Below are positions 1 to 64,000 of a stretch of 64,000 bases of DNA, piece by piece (position 1 is the first letter of the stretch; every line of letters starts with the position of its first letter). Source of the DNA: Salinibacterium xinjiangense. Lineage in GTDB: Bacteria > Actinomycetota > Actinomycetes > Actinomycetales > Microbacteriaceae. The DNA is taken from assembly GCF_014645015.1 (NCBI RefSeq), contig NZ_BMLC01000002.1, positions 558,001 to 622,000 on the forward strand, written 5' to 3'. The notes beneath the pieces are model-generated. The model did not search any database. It was not told the origin of the DNA and saw only the letters and a list, made by a program, of their open reading frames with translations. Made by a program: the position numbers and the translations under genes.

Positions 1-587
1 GCGTTCGCGTCATAGTGCTCGCCTTCGCGGGCCTCGGCTTTGTGGTGGAGGGCGAAGACCGTGCCTTCCGAGCGACGCGGAGGTTCGCCGAGCAGGGTCG
101 AGTGCGCGAGGTACCAGGCTGCATCCTCGAAACCCCAGCCCCGGAAGCGCTCATCCTGAGCACCATGGCTCTCCCAGGTGCGCCGGGTTGTGACGTACAC
201 GCCGGAGCAAGCCCCACGCACCAGCTCGAACTCGCAGTCGTCGAGGGCGGTTCCCGCCGCCTGCTGGGCCGAACCGGATGCCCCGAGCCAGTGATACCGG
301 GTATACGGCAGGTGCACGCGCCCCGAGTCCGCTGCCGCAGCGATCGCCTCCAGTAGGGATTCCCGCTGGGGGATGGTGTCTGCGTCGTTGACCACGACGA
401 CCCGGTCAGGGTCGGTGATCGAGGCGATTCCGGTGTTACGAGCCTGCGAGAGATTGAAGATCTCGTCGCGGGAGTCGACGAACACGAAATCGACGTCGCC
501 GATCTCGTCGAGATACCAGGTGCGCACGGAGTCGAGGGCGGGGATTCGTGTCGGTTGCGCGCGCCACGGGATAACCACTGTCAGCAT
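1..587 (-). CDS. Glycosyltransferase family 2-like, galactosyltransferase type (3' end cut by window edge)
   Basis: The 195 visible residues begin MLTVVIPWR, a typical opening of a GT-A fold. They contain the donor/metal motif VVNDADTIPQ near residue 65 and, further on, RGWGFEDAAW, which matches the GWG-ED signature of the C-terminal galactosyltransferase domain. It therefore probably transfers a sugar from a nucleotide donor to a surface polysaccharide or glycolipid; the acceptor cannot be told. The ATG at 587 is chosen because an in-frame stop (TAG, 599-597) lies just upstream and a TAGGCT -10 box stands six bases before it, which suggests a leaderless mRNA. The C-terminus runs off the left edge. 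Confidence 0.85.
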   Translation of the reverse strand, partial: MLTVVIPWRAQPTRIPALDSVRTWYLDEIGDVDFVFVDSRDEIFNLSQARNTGIASITDPDRVVVVNDADTIPQRESLLEAIAAAADSGRVHLPYTRYHWLGASGSAQQAAGTALDDCEFELVRGACSGVYVTTRRTWESHGAQDERFRGWGFEDAAWYLAHSTLLGEPPRRSEGTVFALHHKAEAREGEHYDAN

Positions 588-593
588 CAGACC

Positions 594-599
594 AGCCTA
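594..599 (-). promoter_or_regulatory. Leaderless -10 box of the glycosyltransferase gene
   Basis: TAGGCT on the minus strand is followed by six bases and the ATG at 587, with no Shine-Dalgarno sequence. The same hexamer and spacing precede moaA. Confidence 0.5.
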
Positions 600-627
600 A
601 ACGAGCGGATGCCGCTGCCGTGCAGGA

Positions 628-1008
628 CTAGGCGGCGTGGTGGAGCAGGGTACGATGCTGCGCCATCGCGATCTGACGATCGACGTCTGCCGTGATGGTA
701 GCGGGGCCGGTGGTCTTGATTCCCAGCTCACCCTCGATGTGCTTCCACAGCTTTTCGTGCTCGGCCATGGGGGTGGGTTCTGCGACCCGGCGACCCTCGG
801 TGAGACGGACCGGGTTGAATGCCGTGGCGACCTCGTGGGCGATGGTGTCAGCGACGGTGGCGACGAAAAATGCGTCGTCTGCGGCCGGGCGACCCATTGT
901 GATGCGGAAGCTTCCACCCGGACCGAACATATCGATCAGGCGCTCGCGCATCAGGTCGAACACAAGTTGTTGTTCGACCTCGGTGGCTGCAGTGTGTCGC
1001 ACGGACAT
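628..1008 (-). CDS. Conserved-looking small protein of unknown function
   Basis: Encodes about 126 residues starting MSVRHTAATEVEQQ. It is soluble, rich in charged residues in its first half, with an ITADVDRQIAMAQHR stretch near the C-terminus that looks helical. No family was recognised. A longer reading from 1053 is open, but the ATG at 1008 is preferred: a CACACT box precedes it by six bases, matching the leaderless pattern seen elsewhere in the window. It lies between corA and the glycosyltransferase, all on the minus strand, but with gaps of 40-50 bp, so co-transcription is possible but not shown. Confidence 0.6.
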   Translation of the reverse strand: MSVRHTAATEVEQQLVFDLMRERLIDMFGPGGSFRITMGRPAADDAFFVATVADTIAHEVATAFNPVRLTEGRRVAEPTPMAEHEKLWKHIEGELGIKTTGPATITADVDRQIAMAQHRTLLHHAA

Positions 1009-1057
1009 ACCCCCAGTGTGAGGGACGCTACCGCAGGTGGCCGGAAGCGACACGCCG

Positions 1058-2074
1058 CTACAACCAGTCGCGCCTTTTGAATACGAAATACAGGCTCACG
1101 GCCGACCCGAGCATCAGCAGCAGGGCGAGCGGGTAGCCGAAGGTCCATTCGAGTTCGGGCATGTATCTGAAATTCATGCCGTAGATGGCGGCGACGAGGG
1201 TCGGCACGAACAGGATGGCGGCCCATCCGGAGATCTTCTTGACCTGGTCGCCCTGGCGGATGCTGGTCTCTGAGAGGTTTCGCATCTCCTCGTTCTGGCG
1301 CTGCATCACGAGCGTGGACTGCACGGTCAGGGCATTCTCGAGAACCGCCCTGAACGAGTCCGCACGCTCGACGACCTTGAGGCTGTGGTCGAGCACATCC
1401 CGCAGGTTTCGTTGCAACTCGATGTCGACGTTGTATTTTGCGAATCCGGCTTCGAGCGAGCGCAACATGTCGATGAGCGGATGGGTTGCACGCTGGAAGG
1501 CCATGGTCTCGCCGGCCAGTTCGTAGATGCGCCGGAGAACCGAGGGATCGCGGTCGAACAGCTGGTCCTCGATCTCGTCGACGTCGTTCTCAAGACCCCG
1601 GATCACCGGAAGGTACTCGTCGACGACCTCGTCGAGCACCGCGTACAGCACGGATTGCGGGCCGAGGGTGAGCAGCGCCGGTGCCTTCTCGAGCCGCTTA
1701 CGAACTCGCCCGAGGTCGGGAGATTCGGCGTGACGGATCGTCACCGCAAAGTTCGGTCCGATGAACAGGTGCACTTCGCCGAACTCCACCTCTTCCGGCG
1801 CGTCCAGGTATCGCGCTGATCGCAGGACGACGAACAGGGTGTCGCCGAATCGCTCGAGCTTGGGGCGCTGGTGGCCCTTGAGGGCGTCTTCTACGGCGAG
1901 GCGATGGAGGCCGAACTCGACGGCGACCGCTCGCAACTCCTCCTCGGTTGGCCGGTACATGCCGATCCAGGCGAAGCCGCCGTGATCCCGCAGGGCTTCG
2001 AACGTGAGATCGAGGGTGACCGGGTGTGCGTCGCGCACACCATCGCGATAGATCGCATTGTCGATGATGGGCAT
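1058..2074 (-). CDS. corA: CorA-family magnesium/cobalt channel
   Basis: About 338 residues, the normal CorA length. The large N-terminal cytoplasmic part ends in two membrane helices; the first is followed by the signature YGMNF, which forms the selectivity filter of the pentameric Mg2+ channel. The C-terminus ends in the usual basic tail (FKRRDWL). The reading frame is open to a GTG at 2131, but the ATG at 2074 fits better: TATCAT lies six bases upstream, giving a leaderless start, and MPIIDNAIYRDG is a typical beginning. It is divergent from otsA with about 57 bp between starts, so the two promoters share this gap. Confidence 0.93.
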   Translation of the reverse strand: MPIIDNAIYRDGVRDAHPVTLDLTFEALRDHGGFAWIGMYRPTEEELRAVAVEFGLHRLAVEDALKGHQRPKLERFGDTLFVVLRSARYLDAPEEVEFGEVHLFIGPNFAVTIRHAESPDLGRVRKRLEKAPALLTLGPQSVLYAVLDEVVDEYLPVIRGLENDVDEIEDQLFDRDPSVLRRIYELAGETMAFQRATHPLIDMLRSLEAGFAKYNVDIELQRNLRDVLDHSLKVVERADSFRAVLENALTVQSTLVMQRQNEEMRNLSETSIRQGDQVKKISGWAAILFVPTLVAAIYGMNFRYMPELEWTFGYPLALLLMLGSAVSLYFVFKRRDWL

Positions 2075-2080
2075 TTCGCC

Positions 2081-2086
2081 ATGATA
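2081..2086 (-). promoter_or_regulatory. Leaderless -10 box of corA
   Basis: TATCAT on the minus strand, six bases before the ATG at 2074. It lies in the 57-bp corA/otsA divergent gap. Confidence 0.45.
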
Positions 2087-2131
2087 GGCCGCGCCGTCGG
2101 CCGGTGGATCGCGCTGGTAGCGTGGAAGCAC

Positions 2132-3637
2132 ATGTCTGACTCGACGCCTCTCACTGCAGCCGAATACGATTTCGTCATCGTCTCGAACCGTTTACCCGTC
2201 GACCGTGTCACAGACTCGGACGGCGTGGCCAGCTGGACCCGATCTCCCGGGGGTCTCGTTACCGCGCTCGAACCGGTGATGCGTGACGCCGAAGGCGCCT
2301 GGGTGGGCTGGGGTGGCCAACCCGATCTCGAGATCGAGCGGTTCGAGAATGACGGCATTCACATCATCCCCGTTGCGCTCAGCGCGGTGGAGATCGAGGA
2401 GTTCTACGAGGGGTTCAGCAACGACACCCTCTGGCCGCTTTACCACGACGTGATCTCGTCTCCCGCCTACCACCGTGAGTGGTGGGAGTGTTATGTGAAG
2501 GTCAACCAGCGCTTCGCCGACGCGGCGGCGGCGGTGAGCGCCCAGGGCGCGGCCGTTTGGGTGCAGGATTACCAGCTGCAGCTCGTGCCGAAGATGCTGC
2601 GTGAGAAGAGACCAGACCTCACCATCGGCTTCTTCAACCACATTCCGTTTCCGCCATACGGTATCTACTCGCAGCTTCCCTGGCGCACCCAGATCATCGA
2701 AGGACTGCTGGGGGCCGACGTCATCGGATTCCAGCGGGTTGCGGATGCTGGCAATTTCCTCCGGGCAGTGCGCAGGCTCACCGGCTACCAGACGAAGAAT
2801 CCTGTCATCGAAGTCACCTCGAGTTCCGAGCGGCCCCGGCGGGTGGTTGCCCGGGCCTTCCCGATCTCGATCGATGCCTCCAGCTTTGAGAAACTGGCGC
2901 GACAGCCGCACATCCAGGAACGCGCGAGGAAGATCCGCGAGGGCCTCGGTAACCCGAAGACCGTCATGCTCGGTGTCGACAGGCTCGACTACACGAAAGG
3001 TATCGGCCACAGGCTGCAGGCATTCGGCGAGCTGCTGGCAGAGGGCAGGGTCGACGTGCAGGACGTCACGCTCGTGCAGGTGGCAAGCCCGAGCCGTGAG
3101 CGTGTCGCCGCATACATGCAGCTCAGGGATGAGATCGCGCTGACGGTGGGCCGCATCAACGGTGATTTCGCCACGATGAGCCACACCGCGATCAGCTACC
3201 ACCATCACGGCTATCCCCGCGATGAGATGGTGGCGCTGTACCTCGCGGCCGATGTGCTTTTGGTGACAGCCCTTCGGGACGGCATGAACCTCGTGGCCAA
3301 GGAGTACGTGGCGAGCAGGTTCGACGAAGGCGGAGTGCTCGTGCTCAGCGAGTTCACCGGCGCGTCGGACGAGCTCAAGAAGGCGCTGCTGGTCAACCCC
3401 CACGACATCGACGGGCTGAAGGACACGATTCTTCAGGCCATTGCAATGCCGGAGAAAGAGCGCAGCTCCCGGATGCGATCCCTTCGCAAGCGCGTGCTCG
3501 AGAACGATGTCGCCCGCTGGTCGAACAATTTCCTGAAGACCCTGGAGCAGGCCCGCGCCAGTCGCTACGACCGACTGGTGCCTGTGCAGCTGCCAGACGA
3601 GCTCGAGTGGACTGTAGACAAGCGGTGGACGGACTGA
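2132..3637 (+). CDS. otsA: Trehalose-6-phosphate synthase
   Basis: A GT20 retaining glycosyltransferase of 501 residues that joins UDP- or GDP-glucose and glucose-6-phosphate into trehalose-6-phosphate. Seen in order: the N-terminal [12 protein letters not shown] strand, the [11 protein letters not shown] donor loop, [15 protein letters not shown], the HIPFPP loop, DRLDYTKGI, and [12 protein letters not shown] with the glutamate that holds the nucleotide sugar. The ATG at 2132 follows a GGAAG ribosome site and gives the conserved short N-terminus ([14 protein letters not shown]). The stop codon overlaps the otsB start, so the pathway's two enzymes are translated together. The product serves osmotic and desiccation protection. 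Confidence 0.97.
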
Positions 3638-4452
3638 TGGTCGACGTCGACACCGACCCTCCGTGGTCGAAACTGCCTGAACCTCTCATCGGGGCACTCC
3701 GCGAATTGGCTCGTACCAAGCGACTGCTCGTCGCGCTCGACTTCGACGGCACCCTGGCACCGGAAGTGGACGACCCAGAGAAGGCACGCGCGCTTCCCGA
3801 GGCGAGAGCGGCCGTGCTCCGGCTTCTCGCGATGCCGTATACGAGGGTCGCGCTCGTCTCCGGCCGTGCGATGAAGAGTCTCGAGCAGGTCGCCGACCTG
3901 CCTGATTCGGCGCTGCTGGTGGGTTCGCACGGCATCGAGATCCGGCTCGATCCCGACGACGACCATTCCGCGCTCGACTCGGCCGAGCAGGCCAGGGTCG
4001 ACGTGCTGAACCTCGTGCTCGGCGAGGTGGCTGACTCGATGGATCAGGTCTGGCTCGAAGAGAAGCCTGCCGGCTTCGCCCTGCACACGAGGCTTGCCAC
4101 AGAGCACAACAGCAGGGTCGCGCACCTCGTCGCGCGATCTGAGGTCGCGGCCGAATTGTCGGGTGTCACGGTGCGCGAGGGCAAGAATGTGCTCGAGTTC
4201 TCTGTGCGCTCGACCACCAAAGGCGAGGCCGTTGAGCACCTGCGCCAGTACACCGGGGCGGACGCCGTGTTCTTCGCGGGCGACGATGTCACGGATGAAG
4301 ACGCCTTTGCCGCGCTGGGCGCAGACGACCTGGGGCTCAAGAGCGGGGAGGGATCCACTCTCGCCAACTTCCGGGTGCAGGGTCCAGAGCAGGTAGCCCG
4401 CACCCTCGCACTGCTGGCCGACCTCCGCGAAGGCGACGTGCACGAGCAGTAG
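3637..4452 (+). CDS. otsB: Trehalose-6-phosphate phosphatase
   Basis: A HAD-superfamily phosphatase of 271 residues that removes phosphate from trehalose-6-phosphate. The nucleophile motif is LDFDGTLAP (two aspartates), motif II is in VALVSGR, and the Mg2+-binding acidic motif is GDDVTDEDAF. The start is the ATG inside TGATG at 3635-3639, overlapping the otsA stop by one base, a classical translational coupling; a longer frame from 3607 is less likely. It is followed by an inverted-repeat element and then the convergent pdxH. Confidence 0.96.
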   Translation: MVDVDTDPPWSKLPEPLIGALRELARTKRLLVALDFDGTLAPEVDDPEKARALPEARAAVLRLLAMPYTRVALVSGRAMKSLEQVADLPDSALLVGSHGIEIRLDPDDDHSALDSAEQARVDVLNLVLGEVADSMDQVWLEEKPAGFALHTRLATEHNSRVAHLVARSEVAAELSGVTVREGKNVLEFSVRSTTKGEAVEHLRQYTGADAVFFAGDDVTDEDAFAALGADDLGLKSGEGSTLANFRVQGPEQVARTLALLADLREGDVHEQ

Positions 4453-4488
4453 CCGTCCCATCCGCCGCTCGTCGCGCACCCCGAACCC

Positions 4489-4575
4489 TTCCGAAATGAC
4501 GGAGATCCCGGCGATGGTGGCATCCACTGCCTGGAAAATCCGGGACAGGATGCCTCGGCTTCCGTCATTTCGGAA
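4489..4575. repeat. Inverted-arm intergenic element, copy 1
   Basis: Left arm TTCCGAAATGACGGA (4489-4503) and right arm TCCGTCATTTCGGAA (4561-4575) are perfect reverse complements separated by 57 bp. Each arm is itself a near dyad (TTCCG-6-CGGAA). The element sits between the convergent ends of otsB and pdxH. The same arms occur at 16956 and 32066, while the sequence between the arms is unrelated in the three copies. Confidence 0.85.
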
Positions 4576-4601
4576 AGTAGCGGCGACCGTTTGCGGCGGG
4601 A

Positions 4602-5243
4602 CTACGGCTGCAGTCGCTCGATGCCCCAGCCGCCATCAGCGGTGGGGGTGTAGCGCAGCCGATCGTGGATGCGCGACGTACGACCCTGCCAGAATTCGAT
4701 AGACCGCGGCACGACCCGCATGGCTCCCCACCACGACGGCCGTGGGACAGTATCGGTTGCAACGAACTCCCGGTCCATCTCGGCGATGCGGTGCTCCAGG
4801 GCGGCTCGCGAGCCGACCGGTTGGGATTGCTCGCTCGCGATCGACGCCAGTTGTGATTCGCGCGGCCGTGATGCCCAGAGTGCGTCGCTCGACTCCGGAG
4901 TGCCTCGCGACGCAGAGCCGAGCACGATCACCTGCCTGTGCAGCGCGTACCACGGGAACAGCAGCGAGACCGCTGGGTTGCCGTCGAGTTGAAGGCCTTT
5001 CGCCGAGCGGTAGTTGGTAACGAACTCGAAGGCCCCACCCCCGAGCCCTTTGAGTAACACCGTTCGACTCGACGGTCGGGCTTCGGCGTCGACAGTGCCG
5101 ACCACCATCGCGTTGGGTTCGTAGACCTCCGCGCGCTCCGCGGTGTCGAGCCACAGGGCAAACTGCTCGAACGGATCGGACGACACCTCGCTCTCGTCAA
5201 GCGGTGTCGATCCATAATCCGTGTGCCGTTCGAGCGAGTCCAT
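4602..5243 (-). CDS. pdxH: Pyridoxamine 5'-phosphate oxidase
   Basis: FMN enzyme of 213 residues that oxidises pyridoxine or pyridoxamine 5'-phosphate to pyridoxal 5'-phosphate with oxygen. Family segments seen: RPSSRTVLLKG (FMN binding), GNPAVSLLFPWYALHRQ, SRGTPESSDALWASRPRESQ, and the C-terminal block RPSWWGAMRVVP-IEFWQGR-RIHDRLRYT. The ATG at 5243 gives MDSLERHTDYG; further upstream codons are open but lack family similarity. It is divergent from the Mrp operon, with 125 bp between the two starts. A second, distinct PNPOx-like protein is encoded at 47118-47663. Confidence 0.95.
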   Translation of the reverse strand: MDSLERHTDYGSTPLDESEVSSDPFEQFALWLDTAERAEVYEPNAMVVGTVDAEARPSSRTVLLKGLGGGAFEFVTNYRSAKGLQLDGNPAVSLLFPWYALHRQVIVLGSASRGTPESSDALWASRPRESQLASIASEQSQPVGSRAALEHRIAEMDREFVATDTVPRPSWWGAMRVVPRSIEFWQGRTSRIHDRLRYTPTADGGWGIERLQP

Positions 5244-5281
5244 GACTCCATCCAACCGGTAGAATTGGCCTGCGGCAACGG

Positions 5282-5311
5282 TTGACTCCGATGCTCTCCA
5301 GTGCCTTACAG
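5282..5311 (+). promoter_or_regulatory. Possible promoter of the Mrp operon
   Basis: TTGACT (5282-5287) and TTACAG (5306-5311) are 18 bp apart and lie 58 bp before the mrpA start. The -35 is good and the -10 is weak, so this is only a candidate. Confidence 0.35.
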
Positions 5312-5368
5312 ATGCTGCGACGCGCATATGCCGCCGCCCTTCGATCGATCAGCGCCCTGGAAGGACAG

Positions 5369-8281
5369 ATGCTCGCAATCCTGCTGGCCTTCGGCGTTGG
5401 CTCCCTCGTCATGCCCTTCGTTGTGGGACGCTTCGGTCGCAACGCTTTCTTCATCGCTGCCCTGGTTCCGCTGGCCGCGTTCGTCGACGCTCTTGTCGCT
5501 GGTCCGCGGGTGATGGCAGGCGAGCCGATCGCCCAGAGCGTCGACTGGGTCACAGAGCTCGCGATGACGATCTCGGTCAGGATGGATACGCTCTCGTGGT
5601 TGCTGGCACTCGTCGTCAGTGGTGTCGGCACTCTTGTGCTGGTCTACTGCGCGCGGTATTTTCGCAGCGACGAAGACTCACTCGGCAGGTTCGCCGCGGT
5701 CCTGCTCGCGTTCGCTGGAGCGATGTACGGGCTCGTCGTGGCTGACGACGTCTATCTGCTCTTCGTCTTCTGGGAAGCCACGAGTGTGCTCTCCTACCTG
5801 CTGATCGGGCACTACAGCCGCAAGAAGGCAAGTAGGGCTGCGGCTCTGCAGGCCCTGCTGGTTACGACCTTCGGCGGGCTCGTCATGCTCGTCGGGCTCG
5901 TGCTGCTCGCCGTGGAGACCGGTACCTCGAGTCTTTCCGGGATCATCGAGGCCGCGCCATCCAGTACCCTCGCCGTCGTTGCGATCATGCTCGTGCTCGT
6001 CGGAGCGCTCTCCAAGTCGGCCATCTTCCCCTTTCACTTCTGGTTGCCGGCGGCCATGGCGGCGCCCACACCGGTGAGCGCCTATTTGCATGCTGCGGCG
6101 ATGGTGAAGGCCGGCATTTACCTGGTTGCTCGGCTCGCCCCCGGATTCTCGGAGATCCCGGGCTGGCACGAGGTCATCATCGGGCTCGGGGTGTTCACCA
6201 TGCTGCTCGGTGGATGGAACGCGCTCAAGCAGCACGATCTCAAGCTGATCCTGGCCTACGGCACCGTCAGCCAGCTCGGATTCCTGGTCATCGTGGTGGG
6301 TTACGGCACGCGGGATGCGGCCCTCGCGGGTATCGCGCTTCTCCTCGCGCACGCCATGTTCAAGTCGACGTTGTTCCTGGCCGTCGGAATCATCGACCAC
6401 CGTACGGGCACCCGTGACCTGCGCAAGCTCTCCGGCCTCGGCCGGGACGCGCCGGTTCTCGCGATCATCACGGCGCTTGCCGTCGCGTCGATGGTCGGGC
6501 TGCCGCCCACTCTCGGGTTCGTCGCCAAGGAGGCGGTGTTCACCTCCCTGCTGGAGGATGCCACGGCAGGTGAGCCCTTCGGCTGGATCGCACTTGTCGG
6601 GGTCGCCCTGGGATCGGTTCTCACCGTGGCGTACAGCGCCCGCTTCCTGTGGGGAGCGTTCTCGCGTAAGCCAGGGGTCGAGTCGCGCCGCTTGGTTCAC
6701 GAGCACACCGACTTCTTCCTCGCTCCTGCGGTGCTGGCGGCCGGCGGACTCGTTCTCGGGACGCTGGCCAACCTCGTCGATGGCTGGTTGAGCGGATATC
6801 CCGCGGAGTTCCCGTCACCCGGGGAGGCGTACCACCTTGCGCTGTGGCACGGTGTCGAGCCTGCCCTCGGTATCTCGCTCGCGACCCTCGCCGCAGGGAC
6901 CGTGCTCTTCCTCGCGCGCCAACGGGTGTCGAAGCTGCAGAAGAGCCTCGGCACCGGGATCTCGGCCGCAGACGCCTATGGCGCGACGATGCAGGCCGTC
7001 GACCGCACCGCGGCCCGCATCACCAGCCTGACCCAGCGCGGATCGCTGCCGTTCTACCTCGGGGTGATCCTTACGGTATTCGCGGTATCCATCAGCTCGG
7101 CGCTCATCCTGAACCGCACCTGGCCTGTGGAGTTCAGGCCGTGGGACTACCCGGCGCAGGTCGCGATCGGTGTGATCATGATGGTGGCCGCGATCGCCGC
7201 GACGCGTGCCGGAAAGCGATTCCAGGCCGTCGTTCTCGTCGGTGTCACGGGGTTCGGGATGTCTGCACTGTTCGCGCTGCAAGGGGCGCCAGACCTCGCG
7301 CTGACCCAGATCCTGGTCGAGATCGTGACGCTTGTTGCCTTCGTGCTGGTGCTGCGCAGGCTGCCGGCTCGCCTCGGCCAAAAGCACGGCACCGCCCACG
7401 GTGGCATCCGTGCCCTGATCGGGGCGAGCGTCGGAATCCTGATGGCGGTCGTCGCAGCTGTCGCGCTCGGTGCACGCACCGAACTCCCGATCTCGCTCGA
7501 GTGGGCAACTCTCGCCTATGAGCAAGCGCACGGCCGCAACATCGTGAACGTCGCCCTCGTCGATCTCAGGGGCTGGGACACGATGGGCGAACTGTCGGTG
7601 ATCATTGCTGCGGCGACCGGTGTCGCCAGCCTCATCTTCATCAGCGGTCGGGGTGTCGACAACCTGCCCACGGTTGCGCGGGGCGTCGCGCGGAAGACCG
7701 CGCGAGACCAGCTGCTGAAGTCGAGGGACCCGGCAAACTCCGACCGCGGGTCGTGGCTGCTGGCCGGTCGCACTTTGGCGGACCGCAACCGATCCATCCT
7801 GCTCGAAGTGGTCGTGCGGCTGATCTTCCACCCGGTGATCGTCGTGTCGCTGTACCTGCTCCTCGTCGGCCACAATGCCCCGGGCGGCGGATTCGCCGGC
7901 GGGCTGGTCGCCGGGATGGCGCTGGTCGCACGCTACCTCGCTGGCGGTCGCCACGAGTTGGGTGCAGCAGCACCGGTCGACGCGGGCAAGCTGCTGGGCG
8001 CGGGACTCGTGCTCGCCGTAGGGACCGCACTGGTACCGCTGTTCTTCGGCGTTGACGCGCTCACGTCGACCTTCTTCGAATGGGATCTCGGCCTCTTCGG
8101 ACGGCTGGAGTTCGTGACATCCACCATCTTCGATATCGGTGTTTACCTCGTCGTGATCGGGCTGGTGCTCGACGTGCTCCGCAGCCTGGGCGCCGAAGTC
8201 GATCGGCAATATGAGGAAGACGGCGTGCACGAGAAGCCAGCGGAAAAGGTCGCCAGCGGCGAACGGGAGTCGACATCGTGA
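5369..8281 (+). CDS. mrpA: Mrp Na+/H+ antiporter subunit A with fused MrpB part
   Basis: A polytopic membrane protein of 970 residues, the core proton-pumping subunit of the Mrp (Mnh) multisubunit cation antiporter and a homologue of complex I NuoL. The proton-translocating domain is recognisable from VFWEATSVLSYLLIGHYSR, KSAIFPFHFWLPAAMAAPTP and SAYLHAAAMVKAG. The last 200 residues, including VGHNAPGGGFAGGLVAG, are the MrpB domain, fused as is common in actinobacteria. The start is set at ATG 5369 because a strong GGAAGGA ribosome site lies four bases before it and the protein then begins MLAILLAFG; earlier TTG/ATG codons have no such site. First gene of a six-gene operon. Confidence 0.94.
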   Translation: MLAILLAFGVGSLVMPFVVGRFGRNAFFIAALVPLAAFVDALVAGPRVMAGEPIAQSVDWVTELAMTISVRMDTLSWLLALVVSGVGTLVLVYCARYFRSDEDSLGRFAAVLLAFAGAMYGLVVADDVYLLFVFWEATSVLSYLLIGHYSRKKASRAAALQALLVTTFGGLVMLVGLVLLAVETGTSSLSGIIEAAPSSTLAVVAIMLVLVGALSKSAIFPFHFWLPAAMAAPTPVSAYLHAAAMVKAGIYLVARLAPGFSEIPGWHEVIIGLGVFTMLLGGWNALKQHDLKLILAYGTVSQLGFLVIVVGYGTRDAALAGIALLLAHAMFKSTLFLAVGIIDHRTGTRDLRKLSGLGRDAPVLAIITALAVASMVGLPPTLGFVAKEAVFTSLLEDATAGEPFGWIALVGVALGSVLTVAYSARFLWGAFSRKPGVESRRLVHEHTDFFLAPAVLAAGGLVLGTLANLVDGWLSGYPAEFPSPGEAYHLALWHGVEPALGISLATLAAGTVLFLARQRVSKLQKSLGTGISAADAYGATMQAVDRTAARITSLTQRGSLPFYLGVILTVFAVSISSALILNRTWPVEFRPWDYPAQVAIGVIMMVAAIAATRAGKRFQAVVLVGVTGFGMSALFALQGAPDLALTQILVEIVTLVAFVLVLRRLPARLGQKHGTAHGGIRALIGASVGILMAVVAAVALGARTELPISLEWATLAYEQAHGRNIVNVALVDLRGWDTMGELSVIIAAATGVASLIFISGRGVDNLPTVARGVARKTARDQLLKSRDPANSDRGSWLLAGRTLADRNRSILLEVVVRLIFHPVIVVSLYLLLVGHNAPGGGFAGGLVAGMALVARYLAGGRHELGAAAPVDAGKLLGAGLVLAVGTALVPLFFGVDALTSTFFEWDLGLFGRLEFVTSTIFDIGVYLVVIGLVLDVLRSLGAEVDRQYEEDGVHEKPAEKVASGERESTS

Positions 8282-8787
8282 GCGTGTCCATCGTGATGCT
8301 CGCCGTCATGGCGACGCTGTACGCCTGCGGTGTCTATCTGCTGCTCGAGCGCAGCATGACGAGGGTGTTGCTCGGATTCCTGCTCGTCGGCAACGCCACG
8401 AACCTCCTCATCCTGATCACCGCGGGCAAGGTCGGTTCTGCGCCGATCGTCGCCGATGGTGTGGCCCCGGAGGACATGACCGACCCACTGCCCGAGACGC
8501 TCATTCTCACCGCTATCGTGATCACCTTCGGGGTCTCGGCGTTTCTAATGGCCCTGATCTACCGTTCGTGGCGACTCGCCCACGAAGACAGCGTCGAGGA
8601 TGACGCAGACGACATCGCGCTTCGCGCCGGCACGTCGATGGTGCCGAGCGACGGCAACGAACAGGATTCGTCAGACACCGAGTTCGGCACTCGTGGTGAG
8701 GCCGTGATCTCGACCGCTCGAGAGTCCCGACCGCGGGATGATGCCGCAGTATCTGATGCGCCTTCCGACGATGGGGGACCACGATGA
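8278..8787 (+). CDS. mrpC: Mrp antiporter subunit C
   Basis: NuoK-like membrane subunit of 169 residues with three helices in the first 100 residues (LYACGVYLLLERS, LLGFLLVGNATNLLIL, TLILTAIVITFGVSAF). The GTG start overlaps the mrpA stop as GTGA. It is longer than the usual 110-125 residues: the last 65 residues form an acidic, probably disordered tail (EDSVEDDADD and similar). Function as part of the antiporter is secure from the family and the operon order. Confidence 0.94.
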   Translation: MSVSIVMLAVMATLYACGVYLLLERSMTRVLLGFLLVGNATNLLILITAGKVGSAPIVADGVAPEDMTDPLPETLILTAIVITFGVSAFLMALIYRSWRLAHEDSVEDDADDIALRAGTSMVPSDGNEQDSSDTEFGTRGEAVISTARESRPRDDAAVSDAPSDDGGPR

Positions 8788-10361
8788 ACTGGCTGGTTCC
8801 GCTCGTCGTGCTGGTTCCGCTGATCGGTGCGGCCGCAGCGCTCATCCTCGGCAAGAACCCGTCAGCCCAGCGGATCGTTGCGATCGTCTCCCTCCTGATC
8901 GTGCTGGGCATCGGTGGGACCCTGCTCCATCTCGTCGACACCCAGGGTCCGCTCGCGATGGAGGTCGGCGGTTGGGCCGCGCCCTTCGGCATCGTGCTCG
9001 TGGTCGACAGGCTCGCGGCCCTGATGGTCATCGTCTCGGCCCTGGTGCTGTTGGCAGTACTCGTGTTCTCCGTCGGCCAGGGTCTCGCGGACGGCGACAA
9101 CGAAACCCCTGTGTCGATCTACTATCCGACCTACCTGATCCTTGCCACCGGGGTATTCAACGCTTTTATCGCGGGCGACCTGTTCAACCTGTACGTCGGC
9201 TTCGAGATCCTCCTGGTGGCGAGCTTCGTGCTCATCACCCTCGGAGGAACCGAAGCGCGCATCAGGGCGGGCACCACCTACATCGTGGTCAGCATCGTCT
9301 CGTCGATGCTTTTTCTCGCGTCGATCGCGATGATCTACGCGGCGGTCGGCACGGTCAACATCGCGCAGATCTCGATCAGGATGGCCGACATCCCGATCGA
9401 CGTCCAGGTGATCCTGCACATCATGCTGCTCGTGGCCTTCGGCATCAAGGCGGCCATGTTCCCGCTGTCGTTCTGGTTGCCCGACTCCTACCCGACGGCC
9501 CCGGCTCCTGTGACCGCCGTCTTCGCCGGTTTGCTGACGAAGGTCGGCGTGTACGCGATCATCCGCACGGAGACGATCATCTTCCCCGGCCCCGAGCTGA
9601 ACATCGTGCTCATGGTCGTGGCCTTGCTCACGATGGTCGTCGGCGTGCTCGGAGCGGTGGCCCAGGCCGACATCAAGCGACTGCTGTCGTTCACCCTCGT
9701 CAGCCACATCGGATACATGATCCTCGGGGTATCGCTCGGTTCTGCCCTGGGCACCTCCGCAGCGATCTACTACATCGTGCACCACATCGTCGTCCAGACG
9801 ACCCTGTTCCTGGGGGCGGGGCTGATCGAGCGAGCCGGCGGCAGCACCTCCATCACCAAACTCGGCGGGTTGCTGAAGTCGGCGCCGATCGTGGCCGTGC
9901 TGTTCTTCATTCCCGCTCTGAATCTTGGCGGCATTCCGCCGTTCTCCGGTTTCATCGGCAAGCTCGCCCTGTTCCAGGCGAGTGCTGAGCAGGGCTCGGT
10001 GCTCGCGTATGTGCTTATCGGCGCTGGCGCAATGGTCTCGCTGCTCACGCTGTACGCGCTCATCAGGGTGTGGAACATGGTGTTCTGGAGGCCTGCCCGC
10101 GATGTCGAGGGTTACGAGTCCCCGCTGCTCGACAACGTGACCGAGGCGCCGGGCGGCCGGACTGTGCAGGCGACGAGACGACTCCCCAGGCTGATGATCG
10201 GCGCCACGGCGGGAATGGTCGTGGTGAGTGTCGCACTCACGGTGTTCGCCGGGCCGCTGTTCGCCCTCAGTACCCGCGCTGGCGAGAACCTCGAGGGGCC
10301 GTCCACCTACGTCAACATCGTGTTCCCGGGAACGTCAGAGTCAGGAGGCGACGATGAGTGA
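8784..10361 (+). CDS. mrpD: Mrp antiporter subunit D
   Basis: NuoM/NuoN-like membrane subunit of 525 residues with about 14 helices. Recognisable segments are AFIAGDLFNLYVGFEILLV, KAAMFPLSFWLPDSYPTAP with the key lysine and proline of the antiporter fold, and AVFAGLLTKVGVYAI. It forms the second proton-translocating unit of the complex with MrpA. Its ATG overlaps the mrpC stop (ATGA), and its end overlaps the start of mrpE by eight bases. Confidence 0.96.
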   Translation: MNWLVPLVVLVPLIGAAAALILGKNPSAQRIVAIVSLLIVLGIGGTLLHLVDTQGPLAMEVGGWAAPFGIVLVVDRLAALMVIVSALVLLAVLVFSVGQGLADGDNETPVSIYYPTYLILATGVFNAFIAGDLFNLYVGFEILLVASFVLITLGGTEARIRAGTTYIVVSIVSSMLFLASIAMIYAAVGTVNIAQISIRMADIPIDVQVILHIMLLVAFGIKAAMFPLSFWLPDSYPTAPAPVTAVFAGLLTKVGVYAIIRTETIIFPGPELNIVLMVVALLTMVVGVLGAVAQADIKRLLSFTLVSHIGYMILGVSLGSALGTSAAIYYIVHHIVVQTTLFLGAGLIERAGGSTSITKLGGLLKSAPIVAVLFFIPALNLGGIPPFSGFIGKLALFQASAEQGSVLAYVLIGAGAMVSLLTLYALIRVWNMVFWRPARDVEGYESPLLDNVTEAPGGRTVQATRRLPRLMIGATAGMVVVSVALTVFAGPLFALSTRAGENLEGPSTYVNIVFPGTSESGGDDE

Positions 10362-11013
10362 CCTCGCAACAGACGGCAGCGGCACCGCCGAAATAGGTGA
10401 GCCCGAGCCCGTCGTCCACAGGGAACTCCACTGGCGCATCTGGGTGCAGCTGCCGCTGATCGTGCTGATCGTGCTGCTCTGGATGCTGCTGTGGGGAACG
10501 TTCAGCTTGTTCAGTTTCGTCACCGGAGTCGTCGTGGCGTTCGCGGTGACGAGGGTCTTCTACCTGCCCCCCGTCGAGCTCTCGGGCAGGTTCAACCCGT
10601 TCTGGTTCGCAGTCTTTCTCGGCAGGTTCGCCTTCGACCTCGTCGTCGTCGCCTTCCAGGTCGCCTTCCAGGCGATCGGCCCGAGAGGCATCCGGCGCAA
10701 CAGCGTCATCGCTGTCGATCTCGTGACGCGCTCAGACTTCATCATGACCCTGACCGCTGTCGCCATCTCCCTGATCCCCGGTTCGATCGTGGTGGAGGTG
10801 GATCGCCGCCAGTCGATCCTGTACCTCCACCTTCTCAACGTCGGGGATGACAACGCCGTGACCCGGACACGGCTCAAGGTGTTGTCGGTGGAGCGAAGCC
10901 TCGTTCGGGCCCTGGGCTCTATGGCCGACGTGCGAGACACCGGCGTGCTCGCGAGAAGCGGCCCAGCCGCGGGAATACCGGCGGTTCACCCTCGGGAGGG
11001 AGCAGGGTCATGA
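10354..11013 (+). CDS. mrpE: Mrp antiporter subunit E
   Basis: About 219 residues. An N-terminal soluble stretch of roughly 30 residues is followed by two to three helices (LIVLIVLLWMLLWGTFSLF, FAVFLGRFAFDLVVVAFQVAF) and the family block TLTAVAISLIPGSIVVEVD. The ATG at 10354 has a clear AGGAGG site and lies inside the end of mrpD. MrpE is needed for assembly of the complex in other bacteria. A longer frame starting at 10228 overlaps mrpD and lacks a ribosome site. Confidence 0.94.
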   Translation: MSDLATDGSGTAEIGEPEPVVHRELHWRIWVQLPLIVLIVLLWMLLWGTFSLFSFVTGVVVAFAVTRVFYLPPVELSGRFNPFWFAVFLGRFAFDLVVVAFQVAFQAIGPRGIRRNSVIAVDLVTRSDFIMTLTAVAISLIPGSIVVEVDRRQSILYLHLLNVGDDNAVTRTRLKVLSVERSLVRALGSMADVRDTGVLARSGPAAGIPAVHPREGAGS

Positions 11014-11327
11014 CGAGCATCCTCTATATCGCGGCCACGATCCTGTTCGTCGGGGCGGGGTTGCTTGCGCTGTACAGGATCGTTCGCGGTCCGTCGATCC
11101 TTGACAGGCTGATCGCCTCAGACGTGATGCTGACGACGCTGATGCTCGTGATCGGTGCCGACATGGCGATCAATGGCCATACCCGCAGCATCCCGGTCAT
11201 GCTGGTGCTGTCGGCCATTGCCACCTTCGCCACGGTCTCGGTTACGCGATATGTGTCAAAACAGGACAGGGCGATCACCGGCGTGGAGCGGCAGCCACAA
11301 GATCCGCTGGCGAAAGGCGACTCATGA
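11010..11327 (+). CDS. mrpF: Mrp antiporter subunit F
   Basis: A 105-residue membrane protein with three helices. It carries the family signature YRIVRGPSILDRLIASDVM followed by a helix with GADMAI. The ATG overlaps the mrpE stop (ATGA), and its own stop overlaps mrpG in the same way, so the operon is tightly coupled here. Confidence 0.95.
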   Translation: MTSILYIAATILFVGAGLLALYRIVRGPSILDRLIASDVMLTTLMLVIGADMAINGHTRSIPVMLVLSAIATFATVSVTRYVSKQDRAITGVERQPQDPLAKGDS

Positions 11328-11755
11328 CCTTCGACGACGTACTCGACCTGCTCGCGGCCGTGGGCCTGCTGCTCGGAGCCTTCCTCTCGCTTGCGGCGGG
11401 GGTGGGGCTGGTGAGATTTCCGGATGCCCTCAGCCGCCTTCATGCCGCGACGAAGCCGCAGATCCTCGGGCTGATCTTCATCGTCGCAGCCATCGCGCTG
11501 ATGTCGCGCAGCTGGTCGACACTTCTCGCACTCGCGCCGATCCTCGTCTTCCAGATGCTCACCGCGCCGATCTCGGCTCATATGGTCGGCCGGGCGGGAT
11601 ATCGCACCGGCAACTTCAATGCGGACATTTTGCACGTGGATGAACTCGATGAGGTCATCGAGCGCGCTACCCGGGATTCCGCTGACGGAGCAGCAGCGCC
11701 TTCTGGCGGGGCTTCTGGCGAGCGCACCGACCCTTCCGGCGCTGTACCCTTGTAG
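11324..11755 (+). CDS. mrpG: Mrp antiporter subunit G
   Basis: A 143-residue membrane protein with three helices and the family core [17 protein letters not shown] plus [21 protein letters not shown]. The first 110 residues cover the known family; the rest is a hydrophilic tail rich in Ala, Gly and Ser. It ends the Mrp operon one base before the ilvD start; the tail also holds the apparent ilvD promoter, so this stretch is both coding and regulatory. Confidence 0.94.
11745..11750 (+). promoter_or_regulatory. Leaderless -10 box of ilvD inside mrpG
   Basis: TACCCT lies six bases before the ilvD ATG at 11757, which has no Shine-Dalgarno sequence. The box is within the last codons of mrpG and could let the ilv genes be expressed apart from the antiporter. 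Confidence 0.5.
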
Positions 11756-11756
11756 T

Positions 11757-13472
11757 ATGCCCCAGGGTCCACAATCACCACAGACGCCTGATCTCAAGCC
11801 GCGCTCACGCACGGTCACCGATGGGATCGAAGCCACCACCTCACGCGGAATGCTGCGCGCCGTCGGCATGGGCGATGCGGACTGGGACAAACCCCAGATC
11901 GGCATTGCGAGCTCGTGGAACGAGATCACGCCCTGCAACCTCTCCCTCGACAGGCTCGCGCAGGCCGCCAAGGAGGGCGTGCACGGCGGCGGCGGATACC
12001 CGCTTCAATTCGGCACGATCTCCGTCTCCGACGGAATCTCGATGGGACACGAGGGGATGCACTTCTCGCTCGTCAGCCGCGAGGTCATCGCAGACTCCGT
12101 CGAGGTCGTCATGCAGGCCGAGCGCCTCGACGGATCAGTGCTGCTCGCCGGCTGCGACAAGTCGATTCCGGGCATGCTCATGGCTGCCGCCCGACTCGAC
12201 CTCGCGTCTGTGTTTCTCTACGCCGGTTCCATTGCGCCCGGCTGGGTGAAGCTCTCGGACGGCACAGAGAAAGACATCACGATCATCGACAGCTTCGAGG
12301 CCGTCGGCGCGGTCAAGGCCGGCAAGATGAGCCTCGAAGACGCTAAGCGCATCGAGTGTGCCTTCGCACCGGGCGAAGGTGCGTGCGGCGGCATGTACAC
12401 GGCAAACACGATGGCGAGCGTCGCTGAGGCCCTCGGAATGTCGCTGCCGGGATCCGCGAGCCCGGCATCCGCCGACCGTCGCCGCGACTACTACGCGCAC
12501 CGCTCGGGTGAGGCGGTCGTGGGCATGCTGGAGCGCGGGCACACGAGCCGCGACATCCTGACCCTGAAGGCTTTCGAGAACGCGATCGCCGTCACGATGG
12601 CGCTAGGCGGTTCGACCAACGTCGTGCTGCACCTGCTTGCCATCGCCTATGAGGCCGAGGTCGCGCTGACCCTCGACGACTTCAACCGGATCGGCGCGAA
12701 GATCCCGCACGTGGGTGACCTCAAGCCATTCGGTAAGTACGTCATGAACGATGTCGATCGTCACGGCGGGCTTCCCGTGCTGATGAAGGCGTTGCTGGAT
12801 GCCGGACTCATGCATGGCGACGTGATGACGGTCACGGGCAGGACGATGGCCGAAAACCTCGCCGAACTGAACCCCGAGCCGCTGGACGGCGAGGTGCTCC
12901 GTACGCTCGACAACCCCATTCACGCCACCGGCGGGATCACAATCCTGAGCGGTTCGATGGCACCGGAGGGTGCCGTCGTGAAGACTGCGGGTTTCGACGC
13001 GGACATCTTCGAGGGGCCGGCTCGTGTCTTCGAGCGCGAACGCGCGGCCCTGGATGCGCTCACCGAGGGCACGATCGAGGCGGGAAGTGTCGTCGTCATC
13101 CGCTACGAGGGCCCGAAGGGCGGTCCGGGCATGCGCGAGATGCTGGCCATCACGGCAGCCATCAAGGGCGCCGGCCTCGGCAAGGATGTATTACTCTTAA
13201 CAGACGGCAGGTTCTCAGGCGGCACAACCGGACTGTGTATCGGCCACATAGCTCCCGAAGCGGTGGACGCAGGTCCCATTGCCTTCGTGCGCGATGGTGA
13301 TCTAATAAGGGTCGATATCGCAGCTCGCTCGCTCGACCTACTTGTCGATACGGCTGAGCTGGAAGCTCGCCGAAATGGCTGGGCTCCCCTTCCTCCCCGC
13401 TACACGCGTGGCGTTCTCGCGAAGTACTCGCGTCTAGTGCACTCAGCAGCCGAGGGTGCGGTGACCGGGTAG
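11757..13472 (+). CDS. ilvD: Dihydroxy-acid dehydratase
   Basis: A 571-residue Fe-S enzyme that dehydrates dihydroxy-isovalerate and dihydroxy-methylvalerate to the keto acids of valine and isoleucine. Cluster and active-site segments seen: [15 protein letters not shown] and [16 protein letters not shown] (three cysteines), GGSTNVVLH, and [16 protein letters not shown]. The ATG at 11757 gives the family's N-terminus ([16 protein letters not shown]). From about residue 478 (13188 on) codon use changes sharply: GTA, TTA, TTA, ACA, AGG, then CTA ATA AGG and more CTA, although the protein sequence stays orthodox. This suggests that the last tenth of the gene was replaced by recombination. Confidence 0.96.
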
Positions 13473-13512
13473 TACCCGCGATCACACCCCGTCCGATTCA
13501 AAGGAATTCACT

Positions 13513-15312
13513 ATGTCCACGGATTCAATGCCGCGGCCGAAGAGTTCGACGTCAGAGTCCCCAGCACCCGAGATCCTGACGGGCTCAGGCGCAATCCTGC
13601 GCTCGCTCGAAAATCTCGGGATCAAGGATGTCTTCGGTCTCCCGGGTGGCGCGATCATGCCCTTCTATGACGAGCTGATGGCCTCCACTGCGGTTCGCCA
13701 CATCCTGGTGCGCCACGAGCAGGGCGCCGGGCACGCTGCCGAAGGCTACGCGTCGTCCTCGGGCAAGATCGGCGTGGCTATCGCAACGTCCGGCCCGGGT
13801 GCCACGAACCTCGTAACGGCGATCGCCGACGCATACATGGACTCGGTGCCGCTGCTGGCTATCACCGGCCAGGTCTTCTCGACCTCCATGGGAACCGACG
13901 CGTTCCAGGAGGTCGACATCTCCGGCATCACTATGCCGATCACGAAGCATTCGTTCCTCGTGACGAGGCCCGAAGACGTGCCGGCGACCCTCGCGGCCGC
14001 GTACCACATCGCGACCACCGGCCGACCAGGACCGGTGCTGGTGGATGTCACGAAAGACTGCCAGCAGAAGAGCGCGCCGTTCATCTGGCCACCGAAGGTC
14101 GACCTGCCCGGGTACCGCCCGGTGGTGAAGGCCCACGGCAAGCAGGTGCAGGCCGCAGCGCAGCTGCTGGTCGAGGCGGAGCGCCCCGTCTTCTATGTCG
14201 GCGGCGGAGTGATCCGTGCCAATGCGTCAGAGGAGCTCTTCGAACTCGCCGAGCGGGTCGGAGCGCCGTTGGTCACGACCCTGATGGCGCGGGGCGCGTT
14301 CCCCGACTCGAACAAGCTGAACCTGGGGATGCCCGGAATGCACGGCACGGTTCCCGCGGTGCTCGCGCTGCAGGAGGCGGACCTCGTCATCTCGCTCGGT
14401 GCGAGATTCGACGACCGGGTCACGGGCAAGCCGAGCGAATTCGCTCCGCTCGCCAAAATCGTGCACGTCGACATCGACCCGGCCGAGATCGGCAAGATCC
14501 GCGCGGCGGATGTGCCGATCGTCGGCGACGCGAAAGCCGTGATCGTTGACCTGAGCGCGGCCTTCGCCGAGGCATCCACATCGACGACCCCGGACTACTC
14601 GGACTGGTGGGTTCGACTCGACGCCCTGAAGGAGCAGTATCCGCTGGGCTACACCATGCCTGACGACGGGCTGCTGTCACCGCAGCAGATCATCGAGCGC
14701 ATTGGCCAGCTGTCGGGTCCGGAGGCGATTTACGCGTCCGGCGTCGGCCAGCACCAGATGTGGGCAGCGCAGTTCATCAAGTACGAGCGGCCGAACGCGT
14801 GGCTGAACTCCGGTGGCGCCGGCACCATGGGCTACGGCGTCCCCGCCGCCATGGGCGCGAAGGTCGCCAATCCCGAGCGTGTCGTCTGGGCGATCGACGG
14901 TGACGGTTGCTTCCAGATGACCAACCAGGAGCTCGCGACCTGCACGATCAACAACATCCCGATCAAGGTCGCGATCATCAACAACTCGTCGCTGGGGATG
15001 GTGCGCCAGTGGCAGACCCTGTTCTACGACGGTCGCCACTCGTTCACCGACCTGAACACCGGCCACGGCACGGCGATGATCCCCGACTTCGTGAAGCTCG
15101 CCGACGCTTACGGGTGCCTCGCGATCCGTGTCACGAAGCAGGAGGAGGTGGATGCCGCGATCCAGCTCGCTCTCGAGACCAACGACAGGCCCGTGGTGAT
15201 CGACTTCATCGTCAGCCGTGACGCGATGGTGTGGCCGATGGTCCCGCAGGGCCTCAGCAACTCCAGTGTGCAATATGCCAGGGATCATGCTCCCGAGTGG
15301 GAAGAGGACTAA
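13513..15312 (+). CDS. ilvB: Acetolactate synthase large (catalytic) subunit
   Basis: A ThDP-dependent enzyme of 599 residues. It condenses pyruvate with pyruvate or 2-oxobutyrate in the first common step of valine, leucine and isoleucine synthesis. Evidence: [14 protein letters not shown], the catalytic glutamate in [15 protein letters not shown], the FAD-binding middle domain ([12 protein letters not shown]), and the ThDP/Mg motif starting [14 protein letters not shown] and ending INN. The ATG at 13513 follows AAAGGA by eight bases. The 40-bp gap to ilvD shows no leader peptide or hairpin. The first 20 residues are a flexible extension. Confidence 0.97.
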
Positions 15313-16884
<1,572 letters not shown>

Positions 16885-16899
16885 GCTCACGTTTCGTCG

Positions 16900-16927
16900 A
16901 ACGGCCCGGTCTTCGGATCGGGCCGTT
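16900..16927 (+). terminator. Hairpin terminator of the ilv operon
   Basis: AACGGCCCG and CGGGCCGTT pair perfectly around a ten-base loop (GTCTTCGGAT), 15 bases after the ilvC stop. There is only a short pyrimidine stretch after it, as is usual in high-GC actinobacteria. Confidence 0.8.
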
Positions 16928-16955
16928 CCTGCGTTGCCCGCCCCTGAGCCTCGTC

Positions 16956-17041
16956 TTCCGAAATGACGGAAGCTGCGCACTGCAGGCCACCGTTGGCGTG
17001 GCCATCGGCGCGTTTGACGCCGGATCTCCGTCATTTCGGAA
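16956..17041. repeat. Inverted-arm intergenic element, copy 2
   Basis: Left arm TTCCGAAATGACGGA (16956-16970) and right arm TCCGTCATTTCGGAA (17027-17041) are identical to those of the copy at 4489. The 56-bp interior is different. It lies between the convergent ends of ilvC and the amidohydrolase. Confidence 0.85.
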
Positions 17042-17049
17042 GGACGGGT

Positions 17050-17077
17050 GCGGGGTGCGGGGTGCGGGGTGCGGGGT
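17050..17077. repeat. Four tandem GCGGGGT heptamers
   Basis: Four perfect copies of GCGGGGT, preceded by one degenerate copy (GACGGGT), directly after inverted-arm element 2 and 36 bp before the amidohydrolase stop codon. Such an array is prone to slippage and G-rich enough to form a four-strand structure on one strand. Confidence 0.8.
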
Positions 17078-17113
17078 ATGGCGGGATGCCATACGTTGTG
17101 AAAGTGGAAGCCG

Positions 17114-18478
17114 TCAGGCTGGCCAGCCGTGCTGGGCGGCGATGGCGGGTAGCTGCTCGTGCACCTTCGCCGTGGCCTCGGCCGCGAGAGGGCTCGTCGA
17201 TATGCCGTTCTCGTTGACGAGGCGGCCACCCACGTATACCTGTTTCAGGTTGCGCAGGCTCGACGACAGCACGTAGTTGTCGATCGGATGCCACAGCGGT
17301 CCCATATCGGGGGAGCGGGGGTCGACCACGACGAAGTCGGCGAACTTGCCCGGTTCGAGACTGCCCACGCGGTCGGCGATGCCGAGCACCTGCGCTGAAC
17401 CGAGGGTGTGCATCCTGAGCATGTCGGCCGGGGACATCGCGTTCGGATCGCCCGTCGCGGCGCGCTGCTGGTAGATGCCGATCCGCATGTTCTGCCAGGG
17501 ATCTGAGATGTCGGTGCAGGCCTGGTCGTCGAGGCCGACACCGATCGTCATGCCCTTCTCGCGCATCCGGGGAAGATCGGCGATGCCGGAAGCCAGGCGA
17601 CCGTTCGAGGCCGGCTGCCACGACATCCCGCTTCCCGCGGACGCAGCGCGATCGATGATCTCCGCGGTGGTCTGGATGAAGTGACCGAAGACCAGCGATG
17701 GCCCGAGTGCGTCGGCCTCCGCGTACCACTCGAACTTTGACCGTTGAAGCTCCACCTCCTCCCGGGTCTCCAGGAAGTGCGCCTGGTTGATCACGCCGAA
17801 CCGGCGCATCGCCTCCACCTCGAGCTCGGCGGCATCCCGACGGGGTGACCACTGCACGGCCCCGAACACGGCAGAGCCGAGCATCTGTGACGGATCGGCC
17901 CGGGCGTCGTGGGCGACGACGGCGGCGAAACGCTCGAAGATCTCGTCGTCACTGCCGACCGTGACATCCATTCCGACGGCATTGATGTATCGGATGCCAC
18001 TGTCGGCCTTCGCATCGGCCTGGCGCAGCACATAGTCGATGTCGCGCAGGACGCCGTTGCCGCTGCGCACGCCGTCGATCATCGGCACCCAGCTCAGGCG
18101 CGGATCGGTGAAGTCAAACGCGGTCGTCACGCCGTTGGAGAGAAAGTCGAGAGAACCGTGAAGGCTCGACCAGTAAATGTTCTCGGCGCTCGCGTTCGCG
18201 GTAAACCCCAGCATCGAGTCGCACCAGCCATACAGCGTCGCATCGACGCCGAGGCCGCGCAATCCACTCGTGAAGAGATGGCTGTGGGATGACACGAACC
18301 CGGGCGCCACGAACGAGCCGCCCACATCGAGCACCTCGGCCGCCTCGACCCGTGGCGGGGTACCGGAGCCGACAGAGTCGATGCGCCCATCGTCGGCGAC
18401 GAGCATCCACCCCTCGTCGATCACGTCGGGTCCGACAGGGGCGATAGTGATGAGCCTGGCATTGGTCACGAGCAGCAT
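17114..18478 (-). CDS. Metal-dependent amidohydrolase (chlorohydrolase/cytosine deaminase-like)
   Basis: About 454 residues of the amidohydrolase superfamily. Seen: the small beta-sandwich start (MLLVTNARLITIAP), metal motif HSHLFTSGLRG (H-x-H), NQAHFLETREE for the third histidine, FGHFIQT for the fourth, and GVGLDDQACTD for the metal aspartate. It probably deaminates or hydrolyses a heterocyclic amine; the substrate cannot be read from the sequence. The frame is open further upstream, but the ATG at 18478 starts the domain and has CAGAAT six bases before it. Divergent from a Pr6Pr membrane protein. Confidence 0.88.
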   Translation of the reverse strand: MLLVTNARLITIAPVGPDVIDEGWMLVADDGRIDSVGSGTPPRVEAAEVLDVGGSFVAPGFVSSHSHLFTSGLRGLGVDATLYGWCDSMLGFTANASAENIYWSSLHGSLDFLSNGVTTAFDFTDPRLSWVPMIDGVRSGNGVLRDIDYVLRQADAKADSGIRYINAVGMDVTVGSDDEIFERFAAVVAHDARADPSQMLGSAVFGAVQWSPRRDAAELEVEAMRRFGVINQAHFLETREEVELQRSKFEWYAEADALGPSLVFGHFIQTTAEIIDRAASAGSGMSWQPASNGRLASGIADLPRMREKGMTIGVGLDDQACTDISDPWQNMRIGIYQQRAATGDPNAMSPADMLRMHTLGSAQVLGIADRVGSLEPGKFADFVVVDPRSPDMGPLWHPIDNYVLSSSLRNLKQVYVGGRLVNENGISTSPLAAEATAKVHEQLPAIAAQHGWPA

Positions 18479-18484
18479 GACTCG

Positions 18485-18490
18485 ATTCTG
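18485..18490 (-). promoter_or_regulatory. Leaderless -10 box of the amidohydrolase
   Basis: CAGAAT on the minus strand, six bases before the ATG at 18478; no ribosome site is present. Confidence 0.4.
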
Positions 18491-18565
18491 CACCAGCCAG
18501 ATGTCGTGCGCGTTACCGGCTGTTTCCTGCATCGCGTTGCAGCGCACGACAGGCGGGTGACCCGG

Positions 18566-18571
18566 TAATCT
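18566..18571 (+). promoter_or_regulatory. Leaderless -10 box of the Pr6Pr gene
   Basis: TAATCT lies six bases before the GTG at 18578, again without a ribosome site. Confidence 0.45.
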
Positions 18572-18577
18572 GGGCGC

Positions 18578-19231
18578 GTGCCAGAGACGCCGCCCGCCCG
18601 CCGCATCGTCGGAATCCTGCGCCTCGCAGCAGGCCTCACGCTCGCCGTGGCTTTGGCCTTTCAGATCATCGAGAAGGTGGCCAATAACGACATGGTGGCT
18701 CATGAGTACTTCAGCTACTTCACCGTCCAGTCGTCGATGATCGCTGTCGTCGCGCTGGTCTTCGGCGGTATCGTGGCGCTGCGCCTGCCCATCGACACCG
18801 TGCTGTACACGATGGTGCAGATGTCGGTGTTCTCCTACGCGGTCGTCACCGCGGTCGTGTACAACGTGCTGCTCCGGGGAATCCCCGAAGAGGGCTTCAT
18901 CGAATCGCGGTGGCCGGGCGAACTCATGCATGTCTGGATTCCGCTATTCATCGCGCTCGACTGGTTCGTCTCGCCAGGCCGTCCCGCCCTGCGCTGGACA
19001 GGGCTCAGGTTCGTCGTCATTTACCCGCTCGCGTGGCTGGCGTTCACCATGCTGCGCGGAGCGGCCACAGGCTGGTTCCCGTATCCATTCCTGGAGCCAT
19101 CGACCGGGGTGCTGAGCATCGCGGTCTACGTGATCGGGATCTCCGTGTTCATCGTCGGACTCGCCTCCATCGCGATCGCCTGGAGCCGTGTGCGGGCGCG
19201 TGAGCGTGAACGAGCGACGTTGGCGGCCTGA
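18578..19231 (+). CDS. Pr6Pr-family integral membrane protein
   Basis: A 217-residue protein with six predicted helices. Family marks are HEYFSYFTVQSSMIA, TAVVYNVLLRG, LMHVWIPLFIALDW and GWFPYPFLEP. Its biochemical role is unknown in the family. Start GTG 18578 with a TAATCT box. A second, clearly related copy (same EYFSYFT and ALDW blocks) is encoded at 22214-22918, so the two flank the ABC exporter module between them. Confidence 0.85.
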   Translation: MPETPPARRIVGILRLAAGLTLAVALAFQIIEKVANNDMVAHEYFSYFTVQSSMIAVVALVFGGIVALRLPIDTVLYTMVQMSVFSYAVVTAVVYNVLLRGIPEEGFIESRWPGELMHVWIPLFIALDWFVSPGRPALRWTGLRFVVIYPLAWLAFTMLRGAATGWFPYPFLEPSTGVLSIAVYVIGISVFIVGLASIAIAWSRVRARERERATLAA

Positions 19232-19234
19232 GGG

Positions 19235-20071
19235 TCAGCTCAGCACGTCTTTGGTGGCGAAGCGCCCGTAAGCAAGCGTGCCAAAGACAGCAATGTAGCC
19301 CAGCTGCAGCAGCGCGTTGCTCTGGAATGAGTCGAACGAGATCGGGCTCGTGAGCAGGTCGGCGATCCCCAGCCAGTAGTGGCTGAACAGCCAGGGATGC
19401 AGCCAGGCGAGCTGCGGAAGGACATCCAGGATCTGGGATGCCGCGGAGAGCACGATCGTCGCCGCCATCGCCCCGACGGGCACCGTGGTGAGGGTCGACA
19501 GGAACAGCCCGATCGCGCTCAGCCCGAGCATAGACATCGAGACGTAGGCGATAAGCAGCAGGCAACGGACGGCGTATTCTGCCCCGTCGATCGTGTCGCC
19601 GGACAGCAGGGTCACGGGTCGCACGGGGAATAGTGCTGCCCCGATCGCGACACCGGCGATGACCACGATGGCGGTGGCCGCGAGACAGAAGGCGGCGGCG
19701 CCCGCATACTTCACCAGCAAGAGCCGCAGGCGACCGGCAGGCGAAATGAGGAGGTAGCGCAGGGTGCCCAGATTCGCTTCACCGGCGATCGTGTCCCCGG
19801 CGACAACTCCGACGGTCAATGGCAGGAAGAGGGGAATCGATACCGTGAGCGCGGTGAGCGCCACGAACAGCCCGTTCTCGCTGATGCTCGCAAGAAACGC
19901 AGGCCCACGGCCCGAGGTGTTGCTTGACAGCCGCACGGCCACGGCGATCAGGATGGGGACCGCGGCTAGCGCGAGCAGCATGGCCTGGTTGCGTCTGCGG
20001 CGGAACACGATGGTGATCTCAGACCCGAGCAGCGCCAAACCCAGGTTGCGGCGGGTGTCACTCTGCGACAT
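19235..20071 (-). CDS. ABC-2 type transporter permease
   Basis: A 278-residue membrane protein with about six helices and the family core VVAGDTIAGEANLGTLRYLLISP. It is the membrane half of an ABC exporter whose ATPase gene overlaps it upstream. The ATG at 20071 starts MSQSDTRRNLGLALLG and lies inside the end of the ATPase gene (14-bp overlap). The exported substrate is unknown; the gene order LolA-like protein, ATPase, permease suggests cell-envelope or drug export. Confidence 0.88.
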   Translation of the reverse strand: MSQSDTRRNLGLALLGSEITIVFRRRRNQAMLLALAAVPILIAVAVRLSSNTSGRGPAFLASISENGLFVALTALTVSIPLFLPLTVGVVAGDTIAGEANLGTLRYLLISPAGRLRLLLVKYAGAAAFCLAATAIVVIAGVAIGAALFPVRPVTLLSGDTIDGAEYAVRCLLLIAYVSMSMLGLSAIGLFLSTLTTVPVGAMAATIVLSAASQILDVLPQLAWLHPWLFSHYWLGIADLLTSPISFDSFQSNALLQLGYIAVFGTLAYGRFATKDVLS

Positions 20072-21002
20072 CGAACCCCTCCCCGGTGAGCGCCACGAAG
20101 CGGTCCTCGAGGCTGGCGCCCTCTGCGGTGAAGCCGCGCAGGCGAACACCCGCGATAACGAGTGCCTCGGAGAGCTGTTCGACGGGGACGCTCGTCGTCA
20201 GCGCCGCCGTCAGGGATGAGTCGATGGGGCCGGGCTGGCTCTGGAGCCCCCAGCGAGCGAGCACCTCGCGCGCGAGGTCGAGATCCGGAGTGCGCACCTC
20301 GACACGGGTCACGCCCTCCGCGCGCAGGTCATCCAGTGTGCCCTGGGCGACGAGCCGCCCCGCGCTCATCACGGCGACATGGCTGCAGGTCTGTTCGATC
20401 TCGGCGAGCAGGTGGCTCGACACAAACACCGTCGTGCCCTCGGCTGCGAGCGAACGGATGAGGTTACGCATCTCGCGGGTGCCCTGCGGGTCGAGACCAT
20501 TAGTCGGCTCGTCGAGGATCAGCAGGTCGCGAGGCGTGAGGAGCGCATTAGCGATGCCAAGGCGCTGCTTCATTCCGAGCGAGTACGCATGCGCCTTCTT
20601 GCGCGCGGCATGGGTAAGTCCGACGCGGTCGAGCGCCGCATCTACCCTCGCCGTCCTCGTGCGGGATGACGCGAAGCGGTCGGCCGAGTCCAGTCTGGCC
20701 AGATTTGCGCGGCCGGAGAGGAATGGGTAGATCGCAGGCCCCTCGACGAGAGCTCCGACGCGGGGGAGCACGGACTGCAGCGATTGCGGCATCGCCGAGC
20801 CGAGCATCCTGATCTCACCGGATGTTGCGGAGGCGAGCCCGAGCAGCATGCGTATCGTCGTGGTCTTTCCTGAGCCGTTGGGGCCGAGAAATCCGAAGAC
20901 CGATCCGCTGGGAACCGCGATGTCGAGCTGGTTCACCGCGAGCTGCGAACCGAACCGTTTGGTCAGCCCGTGCGTCTCGATGGCGAGCGCGCCATCCGTC
21001 AC
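20058..21002 (-). CDS. ABC transporter ATP-binding protein (ABC-2 exporter)
   Basis: A 314-residue ATPase. Walker A GPNGSGKTTT, signature region YSLGMKQRLGIANAL (an LGMKQR variant of the ABC signature, common in ABC-2 exporters), Walker B LLILDEPTNGLD, and the switch histidine in VFVSSHLLAE. The C-terminal 80 residues match the extra domain of exporter ATPases. The GTG start overlaps the stop of the upstream gene as GTGA. Confidence 0.93.
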   Translation of the reverse strand: MTDGALAIETHGLTKRFGSQLAVNQLDIAVPSGSVFGFLGPNGSGKTTTIRMLLGLASATSGEIRMLGSAMPQSLQSVLPRVGALVEGPAIYPFLSGRANLARLDSADRFASSRTRTARVDAALDRVGLTHAARKKAHAYSLGMKQRLGIANALLTPRDLLILDEPTNGLDPQGTREMRNLIRSLAAEGTTVFVSSHLLAEIEQTCSHVAVMSAGRLVAQGTLDDLRAEGVTRVEVRTPDLDLAREVLARWGLQSQPGPIDSSLTAALTTSVPVEQLSEALVIAGVRLRGFTAEGASLEDRFVALTGEGFDVAE

Positions 21003-22063
21003 TGCGCTGCTGCAGCCTGGAGTTGGTCGATTGCGACAGCGCCGACGAGCACACGACCGTCGTTGGCCAGGAACACGGATACGAGCGAGGTCTCGAGTGC
21101 GCGGCCGCCAGTGACCGGCACAAGCACCTGGTCGAGAAGGGCGGATGCCTCGGAGTCACCGAGGTCACTCGCGGTACCCGCGGGAAGTTCGGCGATGCTG
21201 CTCCAGCCGGCACCGGTGACCTCGGGCTTCGTGAACTCGCCCTTGTCCGGGGCCGTGTCGCTGTTTCCGTCAACCTGGTGCTCTTCGACGGTCGCGCCAG
21301 CCGGGGGTGTGAAGTTGAAGAGGCTGGCATCCTGCGCGGAGAAGTCGATCGAACTGAAGCCCACTGCGAAGGCGGCGTCGCTCTGGCCGTCGGCGAAGAT
21401 CCGCACGTCGAGCGGCAGGCCGGTCTCGGAGTCGACGGAGAGGATCACCGAGCCGACAAGGGTGGCGTCATCATCCGGGGTCAGCACGAGCTGGTAGACG
21501 GCGCGTCCGGCAACCCTCGCGGTCTCGGTCACACTGATCGTGGTGGACGGCTCGAGGCCGTCGATGAACTGGGTCGCGAGCTCGGCTGGAGTCCTGGTGG
21601 CGCCGGTGTCTGGCCTGGTGCCGGGTGTTGCCGTCACGTGCTGCACGGCGTTGGTCTTCGAATCGTACGTCCACGCCTCGGCGCCATTGCGGATCACGTC
21701 ACGCTCGGCGAGGGTGTCTGTGACCTGGATGCGCGCGGTGTCGGGCCCGCCGACGAAGACGCGAGCGGAGTTGGTTCCGGTGAGAAGCTCCACTGCCGCC
21801 GACACGGGGGAATCTGACCCGGCTCCACCTCGGTAGCTCGATCCGAGCGACGACAGGTCCGGCAATCCGAGATGGGAACTCTGCTCTACGGTCCCGGAGT
21901 ACTGGGCGTCTGCGCTGCCGGCGATGAACTCGAGCAACTGTTGCGGCGATTTCTCGGGCAGCGCTGGCGTGGCATCTGCAGCGATCGGGATCAGCACAAC
22001 CCCCGCGACGGCGACGATCGGAACAAGGGCTGCGGGAATCCAGCGAGTCCACTTCGATGGCAT
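20999..22063 (-). CDS. LolA/RseB-like exported protein
   Basis: About 354 residues. It starts with a short basic stretch and a hydrophobic segment (IPAALVPIVAVAGVVLIP) that acts as signal peptide or anchor, then a large beta-rich domain similar to the lipoprotein-carrier/RseB fold (SVDSETGLPLDVRIFADGQS, GFSSIDFSAQDASLF). A strong AGGAGGA ribosome site precedes the ATG at 22063. It is the first gene of the exporter operon and may present a hydrophobic ligand to the transporter or sense envelope state; both ideas are inference. Confidence 0.75.
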   Translation of the reverse strand: MPSKWTRWIPAALVPIVAVAGVVLIPIAADATPALPEKSPQQLLEFIAGSADAQYSGTVEQSSHLGLPDLSSLGSSYRGGAGSDSPVSAAVELLTGTNSARVFVGGPDTARIQVTDTLAERDVIRNGAEAWTYDSKTNAVQHVTATPGTRPDTGATRTPAELATQFIDGLEPSTTISVTETARVAGRAVYQLVLTPDDDATLVGSVILSVDSETGLPLDVRIFADGQSDAAFAVGFSSIDFSAQDASLFNFTPPAGATVEEHQVDGNSDTAPDKGEFTKPEVTGAGWSSIAELPAGTASDLGDSEASALLDQVLVPVTGGRALETSLVSVFLANDGRVLVGAVAIDQLQAAAAQ

Positions 22064-22213
22064 GACGGCTCCTCCTGAACAAACGATTTCCTGTTGTTCC
22101 AACGGTACTCCCGAGTCGCCGTGTGGCGGCTGGGAAAGCAGCGCAGGGTCGACGACCGGGGAGTGCCCCGAAGAGGTGACTATCGTGTCCGCCTGCGGCT
22201 CCGAACAACGGCC
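22064..22213. other. Divergent promoter gap
   Basis: 150 bp between the LolA-like gene and the second Pr6Pr gene. The first 45 bases (around 22076-22110) are clearly richer in A and T than the rest, as expected for a promoter, but no convincing -35/-10 pair or repeat was found. Confidence 0.4.
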
Positions 22214-22918
22214 GTGAACACATTCCAGCAGGCGCGAACCCGCGCAGAGTATGTCGAGAACGCAAAGAACACAGGGGACACCGAACCAGTCACGCGGCGT
22301 CGCCGGCTTCTCGGTGCCATCCGGATCGCCGTCGGGATGTTCGTGCTGGTCACGGTGGTCATTCAGATTACAGACCGCCTGCTCAACAACGCGTTCGATC
22401 CCAGGGAATACTTCAGCTACTTCACGATTCAGTCGTGTCTCATCAACATCGTCGTGCTGCTCGTGGGTGGCGTGATGGCGCTGCGCCACCGGCGCGACAC
22501 CGTGCTGTACACCTCGATCAGGATGTCGATCGTCGCCTATGCCGTCGTCACTGCGGGCGTCTACAACCTGCTGTTGCGCAGCGTCCCTTATGAGGGATTC
22601 CAGGGCCTGCAGTGGCCCAACGAGGTGCTGCATGTCTGGGTGCCGATCTTCATCGCGCTCGACTGGCTCTTCGCGCCCGGGCGACCCCCTCTCCCGTGGC
22701 GCACCCTTCTCATCCCGATCGGCTACCCGGTGCTCTGGCTCGGATTCACGCTGGTGCGTGGCGTGTTCACCGACACCTATCCGTATCCGTTCATCGACCC
22801 GGCGACCGCGGGCTGGGGCAGCGTGGTCACGTATATCGTCGCGCTGACCATGTTCATCCTCGCGATCGCTGCCCTGTGTATCGCGTACAGCAGGCGCGGC
22901 GGGCGGGCCAGCCGATAG
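22214..22918 (+). CDS. Pr6Pr-family integral membrane protein, second copy
   Basis: A 234-residue paralogue of the protein at 18578. It has the same EYFSYFTIQSC, RRDTVLYTSIRM, TAGVYNLLLRSVPYEGF and LHVWVPIFIALDWLFAPGR blocks and six helices. An extra N-terminal extension of about 30 hydrophilic residues precedes the first helix. The GTG at 22214 is the best start: the frame is open upstream, but that part lacks family similarity. Function unknown. Confidence 0.8.
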   Translation: MNTFQQARTRAEYVENAKNTGDTEPVTRRRRLLGAIRIAVGMFVLVTVVIQITDRLLNNAFDPREYFSYFTIQSCLINIVVLLVGGVMALRHRRDTVLYTSIRMSIVAYAVVTAGVYNLLLRSVPYEGFQGLQWPNEVLHVWVPIFIALDWLFAPGRPPLPWRTLLIPIGYPVLWLGFTLVRGVFTDTYPYPFIDPATAGWGSVVTYIVALTMFILAIAALCIAYSRRGGRASR

Positions 22919-22928
22919 CCGGGTTGCT

Positions 22929-23645
22929 CTAGCTGCCGCCGAAGCGTTCGGTCTTTATCGAGACCGGATCGTGTCCGAGGTCGACGAGGGCGGATGCCAC
23001 GGCCTCCACGAATCCCGTGGGGCCACAGACGAACACCGCGGGGTTTGCGGTCGCGGGGGTCGTCGTCGAGGCGATGAGCTCCTTCGTGACGCGACCGGGC
23101 GCCATGGGCCATCCGTCGGGAACTTCGCGTGTGTAGACGAGGGTGAGGTCGACACCGGATGCCGCGACGAGTTCGTCGGCGAAGAAGCGGTCGGAGGGCG
23201 ACCGCACGGAGTACAGCAGCCGCATGGGCACGGAGCTGCCTGCGGCGGTATGCGCACGGATCATCGCGAGCAGGGGGACCACACCGGATCCACCGGCAAT
23301 GAGTTGCACGGGAGCCGTTTGCTCTGGCTTCCAGACGAACCAGCGGCCCAGGGGTCCGCGGAACTCGAGCTGGTCGCCGGCACGCAACTCCTCGACGAGG
23401 TAGGGCGAGACTTCGCCGTCGTCGATCAGGTCGACCGCGAGTTCCACCTGCTGGCCCGGCCCCGTGGAGGCGAGGGAGTACGCACGAACCGCCGTGTAGC
23501 CGTCGGGTGCGGTGAGCCGTACGTCGACGTGCTGGCCAGCGGTGCTGCCATGCCAGCCCGGCACATCCAGCACAATGCTCTTCGCGTTCGGGGTCTGCTG
23601 TGTCGCAGACACCACGGTGCCCACCAGCCAGTCGCGTGGACTCAT
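22929..23645 (-). CDS. FAD/NAD(P)H oxidoreductase (ferredoxin reductase-like)
   Basis: A 238-residue reductase of the ferredoxin-NADP reductase superfamily. The FAD motif is RAYSLASTGP, the nucleotide motif GGSGVVPLLAMIR, and the C-terminal VFVCGPTGFVEA-ERFGGS is typical. There is no Fe-S domain. It lies 12 bp after the sulfite-oxidase-like molybdoenzyme gene, so it may pass electrons to or from that protein or its partner; this pairing is inferred from position. An AGGTGA site precedes the ATG at 23645. Confidence 0.9.
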   Translation of the reverse strand: MSPRDWLVGTVVSATQQTPNAKSIVLDVPGWHGSTAGQHVDVRLTAPDGYTAVRAYSLASTGPGQQVELAVDLIDDGEVSPYLVEELRAGDQLEFRGPLGRWFVWKPEQTAPVQLIAGGSGVVPLLAMIRAHTAAGSSVPMRLLYSVRSPSDRFFADELVAASGVDLTLVYTREVPDGWPMAPGRVTKELIASTTTPATANPAVFVCGPTGFVEAVASALVDLGHDPVSIKTERFGGS

Positions 23646-23657
23646 CTAACGAGTCAC

Positions 23658-24251
23658 CTAGCTGTACCGCTCTTCACGCCACGGGTTGCCGTAGGTGTGA
23701 TAACCGTTCTGTTCCCAGAAACCGGGGGCGTCGCTGCGCTGCATGGTGATTCCACGCACCCACTTGGCGCTCTTCCAGAAGTAGAGGTGCGGCACGATCA
23801 TGCGGGCGGGACCACCATGGTCTGGCTCAAGCGGTTCGCCGTCGAACTCGGTCGTGATCCAGGCCTGGCCGTCGAGTATGTCTTCCAGCGGCAGGTTCGT
23901 GGTGTAGCCACCCGTGGAGTGCACCATGACGTAGTCGTAGCTCGACTCGACGTCGGCGAACAGGGTGTCCATCGAGACGCCGCGCCAGTTCGTGGCCAGC
24001 TTCGACCAGCGGGTGACGCAGTGGATGTCGGTGTGCACGTCTTCGAAGGGCAGCGCCTGCAGCTCATCCCACGACCACGAGTGCGTGGCACCCAGCTCGG
24101 TCTTGATCGTGAACGACCAGTCAGCTTCAGCGATCGTCGGGGTGGGGCCGGCGGAGAGCACGGGGAAGTCTTCGGTGAGGAACTGACCGGGGGGAAGGTC
24201 GGGCTGCGCCTCGCGGGGGCGACCCGTAAAACCGCGGGAGAAGATGGCCAT
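23658..24251 (-). CDS. Sulfite-oxidase-like molybdopterin oxidoreductase
   Basis: A 197-residue protein of the sulfite oxidase molybdopterin-binding fold (YedY/MsrP-type core). The cysteine that binds molybdenum is in DIHCVTRWSK; further family blocks are WRGVSMDTLF, YTTNLPLEDILDG and PHLYFWKSAKWVRGI. There is no signal peptide, so it should act in the cytoplasm; the natural substrate is unknown. Start ATG 24251 with a TACCCT box five bases before it. Its neighbours, moaA on one side and a flavin reductase on the other, fit a molybdoenzyme. Confidence 0.9.
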   Translation of the reverse strand: MAIFSRGFTGRPREAQPDLPPGQFLTEDFPVLSAGPTPTIAEADWSFTIKTELGATHSWSWDELQALPFEDVHTDIHCVTRWSKLATNWRGVSMDTLFADVESSYDYVMVHSTGGYTTNLPLEDILDGQAWITTEFDGEPLEPDHGGPARMIVPHLYFWKSAKWVRGITMQRSDAPGFWEQNGYHTYGNPWREERYS

Positions 24252-24256
24252 GCTTC

Positions 24257-24271
24257 AGGGTACCGAACCCT
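24257..24271. promoter_or_regulatory. Promoter dyad of the molybdoenzyme gene
   Basis: AGGGT-5-ACCCT dyad that contains, on the minus strand, the TACCCT -10 box of the sulfite-oxidase-like gene. A dyad over a -10 box could be an operator. Confidence 0.4.
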
Positions 24272-24285
24272 CAGGCCCACAGACG

Positions 24286-24291
24286 TAGGCT
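24286..24291 (+). promoter_or_regulatory. Leaderless -10 box of moaA
   Basis: TAGGCT, six bases before the moaA ATG at 24298, with no ribosome site between. Confidence 0.5.
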
Positions 24292-24297
24292 TACGTA

Positions 24298-25377
24298 ATG
24301 ACTTTGTCGCTCGGCCTGCCCATGATCCGGCGCGACCCCGCCCGGATGCCGTCGATTGCCGGGCGACCGGATGTCGCGGGGCTCATCGACAGCCATGGGC
24401 GCACGGCCCGGGACCTCCGTATCTCGGTCACGGAGAAATGTTCGCTGCGATGCACGTATTGCATGCCCGAGGCTGGGCTTCCCGCGATCGCCCGCAATGA
24501 CCTGCTCACCCCGACGGAGATCGCGCGGCTCGTCGGCATCGCCGTCCGGGACCTGGGCGTACACGACGTCCGTTTCACGGGCGGTGAGCCGCTGATGCGT
24601 GCAGACCTGGTGGAGATCATCGGGCTGAGCTCCGCGGTCGCCGGTGGGGCATCCATCTCCATGACCACCAACGGCATCGGTCTCGACAAGCGAGTCGACG
24701 AGCTCGTGGGGGCCGGCCTGACGAGGCTCAACATCTCCCTCGATACTGTCGACCGCGATCACTTCGCGAGGCTCACTCGCCGGGACAGGCTGCCGTCCGT
24801 GTTCGCCGGGATTGATGCAGCGAAGCGGGCGGGAATCGCTCCGCTGAAGATCAATGCCGTGCTCATGCGCGACACCCTCGGTGGGGCGGCAGACCTCCTC
24901 GAGTGGGCGCTCGCGAATGGCGCACGGCTGCGCTTCATCGAACAGATGCCGCTCGACGCCGACGAAGCCTGGGCCCGCGACAACATGGTCGACGCCGCCG
25001 AGCTGCTCGACGTGCTCAGCGCGAAATTCACGCTCACGCAGCCTCACCGCGACGATCCGTCAGACCCGGCCGAAGAGTGGCTCGTCGAGGGGCACACCTA
25101 CAACGGCGGCCCCGCCACCGTGGGGATCATCGCCTCGGTGACGCGCAGCTTCTGCGCGGCCTGCGATCGCACCCGTGTGACGGCGGAGGGCACCGTGCGC
25201 TCCTGCCTGTTCGGCGACGATGAGACCGACCTGCGCGCGCTGCTTCGCAACGGATCGACGGATGCCACGATCGCCGAGTGGTGGCGGGCCGCGATGTGGG
25301 GCAAGCAGGAAGGTCACGGCATGGAGCGTTCAGACTTCCAGCGCCCGGTGCGCAGCATGGGGGCGATCGGTGGTTGA
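24298..25377 (+). CDS. moaA: GTP 3',8-cyclase (molybdenum cofactor biosynthesis A)
   Basis: A radical-SAM enzyme of 359 residues that starts molybdenum cofactor synthesis from GTP together with MoaC. The SAM cluster motif is CSLRCTYC and the C-terminal GTP-binding cluster is in [20 protein letters not shown]. The chain ends in MGAIGG, the conserved GG tail that inserts into the active site. The ATG at 24298 is supported by the leaderless box. moaD overlaps its end. Confidence 0.97.
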
Positions 25378-25606
25378 GGTGCGCTACTTCGCCGCGGCCG
25401 CGGACGCGGCGGGTGTCGTCGAGGAGTCGCTGCCCAGTGTCGCGACGGTCGGGGCACTGCGGTCGGTGCTCATCGACCGCTATGGCGACGCGATGGCGAG
25501 GGTGCTCGCCTCTGGATCGTTTCTCGTCGACGGCGTCGTGAGCCGCGACGACTCACGAGCGCTGGGATTGCGCGTCGACGTGCTGCCGCCGTTCGCCGGC
25601 GGCTGA
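25370..25606 (+). CDS. moaD: Molybdopterin synthase sulfur-carrier subunit
   Basis: A small ubiquitin-fold protein of 78 residues ([15 protein letters not shown] at the start) ending in the essential FAGG tail, which is adenylated by MoeB and carries the thiocarboxylate. The GTG start at 25370 lies inside the end of moaA (8-bp overlap), so it is translated together with moaA. Its partner moaE lies just beyond on the opposite strand. Confidence 0.93.
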
Positions 25607-25627
25607 GCCCCGGCAGCTGAGTGCCGG

Positions 25628-26041
25628 CTACAGCCCGACCCACTCGGTCGCGCCGCCCGCGAGATGCTGGCGCTTCCAGATCGGCACGGAATGCTTGATC
25701 GACTCGACGAGCTTCTCGCAGGCAGCGAAGGCCTCGGCGCGATGCGGTGCGGCGACGGATGCCACGAGCGCAACATCCCCGATGGCCAGCGATCCCGTGC
25801 GATGGCCGGCTGCCACCCGCAGTCCAGACTCGGCTGCCACGGCGGCGCAGCACTCCTCGAGGAAGCGCTGCGCTTCGGGATGCGATTGGTAGTCGAGCGC
25901 TGACACGGGCTGCCCGTGGTCATGATCTCGCACGACCCCGCGGAACGTGACGACGGCACCATTCGCGCTGTCGAGCACAAAGGCTTCGAACCTGTCCTGG
26001 TCGAGCGGTTCGCCAGTGATCTGCGCCAGCACATCACTCAT
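25628..26041 (-). CDS. moaE: Molybdopterin synthase catalytic subunit
   Basis: A 137-residue MoaE protein. The family blocks are GAVVTFRGVVRDHDHG, DYQSHPEA, VAAPHRAEAFAACE and the C-terminal SVPIWKRQHLAGG with the lysines that meet the MoaD tail. It converts precursor Z to molybdopterin. The ATG at 26041 lies inside the end of the moaC-mogA gene, so it is the last gene of the minus-strand moeB-moeA-moaC/mogA-moaE operon. Confidence 0.95.
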   Translation of the reverse strand: MSDVLAQITGEPLDQDRFEAFVLDSANGAVVTFRGVVRDHDHGQPVSALDYQSHPEAQRFLEECCAAVAAESGLRVAAGHRTGSLAIGDVALVASVAAPHRAEAFAACEKLVESIKHSVPIWKRQHLAGGATEWVGL

Positions 26042-26978
26042 GCGCGCCACCACCGGCCACCTGTGCGATGAGATGGTCGAGCAGCTCATCGAGCACGGCG
26101 AGCCCGTCCCTGACGCCACCGGTCGAGCCCGGGAGGTTGACGATCACGGTATTGCCTGCGGTGCCGGCGAGCCCGCGGCTGAGAGCGGCGGTGGGGGTCT
26201 TCGCGATTCCGCGAGCCCTGATCGCCTCGGCGACTCCGGGCAGCTCGCGCGTGAGCACCGCACGAGTGGCCTCGGGAGTCTGGTCCGTCGGGCTCATGCC
26301 GGTGCCGCCCGTGGTGATGACCAGCGCGGGGGTGGTGGCGACGACACGAGCGAGCTCGGCAGCGACATCCGCATCGGCGACGACCGTGACGGCATCCACA
26401 GTCCACCCGCGCTGGGTGAGCCAGTCGGCGATGTGCGGGCCGGTCGTGTCGTCACGGGTGCCGGCGGCCCCACCCGTGGAGGCGACGACGACCGCGGCCG
26501 CGGAGGCGCGCACGGCACTGCGGCTCTTGCCGCCGGTCTTGGACTCCAGCCTGATGTCGCCGAGTACGGAGAACGGATCCACGGCCTTCGTCATGTCGTG
26601 CAGGGTCAGCCCCGCAATAGCGACGGCCGTGAGTGCCTCCATCTCGACGCCGGTCTTGCCGGTCGTCGTCGCGGTGGCGGTGATCTCGATCGAGGTGTCG
26701 TCGAGGGAGAAGTCGACGGTCACCGAACTCAGCGCGAGCTGGTGGCACAGCGGGATCAGGTCGCTCGTGCGTTTGGCGCCCTGGATTCCGGCGATGCGGG
26801 CCGTAGACAGCACGTCGGCTTTGGGCAGGTCGTCGGCGCGCACCAGGGCTATCACCTCGGCGGTGCTCGAAAATCTGCCTGTGGCGATCGCTGTGCGTTT
26901 CGTGACAGCTTTATCGCTGACGTCGACCATGCGTGCACGCCCATCGCCGTCGAGATGGCTGAGGGTCGCGTCGGTCAT
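26034..26978 (-). CDS. moaC-mogA: Fused MoaC-MogA molybdenum cofactor protein
   Basis: One chain of 314 residues with two enzymes. Residues 1-160 are MoaC (LSHLDGDGRARMVDVSDKA, IPLCHQLAL, KTGVEMEALTAV, MTKAVDPF), which forms precursor Z with MoaA. From about residue 165 a MogA/MoaB molybdopterin adenylyltransferase follows (STGGAAGTRDDTTGP, TTGGTGMSPTDQTPEAT, NLPGSTGG). Such fusions are known in actinobacteria. The ATG at 26978 overlaps the moeA stop as ATGA. Confidence 0.94.
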   Translation of the reverse strand: MTDATLSHLDGDGRARMVDVSDKAVTKRTAIATGRFSSTAEVIALVRADDLPKADVLSTARIAGIQGAKRTSDLIPLCHQLALSSVTVDFSLDDTSIEITATATTTGKTGVEMEALTAVAIAGLTLHDMTKAVDPFSVLGDIRLESKTGGKSRSAVRASAAAVVVASTGGAAGTRDDTTGPHIADWLTQRGWTVDAVTVVADADVAAELARVVATTPALVITTGGTGMSPTDQTPEATRAVLTRELPGVAEAIRARGIAKTPTAALSRGLAGTAGNTVIVNLPGSTGGVRDGLAVLDELLDHLIAQVAGGGAHE

Positions 26979-28162
26979 AGTTCCCATGTTTCCACGGAAT
27001 CGCCCGCGACGAGTTCCGTCACATCCTCAGGCACGATGACCAGGAGGTCGGATGCCGCGAGCCCGGCGACGAGGTGCGAGCTGGGCCCACCCGCCAGGGT
27101 CACGGCAGACTCACCCACGGCCGTTCCTCGCAGAAACTGCCGCTTCCCGGCGATGGACGCGGTGCCCGCCGTGAGCGTGCGCCTCCGTCGTGCTGGGGCC
27201 GCAACCCCGCCGACGTCGCGCAGCAGCGGGGCAGCGAACACCTCGAACGAGATCTGCGTGCTGACCGGGTTGCCCGGAAAGCAGATCACGGGCACGCCCT
27301 CGAACACCGCAGTCGCCTGTGGGCCGCCGGGCTGCATGGCGACGTGACCGACCTTCGCGCCGAGCGGTTCGAGGGTCTCGCGCACCACCTCGTACTCGCC
27401 CATAGAGATGCCGCCCGAGGTGAAGATCAGGTCCGCGGATGCCGCGGCCTGCTCCAGCGCGGCTAACATCGCGGCGCGGTCGTCGAGCACGTGCGAGCGA
27501 AAGGCGACGACCGCTCCCGTCGCACGCACCGCCGCGGCCAGCGCCGTCGCATTGGAGTCGAAGACCTGCCCCAGCGAGGGCACAGCACCGGGCTGGATGA
27601 GTTCGGAACCGGTCGTAATGATCGCCACCCGCACCCGCGCGAGCACGGGAACCGAGGTCAGCCCGGCCGCGGCCAGCACCGCAAGGTGTCGCGAGCCGAG
27701 CCTGAGCCCATGCGGCAGCAGCCGGTCGCCCTGGCGGATGTCGCTGCCCCGGTAGCGAACATACTCACCCGCCGATCGTGCGCGCGTGATCGTGACGGAA
27801 GCGCCGTCATCGGTGCTGTCCTCGACCGGAACCACGGCATCCGCCCCCGCGGGCATGACGCCGCCGGTCATGATGCGCACCGCGGATCCCGGCAGCAGCG
27901 GCAGCGGATCACTCGGTCTCGCCGCGATCTCGCCGACGATCGGGAGGGTCGCGGGCAGTGTCGCCAGATCGGCGGACCGCACGGCAAATCCATCCATCTG
28001 GGAATTATCGAACAGGGGGAGGTCGACGGGGCATGGCACAGACGTTGCGGTCACCCTGCCGAGCGCGTCGTCGATGGCAACACTCTCGGTGCGGGGTTCG
28101 AGCGCGGGGCTGAGCAGTGCCGCGACGTGGGCTGCGTGTTCGGCGACGGTCGCGTGGGCCAT
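26975..28162 (-). CDS. moeA: Molybdopterin molybdenumtransferase
   Basis: A 395-residue MoeA that inserts molybdate into adenylated molybdopterin. Evidence: LPLFDNSQMDGFAVRS near the N-terminus, IMTGGVMPAGADAVVPVED, the MPT-binding domain with IITTGSEL and FTSGGISMGEYE, and CFPGNPVST. The ATG at 28162 overlaps the moeB stop by one base (TGATG), giving translational coupling; a longer open frame beyond it is an artefact of overlap with moeB. Confidence 0.95.
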   Translation of the reverse strand: MAHATVAEHAAHVAALLSPALEPRTESVAIDDALGRVTATSVPCPVDLPLFDNSQMDGFAVRSADLATLPATLPIVGEIAARPSDPLPLLPGSAVRIMTGGVMPAGADAVVPVEDSTDDGASVTITRARSAGEYVRYRGSDIRQGDRLLPHGLRLGSRHLAVLAAAGLTSVPVLARVRVAIITTGSELIQPGAVPSLGQVFDSNATALAAAVRATGAVVAFRSHVLDDRAAMLAALEQAAASADLIFTSGGISMGEYEVVRETLEPLGAKVGHVAMQPGGPQATAVFEGVPVICFPGNPVSTQISFEVFAAPLLRDVGGVAAPARRRRTLTAGTASIAGKRQFLRGTAVGESAVTLAGGPSSHLVAGLAASDLLVIVPEDVTELVAGDSVETWEL

Positions 28163-29229
28163 CAGTACCGCGTCATCGCCGGGTCGAGGTCGACGGCCCA
28201 GGCGTCGATTCCGCCGGTGAGGTGGCTGGCGTCGAAGCCGGCGGCGGCCAGGATGGCGCGGGCTCCCGCTGATCGCACGCCGTGGTGGCAGTAGGCCATG
28301 ACCGGTTTCGAGCTGTCGATCTCGGCGAGGCGCTGCGAGAGGCTGCCGAGCGGGATGAGTGTCGAGCCGGGAAGCGAGACGAGCACCGCCTCCCATGGTT
28401 CGCGCACATCGAGCAGCGTGAACTCGTCGGTTCGCTCGGCCAGTGTGGCCGGGGTTATGCCGTCGGCGGTGGATGCCCCGCAGAACGTCTCGTAGTCGAT
28501 GAGGCTCGTAATCGGGGCCGCCGTCGGGTCTTTCGCGAACGATAGTTCGCGGAATGAACCCGTGAGCGCGTCCACGATCGTGACGCGACCGGTGAGCGGA
28601 GCGCCGATGCCGGTGATGAGTTTGATGGCCTCCGTCGACATGATCGAACCGACCAGCGCGACGACGGTGGGCATCACGCCGCCGGCCTCACACGAGAGCA
28701 CGGAACCGGGTGGGGGAGGCGAGGGGAAGAGGTCCCGGTATCCGGGCCCGCCGGGAACTGCGACGCTCGCCTGCCCGCCGTATTGCGAAACGGAACCCCA
28801 GACCAGCGGGATGCCGGTGAGGGTGGCAGCGTCACTCGCGAGGTATCGGGTCACGAAGTTGTCGCTGCCGTCGAGCACGAGGTCGAAGTCGGCGAACAGT
28901 TCGAGGGCCGTGGCCGCCGTGAGTCGTTCCGGCACGGCGATGACCGTCGTCTCTGGATTGAGGGCCGCGACGGCCGCAACAGCGGAGGCGACCTTGCTGC
29001 GACCCACATCGGCCATGCCGTGGATGAGCTGGCGGTGAAGGTTGCTCAGCTCGACCGTGTCATCATCGACGATGCCGATGGTTCCGACTCCGGCCGCCGC
29101 GAGGGAGGGGATTACGCTGCTGCCGAGGCCGCCAGCGCCGATCACGAGCACTCTGGATGCCGCGAGCCGGGCTTGCTCGTCGGCTCCGAAGCCGGGCAGC
29201 GCGAGTTGGCGCGAGTAGCGGAGATCCAT
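28162..29229 (-). CDS. moeB: MoaD/ThiS adenylyltransferase with C-terminal rhodanese domain
   Basis: A 355-residue E1-like protein. Residues 1-235 form the adenylation domain (VLVIGAGGLGSSVIPSLAAAG, DDDTVELSNLHRQ, DGSDNFVTRYL); the last 100 residues are a rhodanese with its cysteine loop in YCHHGVRSAGA. It activates the C-terminal glycine of MoaD and can supply sulfur. The usual zinc cysteine pairs are not evident. Start ATG 29229 with GAGAAT six bases upstream. First gene of the minus-strand Moco operon, divergent from the modulator-mod operon. Confidence 0.93.
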   Translation of the reverse strand: MDLRYSRQLALPGFGADEQARLAASRVLVIGAGGLGSSVIPSLAAAGVGTIGIVDDDTVELSNLHRQLIHGMADVGRSKVASAVAAVAALNPETTVIAVPERLTAATALELFADFDLVLDGSDNFVTRYLASDAATLTGIPLVWGSVSQYGGQASVAVPGGPGYRDLFPSPPPPGSVLSCEAGGVMPTVVALVGSIMSTEAIKLITGIGAPLTGRVTIVDALTGSFRELSFAKDPTAAPITSLIDYETFCGASTADGITPATLAERTDEFTLLDVREPWEAVLVSLPGSTLIPLGSLSQRLAEIDSSKPVMAYCHHGVRSAGARAILAAAGFDASHLTGGIDAWAVDLDPAMTRY

Positions 29230-29235
29230 AATCCT

Positions 29236-29241
29236 ATTCTC
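29236..29241 (-). promoter_or_regulatory. Leaderless -10 box of moeB
   Basis: GAGAAT on the minus strand, six bases before the ATG at 29229; the uricase gene has the same hexamer and spacing. Confidence 0.45.
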
Positions 29242-29274
29242 GTGCCTGCCGTGCTTCATCCCGCATCTGACCGC

Positions 29275-29309
29275 ATTCGCGGATCTAATAGAATAAAGTG
29301 CACGCGAAT
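29275..29309. promoter_or_regulatory. Inverted repeat over the mod operon promoter
   Basis: ATTCGCG (29275-29281) and CGCGAAT (29303-29309) flank an AT-rich core with TAATAGAATA, which offers a -10 box for the HTH-Mop/mod genes. The dyad encloses the likely transcription start and is a candidate operator for the HTH-Mop protein encoded just downstream. Confidence 0.5.
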
Positions 29310-29325
29310 ACGGAAGAAGGACGGG

Positions 29326-29745
29326 ATGGCAGCAACGCGATTCACCGTGATCGAAGCGGCGGCCCTGCTCGGAGTCAGCGATGACACCGTGCGCCGATGG
29401 GCAGAGGCACGCAGGCTCACGCTCGTTTCCGGTGCGAACGGACGATCGCTGGTCGACGGCCTCGAGCTCGCGGGCCTGGCGCAGGAGCTTGCGACCGAGT
29501 CTGCGCTCGCGGCGGCCTTCCCCACATCGAAGGCCTCGGCGCGCAACCGGATCACCGGCATCGTCACCAGGGTCGTCAAAGACGGCGTCATGGCGCAGGT
29601 CGAGTTGCAGGCTGGGCCGTTCCGAATCGTCTCGTTGATGAGCCGAGAAGCCGCAGACGAGCTCCAACTCGAACCTGGCACCCTCGCAACCGCGAGCGTG
29701 AAGGCTACGACCGTTGTCATCGAACTACCGGAGGCACATAAATGA
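29326..29745 (+). CDS. HTH-Mop molybdate-responsive protein (ModE-like)
   Basis: A 139-residue protein with an excisionase/MerR-type helix-turn-helix at residues 1-60 (FTVIEAAALLGVSDDTVRRWAE) and a Mop molybdate-binding domain from about residue 70 (ARNRITGIVTRVVKDGVMAQVEL, SREAADELQLEPGTLATASVKA). It probably binds DNA and molybdate or tungstate and controls mod expression. An AGAAGGA site precedes the ATG at 29326. Its stop overlaps the modA start (ATGA). Since ModC here lacks its own Mop domain, this may be the only molybdate-sensing part of the system. Confidence 0.88.
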   Translation: MAATRFTVIEAAALLGVSDDTVRRWAEARRLTLVSGANGRSLVDGLELAGLAQELATESALAAAFPTSKASARNRITGIVTRVVKDGVMAQVELQAGPFRIVSLMSREAADELQLEPGTLATASVKATTVVIELPEAHK

Positions 29746-30524
29746 AACGCGCGCTCGTAACCCTGGTCGCCGCAGGGCTGCTTCTGGCCGGATGCTCGGC
29801 TGCCCCCGCGACCCAGCCCACCCCGGAGCCCACCGCAGAAGACACCCTCACCGGAACCGTGAATGTCTTCGCCGCAGCATCCCTCACCGAAACATTCGGC
29901 GCTATCGCGGACGCGTTCACGAAGGAGCACCCCGATGTGAATATTGCCTTCAACTTCGGCGGCAGCTCGGCGCTTGCGACCCAGATCGTCGAGGGAGCAC
30001 CCGTCGACGTCTTCGCTGCGGCCAGCGGCACGACCATGAAAACGGTCACTGACGCCGCGCTCACCGACGGTGAGCCGACCGTCTTTGTGACGAACACTCT
30101 CGAGATCGCGGTTCCTGCGGGAAACCCCGGCGGTGTCAGCGGGCTGGCAGACTTCGCCAACCCCGACCTCAGCATCGCTATCTGCGCGGTGGAGGTGCCG
30201 TGCGGTGCGGCCTCGAAGACGGTGTTCGATGGTGCCGGAATCGTGGCAGCCCCGGACACGCTGGAGCAGGATGTCAAGGCAGTCCTGACCAAGGTCGAAC
30301 TCGGCGAGGTCGATGCTGGGCTGGTCTACAAGACCGACGTGCTCGCTGCCGGGGATAAGGTCGAAGGCATCGAGTTCTCCGAGGCGTCAACCGCCGTCGG
30401 AAAGTATCCGATCGTCCAGCTTGCGGCATCCACCAATAAGAATGCGGCCGCGGCCTTCGTCGCCTATGTGCTCTCTCCGGCCGGAAAGAAGATCCTTGAC
30501 CGTGCAGCGTTCGGCACGCCGTAA
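29742..30524 (+). CDS. modA: Molybdate ABC transporter substrate-binding lipoprotein
   Basis: A 260-residue periplasm-facing lipoprotein. Its signal peptide ends in the lipobox LLAGC at residues 14-18, so it is anchored at the outer face of the membrane. The mature part shows the ModA pattern: VNVFAAASLTETF, FNFGGSSALATQI, GAPVDVFAAAS, and VDAGLVYKTDV. It captures molybdate or tungstate. Operon HTH-Mop, modA, modB, modC, all overlapping. Confidence 0.95.
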   Translation: MKRALVTLVAAGLLLAGCSAAPATQPTPEPTAEDTLTGTVNVFAAASLTETFGAIADAFTKEHPDVNIAFNFGGSSALATQIVEGAPVDVFAAASGTTMKTVTDAALTDGEPTVFVTNTLEIAVPAGNPGGVSGLADFANPDLSIAICAVEVPCGAASKTVFDGAGIVAAPDTLEQDVKAVLTKVELGEVDAGLVYKTDVLAAGDKVEGIEFSEASTAVGKYPIVQLAASTNKNAAAAFVAYVLSPAGKKILDRAAFGTP

Positions 30525-31311
30525 GCGGCAGGGCTTCCTGTCGCCTGCCCTGTGGGTTCCCGCGGGGCTCGCACTGGCATTGCTGGGGCTGCCATTGGTC
30601 GCCCTGGTCGTCCGGGCTCCCTGGTCGCAGTTGCCCGAACTTCTCGCCCAGCCGAGCGTCGGTTCGGCTCTCGCACTGTCGCTCGCCACGGGCCTGATGT
30701 CGACGGCCATCTCGTTGGTGCTGGGCATTCCGCTCGCCCTCGTGCTCGCCAGGTCGGCACAGTGGGCCGCCGTGCCGCGACGACTCCTCCGTGCGCTCGT
30801 CACAGTGCCGCTCGTGCTGCCTCCCGTGGTCGGCGGTGTCGCACTGTTGTTGTTGCTGGGCCGCAGGGGGTTACTCGGGCAGTTCCTTCCGTTCCAGCTT
30901 CCGTTCACGACGGCGGCTGTGGTCATCGCGCAGGTCTTCGTCGCGATGCCTTTCCTCGTGCTCGCCGTCGAGGGTGCCCTTCGAGCTTCCGATCGACGGT
31001 TCGAGACGGCAGCAGCCACCCTCGGGGCGTCGAGGTTCACGATCTTCCGTCGCATCACACTGCCGCTCGTGTTTCCCGGAGTCGCCGCCGGTGCGCTGCT
31101 GTGCTTCTGCCGCGCGCTGGGCGAGTTCGGTGCCACGATCACCTTCGCCGGCAGCTTCCCCGGTGTCACCCAGACCCTGCCGATCGCGACCTACCTGCAG
31201 TTGCAGACGGATCCGGATGCCGCCATCGCCCTCTCGCTCGTACTGATGATCATCTCTGCCGCCGCCCTTGTCAGCCTGCGCGACCGCTGGGTGCCGGGGG
31301 TAACGGCATGA
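30502..31311 (+). CDS. modB: Molybdate ABC transporter permease
   Basis: About 269 residues with five to six helices and the ABC coupling loop ETAAATLGASRFTIFRRITLP. It forms the membrane channel for molybdate. The start is uncertain: GTG at 30502 is used here, but TTG at 30496 has a better-spaced GGAAAG site. Either start lies within the end of modA, so the genes are translationally coupled. Confidence 0.93.
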   Translation: MQRSARRKRQGFLSPALWVPAGLALALLGLPLVALVVRAPWSQLPELLAQPSVGSALALSLATGLMSTAISLVLGIPLALVLARSAQWAAVPRRLLRALVTVPLVLPPVVGGVALLLLLGRRGLLGQFLPFQLPFTTAAVVIAQVFVAMPFLVLAVEGALRASDRRFETAAATLGASRFTIFRRITLPLVFPGVAAGALLCFCRALGEFGATITFAGSFPGVTQTLPIATYLQLQTDPDAAIALSLVLMIISAAALVSLRDRWVPGVTA

Positions 31312-32030
31312 GCGTTGCGGCCCGGCTCAGGCTCGCGCGTGGAGCCTTCACCCTCGACCTGGAGCTCGTGGTCACCGTTGGCCGCACGCTCGCCCTGCTC
31401 GGACCGAATGGCGCGGGAAAGTCGACGGCATTGGGCATGCTCGCGGGCATGATCGACCTCGATTCCGGTTCGATCGTCGTGGGCGGCCGTGTGCTCGACG
31501 ACGACTCGACGCATGTCGAGACCGAGCATCGTCGCGTCGGGGTGATGTTCCAGGATTACCTGCTCTTCCCGCACCTGAGCGTGCTGGAGAACGTCGCCTT
31601 CGGCGCGCGCTCCACCGGAGTGCCGCGGGCCGCGGCGCGTGGTGCAGCGCTCGAATGGCTCGACCGGCTCGGTATCGCCGACCTTGCCTCGAGCCGCCCA
31701 CCACAGCTCTCCGGTGGGCAGGCCCAGCGTGTCGCACTCGGCAGGGCGCTCGCCAGCGATCCTAAACTGCTGCTGCTCGACGAGCCTCTGGCGGCCCTCG
31801 ACGTCGAGATCCGCGAGGAGGTGCGCGCAGAGCTCGGCCGGCACATCCGGGAGTGGGGCGGACCGACGATTCTCGTCACACATCTCTTCGATGATGTGGT
31901 CGCCCTCGCAGACGATGTGGTCGTCATCGAGCGCGGGCGCGTCACGCAGCGCGCCACGGTTCGTGAGCTCGTGCAGGCGCCGGCGACTTCCTACGTCTCG
32001 CGACTCGTCGCCAGCTGGTCAGACGACTGA
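31308..32030 (+). CDS. modC: Molybdate ABC transporter ATPase, short form without Mop domain
   Basis: A 240-residue ATPase. Walker A GPNGAGKST, Q-loop FQDYLLFPHL, signature LSGGQAQRVALGRAL, Walker B LLLLDEPLAALD, H-loop LVTHLF. Full-length ModC has about 350 residues with a C-terminal TOBE/Mop regulatory domain; this one stops after the ATPase. The ATG overlaps the modB stop (ATGA). An inverted-arm element follows the gene. Confidence 0.95.
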   Translation: MSVAARLRLARGAFTLDLELVVTVGRTLALLGPNGAGKSTALGMLAGMIDLDSGSIVVGGRVLDDDSTHVETEHRRVGVMFQDYLLFPHLSVLENVAFGARSTGVPRAAARGAALEWLDRLGIADLASSRPPQLSGGQAQRVALGRALASDPKLLLLDEPLAALDVEIREEVRAELGRHIREWGGPTILVTHLFDDVVALADDVVVIERGRVTQRATVRELVQAPATSYVSRLVASWSDD

Positions 32031-32065
32031 CGCGGCATCCATCCGCGACTCGCCCCACCCCGGCC

Positions 32066-32173
32066 TTCCGAAATGACGGAGTTCTCGTTCCGAGATGACG
32101 GGACGGGCAGGGTTTGCCGCGTGATAGTGCGTTCAGTGAACGGGCAGGATGCCGCAACTCCGTCATTTCGGAA
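32066..32173. repeat. Inverted-arm intergenic element, copy 3 (with extra internal arm)
   Basis: Left arm TTCCGAAATGACGGA (32066-32080), right arm TCCGTCATTTCGGAA (32159-32173), 78 bp apart. A further near copy of the left arm, TTCCGAGATGACGGGA, lies inside at 32088-32103, as if the arm had been duplicated. It lies between the convergent ends of modC and the DUF1275 gene. Confidence 0.85.
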
Positions 32174-32239
32174 GCGGGCGGAAGGAGCGGCGGCAGCGGG
32201 GACCGGATGCCGCGGCGGGGGTGCTTCGCCCGGCAGCGG

Positions 32240-32938
32240 TTACTCGGCGGGGGTGCCGGTGGCGTGTGGTCGCCCGAGATGGCCGACGAGCGTGGTCAGC
32301 AGGGTGATGCCGGCGGCCACGAGGATTCCGGCAGGGAGGGAAATCTGCAACAGGAGCGCGCCGACCGCGGCTCCGGCGCCGATCAGGGCGATCGCGAGCA
32401 CGCGGCGCGGCCACGGGTGACCCTTGCTCCTGGCGGCGAACACCGAGTCGTAGGCCAGCCCGACGATTGTCGAGGTGACGACGACGGTGGTGACATCCTT
32501 CACACCGATATGCCTGGCGGCACCGGCCTGCATCCCCATCGCGAGACCGAGGGCTCCGGTGACGGCGAGCTTGACGGGTTCGATCGGGTCGGCGATCACG
32601 AGCATGGGCACCGCGGCGGCGGCGAGCACGAGCCCGACGATCGCAAACAGCACGGTGGAGCGGCCCGACCAGCCGCCGGCGACAGGCCTGAGGGTCCTGC
32701 CCGAGACCGCAGCGCCGAGCATGAACAGCACGAGTGCGATGATCGGGCCGATGATCGGCAAACCGTCTGCTCCGGTCAGCGCCATCCCGAGAATCACGAC
32801 GTTGCCGGTCATGTTGCCGGTGAAGACGCGGTCGAGGCCGAGGTACCCGACAGCGTCAATCACACCGGTCGAGAAGGTGAGCGCGAGCATGAGCGAGAGG
32901 TGCAGGCGGTCAGGATTGCGGCGCAGCGTGTCGATCAC
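32240..32938 (-). CDS. DUF1275 (YoaK-type) membrane protein
   Basis: A 232-residue membrane protein with about six helices. Family marks are TFSTGVIDAVGYLGLDRVFTGNMTGN (positions 18-43 of the chain, overlapping the first helices), GLAMGMQAGAARH and TTVVVTSTIVGLA. Function in the family is not established. The GTG at 32938 follows a GGGAGA ribosome site; the frame is open to 33001. It is divergent from the acetamidase gene, with a perfect dyad between them. Confidence 0.88.
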   Translation of the reverse strand: MIDTLRRNPDRLHLSLMLALTFSTGVIDAVGYLGLDRVFTGNMTGNVVILGMALTGADGLPIIGPIIALVLFMLGAAVSGRTLRPVAGGWSGRSTVLFAIVGLVLAAAAVPMLVIADPIEPVKLAVTGALGLAMGMQAGAARHIGVKDVTTVVVTSTIVGLAYDSVFAARSKGHPWPRRVLAIALIGAGAAVGALLLQISLPAGILVAAGITLLTTLVGHLGRPHATGTPAE

Positions 32939-32986
32939 GGTTTCTCCCTGGGGTGTGCGCGACCCCCGGCCGCTGGCTTCAGTCGC

Positions 32987-33003
32987 TAGTGTTCTAGACA
33001 CTA
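32987..33003. promoter_or_regulatory. Perfect dyad operator candidate
   Basis: TAGTGT-5-ACACTA around a TCTAG core, placed between the divergent DUF1275 and acetamidase genes and just before the latter's start region. The AT-rich dyad stands out from its GC-rich surroundings and is a good repressor-site candidate; no regulator gene is next to it. Confidence 0.6.
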
Positions 33004-33030
33004 ATGGAACCGATAAGGGACTTTGTCACC

Positions 33031-34080
33031 ATGGATGCCCTGCAACCCGGCCTCGGCCCCATCCGGTCGGCGACCTACCTCCCCGTCGATCCCGCCACGG
33101 TGCTGTGGGGCCGGCTCCCGTGCGCCACGGATTCTGCGGTGCTCACGATCGACCCTGGCACCGAGGTCACGATCGACACGATCAGCCATGAGGGCGTTCT
33201 CGAAGACCAGGGCAGGGATCCCCGCGCCTTCTTCGGCGGCTTCGGAGTCGTCGAGGTGCTCGACGATGCGGTGGCGCTCGCCGCCTCCAATTACGACCGG
33301 GCGGATGGTGGCCCCCACGTGATCTCCGGCCCGATCCGTGTCACTGGCGCTCGCGTCGGCGACCTGCTCAGGATGACCGTGCTCGAGACCCTCCCGCGGG
33401 TGCCGTACGGCATCATCTCGAACCGCCATGGTCGCGGGGCGCTGCCCGGCGAATATCCGGAGCGCGGCGACATCGTGAGCGTGTTTGCCGGGGTCGACGG
33501 TGACCATGGGACGATGCCGCGGGTGCTCGGCGGTGTGCACGATGTGCGGTTTCCGCTGCATCCATTCCTCGGTGTCATGGGGGTCGCCGTCGCCGGAAAC
33601 CAGCGCCCGCATTCGGTGCCGCCCGGCAGTCACGGCGGCAATATCGACGTGAACCTGCTGACCGTCGGCGCTTCGCTGTACCTCCCGGTGCAGGTCGACG
33701 GCGCCCTGGCTTACATCGGCGATCCGCACTTCGCGCAGGGTGACGGCGAGGTCGCGCTGACGGCGATGGAGGCGTCGCTGCGGGCGACCATCCGGTTCGA
33801 AGTGGTGGCACACGAGGTCGCGGTGACGGAGTTCGGCGAGTTGGTCGGGCCCCTGGCCGAGACGCACGAGTTTCTTGTTCCGACGGGAATGGATACCGAC
33901 CTCGACGTCGCCATGCAGGACTGTGTGCGTGCGGCGATCGCCCTACTGAGGGCTCGCTACGGAATGGATGCCGCCCACGCGTACGCCTACCTCAGCGCCG
34001 CGACAGACTTCAACATCTCCCAGGTGGTCGACCTCGTCAAGGGTGTGCACGCCAGAATCAGGAAGGCCGACTTTGCCTGA
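33031..34080 (+). CDS. Acetamidase/formamidase
   Basis: A 349-residue member of the FmdA/AmdA family that releases ammonia from formamide or acetamide. Evidence: PVDPATVLWGRLPC, ISHEGVLEDQGRDP, HVISGPIRVTGARVGDLLRM, PGSHGGNIDVNLLTVGASLYLPV (split over two blocks), GDPHFAQGDGEVALTAMEAS and the C-terminal YLSAATDFNISQVVDLVKG. The ATG at 33031 has AAGGGA ten bases before it; an ATG at 33004, right after the dyad, is an alternative. It overlaps the amidase gene that follows by eight bases, suggesting a joint role in amide nitrogen release. Confidence 0.93.
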   Translation: MDALQPGLGPIRSATYLPVDPATVLWGRLPCATDSAVLTIDPGTEVTIDTISHEGVLEDQGRDPRAFFGGFGVVEVLDDAVALAASNYDRADGGPHVISGPIRVTGARVGDLLRMTVLETLPRVPYGIISNRHGRGALPGEYPERGDIVSVFAGVDGDHGTMPRVLGGVHDVRFPLHPFLGVMGVAVAGNQRPHSVPPGSHGGNIDVNLLTVGASLYLPVQVDGALAYIGDPHFAQGDGEVALTAMEASLRATIRFEVVAHEVAVTEFGELVGPLAETHEFLVPTGMDTDLDVAMQDCVRAAIALLRARYGMDAAHAYAYLSAATDFNISQVVDLVKGVHARIRKADFA

Positions 34081-35647
34081 GCGCGACGGGCAGCCTGAGC
34101 GCGACGGGCAGCCTGAGCGCGACCAGCAGCCCGGGGATGTGCAGCTTCTTGGCGCGTTCTGGCGCTACGAGAAGGCGTTGGCAACCAACGATCTCGACAC
34201 CCTCGACCTGTTGTTCGCACCCGGAGCCGGCACGATTCGCGGCGATGCTGCGGGAATTCTGGTCGGGCACGACGCGATTTCTGGCTTTCGCAGGGGGCGC
34301 GGGGGAGTTGCGGCCCGCGACATCCTGCACGTGCAGGTCATCGATATTGCGGATGATGCGGCTCTCGTCATCGCGGTCACGGCGCCGCTCACGGGCGGTC
34401 GCGGCCAGCAGTCGCAGTTGTGGAGGCGCGAGGCCGGATCATGGGTGGTCGCCGCCGCGCACGTGTCGCTGCCCGCGCCCGCCGTGAACCCGTCGATCTG
34501 GCGCACGGTCGGCACCCCGCTCGTCGTCGGGGCGGCGACGGGGGCTCTCGCGGGTGAGACGGTCGCGGTGAAGGACCTGTACGACATAGAAGGGTTCGCG
34601 GTGGGTGCCGGAATCCCGGCATACCTCGCGGAATCTGCGCCAGCCTCGGGAACGTCCCCGGCCGTGGCGTCGCTGCTTGCGGCGGGCGCATCGATCACCG
34701 GGATAGCCCAGACTGACGAGTTCGCGTATTCGATCGCCGGACGGAACCCGCACTACGGCACGCCGCCGAATCCGGCGGTGCTGGGAGCGCTTCCCGGGGG
34801 TTCATCGAGCGGACCGGCGTCGGCGGTCGCCACCGGGCAGGCTTCGATAGGCCTCGGCACCGATACTGCGGGATCCATCCGTATTCCTGCCTCCTACCAA
34901 GGGCTGTGGGGTCTTCGGTCGACCCACGGCGCGATCAGCATGGATCGGCTCGTCGCGCTCGCTCCGACCTTCGACACTGTCGGGTGGATCACGCGGGACC
35001 CCGCAACCCTACGAGCGGCATCCCAATCGAGTCTCGACGCTGCCGTGCAACGCGCTGTGGAGCCGCGATTCGCGATCGCTCCGGCGCTTGCGGTCCACGT
35101 CGAGCCGGCGGTGGGCGACGCATTTACCGCTGCCGTCGATCGGCTGGATGCTTCCGAGGTCGACCTCGGAGACATTGACGAACTGTTCCTGATTTTCCGC
35201 ACTGTTCAGGCCGCGGAGGCCTGGCGCACGCACGGAACCTGGATCCGCGCTCATCCTGGTGCGCTGGGCGCCGATGTTGCCGCGCGGTTCGCCTTCGCAT
35301 CCACGATCACCGCGCAGCAGGAGTCCGCGGGGCGGCGTGCGCTTCAGGATGCGCGGGCCAGACTCGAGGCCGTGCTCGGCCACAGGGTGCTTCTGGTGCC
35401 ATCAGCGTCATCCACTGCTCCATCGGTGGGGGCGGACGCAGAACTCATCGAGCGCACGAGGCAGGACACACTTCGATTGACCTGCATCGCGGGGCTGACA
35501 GGTCGCCCCGCGTTGAGCGTTCCGCTGTTGGGCGTGCCGCAGCCCGGGGCGCTTCTGCCGGCGCCCGCCGGTCTATGCCTGGTCGGGCCGCGATTCGGTG
35601 ACCTCGCGCTGATCGGCCTCGCAGAAGACCTCACCACAGCCGGCTGA
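34073..35647 (+). CDS. DUF3225 (AtzH/HpxZ-like) domain fused to an amidase
   Basis: A 524-residue fusion. After a repeat-rich start (three PERDGQ-like units) comes a SnoaL-like DUF3225 domain, residues 22-140 (FWRYEKALATNDLDTLDLLF, GHDAISGFRRGR, RREAGSWVVAAAHVS). Then an amidase-signature hydrolase follows with the Ser-cisSer-Lys triad: lysine in VAVKDLYDIEG, serines in GGSSSGPASAVATG and GTDTAGSIRIPAS. Separate DUF3225 proteins accompany AtzE-type amidases in cyanurate degradation and the HpxY amidase in Klebsiella purine use. Here the two parts are one chain next to pucG, so oxalurate or a related ureido acid is a reasonable substrate guess. Start TTG 34073 with GGAAGG six bases upstream. 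Confidence 0.85.
   Translation: MPERDGQPERDGQPERDQQPGDVQLLGAFWRYEKALATNDLDTLDLLFAPGAGTIRGDAAGILVGHDAISGFRRGRGGVAARDILHVQVIDIADDAALVIAVTAPLTGGRGQQSQLWRREAGSWVVAAAHVSLPAPAVNPSIWRTVGTPLVVGAATGALAGETVAVKDLYDIEGFAVGAGIPAYLAESAPASGTSPAVASLLAAGASITGIAQTDEFAYSIAGRNPHYGTPPNPAVLGALPGGSSSGPASAVATGQASIGLGTDTAGSIRIPASYQGLWGLRSTHGAISMDRLVALAPTFDTVGWITRDPATLRAASQSSLDAAVQRAVEPRFAIAPALAVHVEPAVGDAFTAAVDRLDASEVDLGDIDELFLIFRTVQAAEAWRTHGTWIRAHPGALGADVAARFAFASTITAQQESAGRRALQDARARLEAVLGHRVLLVPSASSTAPSVGADAELIERTRQDTLRLTCIAGLTGRPALSVPLLGVPQPGALLPAPAGLCLVGPRFGDLALIGLAEDLTTAG
34076..34129 (+). repeat. Three 18-bp tandem units in the amidase N-terminus
   Basis: CCTGAGCGCGACGGGCAG is present twice perfectly and once with two changes, starting one codon after the TTG start. 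It encodes PERDGQ units and may vary in number between strains. Confidence 0.85.
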
Positions 35648-35667
35648 CGGCCGCTGTGAGTCGTAGA

Positions 35668-36366
35668 TCAGGCGCTGAGGCGCCGATCAACCCGGTGGGT
35701 GCAGGCGACGCTGGTGTCAGGTGTCACCATCATGGTGACCAGTGGGCCGTCGCGGTTGACGACGGTGAACCCGAGCCTTGTCGCCAGCGCCATCGATTTC
35801 GCGTTGCGCTCATCGACCACCGCGAACACCCACCGTGCATCGATGCGGTCGAACAGCATGTCGATAACGGCGCATACGGCCTCGGTGGCCAGTCCGGCTC
35901 CGCCATGGGCCGAACCAAGAATCCAGCCGATCTCGGCCGAACGGAAGTCGGGATGCACCGTCCGCAGGTGCACCGACAGGTCGCCAACAAGTGTGCCGTC
36001 GCGCTCGATCGCCAGGGCCAGAAGATCGTCAGCCTGAGCGAGCACGGTGTGCTGGGTGCGATCTTTGAGGTGTTGGAGTGATTCCGCGCGATTACGCAGG
36101 GGCCATGACAGGAAGCGGGTCACGCCCTCATCCGACTGCATCTGGTGCCACGCATCGGCGTCGGAGAGCCGGTGCGGACGAATCACGAGCCGCTCGGTGC
36201 GAACGATCGGCGAATCGAGCGGCTCGTCCAGGCGCGAGCCGCGAAGCAGACGGGGAGTGCTGAAACCGAGCGACGAAAGACGTCGACGAAGGCGGCGTGT
36301 CAGTGGGATGGAGCTTCTCCTGGAGTCAACAATGGGGTGTTTCGTGAGTGTGATCACATCTCCCAT
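35668..36366 (-). CDS. GNAT-family N-acetyltransferase (RimJ/RimL-like)
   Basis: A 232-residue protein. After a basic N-terminal stretch of about 50 residues comes the acetyltransferase domain: IVRTERLVIRPHRLSDADAW, GDLSVHLRTVH, IGWILGSAHGGAGLATEAV (acetyl-CoA loop), and NAKSMALATRLGF. It should acetylate an amino group of a protein or small molecule. The frame is open far upstream in an overlap with other genes, so the ATG at 36366 is a choice by domain fit and is moderately certain. The C-terminal end converges with the amidase gene. Confidence 0.82.
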   Translation of the reverse strand: MGDVITLTKHPIVDSRRSSIPLTRRLRRRLSSLGFSTPRLLRGSRLDEPLDSPIVRTERLVIRPHRLSDADAWHQMQSDEGVTRFLSWPLRNRAESLQHLKDRTQHTVLAQADDLLALAIERDGTLVGDLSVHLRTVHPDFRSAEIGWILGSAHGGAGLATEAVCAVIDMLFDRIDARWVFAVVDERNAKSMALATRLGFTVVNRDGPLVTMMVTPDTSVACTHRVDRRLSA

Positions 36367-36465
36367 CGTAGATACGTAATCTATGAATTTCCCCGGAACA
36401 GGTGAACTCGGGAGGGGCTTGCGCAATTCGGTTCGATCTGAAAGATGCTGGAAGCACGAGATCCG

Positions 36466-36471
36466 TACCAT
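36466..36471 (+). promoter_or_regulatory. Leaderless -10 box of pucG
   Basis: TACCAT, six bases before the ATG at 36478; it supports this start over the one at 36445. Confidence 0.45.
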
Positions 36472-36477
36472 GGACTC

Positions 36478-37695
36478 ATGCCAATAGAGCCGATCAACCC
36501 GCCAGCACGACTGCTCATGGGCCCGGGCCCGATCAACGCTGATCCACGCGTACTCAGGGCGATGTCTGCCCAGCTCGTCGGCCAGTACGACCCGGCTATG
36601 ACGGGCTATATGAACGAGACGATGGAGCTGTATCGCGGAGTCTTCGCGACCGCGAACGAGGCGACCCTCGTGGTGGATGGAACCTCGCGCGCTGGCATCG
36701 AGGCGGCCTTCGTCAGCCTGATCAGGCCCGGCGATGTCGTGCTGATCCCGATCTTCGGCCGGTTCGGCCATCTCCTGCGCGAAATCGCCGAGCGTTGCCA
36801 GGCCGACGTCCGCGTGATAGAACGGGAGTGGGGCACGGTCTTCACCACCGCCGAGATCGAGGCGGCGATCATCGAGCACAAGCCGGTGCTGCTCGGGGTC
36901 GTGCACGGTGACACCTCGACGACGCTCGCCCAGCCGCTCGACGAGATCGGGCTGATCTGCGAGAAGCATGGCGTGCTCTTCTACAGTGACGTCACCGCCT
37001 CGCTCGCTGGCAACACCTTCGAGACAGACGGCTGGGGGCTGGATGCCGTCACCTCCGGCCTGCAGAAGTGCCTGGCCGGCCCGTCGGGCAGTGCCCCCAT
37101 CACGCTGTCGCCCCGCGCTGTCGAGGTCGTCAACAGCCGCAAGAGCATCGAGGCGGGAATCCGTTCTGTCGGGGACGCGGTCAGCGAGCACCCCATCCGG
37201 AGCAATTATTTCGACCTCAGCCAGATTCTCGACTACTGGGGCCCCAAGCGGCTCAACCATCACACCGAGGCCACGAGCATGCTGTACGGGGCGAGGGAGT
37301 GTGCGCGGATCCTCATCGAGGAGGGCATTCCGCAGTCTGTCGAGCGTCACCGGCTGCACGGCACGGCCATGGCGGCGGGCCTCTCCGGTCTCGGTCTCGA
37401 ACTCTTCGGCGACCAGTCGGTGCGCATGAACAACGTCGTCGGGGTGTTCGTGCCGAGCGGCATCGATCCCGATGGAGGCCGCAGCACGATGCTCACCGAT
37501 TACGGCATCGAGATCGGCACCTCGTTCGGCCCGCTCGCTGGCAAGGTCTGGCGCATCGGCACCATGGGCTACAACGCACGCCGCGACACGGTGCTCACGA
37601 CCCTCGCCGCCCTTGAGCAGATGCTGCGCCGCGGCGGCATGACGATCACCGCGGGCAGCGGTGTCGGTGCAGCCCTCGATTCTTATGGGAACTGA
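36478..37695 (+). CDS. pucG: (S)-Ureidoglycine-glyoxylate aminotransferase-like enzyme
   Basis: A 405-residue fold-type I PLP enzyme of the alanine-glyoxylate aminotransferase class. Seen: LLMGPGPINADPRVLRAMS, VVDGTSRAGIEAAF, GVVHGDTSTTLAQPLDEI, YSDVTASLAGN, and the PLP lysine in SGLQKCLAGPSGSAP. In purine breakdown this family transfers the amino group from ureidoglycine to glyoxylate, giving oxalurate and glycine. The next gene makes ureidoglycine from allantoate, which supports this role over a general serine-glyoxylate function. Confidence 0.88.
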   Translation: MPIEPINPPARLLMGPGPINADPRVLRAMSAQLVGQYDPAMTGYMNETMELYRGVFATANEATLVVDGTSRAGIEAAFVSLIRPGDVVLIPIFGRFGHLLREIAERCQADVRVIEREWGTVFTTAEIEAAIIEHKPVLLGVVHGDTSTTLAQPLDEIGLICEKHGVLFYSDVTASLAGNTFETDGWGLDAVTSGLQKCLAGPSGSAPITLSPRAVEVVNSRKSIEAGIRSVGDAVSEHPIRSNYFDLSQILDYWGPKRLNHHTEATSMLYGARECARILIEEGIPQSVERHRLHGTAMAAGLSGLGLELFGDQSVRMNNVVGVFVPSGIDPDGGRSTMLTDYGIEIGTSFGPLAGKVWRIGTMGYNARRDTVLTTLAALEQMLRRGGMTITAGSGVGAALDSYGN

Positions 37696-37700
37696 CGGCC

Positions 37701-37732
37701 ATGAAGACTGACGGCTATGAAGACTGACGCTC
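37701..37732 (+). repeat. 16-bp direct duplication at the allC start
   Basis: ATGAAGACTGACGGCT at 37701-37716 is repeated from 37717 (ATGAAGACTGACGCTC). The first ATG opens an eight-codon minigene (MKTDGYED) that ends at TGA 37725-37727, overlapping the true allC start at 37717. Confidence 0.75.
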
Positions 37733-38943
37733 TCGCCCGCGTGATCCTGGATCGCTGCGATGAACTCGCGGCGCTGTCGAGCGAGCCGGGATTCCTGAGG
37801 CGTGTGCACCTGAGCCCAGAACATGCCGCGGCCAACGAGCTCGTCGGTCGATGGATGACCGAGTCCGGGCTGTCGACGTGGCAGGATGCCGCGGGCAACC
37901 AGTGCGGTCGCATCGAGGGTCGCGAACCAGGACTGCCAGCGCTGCTGCTCGGGTCGCACATCGATACGGTGCCGAATGCCGGTCGATACGACGGGATGCT
38001 CGGGGTGCTGCTCGCAATCGCCGTCGCCGGTCGTATCGAGCCCGGCACGCTGCCGTTCGCCCTCGAGGTCGTCGCGTTCAGCGACGAGGAGGGCACGAGG
38101 TTCGGGACGGCGCTGCTGGGGAGTCGTGCGGTTGCCGGTAGCTGGGACGACGAGTGGTGGAACCTCATCGACGACGACGGCATCACGCTCTTCGAGGCCT
38201 TCCAGGACTTCGGGCTGGATCCGGCGAGACTCCCCGGCGCTGTTCGCCGCCCGGAGGAGCTCATCGGGTATCTCGAGGTGCACATAGAACAGGGGCCGGC
38301 GCTCGAGGATGCCGGTCGCGAGCTCGGCGTCGTGACATCCATCGCCGCCGCCAGGCGGTTCGAACTCAGCATGCTCGGGAAGGCGGGGCACGCCGGTGGC
38401 ACACCGTTCGAGCGCAGGCAGGATGCGCTCGTGGGAGCCAGCGAGCTCATTGTCGAGATCGAGCGGCTGTCGCGCGCGCGCGGGGTCATCGGCACCGTCG
38501 GCAGGCTCGAGGTGTTCCCCGGCGGCGTGAACGTGATTCCGGGACGGGTCGATTTCAGCCTCGACCTGCGCGCAGAATTCGACGACGACCGTGACGAGGC
38601 GTTCAGGATCATCGCCGATGCCGGAAAGTCGATCGCCGAACGCCGAAGGCTCGACTTCCACTCCCGGGAGTTCTACCGTGCCGATGCCGTGGTCTGCGAC
38701 CTCGACCTGCGCGCGGCGTTCGAGGCGGGAATCCGCGCGACCGGCGACGGCGAGCCGATGGCGTTGTGGAGCCGGGCCGGCCACGACGGTGTCGCGATCG
38801 TCGCGATCACGCCGATCGCCATGTTGTTCCTGCGCTGCAGGGGTGGCGTGAGCCATCATCCGGACGAGGCCGTGACGGTACACGATGTCGCGGCGGCACT
38901 CACCGCCTTCGAGGCGGCCGTACGGGCTCTCGCCGCGGCCTAA
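37717..38943 (+). CDS. allC: Allantoate amidohydrolase (M20 family)
   Basis: A 408-residue binuclear metal hydrolase that releases ammonia and CO2 from allantoate to give ureidoglycine. Metal and substrate motifs: SHIDTVPNAGRYDGMLGV, SDEEGTRFGTALLGSRA, HIEQGPALEDAG, GKAGHAGGTPFERRQD, and SRAGHDGVAI with the later CRGGVSHHPDE histidine. The start is ATG 37717; an identical ATG 16 bases earlier leads to a stop after eight codons. Its end overlaps the convergent mocA-like gene by four bases. Confidence 0.92.
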   Translation: MKTDALARVILDRCDELAALSSEPGFLRRVHLSPEHAAANELVGRWMTESGLSTWQDAAGNQCGRIEGREPGLPALLLGSHIDTVPNAGRYDGMLGVLLAIAVAGRIEPGTLPFALEVVAFSDEEGTRFGTALLGSRAVAGSWDDEWWNLIDDDGITLFEAFQDFGLDPARLPGAVRRPEELIGYLEVHIEQGPALEDAGRELGVVTSIAAARRFELSMLGKAGHAGGTPFERRQDALVGASELIVEIERLSRARGVIGTVGRLEVFPGGVNVIPGRVDFSLDLRAEFDDDRDEAFRIIADAGKSIAERRRLDFHSREFYRADAVVCDLDLRAAFEAGIRATGDGEPMALWSRAGHDGVAIVAITPIAMLFLRCRGGVSHHPDEAVTVHDVAAALTAFEAAVRALAAA

Positions 38944-39497
38944 CCTGGCCCGTCGACGTCCGCGCCGTTCCACAGGTCGCCGCACTCGATGTCGTGCACA
39001 CCATGCGACGCCAGGTACCGGCGGGCTCCGGTGTCGCCGTCGAGGGAGTCGGCAGCGGGTATCCAGTGCGCAGCCGAGAGGTAGACGGGATGACCGGGTG
39101 TGCCGTCGAATACGGCCTGTCGTAGCTCGCCGCTGCCCTTCAGCACCCGACGCACGACGGATGCGGGAAGCGAGGGGAGGTCGACGAGGGTCACGAGTGC
39201 GGCATCGCCGCTGGCAGCCGCGAGCCCCACCCGCAGTGATTCAGACATGCCCCGCTCCCAGTTCGGAGCGACGACGATCTCGACGCCCTCCGGAACCAGT
39301 GGCCGGGCCATATGCTCCTGCGCGCCGAGCACCACCACTACCCGGGAGCAGCCACCGTCGAGCAGTGCGGTGCAGGCGACGCTGAGCCAGGATTCGCCGG
39401 ACGCGAGCAATCGCAGAGCCTTCGGCCCGCCGGCGCGGGTGCCTGCACCCGCGGCGAGCACGATGCCCGTCACCTCGCTGTTCGTCTCGGTTGCCAT
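38940..39497 (-). CDS. mocA: MobA-like NTP transferase, probable molybdenum cofactor cytidylyltransferase
   Basis: A 185-residue nucleotidyltransferase. The N-terminal loop is GIVLAAGAGTRAGGPKAL, followed by VVVVLGAQ, LVTLVDLPSLP (metal aspartate) and GHPVYLS. Enzymes of this group attach CMP or GMP to molybdopterin; xanthine dehydrogenases use the cytidylated form, and the purine setting makes MocA more likely than MobA. Start ATG 39497 with a TATAAC box seven bases upstream. Confidence 0.82.
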   Translation of the reverse strand: MATETNSEVTGIVLAAGAGTRAGGPKALRLLASGESWLSVACTALLDGGCSRVVVVLGAQEHMARPLVPEGVEIVVAPNWERGMSESLRVGLAAASGDAALVTLVDLPSLPASVVRRVLKGSGELRQAVFDGTPGHPVYLSAAHWIPAADSLDGDTGARRYLASHGVHDIECGDLWNGADVDGPG

Positions 39498-39500
39498 CGC

Positions 39501-39512
39501 TACAGTTATACA
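39501..39512. promoter_or_regulatory. Shared divergent promoter of mocA and uraD
   Basis: Only 19 bp separate the two starts. The block TACAGTTATACA contains TATAAC on the minus strand (39510-39505), seven bases before the mocA ATG, and TA-rich hexamers for uraD on the plus strand. Both mRNAs are probably leaderless. Confidence 0.55.
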
Positions 39513-39516
39513 CACC

Positions 39517-39999
39517 ATGATCGATGTGACAGATGCAGACCTGCGTGCCGCACTGGCGGCGAGCCTCGCCGTGCCCCGCTGGGTGGAGGATGTTGCCTCA
39601 CGCGCGCCCTTCGATGACCTCAGCGAACTGTTGCTCGTCGCCTACGCCGAAGCGACCCCGCTCGCGGCGACCGAGATCGACGAGGCCATCAAGCATCACC
39701 CGCGCATTGGCGAGCAGCCTGTCGGCTCTGGCACTTCCCATAACTTCAGCCGGGCAGAGCAGGGTGACGCGACCGAGCTGGCCGAAGAACTCGCCGCGGG
39801 CAACGCGGGGTATGAGGAGAAGTTCGGCCGAGTGTTCATCATTCGGGCGGCCGGTCGCACGCGATCTGAGATCGTCGACGAACTGAACCGCCGCATGACC
39901 CTGGATGACGCGACCGAGCTGCAGGTCGTCGGCGAGCAGTTGCGCGACATCGCGTTGCTGCGCCTCGAGAAGCTGTTCGGCGGGGAGGCCACCGCATGA
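39517..39999 (+). CDS. uraD: 2-oxo-4-hydroxy-4-carboxy-5-ureidoimidazoline (OHCU) decarboxylase
   Basis: A 160-residue helical enzyme for the last step from urate to S-allantoin. The family block HHPRIGEQPVG, the catalytic-region ASRAPFDDLSEL, and the end ELNRRMTLDDATEL-VGEQLRDIALLRLEKL are present. ATG 39517 is the only sensible start. Its stop overlaps uraH (ATGA), so the two enzymes that act one after the other are coupled. Confidence 0.94.
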   Translation: MIDVTDADLRAALAASLAVPRWVEDVASRAPFDDLSELLLVAYAEATPLAATEIDEAIKHHPRIGEQPVGSGTSHNFSRAEQGDATELAEELAAGNAGYEEKFGRVFIIRAAGRTRSEIVDELNRRMTLDDATELQVVGEQLRDIALLRLEKLFGGEATA

Positions 40000-40319
40000 G
40001 TCACGTCACCACGCACATCCTGGATGCGGCGCTGGGCATGCCCGCCGCCGGAGTTTCGGTGGCGTTGAGCGGCCCGACGGGAGAGGTCATCGCGACGGGG
40101 ATCACCGATACCGACGGTCGCATTCCCGAGCTCGGTGACGATCGGCTTGCGGCCGGTGACTACCGGCTCGAATTCGACACGAGAACATACTTCGCCCGCA
40201 CCGGTCGTGAATCGTTCTACCCGAGGGTCACCGTGGACTTCGTGGTGAGCGATGCCGCGCACTACCACGTGCCGTTGCTGCTGAGCCCGTTCGCGTACTC
40301 CACCTACCGCGGCAGCTGA
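39996..40319 (+). CDS. uraH: 5-Hydroxyisourate hydrolase
   Basis: A 107-residue transthyretin-like protein that hydrolyses the first product of uricase. It begins MSHVTTHILDAALGMPAAGV and ends in the diagnostic YRGS tetrapeptide; HYHVPLLLSPFAYSTYRG is the conserved tail. ATG overlaps the uraD stop. Confidence 0.96.
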   Translation: MSHVTTHILDAALGMPAAGVSVALSGPTGEVIATGITDTDGRIPELGDDRLAAGDYRLEFDTRTYFARTGRESFYPRVTVDFVVSDAAHYHVPLLLSPFAYSTYRGS

Positions 40320-40343
40320 CGCGGCCCGTGCGGTTGCGGTCTC

Positions 40344-40982
40344 CTACGTCGCGAGGTCAACGAGCGCCTCCACCAGGGGCGGCCAACCGAAAATCACCAG
40401 GACGATCAGATTGACGGCTGCCGTCACCCAGAAGATCGAGATGAAGGCGGGCTTGCGGGTCTTGTGCCTCAGCACCCGCTGGGCGATGACGCCTCCCGGC
40501 CAGCCGCCGATGAGCCCCAACGCCAGCAGCCGGGCTTCCGATACACGCCATCCACCCGTCACCGCGGCGAACTTGTCGACGGCGTAGGCCGTGAAGCAGC
40601 CGACGCTCAGCACGAAGTAGGCGACGCTGACCCAGATCGGCAGCGCGAAGAACACGGTGAGAGCCACGATGAGCAGGATGAACACGACGACCGCGATCCA
40701 TCCCAGCAGTTCCGGGGCGCGCAGCCTCACGCGGGGGATGGGCGCGGTCAGGGCAGTCATGCCCGGTGGTGACACGCTCACGGCCCTCGGCTTGCCGTTG
40801 GGGTCGATGACGGTATTGAACCTCACGGGATCGCCCTCCACGGGGCGTGGAAGACCGGAGGCGAAGTCGTTGACGTTGACGAAGATCCTCGCCCCGCCTG
40901 CGGCCGGCTGGATGAAGCCGAACCCGCGGTCGTCTTTCCAGATCGTGATGACGCCGTCGCGGAACTGGGCATCGACGGTCAT
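40344..40982 (-). CDS. Cold-shock domain fused to DUF1294 membrane domain
   Basis: A 212-residue protein. Residues 1-70 are a cold-shock domain (GVITIWKDDRGFGFIQP, RIFVNVNDF) for nucleic acid binding. Then come three to four helices of DUF1294 (AYFVLSVGCFTAYAVDKFAA, LALGLIGGWPGGVIAQR, HKTRKPAFISIFW). The combination is known in many bacteria but its function is not. Start ATG 40982 with a TAGGGT box six bases upstream. It is unrelated to its purine-pathway neighbours. Confidence 0.9.
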   Translation of the reverse strand: MTVDAQFRDGVITIWKDDRGFGFIQPAAGGARIFVNVNDFASGLPRPVEGDPVRFNTVIDPNGKPRAVSVSPPGMTALTAPIPRVRLRAPELLGWIAVVVFILLIVALTVFFALPIWVSVAYFVLSVGCFTAYAVDKFAAVTGGWRVSEARLLALGLIGGWPGGVIAQRVLRHKTRKPAFISIFWVTAAVNLIVLVIFGWPPLVEALVDLAT

Positions 40983-40988
40983 GGCTCG

Positions 40989-40994
40989 ACCCTA
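40989..40994 (-). promoter_or_regulatory. Leaderless -10 box of the CSD-DUF1294 gene
   Basis: TAGGGT on the minus strand, six bases before the ATG at 40982. Confidence 0.5.
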
Positions 40995-41077
40995 GCTTTT
41001 ATTTCCGGGGTCTGTGTTCAGCAGCCGGTATGGTGCGAATGGTCCAGCCAGGCGTCGGGCAGGCGCACCGTCACCCC

Positions 41078-41971
41078 TCACGCTAGTCCTGCCGATGCAC
41101 GCCACGCGTCGTGCGCTGCAGGCGCGTCATCCCGGAGCACCTGCGCTTCGATGAGACCGTACGGGCGATCTGCCGCGATGAATACCTCCCCGTGATTTTC
41201 GAGGCCGAACGGCGCCAGGTCCACGACGAAGTGGTGCTTATTGGGCGCCGTCAGTCGAACCTCCACGATGGAGGGGATCTGTTCGATGACGGCCTTTCCC
41301 ATGTGCCAGAGGGTCTGCTGGAGCGCGAGCGATTGCACGGTCGCGAATTCGCGGACCATGATCGCCTTCACTTCGGGGTAGACCGCATTCCAGTCGACGT
41401 CGCTTGAAGCGAAACGCCATTTCGCCACGAGGGACGTCGCCATCACCCGGTCTTTCGTCTCCTGAAGAGTCGTGTATTCGTCTTTCAGGAATCCGGCGAA
41501 CTCGCTGCCCGTCGACTTCAGGATAACGAGGTCCTTGAAGCCGCCGATCACGTATTCTCCCGTGGCATCCACGGTGACGGCGGCGGTGCGGATCTCCCGT
41601 CCGGCACGCATCCAGGTGTGGTCGTGGGGCACCCCGTCAACGACAGCGCGTTCCCATGCGAACTCCTCGATCTCGATGCGGGCGCCGTCCACCGGCTCGA
41701 TATCGCGCACGAAATGGCGGGCGAGCTCGAGACCGTAGTGCTCGATCGAGTCGATGCCGTGCGACTTAGCGAAGGCGAATGCCGTGTTCTTCTGGGTGTC
41801 GGTCGGCAGCACGTTGGACTGGTCGCCGATGAGGTGCGCGGGGTCGAAGGGACCACGCATCGCGGTCGACACGTTGAGGTCGCGGATCTCGTGACGCGGG
41901 CCATCGCGGTAGATCCGCACGACTCGAGACTCAGCTTTGCCGTACTGCTGTTCACCCAGGATGATTGCCAT
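41078..41971 (-). CDS. Cofactor-free urate oxidase
   Basis: A 297-residue uricase that turns urate and oxygen into 5-hydroxyisourate. The catalytic lysine and threonine are in QQYGKAESRVVRIYR and SNVLPTDTQKNTAFAFAK; the second half has AVYPEVKAIM, SLALQQTLWHMGKAV and NKHHFVVDL. No peroxisome-like tail is expected or seen. Start ATG 41971 with GAGAAT six bases upstream. allB lies 40 bp upstream on the same strand. Confidence 0.96.
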   Translation of the reverse strand: MAIILGEQQYGKAESRVVRIYRDGPRHEIRDLNVSTAMRGPFDPAHLIGDQSNVLPTDTQKNTAFAFAKSHGIDSIEHYGLELARHFVRDIEPVDGARIEIEEFAWERAVVDGVPHDHTWMRAGREIRTAAVTVDATGEYVIGGFKDLVILKSTGSEFAGFLKDEYTTLQETKDRVMATSLVAKWRFASSDVDWNAVYPEVKAIMVREFATVQSLALQQTLWHMGKAVIEQIPSIVEVRLTAPNKHHFVVDLAPFGLENHGEVFIAADRPYGLIEAQVLRDDAPAAHDAWRASAGLA

Positions 41972-41977
41972 ACGCGG

Positions 41978-41983
41978 ATTCTC
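41978..41983 (-). promoter_or_regulatory. Leaderless -10 box of the uricase gene
   Basis: GAGAAT on the minus strand, six bases before the ATG at 41971, within the 40-bp gap to allB. This would allow expression apart from allB. Confidence 0.45.
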
Positions 41984-42011
41984 GCACTGTGGTGTTGCTG
42001 GTAGGTTTCGG

Positions 42012-43328
42012 TCAGCGCTCAAGCAGGTGACCCTGGGGTGCAACACCGACTCGTTTGCCGCGCAGCCATGTGCTTCGCACTATTCCGCGCAGCGTTCGAC
42101 CGTCGTAGGCGCTTACCGGATTCCTGTGCAACAGCTGCCGAACGTCGACGGTGAAGGTGGCCTTCGGGGCGAAGACGACGAGGTCAGCCTGTGCCCCGAC
42201 CTCGAGGCGGCCCTTGCGGCTGAGGCCGACGAAATCTGCCGGGCCTCGAGACATCCACCTCACGACCGTTTGGAGCGGGATGCCGCGGCGCGACGCCTCG
42301 GTCCAGACAACTGCGAGGCCGAGCTGCAACCCCGCGATACCGCCCCAGGCCTGGCCGAAGTCCCCGGCGCCCGCGAACTTCAGTTCTGCGGTGCTGGGAG
42401 AGTGGTCGGTGACCACGATGTCGATCTCGCCGTCGAGGAGCGCCTGCCAGAGCGCGTCACGGTTGGCCTCGTCGCGAATCGGAGGGCAGCATTTGAACTG
42501 GGTGGCGCCGTCGGGAATCGACTCTTCGGCGATGGTGAGGTAGTGCGGGCAGGTCTCGACGGTAATGGGCAGGCCTTCGGCGCGAGCGGCACGCAGGGCG
42601 GGAAGGGCGGCGGCCGAGGAGAGGTGCAGGATGTGCGCCCTCGCTCCCGAGCGGCGCACTCCGGCGATCACCCGCTCGATCGCGGTGATCTCTGCCTCGT
42701 CGGGGCGCGACTGCACGAAGGCGTGATAGTCCGTGCCACCGTGGTTCTCGTGGGCGTCGAGCACTCCAGGGTCTTCGGCGTGCACGATGAGCATGCTGCC
42801 GATCGCCGCGATCTCGTCGAGAGCGGTCGAGAGTTGCGCGTCGTCGAGATGGCCGAATTCATCGACTCCGGATGGGGCGAGGAACGCCTTGAATCCGAAA
42901 ACCCCGGCATCGTGCAGGGGCCTAAGCGACCCGAGGTTCTCGGGCACGGCTCCGCCCCAGAATCCGGTGTCAACGCTGACCATGGCGACGGCGCGCTTCG
43001 CATCGAGGGCGGCGACCGTCGTGGTCGCAGGAATGCTGTTCAGCGGCATGTCGATGATGGTCGTCACCCCGCCCGCAGCGGCGGCGCGGGTGGCGCTCGC
43101 GAATCCTTCCCACTCGGTGCGGCCGGGCTCGTTGACGTGCACGTGCGTGTCGACGATGCCGGGGATCAGGACCTCGTCGTCGGCCAGGGTGAGTGTCTCT
43201 ACTCCGTCGAGCGGCCCCTCGGAGATCGCGACGATGACGCCGGCGTCGATGCCCAGCTCGGCCGGGCGAAACGTCCCATCGATGAGAGCCGATTCTGCCC
43301 TGACCACCAAATCGTATGACTTCGCCAT
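42012..43328 (-). CDS. allB: Allantoinase
   Basis: A 438-residue cyclic amidohydrolase that opens allantoin to allantoate. Metal ligands: DTHVHVNEPGRTEWEGF, the carbamylated lysine in GVFGFKAFLAPSG, HAEDPGVLDAHE, HILHLSSA, and VTDHSPS for the aspartate. The C-terminal return sandwich contains the GRLEVGAQADLVVF block. Start ATG 43328, with GATAAT six bases upstream. Confidence 0.95.
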   Translation of the reverse strand: MAKSYDLVVRAESALIDGTFRPAELGIDAGVIVAISEGPLDGVETLTLADDEVLIPGIVDTHVHVNEPGRTEWEGFASATRAAAAGGVTTIIDMPLNSIPATTTVAALDAKRAVAMVSVDTGFWGGAVPENLGSLRPLHDAGVFGFKAFLAPSGVDEFGHLDDAQLSTALDEIAAIGSMLIVHAEDPGVLDAHENHGGTDYHAFVQSRPDEAEITAIERVIAGVRRSGARAHILHLSSAAALPALRAARAEGLPITVETCPHYLTIAEESIPDGATQFKCCPPIRDEANRDALWQALLDGEIDIVVTDHSPSTAELKFAGAGDFGQAWGGIAGLQLGLAVVWTEASRRGIPLQTVVRWMSRGPADFVGLSRKGRLEVGAQADLVVFAPKATFTVDVRQLLHRNPVSAYDGRTLRGIVRSTWLRGKRVGVAPQGHLLER

Positions 43329-43334
43329 ACGCCC

Positions 43335-43340
43335 ATTATC
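43335..43340 (-). promoter_or_regulatory. Leaderless -10 box of allB
   Basis: GATAAT (five of six consensus bases) on the minus strand, six bases before the ATG at 43328. Confidence 0.5.
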
Positions 43341-43354
43341 CGGGCAGTGAATCC

Positions 43355-43680
43355 TCAGTCAGACGCGACCGCGAGGCTGGCGTCGATGAGAGTGGATGCC
43401 GCGGCGCGGGCCTGCGCTGCGACATCCGCCGTGCCGAGAATAGCCGCGGTGGTCTGCGCGCCCTCGGCCAGCAGCACGAGCTGTGGAGCGAGGTAGGGGG
43501 GCGCAGCCGCCTGCAGCGCCAGGTCGGCGACATAGGCCTGGAACGACGACTTGTGGTCGCGCGCTGCCGTGGCGACAGTGGGTGCCGTGGTGCCCAGCTC
43601 CCCGAAGGAGTTGATGAAGGCGCAGCCACGGAAGTCGTCCTGGGCGAACCAGTCGGCCAGGAAGTCGAAGATCGAGAGCA
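43355..43680 (-). pseudogene. C-terminal fragment of a TetR-family regulator
   Basis: About 108 codons encode the ligand-binding part of a TetR protein (FLADWFAQDDFRGCAFINSF, LQAAAPPYLAPQLVLLAEGAQTT). The N-terminal half with the helix-turn-helix is missing: upstream of about 43680 the sequence changes abruptly into a gene fragment of the opposite strand. It cannot bind DNA, so it is a remnant. Confidence 0.8.
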
Positions 43681-44296
<616 letters not shown>

Positions 44297-44440
44297 CTCC
44301 ACCCGTACGCGGCCGGGTCCCGACCGGGGCCGGCCGTTGGCGCAGGCCGGACGTCAGCCAGGGCTGCCACTGGCCGTTCGGCGTGGTTCGCGGAGGCGCT
44401 CGCGGATATCTCGCGGCAGCTGCACTGGTTCCGGGCGGGA
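44297..44440. other. Gap without a recognised gene
   Basis: 144 bp between the hydrolase remnant and the end of the homocysteine methyltransferase gene. Very GC-rich; no terminator, repeat or coding similarity was recognised. Confidence 0.4.
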
Positions 44441-45346
44441 TCAGCCCTGCAGCGCAATAGCGTCACGTTGGGCGCGAAGGCTGGCGATCTGCGTCGGGCC
44501 CGCGCCGCAGCATCCGCCGATAAGCCTTGCACCAGCGTCGATCCACCGTGCCACGAGCGCAGGATCGTCGGCGGGGACCGGTTCGCCCTGCCAGTGCGCG
44601 CCTGCCGCATTCCATGACTGGCCGCTGTTGGCGTACGCAACCAGCGGCAGGTCGGTGACGGCCGCGGCGCGGTTGAGTAGTGGTCCGATCAGCCGCGGAT
44701 CCGTGCAGTTGACGCCGACCGCGACGATACCCGGGATGCTCGCAGCGACCTCTATCGCGTCTTCGATGCGGTCGCCGCCGGCCGTGTGCTGGGCGTCGCG
44801 GCACACGAACGCGAACCAGGACGGGGTGGGCGCGATTGACAACATAGCGCCGGCGACGGCGCGTGCCTCAGCCACGCTCGGGATCGTCTCGATTGCGAGC
44901 AGGTCCGGGCCGGAGGCGACCAGCACCTCGAGACGTTGCCGGTGGAAGTCGAGCAACTCCGCTTCATCGATGCCGTAGTCGCCGTGATACTCGGAGCCGT
45001 CGGCTCGGGTCGCACCATATGGCCCCACCGACGCCGCGACGAGCGCGGCTGAGCCGTGCCGGAGCGCCGCTTCGCGGGCGAGAGCGGTGGTCGACGCCAG
45101 CGCGGCCTCCGCCGCCTGCCGACTGAGCCCCAGGTGTTCGAGACCGGCCACGCTCGCCTGGTAGCTCGCGGTGATGAGCACCTCTGCGCCGCAGCGCAGG
45201 TAGGCGAGATGCGCCTTGACCAGGGCCTCGGGCGATTCTGTGATCAGCCGGCCCGTCCAGAGTGGATGCCGCAGGTCGAAGCCATGCGCATCCAGCACCG
45301 TCGACAGCCCGCCGTCGACGACGGTGAAGGGAGAACCCGGGATCAC
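44441..45346 (-). CDS. mmuM: Homocysteine S-methyltransferase
   Basis: A 301-residue zinc enzyme that moves a methyl group from S-methylmethionine or SAM to homocysteine. The zinc ligands are the cysteine in GVNCTDP and the pair in IGGCCGAGP. Other blocks: VVDGGLSTVL, ITASYQASV, SVGPYGA-DGSEYHGDYG, LLAIETIPSV. The GTG at 45346 follows a GGAAGA site by eight bases. It lies 17 bp after the ABC-F gene, so it is probably its operon partner. Confidence 0.93.
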   Translation of the reverse strand: MIPGSPFTVVDGGLSTVLDAHGFDLRHPLWTGRLITESPEALVKAHLAYLRCGAEVLITASYQASVAGLEHLGLSRQAAEAALASTTALAREAALRHGSAALVAASVGPYGATRADGSEYHGDYGIDEAELLDFHRQRLEVLVASGPDLLAIETIPSVAEARAVAGAMLSIAPTPSWFAFVCRDAQHTAGGDRIEDAIEVAASIPGIVAVGVNCTDPRLIGPLLNRAAAVTDLPLVAYANSGQSWNAAGAHWQGEPVPADDPALVARWIDAGARLIGGCCGAGPTQIASLRAQRDAIALQG

Positions 45347-45363
45347 TGCATCATTCTTCCGGG

Positions 45364-46995
45364 TTATCCGGGTGCGCGTACGTGCAGGACCGGCGCCGAC
45401 CACCGGCGACGCAGCCAGCGGTCGTGGCTCGCGACCACCACGGCACCCGGGTAGGTTCCGAGCGCGTCCTCCAGCTCGGTGGCCAGGGTCAGCGAGAGGT
45501 GGTTGGTCGGCTCATCCAGCAGCAGCAGATGTGGCGGCCGCGCGATGATGAGAGCCAGCGCTGTGCGTCGCTGCTGGCCGATAGAGAGCACGCCGACCGG
45601 GCGGTCGAGTTCCCGTTCGCTCAGCAGGCCCAGCGCCGACAGTGGGGTGGATTCCGCCCGCTCGTCACCGAGGTACCGCGTGTACAGCGCCCGGGGAGTC
45701 ACGCGAGGGTCACTCCAGCGCACATCCTGTTCGAGCAGCGCGAACCTCGTGCCCTCGCGACGGGAGAGCGACCCGGAGTCGGCCTTGATGCGACCGGCGA
45801 GCACGCCCAGCAGGGTCGATTTTCCTGCGCCGTTAGGCCCGAGCACGAGCAGTCGCTCCTGCGGGTGGATCGACAGCGAGTCGATCGCGAGCCGGGTGCC
45901 CACGCGGATGTCGTGGAGTTCTAGCAGGGGCTCTGTATCGTCGGGCGACAGCGAATCGACGGGGATGCCGGCGAACGTCAGCAGCTCAGGGGGCTGTTCT
46001 ACACGCGATTCCTCCAGGTCATGGATGCGGCCGCGCGCGTCACGCACCCGGTGCGCGATCTGCTTCTCGACCTTGCCGCCCTTGAACTTGGAGATGAACT
46101 TGTCGTTGTCCCTCGCGCCACGATTATGCGAGACGGCCATACCGCTGACCGCGACGACCTCCTCGAGCGCCGTGAGCTCGGCTTCGTCTGAGGAGAACTG
46201 CGCCTCCCAGCGTCGCCGATCCGCCGCCTTCTGGGCCAGATATGCCGTGAACGTGCCTCCGCGGGAGTTGCCCCCGAACCGTGTGGCACCCTTGCTCGAC
46301 GAATCGATGTCGATGAGGTCGGTGGCCACCTCGTCGAGGAACGCACGGTCGTGGCAGGCGAAGATGACGACACCCTTCCACTCGAGCAGGATCTGCTCCA
46401 GGAATGTGACGGAAGCATCGTCGAGGTGGTTCGTCGGTTCGTCGAGCAGCACGGCGGTCGGCTTGCCGAGCAGCAGGGCGGCGAGGGCGAACCGGGAGCG
46501 CTGCCCGCCGGAGACGTCGCCGATCGGGGTGTCGAGGGGGATGCCGGCGACCCCGAGACCGGTGAGCAACTCGTCGCGGCGCCTGTCGATGGCCCAGATA
46601 TCCGCTGCGTCCGCGAGCTCGAGCGTCTCGGTGTAGCGCGCGCCTGCCGTGGGGTCCGTGGTCATGGCGGCCGCAGCATCCTGCAGCCTCGTCTCGATAC
46701 CCCGGTAGTAGCTGATGCCGGCTTCGATGATGGCCGAGAGGGGTTTGGCCGGGTCGATCCGGACTTCCTGCTCGAGCAGGCCGGTGCGCCGGGGGCGCAC
46801 GAGGCTGCCCCGATCCGCGCGCTCGACGCCGGCGAGGATGCGCAGCAGGGTGGACTTGCCTGCGCCATTCTCGCCGAGCAGGCCGATGCGCTGGCCGGCG
46901 CTCGCGGTCAGGCTGATGTCGGAGAGCACCGTATGGTCGCCGTAGGCGTGGGAGAGTTCACGGGCGCGCAGCGCGATGACAGTCTTAGATAGCAC
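45364..46995 (-). CDS. ABC-F family ATPase (ribosome-associated, possible antibiotic resistance)
   Basis: A soluble 543-residue protein with two ABC domains and no membrane part. First: GENGAGKSTLL, SGGQRSRFALA, AVLLDEPTNHLD. The linker from about residue 240 to 330 is basic and helical (DKFISKFKGGKVEKQIAHR). Second: GPNGAGKSTLL, IGQQRRTALAL, LLLLDEPTNHLS. ABC-F proteins act on the ribosome; some displace antibiotics, others aid translation. The GTG at 46995 has an AGGA site. A promoter and a hairpin leader precede it, which favours a regulated, drug-responsive type, but this is inference. Confidence 0.9.
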   Translation of the reverse strand: MLSKTVIALRARELSHAYGDHTVLSDISLTASAGQRIGLLGENGAGKSTLLRILAGVERADRGSLVRPRRTGLLEQEVRIDPAKPLSAIIEAGISYYRGIETRLQDAAAAMTTDPTAGARYTETLELADAADIWAIDRRRDELLTGLGVAGIPLDTPIGDVSGGQRSRFALAALLLGKPTAVLLDEPTNHLDDASVTFLEQILLEWKGVVIFACHDRAFLDEVATDLIDIDSSSKGATRFGGNSRGGTFTAYLAQKAADRRRWEAQFSSDEAELTALEEVVAVSGMAVSHNRGARDNDKFISKFKGGKVEKQIAHRVRDARGRIHDLEESRVEQPPELLTFAGIPVDSLSPDDTEPLLELHDIRVGTRLAIDSLSIHPQERLLVLGPNGAGKSTLLGVLAGRIKADSGSLSRREGTRFALLEQDVRWSDPRVTPRALYTRYLGDERAESTPLSALGLLSERELDRPVGVLSIGQQRRTALALIIARPPHLLLLDEPTNHLSLTLATELEDALGTYPGAVVVASHDRWLRRRWSAPVLHVRAPG

Positions 46996-47012
46996 GGGAG
47001 TCCTGTTCGTGT

Positions 47013-47069
47013 GAACGAATCCCGCCGGGCACAGCCACGGACGCGGGAATGGCAGGGGTCAGTTCGTTC
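47013..47069 (-). promoter_or_regulatory. Structured leader of the ABC-F gene
   Basis: In the mRNA GAACGAA (47069-47063) can pair with TTCGTTC (47019-47013), and TCCCGC (47048-47043) with GCGGGA (47025-47020), giving a two-part hairpin between the promoter and the GTG start. An open frame runs through the leader and ends at a TAA overlapping the ABC-F start, but it has no clear start codon. Candidate attenuator. Confidence 0.5.
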
Positions 47070-47073
47070 TCCC

Positions 47074-47102
47074 AGTTTACGCGGCTCTCCGCGGTCTGTC
47101 GA
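47074..47102 (-). promoter_or_regulatory. Promoter of the ABC-F/mmuM operon
   Basis: On the minus strand TCGACA (47102-47097) and TAAACT (47079-47074) are separated by 17 bp, close to the consensus. The start of transcription would be near 47067, leaving a leader of about 70 bases. Confidence 0.6.
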
Positions 47103-47117
47103 CTCGGGCGGCCCGGG

Positions 47118-47663
47118 TCAGCCGGGGAGGTAGCTCGACACCCAGTCGCCGCCGTCGAGGTTGAACTCCTCGCGGCGGGATGCCGCATCCTGGTTGCTGC
47201 CCCAGAAGGTGAGGCGCGTGGGTCGCACGAGAAAGCCGGTCCACGTGCTCGGCGCCCCTGCCGGAGGCTGGAACGCTGCCCATTGTGACCGTCGCTCGTC
47301 GAGGTCGAGCTGCGCGAATTCACTCGAGTTCTGCCAGGCGAGCTGCTGGAGGTAGGGCGATCTCGTCTCGAAGGCGGCAGCGAGTTCGGGCACCGAAGCG
47401 ACCTCGGCCCGCCCCTGCACGACGAGTTGGCGGGTGAATCCGGGCCAGAGGAACGTAAGCGCCACGGCAGGATTTCCCGTGATGTCAGCCACCTTCCGTG
47501 AGCGCGAATCGGTATGGAAGTAAAGCCCTTCGCTGTCGAACTCGGTCAGCAGCACGGTACGGGCATCGGGAACACCGTTGCCGGACACCGTGGAGAGGAT
47601 CATCTGCGGCCGCTCCTGGTCGTGATTGGCGGGCAGCCACTCGTCGAGAAGCGGGAAGCTCAT
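47118..47663 (-). CDS. PNPOx-like FMN-binding flavoprotein
   Basis: A 181-residue protein of the pyridoxamine-phosphate-oxidase-like split-barrel fold: PDARTVLLTEFDSEGLYFHT, SRSRKVADITGNPAVALTF, RQLVVQGRAEV, and the end LTFWGSNQDAASRREEFNLDG. It is only distantly like PdxH at 4602 and lacks the WWG-IEFWQGR end. Its ATG overlaps the stop of the creatininase-like gene (ATGA), so it belongs to the catabolic operon upstream. It may use FMN or F420; the substrate is unknown. Confidence 0.85.
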   Translation of the reverse strand: MSFPLLDEWLPANHDQERPQMILSTVSGNGVPDARTVLLTEFDSEGLYFHTDSRSRKVADITGNPAVALTFLWPGFTRQLVVQGRAEVASVPELAAAFETRSPYLQQLAWQNSSEFAQLDLDERRSQWAAFQPPAGAPSTWTGFLVRPTRLTFWGSNQDAASRREEFNLDGGDWVSSYLPG

Positions 47664-48430
47664 TTATTGAACCGCGCGATCTCGCCCAGCTCGGCAACAC
47701 CTTTCGCGATCGATCGTTCGACCAACTCCGCCCCCCACTGCACCGTTGACGCCGTGGGGTCGCCGATCACGCCGGACGGCCCGAAGTCGTCCGAGGTCCA
47801 GCCGAACGCGACAGCACCACCGTTGAACTTGATGTGCTCGAAGTCTGCAATCTGGTCGGGCACCGAGCGTTCGGCCAGCGACAGGTCGACGAGCTCCGGC
47901 CTGAGCGCCATCACGATCGAGGTCTCGGCATGCCCACCGTGGATACCGAATCCGCGTTCATCGGGCCCGTCTGTGCCGTCGCCCGCAGGCACACCCGCGT
48001 TCATGAGAAACGTGCGCAGGCCGTACGCGATCCGCAGTTCCCTCAGCGCCACCATCAATAGCGCGGTGTTGCCTCCGTGCCCGTTGTAGAACACGAGGGT
48101 CTTCGCGGGCGTCGACGCGACCGACCGGCCGATGTCCATGAGCGTGCGCATCAGCGTGTCCCAGCCGATCCACATCGTGCCGACCGCCCAGTGGTGTTCG
48201 TTCGACTTCGTATACGCGAGGGGAGCGAGTCGCCAGATATCGAGACCGGTGGCGGCAGCGGCATCCACCACCTGTGACGACAGCAGGTCGGCGATGATCA
48301 GGTCGGTCGCGAGCGGCAGGTGAGGCCCGTGATGCTCGATGGCGCCGGTCGGCAGCACGATGATCGAGTCGGCGGTGAGGGCGGATGCCGCGGCCGGCCC
48401 CGAGAGTTCGGCGAGCTCGCGCGTGCTCAC
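47660..48430 (-). CDS. Creatininase-family amidohydrolase
   Basis: A 256-residue binuclear metal hydrolase. Metal residues are in PTGAIEHHGPHLPLATDLI, the loop YNGHGGNTALL, and GIHGGHAETSIVMAL with its glutamate. The family opens cyclic amides such as creatinine but also includes formamide hydrolases of flavin and pterin pathways. The start is GTG 48430, overlapping the FAD oxidase stop (GTGA). Neighbours suggest breakdown of a nitrogen heterocycle. Confidence 0.9.
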   Translation of the reverse strand: MSTRELAELSGPAAASALTADSIIVLPTGAIEHHGPHLPLATDLIIADLLSSQVVDAAAATGLDIWRLAPLAYTKSNEHHWAVGTMWIGWDTLMRTLMDIGRSVASTPAKTLVFYNGHGGNTALLMVALRELRIAYGLRTFLMNAGVPAGDGTDGPDERGFGIHGGHAETSIVMALRPELVDLSLAERSVPDQIADFEHIKFNGGAVAFGWTSDDFGPSGVIGDPTASTVQWGAELVERSIAKGVAELGEIARFNK

Positions 48431-49743
48431 ACCTGGCTCCCCGTCGCGACGGTGGGCCTGGCGAGCAGCTTGCCTGGGTTGAGGAGCTTGCGAGGGTCTG
48501 TGACGGCGGCGTGTGCGGCCGTACGCTCGGGTTCGAAGTCGACGTTCCACTGGTGAGGATTGTGATACCCGACACCGAGCGCGGTGAGCTTCTCGAATCC
48601 GGCAACGACCTGGTCTGCCGATTCGTAGACGCCAGCCAGCATGCCGATCGGGCGGCTTTTCTGGGCCTCGATGTGCAACATGCCCCCACGGTAGACCGCG
48701 TGCACCTCATCGATGCGGTCGATGAGCGCGTCGCCGGCGACCTCCACATGGAAATACGTGTTCGGGTAGGCCTTCTGCAGCCACTCGATGGGGTGGTTGT
48801 AGCTCATCATGCTGATCTTCATCGAAGTCTGTGCGCCCTCGCGGACGGCGTCCACGCGACCCCCGGCCGCCTCGACGAGGGCCTGTGCCGCATCGAGGGA
48901 TGCGACATCCAGGATCGCCCGCAGCGACGCCCGGTCTGCAGGAATGCCCGGGTCGGCCGGCAGCGCATTCGCGAGGGTCGCAAGATCGGCCGAGACCAGG
49001 CGTGGGGTCGGTTCGAGGGCGGCGAACGGGCGGATCACCGAGAGGGCCTGTTCGAAGGTGTCGAAGCTCGCGAAGAATCCGTGCCACTCCTGCAGCGGCT
49101 CGAGCGCAACCGTCGCTCGCGCGATGATTCCGGCGGTGCCGTAGTTGTGGATGTACGGCTCAGCGGCCTCGCCGTCGACGTGCAGCAGCTCGGCATCCGG
49201 CATGGCGTGCACGACGTCGAGCGCCAGCACGAACCCCTGGTGGAGCATCCCGTGTTTGATCGACCCGGTGCCGCCAGAGCCGCCGGAGATGAAGCCGCCG
49301 AGAGAGGACTGCGCGGTAGACGGGTACATCAGGATCTGCTGCCCGGTCTTGTTCGCGGCGAGTTCGACCGACACCATGGTGGCGCCTGCCTCAGCCGTGA
49401 TGAAGCCATCGCCGACCTCGGTGATGGCCCTGGCCCGGCTCATGTCGAGCACGAGCCCTCCCGACATCGGGATGGCCTGCCCGTAATTTCCGGTGCCCTT
49501 GCCGCGAGGGGTGACAGGCACGCCGTGGCGCACGGATGCGGCGATCGTCGCGGCGATCTCCTCGGCGTTCGTGGGATAGGCCACGAGGTCGGCGAGCCCG
49601 AGGGGAAGCAGTTCGCTGATCACCGGCGACATGCGAGAGCCGTCGACGGAGGCGCGCTCGCGGGCGGCGAGTTCGACGCTCACTCCCTTGGCTCCGAGCA
49701 GGTCGAGCAGTTCGGCGTGCAGCGCTTCAACGGGAGAAGTCAT
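48427..49743 (-). CDS. FAD-binding oxidase/dehydrogenase (GlcD-type)
   Basis: A 438-residue flavoprotein. The PCMH-type FAD domain shows PVTPRGKGTGNYGQAIP, GLVLDMSR, YPSTAQSSLGGFISGG; the C-terminal cap ends in the usual DPRKLLNPGKLL. Such enzymes oxidise 2-hydroxy acids or sugar-like alcohols. The ATG at 49743 has an AAGGAT site six bases upstream. It overlaps the creatininase-like gene and follows the SDR gene by 42 bp. Confidence 0.9.
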   Translation of the reverse strand: MTSPVEALHAELLDLLGAKGVSVELAARERASVDGSRMSPVISELLPLGLADLVAYPTNAEEIAATIAASVRHGVPVTPRGKGTGNYGQAIPMSGGLVLDMSRARAITEVGDGFITAEAGATMVSVELAANKTGQQILMYPSTAQSSLGGFISGGSGGTGSIKHGMLHQGFVLALDVVHAMPDAELLHVDGEAAEPYIHNYGTAGIIARATVALEPLQEWHGFFASFDTFEQALSVIRPFAALEPTPRLVSADLATLANALPADPGIPADRASLRAILDVASLDAAQALVEAAGGRVDAVREGAQTSMKISMMSYNHPIEWLQKAYPNTYFHVEVAGDALIDRIDEVHAVYRGGMLHIEAQKSRPIGMLAGVYESADQVVAGFEKLTALGVGYHNPHQWNVDFEPERTAAHAAVTDPRKLLNPGKLLARPTVATGSQV

Positions 49744-49785
49744 GGTGGGATCCTTCGGTGCCGGGTTGCGATTCAGTGCGGGTCG

Positions 49786-50532
49786 CTAGTGCATGAGCAT
49801 CCCACCGGTGACGTTGACCGCCTGGCCGGTGAGATAGTCGGCGTCGGATGACGCGAGAAAGAGGGCGACGGCGGCGACGTCCTCGGTGGACCCGAGGCGG
49901 CCGAGCGGTGAAAGGGCCGACCAGGTGTCGATGTCAGCCTGTGTGCGCGTGGCCGCGCCCATCTCGGTGAGGATGTAGCCGGGGCACAGGCTGTTCACGG
50001 TGATGCCGTGGCATCCCCATTCCAGTGCCGCAACCCTGGTGAGGGCGACGACCGCGGCCTTCGACGGCGGATATGCTCCCTCGCCGGCGCCGCCCTTCTT
50101 GGCGGCCATGCTGGCGAGATTGACGATCTTTCCGCCGTGGCCAGCGGCGATCATCGAGCGAACACACACCTGCATGGTGGTGAGCATCGCCCTGGTGTTG
50201 ATGGAAAAGGTCTCGTTCCAGTCCTGCACGGTGAGTTCGAGCAGCGGAGTGAACCGGAGGATGCCGGCGCTGTTGACGAGCACGTCGACTCCGCCCATCG
50301 CCTCCACCGCCGACTGCGTGACGGTCGCGGTTGCGACGGGATCGAGCAGGTCGACGGGGTGAAAGGTTCCGCCGATCGAGGAGGCTCGAGCCGTTCCCTC
50401 GTCGACGAGCAGGTCCAGGATGGCGACTGCCGCCCCTTCGCTCGCGAATCGGGAGGCAATTTCGCCGCCGATGCCGCGAGCCCCGCCCGTGACGATGACG
50501 CGTTTGCCGAGGAGGCGTTCGGTCTGTGTCAC
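49786..50532 (-). CDS. Short-chain dehydrogenase/reductase
   Basis: A 248-residue classical SDR. Cofactor motif TGGARGIGGEIA, NSAGIL, catalytic serine in VNLASMAAKKGG, and YPPSKAAV with the Tyr-x3-Lys pair. The end GQAVNVTGGMLMH is typical. It probably oxidises or reduces a hydroxyl group of the compound handled by this operon. GTG start at 50532 with an AGGGAG site nine bases before it. Confidence 0.9.
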   Translation of the reverse strand: MTQTERLLGKRVIVTGGARGIGGEIASRFASEGAAVAILDLLVDEGTARASSIGGTFHPVDLLDPVATATVTQSAVEAMGGVDVLVNSAGILRFTPLLELTVQDWNETFSINTRAMLTTMQVCVRSMIAAGHGGKIVNLASMAAKKGGAGEGAYPPSKAAVVALTRVAALEWGCHGITVNSLCPGYILTEMGAATRTQADIDTWSALSPLGRLGSTEDVAAVALFLASSDADYLTGQAVNVTGGMLMH

Positions 50533-50591
50533 TGGCGGGGCTCCCTGCTGCTATTGCGTGATGCTGCTGAGTGCTGTGAAAGCTGGCAGCG

Positions 50592-51761
50592 TTACTTCAG
50601 GCCGAGGGACATGTCCACGAATTCATTCGTGTACAGGTCGGTCGGGGCGAGGCCGTCAGCGATCGTGATGTCCTGCTTGTTGAAGATGGGCGACACGATG
50701 TCGAACAGTTCGGCGACACGGGCGTCGTCGAAGTTGCCGAGCGTTGCGTCCGGGCCATTCGAGACGATCTCGTCTGCGAGCTGGGTCTTGACGGAGTAGT
50801 CGGCGACGCCCTGGCTGTAGACCCATCCGGTGTCGTACTGGTCGACAAGGTCGAGGATCAGTGCGTTAGTGGCGTCGAGCGTGGTGCCGTCGTAGTAGTC
50901 GATCTCAGCCTGCTGCATGACCGGCACGAGGGCGGTGAGGCAGTCGGCATACGCGGTGACATCGTCGGGACGTACCGAGACCATCGCCGCATACTTGGGG
51001 AAGCCCGCGTCGTTGACCAGCTGGTACTTGACGTCCTTGCCCCACTCCGCGACCTCGTTCTTGTAGATGTACGGCTCGGCGGAGGCGAAGCCCTGCTGCG
51101 CCGTCTTGCCGCCCTCGGACACGAACACGGCGGGTGAGCCGTCGTAGGTCGCGTCGATCTGGTCGGCCGAGAGGACGCCCGTACCGATGAAGTAGTCGAT
51201 GTAGACACCACCAGGGAAGACGCGGATGGGCGCATCCGTCTTGCCGAGGTCGGCAATCGACTCCACGTCTGGGTAGGTCGCCGGGTCCCACATGATCATC
51301 TGCGGGTCTTTCTCGAGGGGCTGGAAGACACCCACGGTCGGCAGGTCGACCGAGTGCGCGATCGCTTCGTCGGTTCCGACGTATGCCATGAAGATCGAGT
51401 CGTCGCTGTAGAGCTGCGCGTTCGGCTGCGAGAAACCGACGGCGGGGCCACCCGCGAGAATGGTCACGTTGACGCCAGTGGGCTCGCCGCCGACCACGAG
51501 TGGGCCCGTGACGGTCTTGTTGGTGGTGTCCACGGTGTAGTCGGAGCCCAACAGGCCGTACAGATGACCGTGCTCGGCCTCGGGGTTCCAGTCCGTCTGG
51601 ATCTTGATGTCGGCGGGGCAGCCCGCGGCGGCCAGGTCGATCGCCCCAGCGGCGGAGGGGCTGGCGGGTTCCTCGGCGGCGGGGGAACTGCAAGCGGTGA
51701 GCGCCAGCGAGCCGGCGACGAGGCCGGTCACGATGATCGCACGCGTACGGGTGATGCGCAT
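50592..51761 (-). CDS. THI5/NMT1-like ABC transporter substrate-binding lipoprotein
   Basis: A 389-residue lipoprotein with signal peptide and lipobox LTAC (residues 21-24). The mature domain begins with DIKIQTDWNPEAEHG, the hallmark of the NMT1/THI5 group that binds pyrimidines, sulfonates and other small heterocycles. Tyrosine-rich loops follow (YIDYFIGTG, YYDGTTLDA). AAAGGA lies six bases before the ATG. With the permease and ATPase genes just upstream it forms an importer whose ligand is probably the operon's substrate. Confidence 0.88.
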   Translation of the reverse strand: MRITRTRAIIVTGLVAGSLALTACSSPAAEEPASPSAAGAIDLAAAGCPADIKIQTDWNPEAEHGHLYGLLGSDYTVDTTNKTVTGPLVVGGEPTGVNVTILAGGPAVGFSQPNAQLYSDDSIFMAYVGTDEAIAHSVDLPTVGVFQPLEKDPQMIMWDPATYPDVESIADLGKTDAPIRVFPGGVYIDYFIGTGVLSADQIDATYDGSPAVFVSEGGKTAQQGFASAEPYIYKNEVAEWGKDVKYQLVNDAGFPKYAAMVSVRPDDVTAYADCLTALVPVMQQAEIDYYDGTTLDATNALILDLVDQYDTGWVYSQGVADYSVKTQLADEIVSNGPDATLGNFDDARVAELFDIVSPIFNKQDITIADGLAPTDLYTNEFVDMSLGLK

Positions 51762-51860
51762 GGAATATCCTTTTGTGGTTGTGATTGGTGCTGTGGATGT
51801 GATTGGTGGTGCAGGGATCCGACGCGTCGTTGGGTCAGGCTGTGTAGCCGATCGAGTCGA
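51762..51860. other. Gap with TG-rich direct repeats
   Basis: About 100 bp between the permease and binding-protein genes. It contains a GTGATTGGTG repeat (51781 and 51799) and no gene. It may loosen translation coupling so that the binding protein is made in excess. Confidence 0.4.
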
Positions 51861-52685
51861 TCAGCCGAAGTCGTACCATTTGCCGACGGCGCGTCGACCG
51901 AGCCATCCGAAGAAGAGAAAGATCACGACGCCGAAGAGTGCGGCGACGAGAACCGATGCGTATAGCTCGGCCGAGTTGAGGCGCGCGCTGTACTTGGCGA
52001 TGAGGGCTCCGATGCCGGGCGTGCCACGCTGGAAGAAGAAGTCTCCGACGATCGCGCCGACGACACTGAGGCCCGCCGAAATGCGCAGTCCCGCAAAGAT
52101 CGCCGGAGTGGCCGCGCGCAACTCAAGCTTGGTCAGGATGGTCCAGCGAGACGACCCCTGCAGCTTGAACAGTTCACGATGGGCTTGATCGACCCCCTGC
52201 AGGCCGAAGAGCGTGTTTCCCACCATCGGGAAAAGCGAGATCATCACGGCCACGACGACGCGCGACGGGAAGTCGTAGCCGAGGGAGAAACCGATCAGCG
52301 GCGTGATCGCGATGATCGGGATGGCCTGCAGCACGACCGCATAAGGGAAGAGCGTACGTTCCACCCAGCGCGCCTGACTCATCGCGATCGCCCACACGAT
52401 GCCGATCACCGATGCGAGCGCAAGGCCCGTGAGAGCGACGAGCGCCGTGTTACCGAGCGCCTCGAAGATATCAGGCGCGGTCCTGGGCTCGATGAGCTTG
52501 CCGAGCACGACGTGCGGTTGCGGAAGCAGGAACGCGCGCTGGCCGAGCAGCGCGTTGCCCAGATAGGCCGCTCCGATGAGAGCGGCCAGCAGGGCGAGAG
52601 GTGGGGCCCAGAGTCGTACCTTCAGGGGGCCAAAGTTGCTGCCACGGCCGCGCAGTCGCGGGGTGGTCGCGGTGTCGGTGCTCAC
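51861..52685 (-). CDS. ABC transporter permease (SsuC/ThiX type)
   Basis: A 274-residue membrane protein with about six helices. The ABC coupling loop is EALGNTALVAL-HRELFKLQGSSRWTILTKLELRAATPAIFAGLR in two parts, and the C-terminal GIGALIAKYSARLNSAELYASV is typical. The GTG start overlaps the ATPase stop (GTGA). Channel of the THI5-like importer. Confidence 0.92.
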   Translation of the reverse strand: MSTDTATTPRLRGRGSNFGPLKVRLWAPPLALLAALIGAAYLGNALLGQRAFLLPQPHVVLGKLIEPRTAPDIFEALGNTALVALTGLALASVIGIVWAIAMSQARWVERTLFPYAVVLQAIPIIAITPLIGFSLGYDFPSRVVVAVMISLFPMVGNTLFGLQGVDQAHRELFKLQGSSRWTILTKLELRAATPAIFAGLRISAGLSVVGAIVGDFFFQRGTPGIGALIAKYSARLNSAELYASVLVAALFGVVIFLFFGWLGRRAVGKWYDFG

Positions 52686-53464
52686 GAGTGCGCCTCCCTC
52701 AGTGCGTGCGAAACTTCGCCGACGAGCGCGGCGAATTCTGGAGTGAATCGAATCTCCGGATCCCGGGGCATATCGAACGGCACATCGAACGTGCCGACGA
52801 TCTTGCCGGGGCGACCCGACATGACGATGACCTTCGTCGACAGGTACACCGCCTCCGAGACAGAGTGGGTGATGAACAGCCCAGCGAATTGCTTCTCGGA
52901 GAACAACCGAAGCAGCTCGTCGTTCAGTCGTTCGCGGGTGATCTCGTCGAGGGCACCGAACGGCTCGTCGAACAGGAAGATCTCGGGGTCGAGTGTCAAC
53001 GAGCGAGCGAGCGAGGTGCGCATGCGCATCCCGCCGGAGAGTGCCCTGGGAAGGAACTTCTCGAAACCCGAGAGCCCCACGAGGTCGATGGCTTCTTTCG
53101 CCTTGGCTGCGCGAGCAGCCTTCGGGATGCCGTGCAGCTCCGCGAGGAGTTCGACGTTAGCCTGCACGGGTCGCCACGGCAGCAGCGTCGCATCCTGGAA
53201 CACATAGCCGATGCGGTCGGTGTTGAGGTCGACCGAGCCGTGGGACGCCGTTTCGAGACCGGAGGCGATGCGCAGCAGCGTCGACTTTCCGCAGCCGGAT
53301 GGCCCGACGACGGTCACGAACTCTCCCCGTTTGACGGTCAGGTCGACGCCCGAAAGCGCCACGGTGCCATCCGGGAAGGTCATGGCCACGTCACGGAAGT
53401 CGAGCAGTATCGCTGGATCTGTAGCCAGGGTCGTGTCACTGCCGGTGGTGGTTGTTGAAGACAT
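52682..53464 (-). CDS. ABC transporter ATPase (SsuB/ThiZ type)
   Basis: A 260-residue ATPase. Walker A GPSGCGKSTLL, Q-loop FQDATLLPWRPV, signature LSGGMRMRTSLARSL, Walker B IFLFDEPFGALDE, H-loop FITHSVSEA. The ATG at 53464 is preferred since GAGGTGA stands eight bases before it; a GTG at 53476 lacks this. It lies 13 bp after the amidohydrolase gene. Confidence 0.93.
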   Translation of the reverse strand: MSSTTTTGSDTTLATDPAILLDFRDVAMTFPDGTVALSGVDLTVKRGEFVTVVGPSGCGKSTLLRIASGLETASHGSVDLNTDRIGYVFQDATLLPWRPVQANVELLAELHGIPKAARAAKAKEAIDLVGLSGFEKFLPRALSGGMRMRTSLARSLTLDPEIFLFDEPFGALDEITRERLNDELLRLFSEKQFAGLFITHSVSEAVYLSTKVIVMSGRPGKIVGTFDVPFDMPRDPEIRFTPEFAALVGEVSHALREAHS

Positions 53465-53477
53465 GTGCGCTGTCACC

Positions 53478-54734
53478 TCAATTCGTTGTGCGGGATAGTT
53501 CGAGTTCGTGGGTGCCGATCAGCTGCGGGGCTGCGACGTCGTGCAGCACCCGCGATTGCGAGACGAGCCGGCCACCATGGATGACGAACCGGTCTGCGGA
53601 TGCCGCGCCGATCACCTCGGACAGGCTCGACCCGCGCACCGCGAGTAGCTCCGCCCTGGCGCCGACCGCGACTCCAGCGACCGGTAGCGACATGACGGAT
53701 CGCGCTCCCGTCGACACCGCGTCATACGCCTCGTCGAGCGAGAGATGCGCGGCGGTGACCAGCAGTGATGCCGTCTCCAGCGCGTCGCTGCGGCCGACCG
53801 GATTGAAGGGATCGCGAACGTTGTCCGCGCCGGCGCCCACGCGCACGCCGGCGTCGATGAGGCTGCGCATCGCGGTGATCCCGCGCGGTGTCGAGACCGG
53901 ATGGTCCCAACCCTGCAGGTAAAGATTGGTGATCGGCAGGCTGATGATCCCGATGTCGCTCGCCAGGATCTCGACGATCACCTCGGCGAGTTGTTCGGGT
54001 TCGAGGGTGCCGAGGCGCACGCAGTGCCCCGCGCTCACCGGGACCGTCCATTCCCGCACGATCCGCGCGAGCTCCACTATGGTCGGCGTTCCGCCGAGGC
54101 CTTCGTCGGTGTGCAGGTCTACGCCGACACCGCGCCGCTTCGCGATGGCCAGCAGGCGCCGGAGGTCATCACCCGGCGATGGTGCGAGGTGCGGTGCCCC
54201 GCCCACGAGGTCGACCCCGAGGTCGAGTGCGGCTTCGACCGTGGCATCCGGGATATCGGATCCGGCGAGCGCGACGAGCTCGATATCCATCAGTTCGGCA
54301 AGCTCCCGTCGCACCTGCACCAGTGCCTGCACGCCTCGCAGGGGCTCTGGGCCGATGAGGGTGTCGACGTGGCAACGGATGGCGGTCGTCCCGTTGCGAA
54401 GCATCGCCATGGCCTGCTCGCGTGCCCGGTCGGCGATGTTTCCGACCGTCATCACGCTCGAGTACGCCCGCCACGATTCGATGGCCAGCCCCAGGTCACC
54501 GGCCGGTGGGTTGATCAGGTCCCACGAGAGGGCTTTGTCGAGGTGGGCGTGCGGCTCTGCCGGCGCGGTGAGGAGCATGAAGCCGGCCAGGTCAAGCTCC
54601 CTGCCGGGGACCGGGAGGCCCGAAGCCGGTCGTACTGCCGTGACGATCTCGCCGTTCAGCTCGACGTCGACGAGCGAGCCATCGGGGAGCGTGGCATTCC
54701 TCAGCAGGGATAGCTGGCGAGGAAGTGAGGTCAC
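53478..54734 (-). CDS. Cytosine deaminase-like amidohydrolase
   Basis: About 418 residues. Metal motifs: AEPHAHLDKAL (H-x-H), IRCHVDTLIGPE, VDLHTDEGLGG (third histidine), SAGHCVRL (fourth), and GAGADNVRDPFNP with the aspartate, all intact and closest to the cytosine deaminase group. It should deaminate or open a nitrogen ring. First gene of the minus-strand operon that continues to 47118. The start is uncertain: GTG 54734 is used because the conserved domain begins there; the frame is open to an ATG at 54782. Confidence 0.87.
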   Translation of the reverse strand: MTSLPRQLSLLRNATLPDGSLVDVELNGEIVTAVRPASGLPVPGRELDLAGFMLLTAPAEPHAHLDKALSWDLINPPAGDLGLAIESWRAYSSVMTVGNIADRAREQAMAMLRNGTTAIRCHVDTLIGPEPLRGVQALVQVRRELAELMDIELVALAGSDIPDATVEAALDLGVDLVGGAPHLAPSPGDDLRRLLAIAKRRGVGVDLHTDEGLGGTPTIVELARIVREWTVPVSAGHCVRLGTLEPEQLAEVIVEILASDIGIISLPITNLYLQGWDHPVSTPRGITAMRSLIDAGVRVGAGADNVRDPFNPVGRSDALETASLLVTAAHLSLDEAYDAVSTGARSVMSLPVAGVAVGARAELLAVRGSSLSEVIGAASADRFVIHGGRLVSQSRVLHDVAAPQLIGTHELELSRTTN

Positions 54735-54903
54735 GATACATCGTCTCTGGAGGAGCGGGTGGAAGCGCAGCCCCCTCACCATAAGGTTGACTGCGCAGAA
54801 ATGGTTGATGTGTTCAGCAGGAGCGAATCTACGGACGCGACGTTTCTAGCGTGTGACATGGTGATTTCCACGTATTAAATTCCGGCTATCGCCACCCTGC
54901 GCC

Positions 54904-55285
54904 GTGGTACAAAATTACCGGGCCAGGGAGAAAGCCGCCCACCCCAACGATACGCTGTCGACCGGCAGGCCGTGCCGCTCGGGGCGAGCATCCGCCGGCG
55001 ACGCACTCGTCGGGGCTGACGATGTCACGCTCTGACAGTACGCGAACAGCCCGGCTCGCATATTCGTGCACTGGGATCGGCGCTTCCACCGCGGGGGGTT
55101 CACCAGAAACACCCTCGTGGGCGGCGACTTTTTCGTCAACGACGAAGACGAATTAATCACCGTGATTGACGGCGTTCCCGGATGGATCTCATCGCCGGCA
55201 GCTCGCCGTTTTGCGCGCGGGTGATGCGCTCTATTACGTTGGCGGCACACCATATCGATCACCTGCACTGGACTCCACCGGATAA
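54904..55285 (+). pseudogene. Possible decayed gene of unknown family
   Basis: A plus-strand frame from GTG 54904 has a TGA at 55033, then continues through IFVHWDRRFHRGGFTRNTLV and NDEDELITVIDGVPG to a TGA at 55222, where a one-base shift leads on to GDALYYVGGTPYRSPALD and a TAA near 55283. The protein-like composition across two breaks suggests a dead gene. It contains a rare TTA codon. No family was recognised, so this stays tentative. Confidence 0.35.
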
Positions 55286-55347
55286 CGGCTGTTCGTCATA
55301 CCGGCTGTTCGTTATCTGGCTGTCTGTCGTATCGGCTGTTCGTTACC
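55286..55347 (+). repeat. Four degenerate 15-16-bp tandem units upstream of the reductase gene
   Basis: CGGCTGTTCGT occurs at 55286, 55302 and 55333, with a degenerate unit (GGCTGTCTGTCGTAT) between the last two. The array ends just before the AAGGAG ribosome site of the reductase gene. Confidence 0.7.
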
Positions 55348-55364
55348 AAGGAGAAACCCCAATT

Positions 55365-56318
55365 ATGAACGCTCTCGACGATTCAGCATTCGGCATGGTC
55401 GTGACCGGCCGCACGAGGGGTGCGGCCGAGGTTGAATTCATCGACCTGCAACTCCCTCATGGCGGCCCGCTGCCACGTTGGCAACCCGGAGCGCATATTG
55501 ATCTGCTGCTTCCGGATGGCGATTCACGCCAGTATTCCCTGTGCGGAATACCAGGGTCTGACACCTGGCGTATCGGCGTGCTCCGGGAGCCAGGCGGTCG
55601 GGGTGGTTCCCTCTGGGTGCACGATTCGTTGCAGATCGGAGCATCCATCCGCGTGTCGGGCCCGCGAAACCACTTCGAATTCATCCCAGAGCGCGGCACG
55701 AGATACCTGTTCATCGCCGGGGGCATCGGCATCACACCGATCTCGACGATGCTGGCATCCGCCGCAGCCGTCGGCGTCGACTTCAGGCTCGAATATGCCG
55801 GGCGCTCGCGCGAGACCATGGCCCTGGTCAGCGAGTTGCAGGATGCGTATCCCGGCCGGGTGACACTGTACGCAGGCGACGAGGGCCAGCGGATGGATCT
55901 CGCTGCCCTGTTCGCGGATCTGCCCCCGTTCACCACAACGTATTGCTGTGGTCCCGCTCGACTCATCGAAGCCGTCGAGGTCGCCGCGACCGGCAGGCAG
56001 CTCAAGGTGGAGCGTTTCGCGCCGAAGGAATTGGAGGCGCCGGTGCTGGCCGAGCCGTTCGAGGTGGAGCTCGCGTTCTCGGGCCTGGAATTGACGGTGC
56101 CACCCGGGCGCAGCATCCTCGAGGTCGTGGAGGAGGCTGGCGTGCTCGTGTTGTCGAGTTGTCGCGAGGGCACGTGCGGTACCTGTGAGGTGCGGGTGAT
56201 GGATGGTGAGATCGACCACCGCGATTCGATCCTCACGTCAGACGAACAGGCGGCCAACGACGTGATGTACGTCTGCGTCTCCCGTTCGGCCGGACCGAAG
56301 CTGACGCTCGAACTTTAG
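55365..56318 (+). CDS. PDR/VanB-type oxygenase reductase (FMN/FAD plus 2Fe-2S)
   Basis: A 317-residue reductase. Flavin domain RQYSLCGIPG, nucleotide domain IAGGIGITPISTML and CCGPARLIEAVE, then a C-terminal plant-type ferredoxin with SSCREGTCGTCEV and the fourth cysteine in MYVCVSRS. Such proteins pass electrons from NAD(P)H to Rieske oxygenases, for example vanillate demethylase. No oxygenase is in the window. Start ATG 55365 with AAGGAGAAA eight bases upstream. Its end overlaps the convergent amidohydrolase gene by four bases. Confidence 0.92.
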   Translation: MNALDDSAFGMVVTGRTRGAAEVEFIDLQLPHGGPLPRWQPGAHIDLLLPDGDSRQYSLCGIPGSDTWRIGVLREPGGRGGSLWVHDSLQIGASIRVSGPRNHFEFIPERGTRYLFIAGGIGITPISTMLASAAAVGVDFRLEYAGRSRETMALVSELQDAYPGRVTLYAGDEGQRMDLAALFADLPPFTTTYCCGPARLIEAVEVAATGRQLKVERFAPKELEAPVLAEPFEVELAFSGLELTVPPGRSILEVVEEAGVLVLSSCREGTCGTCEVRVMDGEIDHRDSILTSDEQAANDVMYVCVSRSAGPKLTLEL

Positions 56319-57613
56319 GTTGTGCGGGCGAGGCGCCGGTTCAGGGCGTCAACCAGGTCACGTTCGTCTGCGGTGACCAGCCGGTAGTCGCGCACGACGA
56401 CACGACCGGCGACCACGACATGCTTCGGGCGTCTCCCCGGGTTGGCCCAGAGCAGCCCGGCCACCGGGTCGGCGACTCCGGCATCGGCTACTCCCGATAC
56501 GTCCCAGACGCACAGGTCGGCGGCCGAACCCTCGCGCAGGTGCCCGAGCTCTGCGCGGCCGAGTCCCGCAGCGGAACCGGCGGTCGCCATCCCGAGCACG
56601 GCGCGCGCCGGTATCGGCGGCCCCACGAGCGGAGCCACCTGCATGGCCAGCCTCGCGTCGGCGAGCAGCTGGCCCGCGTCGTTGCTGCCGCCGCCGCTCG
56701 TGCCGAGACCGACGACGACACCGGCGGCCTGGAGTGCGGCGACGGGTGCGATTCCCCATCCCATTGGCAGGTCGCAGCCTGGGGCGTGGGTTGCGGTGAT
56801 TCCGGATGCCGCCAGCCGCCGGATCTCGTCGGTCGTCACGTCGCACAGGTGCGCGAGTGTGACATCGTCGGCCAGCCAGCCCCACTCCTCGAGAAGCTCG
56901 ATCGGCCGCCTGCCGTACTTTTCCAGGGCGATGGCGACATCCACCTGCTCATTGGCCTGGGTGCGTCGGCGCAGCCCGTGCCTGAGCGCCACCTCGCCCA
57001 GCAGTTCGAAGGTCTCGCGAGGGTCGCTGTGCACGCCGGCCGGGCCGACCGCGAGCTGCAGCATCCCGTCGTCACTGACGCCGCCAGGACCGACACCACC
57101 ACGACCGACGCCAGTGGGGCCGGGCAGCAGCGCCTGCACGATGGCTTCGACCGATGCCGCAGCCTCCTGGGGATCATCCCGAGCGGCGCCGCGCACGAAC
57201 ACGAGTCGACCGCCGAGCAGGCGCGCCGTTGCTGCGACCGCTGTCGCGATGGCCACAGAATCCGCACCACTCGGCCAGGTGAGGTGATGATCGGCGACCG
57301 TGGTCACGCCGCACAACAGCCCCTCCGCGATACCGACGGATGCGGCGGCGGCGGCCAGTTCCGCGTCCACTCCCGCCCGCGCATACGCGGCCGCCATCGT
57401 CGGCAACCAGTGCGACATGGCAACCCCGCGCGTACCGGGCATGGTACGGAATGCGCTCTGCATCAGGTGGTGGTGCGCGTTGACGAGGCCCGGGGTGATG
57501 ACGCAGCCTGTCGCGTCGATGGCATCATCCGGAGCGTCGGCGAAGTGCAGGTCGCCGCTCGACTCCGTGGCGACGTCGATGACGATCGCTGTCGCGTTCG
57601 TGATGATCAGCAT
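56315..57613 (-). CDS. 8-oxoguanine deaminase-like amidohydrolase lacking metal ligands
   Basis: A 432-residue member of the amidohydrolase superfamily. The first metal motif is kept (NAHHHLMQS) and so is the histidine in TLAHLCD. But the third-histidine motif, normally HTHLAE, reads RTQANEQ, and the metal aspartate of the last strand (normally GVDGSAS) is serine in GLGTSGGGSND. The overall layout (HHLTWP, EKYGRRPIELLEEWGWL, PGRRPKHVVVAGRVVV) is that of the 8-oxoguanine/atrazine deaminase group. The frame is full length, so this is not simple decay; the protein has probably lost or changed its activity. Confidence 0.85.
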   Translation of the reverse strand: MLIITNATAIVIDVATESSGDLHFADAPDDAIDATGCVITPGLVNAHHHLMQSAFRTMPGTRGVAMSHWLPTMAAAYARAGVDAELAAAAASVGIAEGLLCGVTTVADHHLTWPSGADSVAIATAVAATARLLGGRLVFVRGAARDDPQEAAASVEAIVQALLPGPTGVGRGGVGPGGVSDDGMLQLAVGPAGVHSDPRETFELLGEVALRHGLRRRTQANEQVDVAIALEKYGRRPIELLEEWGWLADDVTLAHLCDVTTDEIRRLAASGITATHAPGCDLPMGWGIAPVAALQAAGVVVGLGTSGGGSNDAGQLLADARLAMQVAPLVGPPIPARAVLGMATAGSAAGLGRAELGHLREGSAADLCVWDVSGVADAGVADPVAGLLWANPGRRPKHVVVAGRVVVRDYRLVTADERDLVDALNRRLARTT

Positions 57614-57672
57614 GGAATCGTTTGTAGCACCGTGATGTGTCCGGCGTATGACGGGCCGTCCGGCGAGCCGGT

Positions 57673-57686
57673 TGCAAACGTTTACG
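57673..57686. promoter_or_regulatory. LacI-family operator candidate
   Basis: TGCAAACGTTTACG fits the LacI/CcpA-type dyad TGNAANCGNTTNCA at all but the last base. It lies 31 bp before the SDR gene start. No LacI-type regulator gene is in the window. Confidence 0.5.
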
Positions 57687-57716
57687 CTGAAAGCTCGCTA
57701 CGACAGGAGCACGAGA

Positions 57717-58541
57717 ATGCCAGGCAGGACCATCCTCCTCACCGGGGCCAGCGACGGTATCGGGGCAGCGGCCGCCAGGGAGCTGTCCGGCAAGGGCGAC
57801 ACGATCGTGCTCGTGGGTCGCTCACCCCAGAAGACCGAAGCGATCGCGAAAGAACTCGACGCACCGTTCCACGTCGCCGATTTCTCGAAGCTGGATGACG
57901 TACGTCAGCTCGCGGCCACGCTGGAATCCGCCTATCCCCATATCAACGTGCTCGCGAACAACGCCGGTGGCATCATGGGCGCGCGCGAGATCACGGCAGA
58001 CGGCTTCGAGAAGACGTTGCAGGTCAACCACCTCGCCCCGTTCCTGCTCACCAACCTGCTGATGCCGACCCTCGTTGCGAGCAGCGCGACCGTGATCGGC
58101 ACGGCGAGCGTGGCGAACCAGCTCTACGCGAAGCTCGACATCGACGACCTGCAGAACGCCAGGAAGTATTCGCCGAACAAGGCATACGGCGACGCGAAGC
58201 TCGCCAACATCCTGTTCGCGAGAGAACTGGATTTCCGCTTTCGCGAGCAGGGCATCCACTCCGCGTCTTTCCATCCCGGCGTCATCGCCACCAATTTCGC
58301 CGCAGACAGCTCGAGCCCGCTGCGCATCGTCTACCGCTCGGTGCTGAGCCGCTTCCTCGGATCGGCCGAAACCGGGGCTGACACCCTCGTCTGGCTTGCC
58401 ACCTCCCGCCCGGGCGTGGACTGGCCGCTGGGGGTCTATTTCAGCAAGCGCCGCGTCACGAAGGCCAATCCGCAGGCCTACGAGACAGGGCTCGCAAACA
58501 GGCTGTGGGAGGAGAGCGCGAAAATGGTCGGGCTCTCGTAA
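57717..58541 (+). CDS. SDR-family oxidoreductase (retinol dehydrogenase-like)
   Basis: A 274-residue SDR. TGASDGIGAAAAREL for NADP(H), DFSKLDDVR, ANNAGGIMG, GTASVAN with the serine, and KAYGDAKLANILFAREL with Tyr-x3-Lys. The close of the chain resembles retinol dehydrogenase-like reductases of wide substrate range. The ATG at 57717 has an AGGAG site nine bases before it. A LacI-type dyad upstream suggests control by a sugar or similar metabolite. Confidence 0.9.
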   Translation: MPGRTILLTGASDGIGAAAARELSGKGDTIVLVGRSPQKTEAIAKELDAPFHVADFSKLDDVRQLAATLESAYPHINVLANNAGGIMGAREITADGFEKTLQVNHLAPFLLTNLLMPTLVASSATVIGTASVANQLYAKLDIDDLQNARKYSPNKAYGDAKLANILFARELDFRFREQGIHSASFHPGVIATNFAADSSSPLRIVYRSVLSRFLGSAETGADTLVWLATSRPGVDWPLGVYFSKRRVTKANPQAYETGLANRLWEESAKMVGLS

Positions 58542-58575
58542 CGCTAACGAAACGCGAATGTGCAACGCTTGGCCC

Positions 58576-59505
58576 ATGTTCGACATCGCTGATCGTCTCC
58601 TCGCCGCAGTGGACGCCGGGCGCACCCTCGTCGTCGCGACCGCCGTTGCGATCGATGGCAGCGCTCCGCGCACCGTCGGCACCTCGATGGCGTACGACGG
58701 TGAAGCGGTGATCGGAAGCATCGCGGGAGGCTGCGTCGAGGGCTCAGTGGTCGACTCGTGCGAGCTCGTGCTCGACGATGGCGTGGCTCGCACCATCGAC
58801 TTCGGGGTCAGCGACGAGACAGCGTTCAGCGTCGGCCTCACCTGCGGGGGGCAATTGCGCATCCATGTACAGCTCGTGACTCCGGCCATAGTGACGGCGC
58901 TTCGCGAGCGCACGAGCATCACCACCATCGTGTGCGACAGCGAGGGCGATGCCGCCGAGGTGTTCGTGGTGCGTCCTCCGAGGAGGCCCCGGATGATCAT
59001 CTTCGGAGCCATGGAGTTCTCGGTGGCCCTGGCCCCCGCCGCGACCGCACTGGGCTACCGCGTGACGGTGTGCGACCCCCGGCCGCTGTTCGCGACATCC
59101 ACCAGGTTCCCCACGGCCGAGGTCGTGGTGTCCTGGCCCACGGAATACCTGGCAACGACCGAGGTCGACGAGCACACCGCGATCTGCATTCTCAGCCACG
59201 ACGCCCGGTTCGACGCCGAACTCGTCGCGCTCGCGCTCGAACTGCCGGTTGCCTATGTCGGCGCGATGGGATCCCGCAATACGCACGACCGCCGCGTGGC
59301 CTCGCTTCGTGAACGCGGCGTCAGCGAGTCGGCGATGCTGCGCCTGCACTCGCCCATCGGGCTCGACCTCGGCGCCAGCACGCCCGAGGAGACGGCTGTG
59401 TCGATTCTCGCTGAGGTGCTCGCCGCGCGCACCGACAGCACTGCGCTGCCGCTGGCGGTCACCACTGGGTCGATCCACACCGAGTCGAGCGAGGTCAGCG
59501 CCTGA
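58576..59505 (+). CDS. xdhC: XdhC/CoxI-family molybdoenzyme maturation factor
   Basis: A 309-residue protein. The N-terminal XdhC domain has DGSAPRTVGTSMAYDG and GSIAGGCVEGSVV; the C-terminal Rossmann domain has RMIIFGAMEFSVALAPAA, VTVCDPRPLFA, AICILSHDARFD and YVGAMGSRNTHDRR. XdhC binds the cofactor, adds the terminal sulfur with a cysteine desulfurase and hands it to xanthine dehydrogenase. It is convergent with, and three bases from, the dehydrogenase gene. Confidence 0.93.
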   Translation: MFDIADRLLAAVDAGRTLVVATAVAIDGSAPRTVGTSMAYDGEAVIGSIAGGCVEGSVVDSCELVLDDGVARTIDFGVSDETAFSVGLTCGGQLRIHVQLVTPAIVTALRERTSITTIVCDSEGDAAEVFVVRPPRRPRMIIFGAMEFSVALAPAATALGYRVTVCDPRPLFATSTRFPTAEVVVSWPTEYLATTEVDEHTAICILSHDARFDAELVALALELPVAYVGAMGSRNTHDRRVASLRERGVSESAMLRLHSPIGLDLGASTPEETAVSILAEVLAARTDSTALPLAVTTGSIHTESSEVSA

Positions 59506-59508
59506 GGG

Positions 59509-62133
59509 CTAGCTTTCCTGCGCGGATGCCAGCCGCCACAGTCGATCGCGCGACATGGGCAGCTCGAAGCTGCGCACCCCCATCGCATCCCTGATCGCGT
59601 TGGCGAGCGCCGGGGCTACCGGGTTGTACGGAGCTTCACTCATCGACTTCGCACCGAGCGGCCCCAGCGGGTCGAAGGTGTCGGCGAACAGCACCTCGGT
59701 GACAGGCAGGTCGACGAAGCGGGGCACGTAATAGTTGCGCAGGGCGGTCGTCGTGACCCGGCCTTCGCCGTCGAGCAGCACCTCCTCGAACAGGGCGCTG
59801 CCGATGGCCTGTGCCGTTCCGCCCTCGATCTGCCCCCGGAGTTGCTCGGGGTTGAGCACCACTCCGGCATCCGCAGCCTGGATCGACTGCAGGATCTGCA
59901 CCTCGCCGGTCGCCGGATTCACGGCGACCCTGAAGGCGTGCACGTTGAACGAGACGCTGCGGGGGGTTCCGTCGTGGTCGGCGGTGGCCGATAGCCCGAC
60001 CGAGAGCCCGTCCCGATCGATCGTCTCGTGCAGCCGCTCTGCGGCCACCAGCAACGCCTTGCCAGCGACGACGACCCCGGCCGAGCCGAACGCGCCCGAG
60101 TCGTAGCTGGTCGCATCGGTGTCTGATTGCCTGATCCGGATGCGGTCGACCGTGGTTCCGAGCGCCGTCGCGACGAGCTGGGTATGCACCGTGGTGGTGC
60201 CGTTGCCGAACTCGGCGGTACCGACCGCGATCTCGAAGACGGCGTCTGTCACGACCCCGCCGCCGTCATCCAGCACCGAGACCGTCGCGGTCGCGAAGTG
60301 CCCACGCGGGGCGATGGTCGCGATCATGGCGAGGGCCATGCCTGTGCCGACCGGCCAGCCGACGGGCCCCGTGAGGCTGTGGTCGAGCGCGGCCTCGGCG
60401 AGATCCAGGCACTGGTCCAGGCCGTAACTGGCCATCGAGAGGTCGCTCTGGGCTTCGGCATCCGTGACGACGAAGTTGTCGCCGGGGACGATCACGTTGC
60501 GGCGGCGGAGCTCGAACGGATCGATGTCGAGTTCGCGAGCCAGTTCATCCAGCGCCGATTCGATCGCATAGATGACCTGCCCGAGCCCGTATCCGCGGAA
60601 CGCGCCGGAGGGCAGGTTGTTCGTATAGACCGACTGCGCATCCACCCGTTTATTCGCGCACCGATAGACCTCGACGGACTCGTGGATCGAGTGGAACATC
60701 ACGCCGATGCCGTGGTTTCCGTAGGCACCGGTGTCCATGAGCTGGTCTACGGCAAGGGCGGTCAGCGTGCCATCGGCGCTCGCCGCGACGGTCACGGAAA
60801 CCTGCATCGGATGCCGCGTCGGAGCCAGCGTGAACTCATCCTCACGCGTGAACTCGTACTGCACGGCCCTGCCGGTCTTCATGACCGCGAGCGTGACGAG
60901 GTCTTCAGTGAGCAACTCCTGCTTGCCGCCGAATCCGCCGCCGACCCTCGCAGTGAACACACGCACGCGCTCCGGTTCGAGGCCGAAGATGTGGCACAGC
61001 TCGTCGCGGACGAGGAAAGGAACCTGGCTGGAGGTGCGCAATACGAGCCGGCCGTCGGCGTCGATCCAGCCTCTCGTGGCGTGGGCCTCGAGCGCGACGT
61101 GGTTGACGCGCGGGGTGGTCCAGGTGCCGCTGACCGAGGCCGCCGCGCTCGCGACCGCGGCGTCGACGTCACCGAGTTCACCGTGGAACTCGGCCACGGT
61201 GTTGCGCTCAGGGGCGGCGATGCGTGACTCCGGTCCCTTGTCGCCGTGCACGAGCGGGGCTCCGGGCTCGCGCGCGCGCTGGGGATCGAACACGGCGGGC
61301 AACAGCTCGTATTCGACCGCGATGGCCGCCAGCGCGAGCTCGGCGATGCGGACGGTATCGGCGACCACGGCTGCGACGCGTTGGCCGCGGAACCGCAGGA
61401 TCCGGTCGAAGACGAGCGAATCATCCGGATCATCGTTGCGATCCTCATGCCGACCCGTCGAAAAGTGCACACCGGGGGAGTCGTGGTGGGTAAGCACGGC
61501 ATGCACGCCGTCGATGGATTCGGCCGCGCTCGGGTCGATCGAGACGATCCTGGCATGCGGATGGGGGCTGCCGAGCACCGCGAGGTGCACGAGCCCCGTC
61601 GTCTTCACGTCGAGCGTGAACGGCTCGGTGCCGGTGACCACGCGCATGGCCGCCGGGGGAGCGATCGAGGCTCCGGCGGCTTCACCCGCGCTCGCCGTCG
61701 CGGTGTTCGAGACGCCGATGATCGCGTCGTGGATGGAGCGGTAACCCGTGCAGCGGCAGAGGTTGCCCTTCAGTAGTCGCGGGAGGTCGTCGTGGTCATC
61801 CTCGGTGAACGTGGACGCCGTGACCACGAGCCCCGCCGTGCAGAATCCGCACTGGAACCCACCGGCCGCCACGAACGACTGCTGCATCGGATGCGGGGCA
61901 TCAGCTGTCCCGAGCCCGGACACCGTGGTGACGCTCGAGCCCTCGAGCCTGTGCACGGGGACGAGGCAGGAGTGCACCGCGCCTCCGTCGAGCAGGACGG
62001 TGCACGCGCCGCAGTCGCCAGCGTCGCAACCCTTCTTGACGTCGAAATGGTCGAGCTCACGAAGGAGGCTGCGCAGCACCTGGCCGGGCTGCGCCTCAGC
62101 CTCGACGGTCTCGTCGTTGATGGTGAACTTCAT
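59509..62133 (-). CDS. Xanthine dehydrogenase, fused 2Fe-2S and molybdopterin subunit
   Basis: One chain of 874 residues. Residues 1-165 hold two 2Fe-2S clusters (GCDAGDCGACTVLLDGG, CGFCTAGLV, GNLCRCTGYRSIHDAI). After a short linker the molybdenum-binding domain follows: ARVGGGFGGKQE, SGAFRGYGLGQVIYA, GTAEFGNGTTTVHTQ, and the catalytic glutamate in LGAKSMSEAPYNPVAP. It oxidises hypoxanthine and xanthine to urate. The ATG at 62133 overlaps the FAD subunit stop (ATGA); the open frame further upstream is only overlap. The FeS-Mo order with FAD separate differs from the classical FeS-FAD-Mo or three-gene forms. Confidence 0.92.
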   Translation of the reverse strand: MKFTINDETVEAEAQPGQVLRSLLRELDHFDVKKGCDAGDCGACTVLLDGGAVHSCLVPVHRLEGSSVTTVSGLGTADAPHPMQQSFVAAGGFQCGFCTAGLVVTASTFTEDDHDDLPRLLKGNLCRCTGYRSIHDAIIGVSNTATASAGEAAGASIAPPAAMRVVTGTEPFTLDVKTTGLVHLAVLGSPHPHARIVSIDPSAAESIDGVHAVLTHHDSPGVHFSTGRHEDRNDDPDDSLVFDRILRFRGQRVAAVVADTVRIAELALAAIAVEYELLPAVFDPQRAREPGAPLVHGDKGPESRIAAPERNTVAEFHGELGDVDAAVASAAASVSGTWTTPRVNHVALEAHATRGWIDADGRLVLRTSSQVPFLVRDELCHIFGLEPERVRVFTARVGGGFGGKQELLTEDLVTLAVMKTGRAVQYEFTREDEFTLAPTRHPMQVSVTVAASADGTLTALAVDQLMDTGAYGNHGIGVMFHSIHESVEVYRCANKRVDAQSVYTNNLPSGAFRGYGLGQVIYAIESALDELARELDIDPFELRRRNVIVPGDNFVVTDAEAQSDLSMASYGLDQCLDLAEAALDHSLTGPVGWPVGTGMALAMIATIAPRGHFATATVSVLDDGGGVVTDAVFEIAVGTAEFGNGTTTVHTQLVATALGTTVDRIRIRQSDTDATSYDSGAFGSAGVVVAGKALLVAAERLHETIDRDGLSVGLSATADHDGTPRSVSFNVHAFRVAVNPATGEVQILQSIQAADAGVVLNPEQLRGQIEGGTAQAIGSALFEEVLLDGEGRVTTTALRNYYVPRFVDLPVTEVLFADTFDPLGPLGAKSMSEAPYNPVAPALANAIRDAMGVRSFELPMSRDRLWRLASAQES

Positions 62134-62906
62134 GACAGCTCCTGCCGGATCTGCTCGGCGAAGAGCATGCTCATGGCGCGTCGCCAGTCGGGGGCGCCGT
62201 GCGGGTCGTCGTACCAGTCGTCGATCGCATCCACGGCGGATGCGACATCCTCCGCCCCGGGCGCGGCGTCGAACCTGAGTTGGCGGGGTCGGGTCGTGCC
62301 ACCCGTCACGGTGATGACCGTCTCGCCCGAGGTGTCCATCCGACCGATCACGAGCGTACCGGTGCGTCCCATCGGAGACCGGGCGATGCGCCTGAATGCC
62401 GTCCGGTGTAGCGATGCCGCCGGAATCTCGATGGCGCGCAGGATCTCGCCAGGGGCCAGCACCGTCGTGACGACCCCGGTCACGAACTCGGTGACGGGCA
62501 CGCGGCGTTCGCCGCCATCCGCGGTCCAGATCACGGCGATACCGTCGAGCGCTGAGGCGAGGGATGTCATCGGGCCGGCAGGCAGAGCGAGCGCGATATT
62601 GCCGCCGACCGTTGCCGTGCGCTGGATTTTCCACGATGCGAGTAGGGAGTCTGCGCACTGCTCGAACAGCGGCTCCGGCAGCGCTCGCAGCGTCTCGATC
62701 GTGCAGGTCGCGGCAACCGTGATGGTCTCGGAGGTGCGCGTGACCGGCTCCCAGCCCATGCTGGTGAGGTCGAGGATTCCGGTCAGCCCCGGCTGTGGCT
62801 CGGAATACAGCCAGGTGCCGCCGCCCATGGCGCGTTCGCCCGGGCGCAGCACCATGTCGGCGCGGGAATGGGCCACCCGAACTTCGCGAACGTCGATCAA
62901 ATCCAT
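62130..62906 (-). CDS. Xanthine dehydrogenase FAD-binding subunit
   Basis: A 258-residue subunit of the CO-dehydrogenase-flavoprotein type. FAD contacts in MGGGTWLYSEPQPG, the TVGGNIALALPAGPM block, and EFVTGVVTTVLAPGEIL. It passes electrons from the Fe-S clusters to NAD+ or oxygen. CGGAGG stands four bases before the ATG at 62906, which decides this start over one 21 bases upstream. First gene of the two-gene xdh operon. Confidence 0.92.
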   Translation of the reverse strand: MDLIDVREVRVAHSRADMVLRPGERAMGGGTWLYSEPQPGLTGILDLTSMGWEPVTRTSETITVAATCTIETLRALPEPLFEQCADSLLASWKIQRTATVGGNIALALPAGPMTSLASALDGIAVIWTADGGERRVPVTEFVTGVVTTVLAPGEILRAIEIPAASLHRTAFRRIARSPMGRTGTLVIGRMDTSGETVITVTGGTTRPRQLRFDAAPGAEDVASAVDAIDDWYDDPHGAPDWRRAMSMLFAEQIRQELS

Positions 62907-63160
62907 ATGCCTCCGAGTCAACAGCATGAATGTGTCGCTGGTGTAACGCCACGATGTGTGTCAGCCGGGGAATCCGCGCGGAGCGGCATGCAGCCCTGCA
63001 CCGCCCCACATGAAGGACATTCGTGCCGAAGGACGGCCGGCGCGCTTCGACGGCCCGGAATTCAGGGGCAATGACCGCGGCATCCGCGATATCTCCTTCA
63101 TCTGGCCGGGCGGCGGCCAGCGTGGGTGTCGCGATTACGGTGTGCCCGGCAAAGCTCCCG

Positions 63161-63256
63161 CCGATCCGCAAGCCGACCCGCATAACCGATCCGCACAGCC
63201 GATCCGCATAACCGACCCGCACAACCGATCCGCGTAACCGACCCGCGCAACCGACG
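63161..63256. repeat. Seven tandem 13-bp units
   Basis: Units of the form CCGAYCCGCRYAA (first unit 12 bp) repeat from 63161 to 63250 with a part unit to 63256. Units with CCGAT and CCGAC mostly alternate. The array lies upstream of the xdh operon and is not a CRISPR array, as there are no spacers. Confidence 0.85.
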
Positions 63257-63264
63257 TGCACAGT

Positions 63265-63344
63265 GGAAATTCAGGAAGCCAGCACGGAATCCGCCGTGAC
63301 ACATCGCCCGAGTACCTGTCATCGCCGGGCGTTCCTGAATTTCC
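63265..63344. repeat. Inverted-arm element, divergent relative
   Basis: GGAAATTCAGGAA (63265-63277) and TTCCTGAATTTCC (63332-63344) are perfect reverse complements 54 bp apart. Size and layout match the three TTCCGAAATGACGGA elements, but arm sequence differs and the element lies between divergent genes. Confidence 0.75.
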
Positions 63345-63390
63345 GAAAGCAGCGCCAGCGCGAAGCCAGCCAACGGGCAGCGCACGGGGA

Positions 63391-63396
63391 TAGGGT
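63391..63396 (+). promoter_or_regulatory. Leaderless -10 box of the gene at 63404
   Basis: TAGGGT, seven bases before the ATG at 63404; same hexamer as for the CSD-DUF1294 gene. Confidence 0.45.
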
Positions 63397-63403
63397 CGGT
63401 GGC

Positions 63404-63730
63404 ATGGCGAAGACGGCTGTACGTTTCGGGGCACGCACCAGCGAGCGCGTGGGGCGAGGCCCGCTGCGCAAGCTCAGCCGCGGGGACCGTGTCATCGGGC
63501 CGGCTGTGGAACTCGCCGAGCACGGCCTCGAGGCCTGGAGCCTGCCCAACGCGGTCGGAGCCGCGCCCCGTTTCGACGTGGAGGAGGATGCGGGGAGCGT
63601 CGAGTTGCAGGTCATGCTGCGCAGTCGAGCGGCGGCGGATGCCCTGGCCGAGTCGGTCACGGGGCTCGAGCCGACGCATCCACTGTTCCCTCATGTCGTC
63701 GAGGTCATCGAACTGAGGCTGGCCCATTAG
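63404..63730 (+). CDS. Small protein of unknown function
   Basis: A 108-residue soluble protein starting MAKTAVRFGARTSERVGRG. A basic first third is followed by a mixed alpha/beta part (LPNAVGAAPRFDVEEDAG, VELQVMLRSRAAADAL). No family was recognised. The ATG at 63404 is supported by the TAGGGT box; the frame is open upstream through the inverted repeat, which is unlikely to be coding. The next gene overlaps its stop codon. Confidence 0.65.
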   Translation: MAKTAVRFGARTSERVGRGPLRKLSRGDRVIGPAVELAEHGLEAWSLPNAVGAAPRFDVEEDAGSVELQVMLRSRAAADALAESVTGLEPTHPLFPHVVEVIELRLAH

Positions 63731-64000
63731 CGGCTCAGGGCTGCCCGAGCCCGAAGAGGATGCGTTCGCCTGGGCCGGCGATGAGCGGCCCGAGCCGACC
63801 CCGGCTCGCGTTCGGAGGGACGTCGAGACCGCGCCACAGTTGCCCGCTGTGCTTCTCGTCACCTACGGCATCCTGGGCGGAGTTCACCTGATCTACCTGG
63901 CGGGGTGGGTGATCGCCCTGCAGCGACTCAACGCCCTGAGCGTGCCGTCGGCCGACGCGCTGACCGAAATCATGTTGCAGCTGGGGGAGGCGCTTGCGAT
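63726..64000 (+). CDS. Single-span membrane protein, N-terminal part (cut by window edge)
   Basis: Ninety-one codons are visible. A hydrophilic, acidic start (LPEPEEDAFAWAGDERPEP) is followed at residues 40-66 by one membrane helix (LPAVLLVTYGILGGVHLIYL). I recall similar proteins in Microbacteriaceae but cannot name a function. No ATG, GTG or TTG is available between the upstream in-frame stop and the protein-like sequence; ATT at 63726, which overlaps the preceding stop, is the most plausible start. Confidence 0.5.
   Translation, partial: MSGSGLPEPEEDAFAWAGDERPEPTPARVRRDVETAPQLPAVLLVTYGILGGVHLIYLAGWVIALQRLNALSVPSADALTEIMLQLGEALA

Follow-up and report, generated by a model that had tools for sequence, protein, structure and literature searches.

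Among the closest described counterparts of the elements reported here are the REPIN-RAYT pairs of short element and enzyme and the AbiE type IV toxin-antitoxin. In the portion of PMC3116915 drawn on here, the first residues of the two ends of GI REPINs are placed 71 bp apart, and compensatory changes in REPIN spacers are called common. The excerpt of PMC8049555 gives 69-235 REPINs for each E. coli genome and describes the RAYT genes as single-copy and vertically inherited. AbiEi, according to the section of PMC7319586 used, binds two 23-bp inverted repeats and bends the DNA, the repeats of the AbiE operator being 3 or 13 bp apart. Based on the collective evidence of the current study, we put at roughly 60% the probability that the inverted-arm elements of Salinibacterium, a genus of the Microbacteriaceae by taxonomy, are sites of nucleases whose genes they bracket and by which they are copied, in a way of working like that of REPIN-RAYT with an unrelated enzyme. 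The nuclease carries DUF559, listed in Pfam as a domain of unknown function.

The window, that is, the whole stretch of 64,000 nucleotides analysed, is part of the 3.02-Mb genome of S. xinjiangense (G000). Element 1 (4489..4575, 87 bp; arms 4489-4503 on the plus and 4561-4575 on the minus strand) has on its left an otsB-like trehalose-phosphatase gene (3625..4452, +) and on its right a pdxH-like PNPOx gene (4602..5327, -). Element 2 (16956..17041, 86 bp; arms 16956-16970 and 17027-17041) is placed between ilvC, encoding ketol-acid reductoisomerase (KARI; 15856..16884, +), and an amidohydrolase gene (17114..18532, -). Element 3 (32066..32173; arms 32066-32080 and 32159-32173), a long form of 108 bp with an additional arm of two mismatches at 32088-32102, separates the gene of an ABC transporter ATPase, formerly read as modC (31308..32030, +), from that of a DUF1275 protein (32240..33001, -). 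The sequence-only reading had described exact 15-bp inverted arms, interiors of 57, 56 and 78 bp and the genes on either side; the arms, TTCCGAAATGACGGA and its reverse complement, are indeed exact at all these coordinates, the interior lengths are right for elements of 87, 86 and 108 bp, and Pfam confirms the gene pairs as trehalose-phosphatase/PNPOx, KARI/amidohydrolase and ABC ATPase/DUF1275. Arm matches at up to two mismatches number 7 in the window (6 exact), against 0.11 expected on average from 100 shuffles. The TTCCG-N6-CGGA dyad noticed earlier within the arm is present in the TTCCGAAATGACGGA family and absent from other arm families of the same geometry. One such second-family element, of 80 bp and with the arm GGAAATTCAGGAA, is located at 63265..63344; its arm core is also the core of the arms bracketing a DUF559 paralog at G000:C1:356253 (L202).

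A genome-wide search for the 15-mer, proposed earlier as a check, showed it not to be rare and to be enriched in convergent gaps: G000 has 37 exact and 3 one-mismatch arms of the TTCCGAAATGACGGA family, the reversed-sequence control giving 0, and these form 19 inverted pairs, with one complex copy having two extra arms. The exact pair was found in 7 of the 27 genomes of the genus, and a looser pattern adds G004, with arms altered at the ninth base, for 8 carriers of 27. Most arms of G004, in which the cognate gene is a 50-residue remnant, are jointly changed from T to C at the ninth base, and one pair carries A at this base of both arms. Among 299 evenly drawn genomes of the family, 2 contain the exact pair, namely G000 itself and G242 from a different genus. 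Scanning of a species-representative genome collection gave 28 stretches, possibly without the window's own genome, titled Salinibacterium, Rhodoglobus or just actinobacterial MAGs. The family has no copy in G017, which neighbours G000 and Salinibacterium sp. G-O1 (G023) on the smc tree.

Gene orientation, taken from approximate gene calls of our own, places 23 of 51 elements from seven genomes between convergent genes, 19 between tandem and 6 between divergent genes, with 3 overlapping an ORF; in G000 the convergent share is 11 of 19. The enrichment relative to the gaps of the window (10 of 64 convergent) is significant at p=3e-4 (Fisher, the 3 ORF cases omitted). The position exactly between convergent genes claimed for the window copies is thus true of all three gaps there, but elsewhere it is a bias only. 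Some copies lie within coding sequence. The variable smc linker directly before the C-terminal head harbours in-frame elements in five species (L196 9680-9766; L195 10207-10301; L188 10111-10197; L194 9097-9173; L200 9797-9877), or 5 of the 14 genomes read, derived from four arm families in a count that omits weaker 9-11-bp repeats in other linkers. G022 has an element within the linker of an hrpA-like helicase. Apparent pieces of another palindromic repeat, GGTTTCGATACGCC...GGCTACTCAACC, were seen by eye in the smc linkers of L192 and L189, in the hrpA linker of L351 and in L265 (G017); this repeat seems to occur in linkers of G017 and G020 and was also seen after MGMT in G017.

Elements for anatomical analysis (51 from seven genomes) were fetched around exact pairs, so that their arm perfection is partly by construction; the fairer counts come from the genome-wide arm searches at up to one mismatch. 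Lengths cluster at 86-88, 98 and 108 bp, with 1 element of 85 bp, 25 of 86, 16 of 87, 4 of 88, 3 of 98, 1 of 108 and 1 degenerate element of 70 bp. The half-site consensus of this set, with the same proviso on arm perfection, is C-TTCCGAAATGACGGA-GAT; the 3' flank starts with G or GG, the flank consensus is CC/GG, and no T-run is found. Opposite positions of the left and right interior agree no more often than shuffled ones do (28 positions, 51 elements; smallest p 0.053), hence the interior is not a conserved hairpin. An extension of the stem (GATTCGGGC/GCCCGAATC) was considered and rejected, as it reflects the shared half-site consensus and not covariation. The motif GGCATCC/GGATGCC recurs in many interiors and in nearby intergenic DNA. 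In the 41 elements of 86-87 bp, the A/T content of the interior oscillates with a period of about 10.5 bp; the wave is mirror-symmetrical and phased with the arms. None of 2000 permutations reaches the power observed at 10.5 bp, whether or not the first four interior bases are counted, the period being coarsely resolved (roughly 9.5-11.5) given its computation over 24-28 bases. The periodicity is significant in each of five genomes separately (p 5e-4 to 0.02) and absent from two flank windows in the same test (p 0.63 and 0.67). Phased A/T together with clustered lengths suggests protein-bent or wrapped double-stranded DNA. Captured spacers of fixed length were discarded as an account of the interior because of the phased A/T and because some interiors are related.

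This anatomy bears directly on a function in RNA, whether as bidirectional terminators, one of the candidates put forward at the outset, or as stabilisers of 3' ends. The arms are able to pair, folding energies of the three window copies are -46 to -55 kcal/mol, and the convergent bias would fit. Yet it is the sequence of the arms that is conserved, the interiors show no covariation of pairs, the T-run is absent, over half of the copies read are outside convergent gaps, including tandem, divergent and intragenic ones, and the ~10.5-bp periodicity is DNA-like. Terminators are therefore disfavoured, and RNA hairpins of either kind are considered very improbable.

The reading of the elements as nuclease sites derives from a gene found between two of them. 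In G000, G021, G022 and G020, two TTCCGAAATGACGGA-family elements about 1 kb apart bracket one and the same gene (one element is degenerate in G020), and in G018 the gene has one intact and one degenerate element. The only exact pair of G242, a member of another genus, brackets this gene together with a degenerate pair, again beside an MGMT-like gene. The product of ~284 amino acids contains the DUF559 domain (E 2e-11). Its N-terminal part is weakly AbiEi-like (PADLOC AbiEi, E 6e-5, residues 7-59); the PADLOC matches, to homing-endonuclease and AbiEi models, are weak. As a sign of the AbiEi wHTH domain, the Pfam model AbiEi_4 stays under its cut-off for the query and for 4 of the 5 other proteins compared and is missing from the fifth. 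PDB entries 3hrl and 3r3p, the latter a mobile intron protein which we take to be I-Bth0305I, match the nuclease part (E 9e-5 and 3e-4). EDxHD is a motif of the homing endonucleases. Residues E187, D214, E224 and D240 of the putative active site occur in 60 of 60 proteins, Q204 in 59 and H231 in 58 of these. Relatives were absent from viral contigs and, at E 1e-15, from plasmids, with one weak phage record.

Members of the close subfamily (at least 56% identity) are present in 5 of the 8 carriers, and the 50-residue remnant is in a sixth (G004); in the 19 non-carrier genomes of the genus there are none, the best match being 46%. The two carriers without the close gene are G023 and G025. G023 has no relative of at least 50% identity, and its best match, at 45%, is bracketed by different arms. 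The MGMT locus is empty in G023, carries an apparently decayed solo element in G025, and in G004 has a decayed element along with the remnant. Exact and one-mismatch arms in the gene-bearing genomes are 17+2 (G022), 17+4 (G020), 7+1 (G021) and 3+0 (G018). In G025 the arms are decaying (5 exact, 4 with one mismatch). In G023, despite the missing close gene, 26 of 26 arms found at up to one mismatch are exact. Perfect arms without the close gene count against the simplest version of the element/enzyme story; they could reflect recent gene loss, cross-recognition by the 45%-identical paralog, or a host function.

Arms could also stay perfect through addiction or defence, if the nuclease spared DNA bound at two arms but cut single arms or foreign DNA, such that arm mutations were harmful. 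The invariant active-site residues, the weak PADLOC matches to models of homing endonucleases and of AbiEi and the lack of isolated arms in G000 and G023 at up to one mismatch would be expected from it. Single or mismatched arms are, however, present in G020, G022 and G025, the arms of G023 persist without the close gene, and none of the neighbours at the MGMT locus is a defence gene. According to Pfam, these neighbours are methylguanine methyltransferase-like and either of the 3-dmu-9_3-mt family (G021) or an ABC transporter (G000), with neither an AbiEii-like nucleotidyltransferase toxin nor a defence gene among them. We hold addiction or defence to be improbable.

Bracketing extends to other DUF559 paralogs, which are flanked by inverted-arm elements whose arms differ between paralogs and are alike on both sides of a gene. 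From 60 loci, 2 were excluded for short flanks (L167, L230), and the tested set comprised 58 genes from 30 genera, 29 of them loci of the genus and 29 from as many other genera. Elements were found on both sides of 34 genes (20 in the genus, 14 in other genera), on at least one side of 49, and by the chosen criterion at none for 9. Control windows scored 3 of 174; for 272 control genes, both sides scored 1 and the single sides 14 and 19, counting solo elements. In 38 of the 58 genes the arms before and after the gene have a common core of at least 7 bp, and the more alike two proteins are, the more alike are their arms (r=0.675, n=38, p=5e-4), mostly above 40% identity. Restricted to the 20 proteins below 50% identity, the correlation drops to r=0.24 (p=0.015); in that subset it is not significant when only the N-terminal 60 residues (r=-0.04, p=0.63) or only the nuclease part (r=0.10, p=0.21) is compared. 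Interiors of the two flanking elements are alike beyond 50 shuffles, in either orientation, for 8 of the 34 both-sided genes.

A precedent for a purely regulatory role is AbiEi, which autoregulates by bending DNA at inverted repeats, as described in the section of PMC7319586 used. By analogy, the nuclease gene might be autoregulated through its 5' element, which precedes the beginning of the protein match by a median of 114 bp (measured relative to the gene), and the dispersed copies would be a regulon. But a 3' element is about as frequent (the two sides, assigned along the contig, have elements at 43 and 40 of 58 genes), and the dispersed copies include the 23 of 51 between convergent genes and those inside the coding sequences of smc and the hrpA-like helicase. 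An operator alone is thus given little credence.

Other arm families are dispersed, too. Pairs of AAATNNAGGA...TCCTNNATTT occur in 16 of the 27 genus genomes and total 127 (36 in G023, 19 in G000, 17 each in G003 and G018, 15 in G022), with 0 in the reversed control. The 62 read (all 17 of G003, all 17 of G018, all 15 of G022, all 5 of G010, 3 of 4 in G017, 5 of 36 in G023 and none of the 19 in G000) show the same geometry at 74-78 bp, two being of 87 bp, and the 60 elements of 74-78 bp exhibit a 10-10.5-bp A/T wave as well, which provides an independent replicate. A DUF559-type match at E<=0.001 was found in 64 of 90 family genomes sampled. The phylum-wide sample consists mostly of matches to the nuclease domain, L234 being the one locus tested there for flanking elements.

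G000 and G023 have elements at nine common places. Both neighbours are matched at six, namely otsB/pdxH (L075 in G023, corresponding to element 1), ilvC/amidohydrolase (L074, element 2), ABC ATPase/DUF1275 (L073, of 88 bp, element 3), smc, L034/L079 and L083/L069, and one neighbour at three (L032/L078, L089/L076, L090/L077), accepting only matches of >35% identity and E 1e-8, with smc named by Pfam. The arms are retained at all nine, with a single mismatch, in L090 of G000. Interiors at these places are 44-70% identical, compared to 47 +/- 7% for random pairs. On a lenient aligner, the intergenic flanks of seven common gaps range from the shuffled level to ~12 points above it and the interiors to 10 points above. 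Because the arms are retained where interiors and flanks are near background, they must have outlived near-saturating neutral change.

Some elements were copied as units. L298 and L299 of G022, on different contigs, are alike in 48 of 57 interior bases; L075 and L076 of G023 are on different contigs in opposite orientation; L322 and L323 of G003 are 1.9 kb apart. In each case the flanks are at chance. The interiors of L296 and L299 are likewise related, but one flank is slightly above the chance maximum. Whole elements including flanks are locally duplicated in tandem in G023 (L079 1986-2222; L348 301-536). Only few of 6328 element pairs share interiors, implying that copying happened long ago or happens seldom. 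The linkers were too variable for an empty-site junction or a target duplication to be resolved.

Retention of arms at the nine places despite interiors that have diverged almost to the background level, the perfect arms of G023 without the close gene, the convergent bias and the A/T periodicity would all suit sites for host chromosome organisation or gene insulation, bound by a DNA-bending protein, perhaps a domesticated DUF559 paralog or another protein, and kept by selection for the host function. A chromosome-organising protein was among the original candidates, and the periodicity does fit a DNA-bending complex. Set against this, the arms vary between paralogs and species, entire families are gained or lost from one close relative to the next (as in G017), unit copies exist and the nuclease residues are conserved. 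We consider host sites unlikely. The original suggestion of a REP-like family mobilised in trans fares better: the copies are dispersed, mostly extragenic and in some cases copied as units, and a candidate cognate gene is situated between two of them. This bracketed gene, however, encodes the DUF559/EDxHD-like nuclease and not the Y1 RAYT that had been anticipated.

In the preferred reading of nuclease sites, the element is understood as the DNA site of a protein composed of the weakly AbiEi-like N-terminal part and the C-terminal DUF559/EDxHD-like domain, presumably active as a nuclease. Each ~20-bp arm would be occupied by one protein unit, and the 56-57 bp between the arms would be bent or wrapped in helical phase. 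A protein unit on each arm, with the interior bent in phase, could account for the retention of arms, spacing and periodic A/T alone, with some presumed benefit. Recognition of the arms by the N-terminal part is plausible by analogy, considering that AbiEi is reported to bend DNA at inverted repeats in the portion of its description drawn on. The nuclease might occasionally place copies of whole elements at new positions, for the most part outside genes; its own gene would be stationary and vertically inherited. Element and enzyme would thus make a pair like REPIN and RAYT, but the enzyme would be unrelated and the DNA double-stranded and phased. There appears to be an even chance that the Microbacteriaceae harbour another class of long-lived replicator within genomes, evolved independently, in which a stationary EDxHD-type nuclease gene is bracketed by, and serves, families of ~86-bp elements of bent double-stranded DNA, with paralogs that switched arm specificity often and an end spacing of ~71 bp at which GI REPINs arrived separately.

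Lastly, our study has importance for DUF559 proteins, which are common in the Microbacteriaceae and for which a candidate substrate can be read from the DNA beside each gene; paralogs with different arms offer a natural set for reading the DNA-recognition code. If true, the proposal adds to RAYT another, unrelated case of an enzyme that does not itself jump and that coexists lastingly with a population of short elements, and the question why bacteria keep such populations becomes testable on independent ground. Among the literature matches listed, judged by title and start of abstract, DUF559 is not tied to inverted-repeat elements; this does not show that such a link is unpublished.

Compared with known systems, the elements share with MITEs that they are short, non-coding and dispersed and have inverted ends, but their interiors are mostly unrelated, no transposon with the same ends was met and no target duplication was resolved. 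From intrinsic terminators they differ in lacking a T-run after a GC stem and in lying for more than half outside convergent gaps. By sequence, the nuclease domain is similar to that of the EDxHD homing endonuclease 3r3p, with acidic and histidine residues conserved; here, however, the gene is free-standing, has the weakly AbiEi-like N-terminal part and is bracketed by inverted-arm elements that are also dispersed. With AbiE, there is the weak N-terminal similarity to the antitoxin AbiEi, which, as far as its partial account goes, also binds two inverted repeats and bends DNA, whereas the C-terminus here is a putative nuclease, an AbiEii-like neighbour is lacking at the MGMT locus, and the repeats, separated by 3 or 13 bp in the AbiE operators excerpted, are 56-57 bp apart here and occur in dispersed copies as well. 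The likeness to REPIN-RAYT goes further. Both have a pair of conserved inverted ends that a less conserved spacer keeps at a fixed distance (here mostly 71-73 bp, lower coordinate to lower coordinate, versus 71 bp in the part of the REPIN source used), elements that adjoin the enzyme gene and are mostly extragenic, several element/enzyme families per genome and unit copying within a genome, which was seen here in few pairs (L298/L299, L075/L076). The differences are a DUF559/EDxHD-like nuclease in place of an HUH/Y1 transposase, an enzyme gene bracketed on both sides, A/T phasing instead of the spacer pairing and compensatory changes described in the REPIN excerpt, and 19 copies in G000 versus the 69-235 per E. 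coli genome quoted from the other. The evidence points to elements and nuclease as an undescribed kind of long-lived genomic passenger with its own enzyme, no known family that we came across supplying both parts; ranked by its way of working, it could be a variant within the REPIN-RAYT kind.
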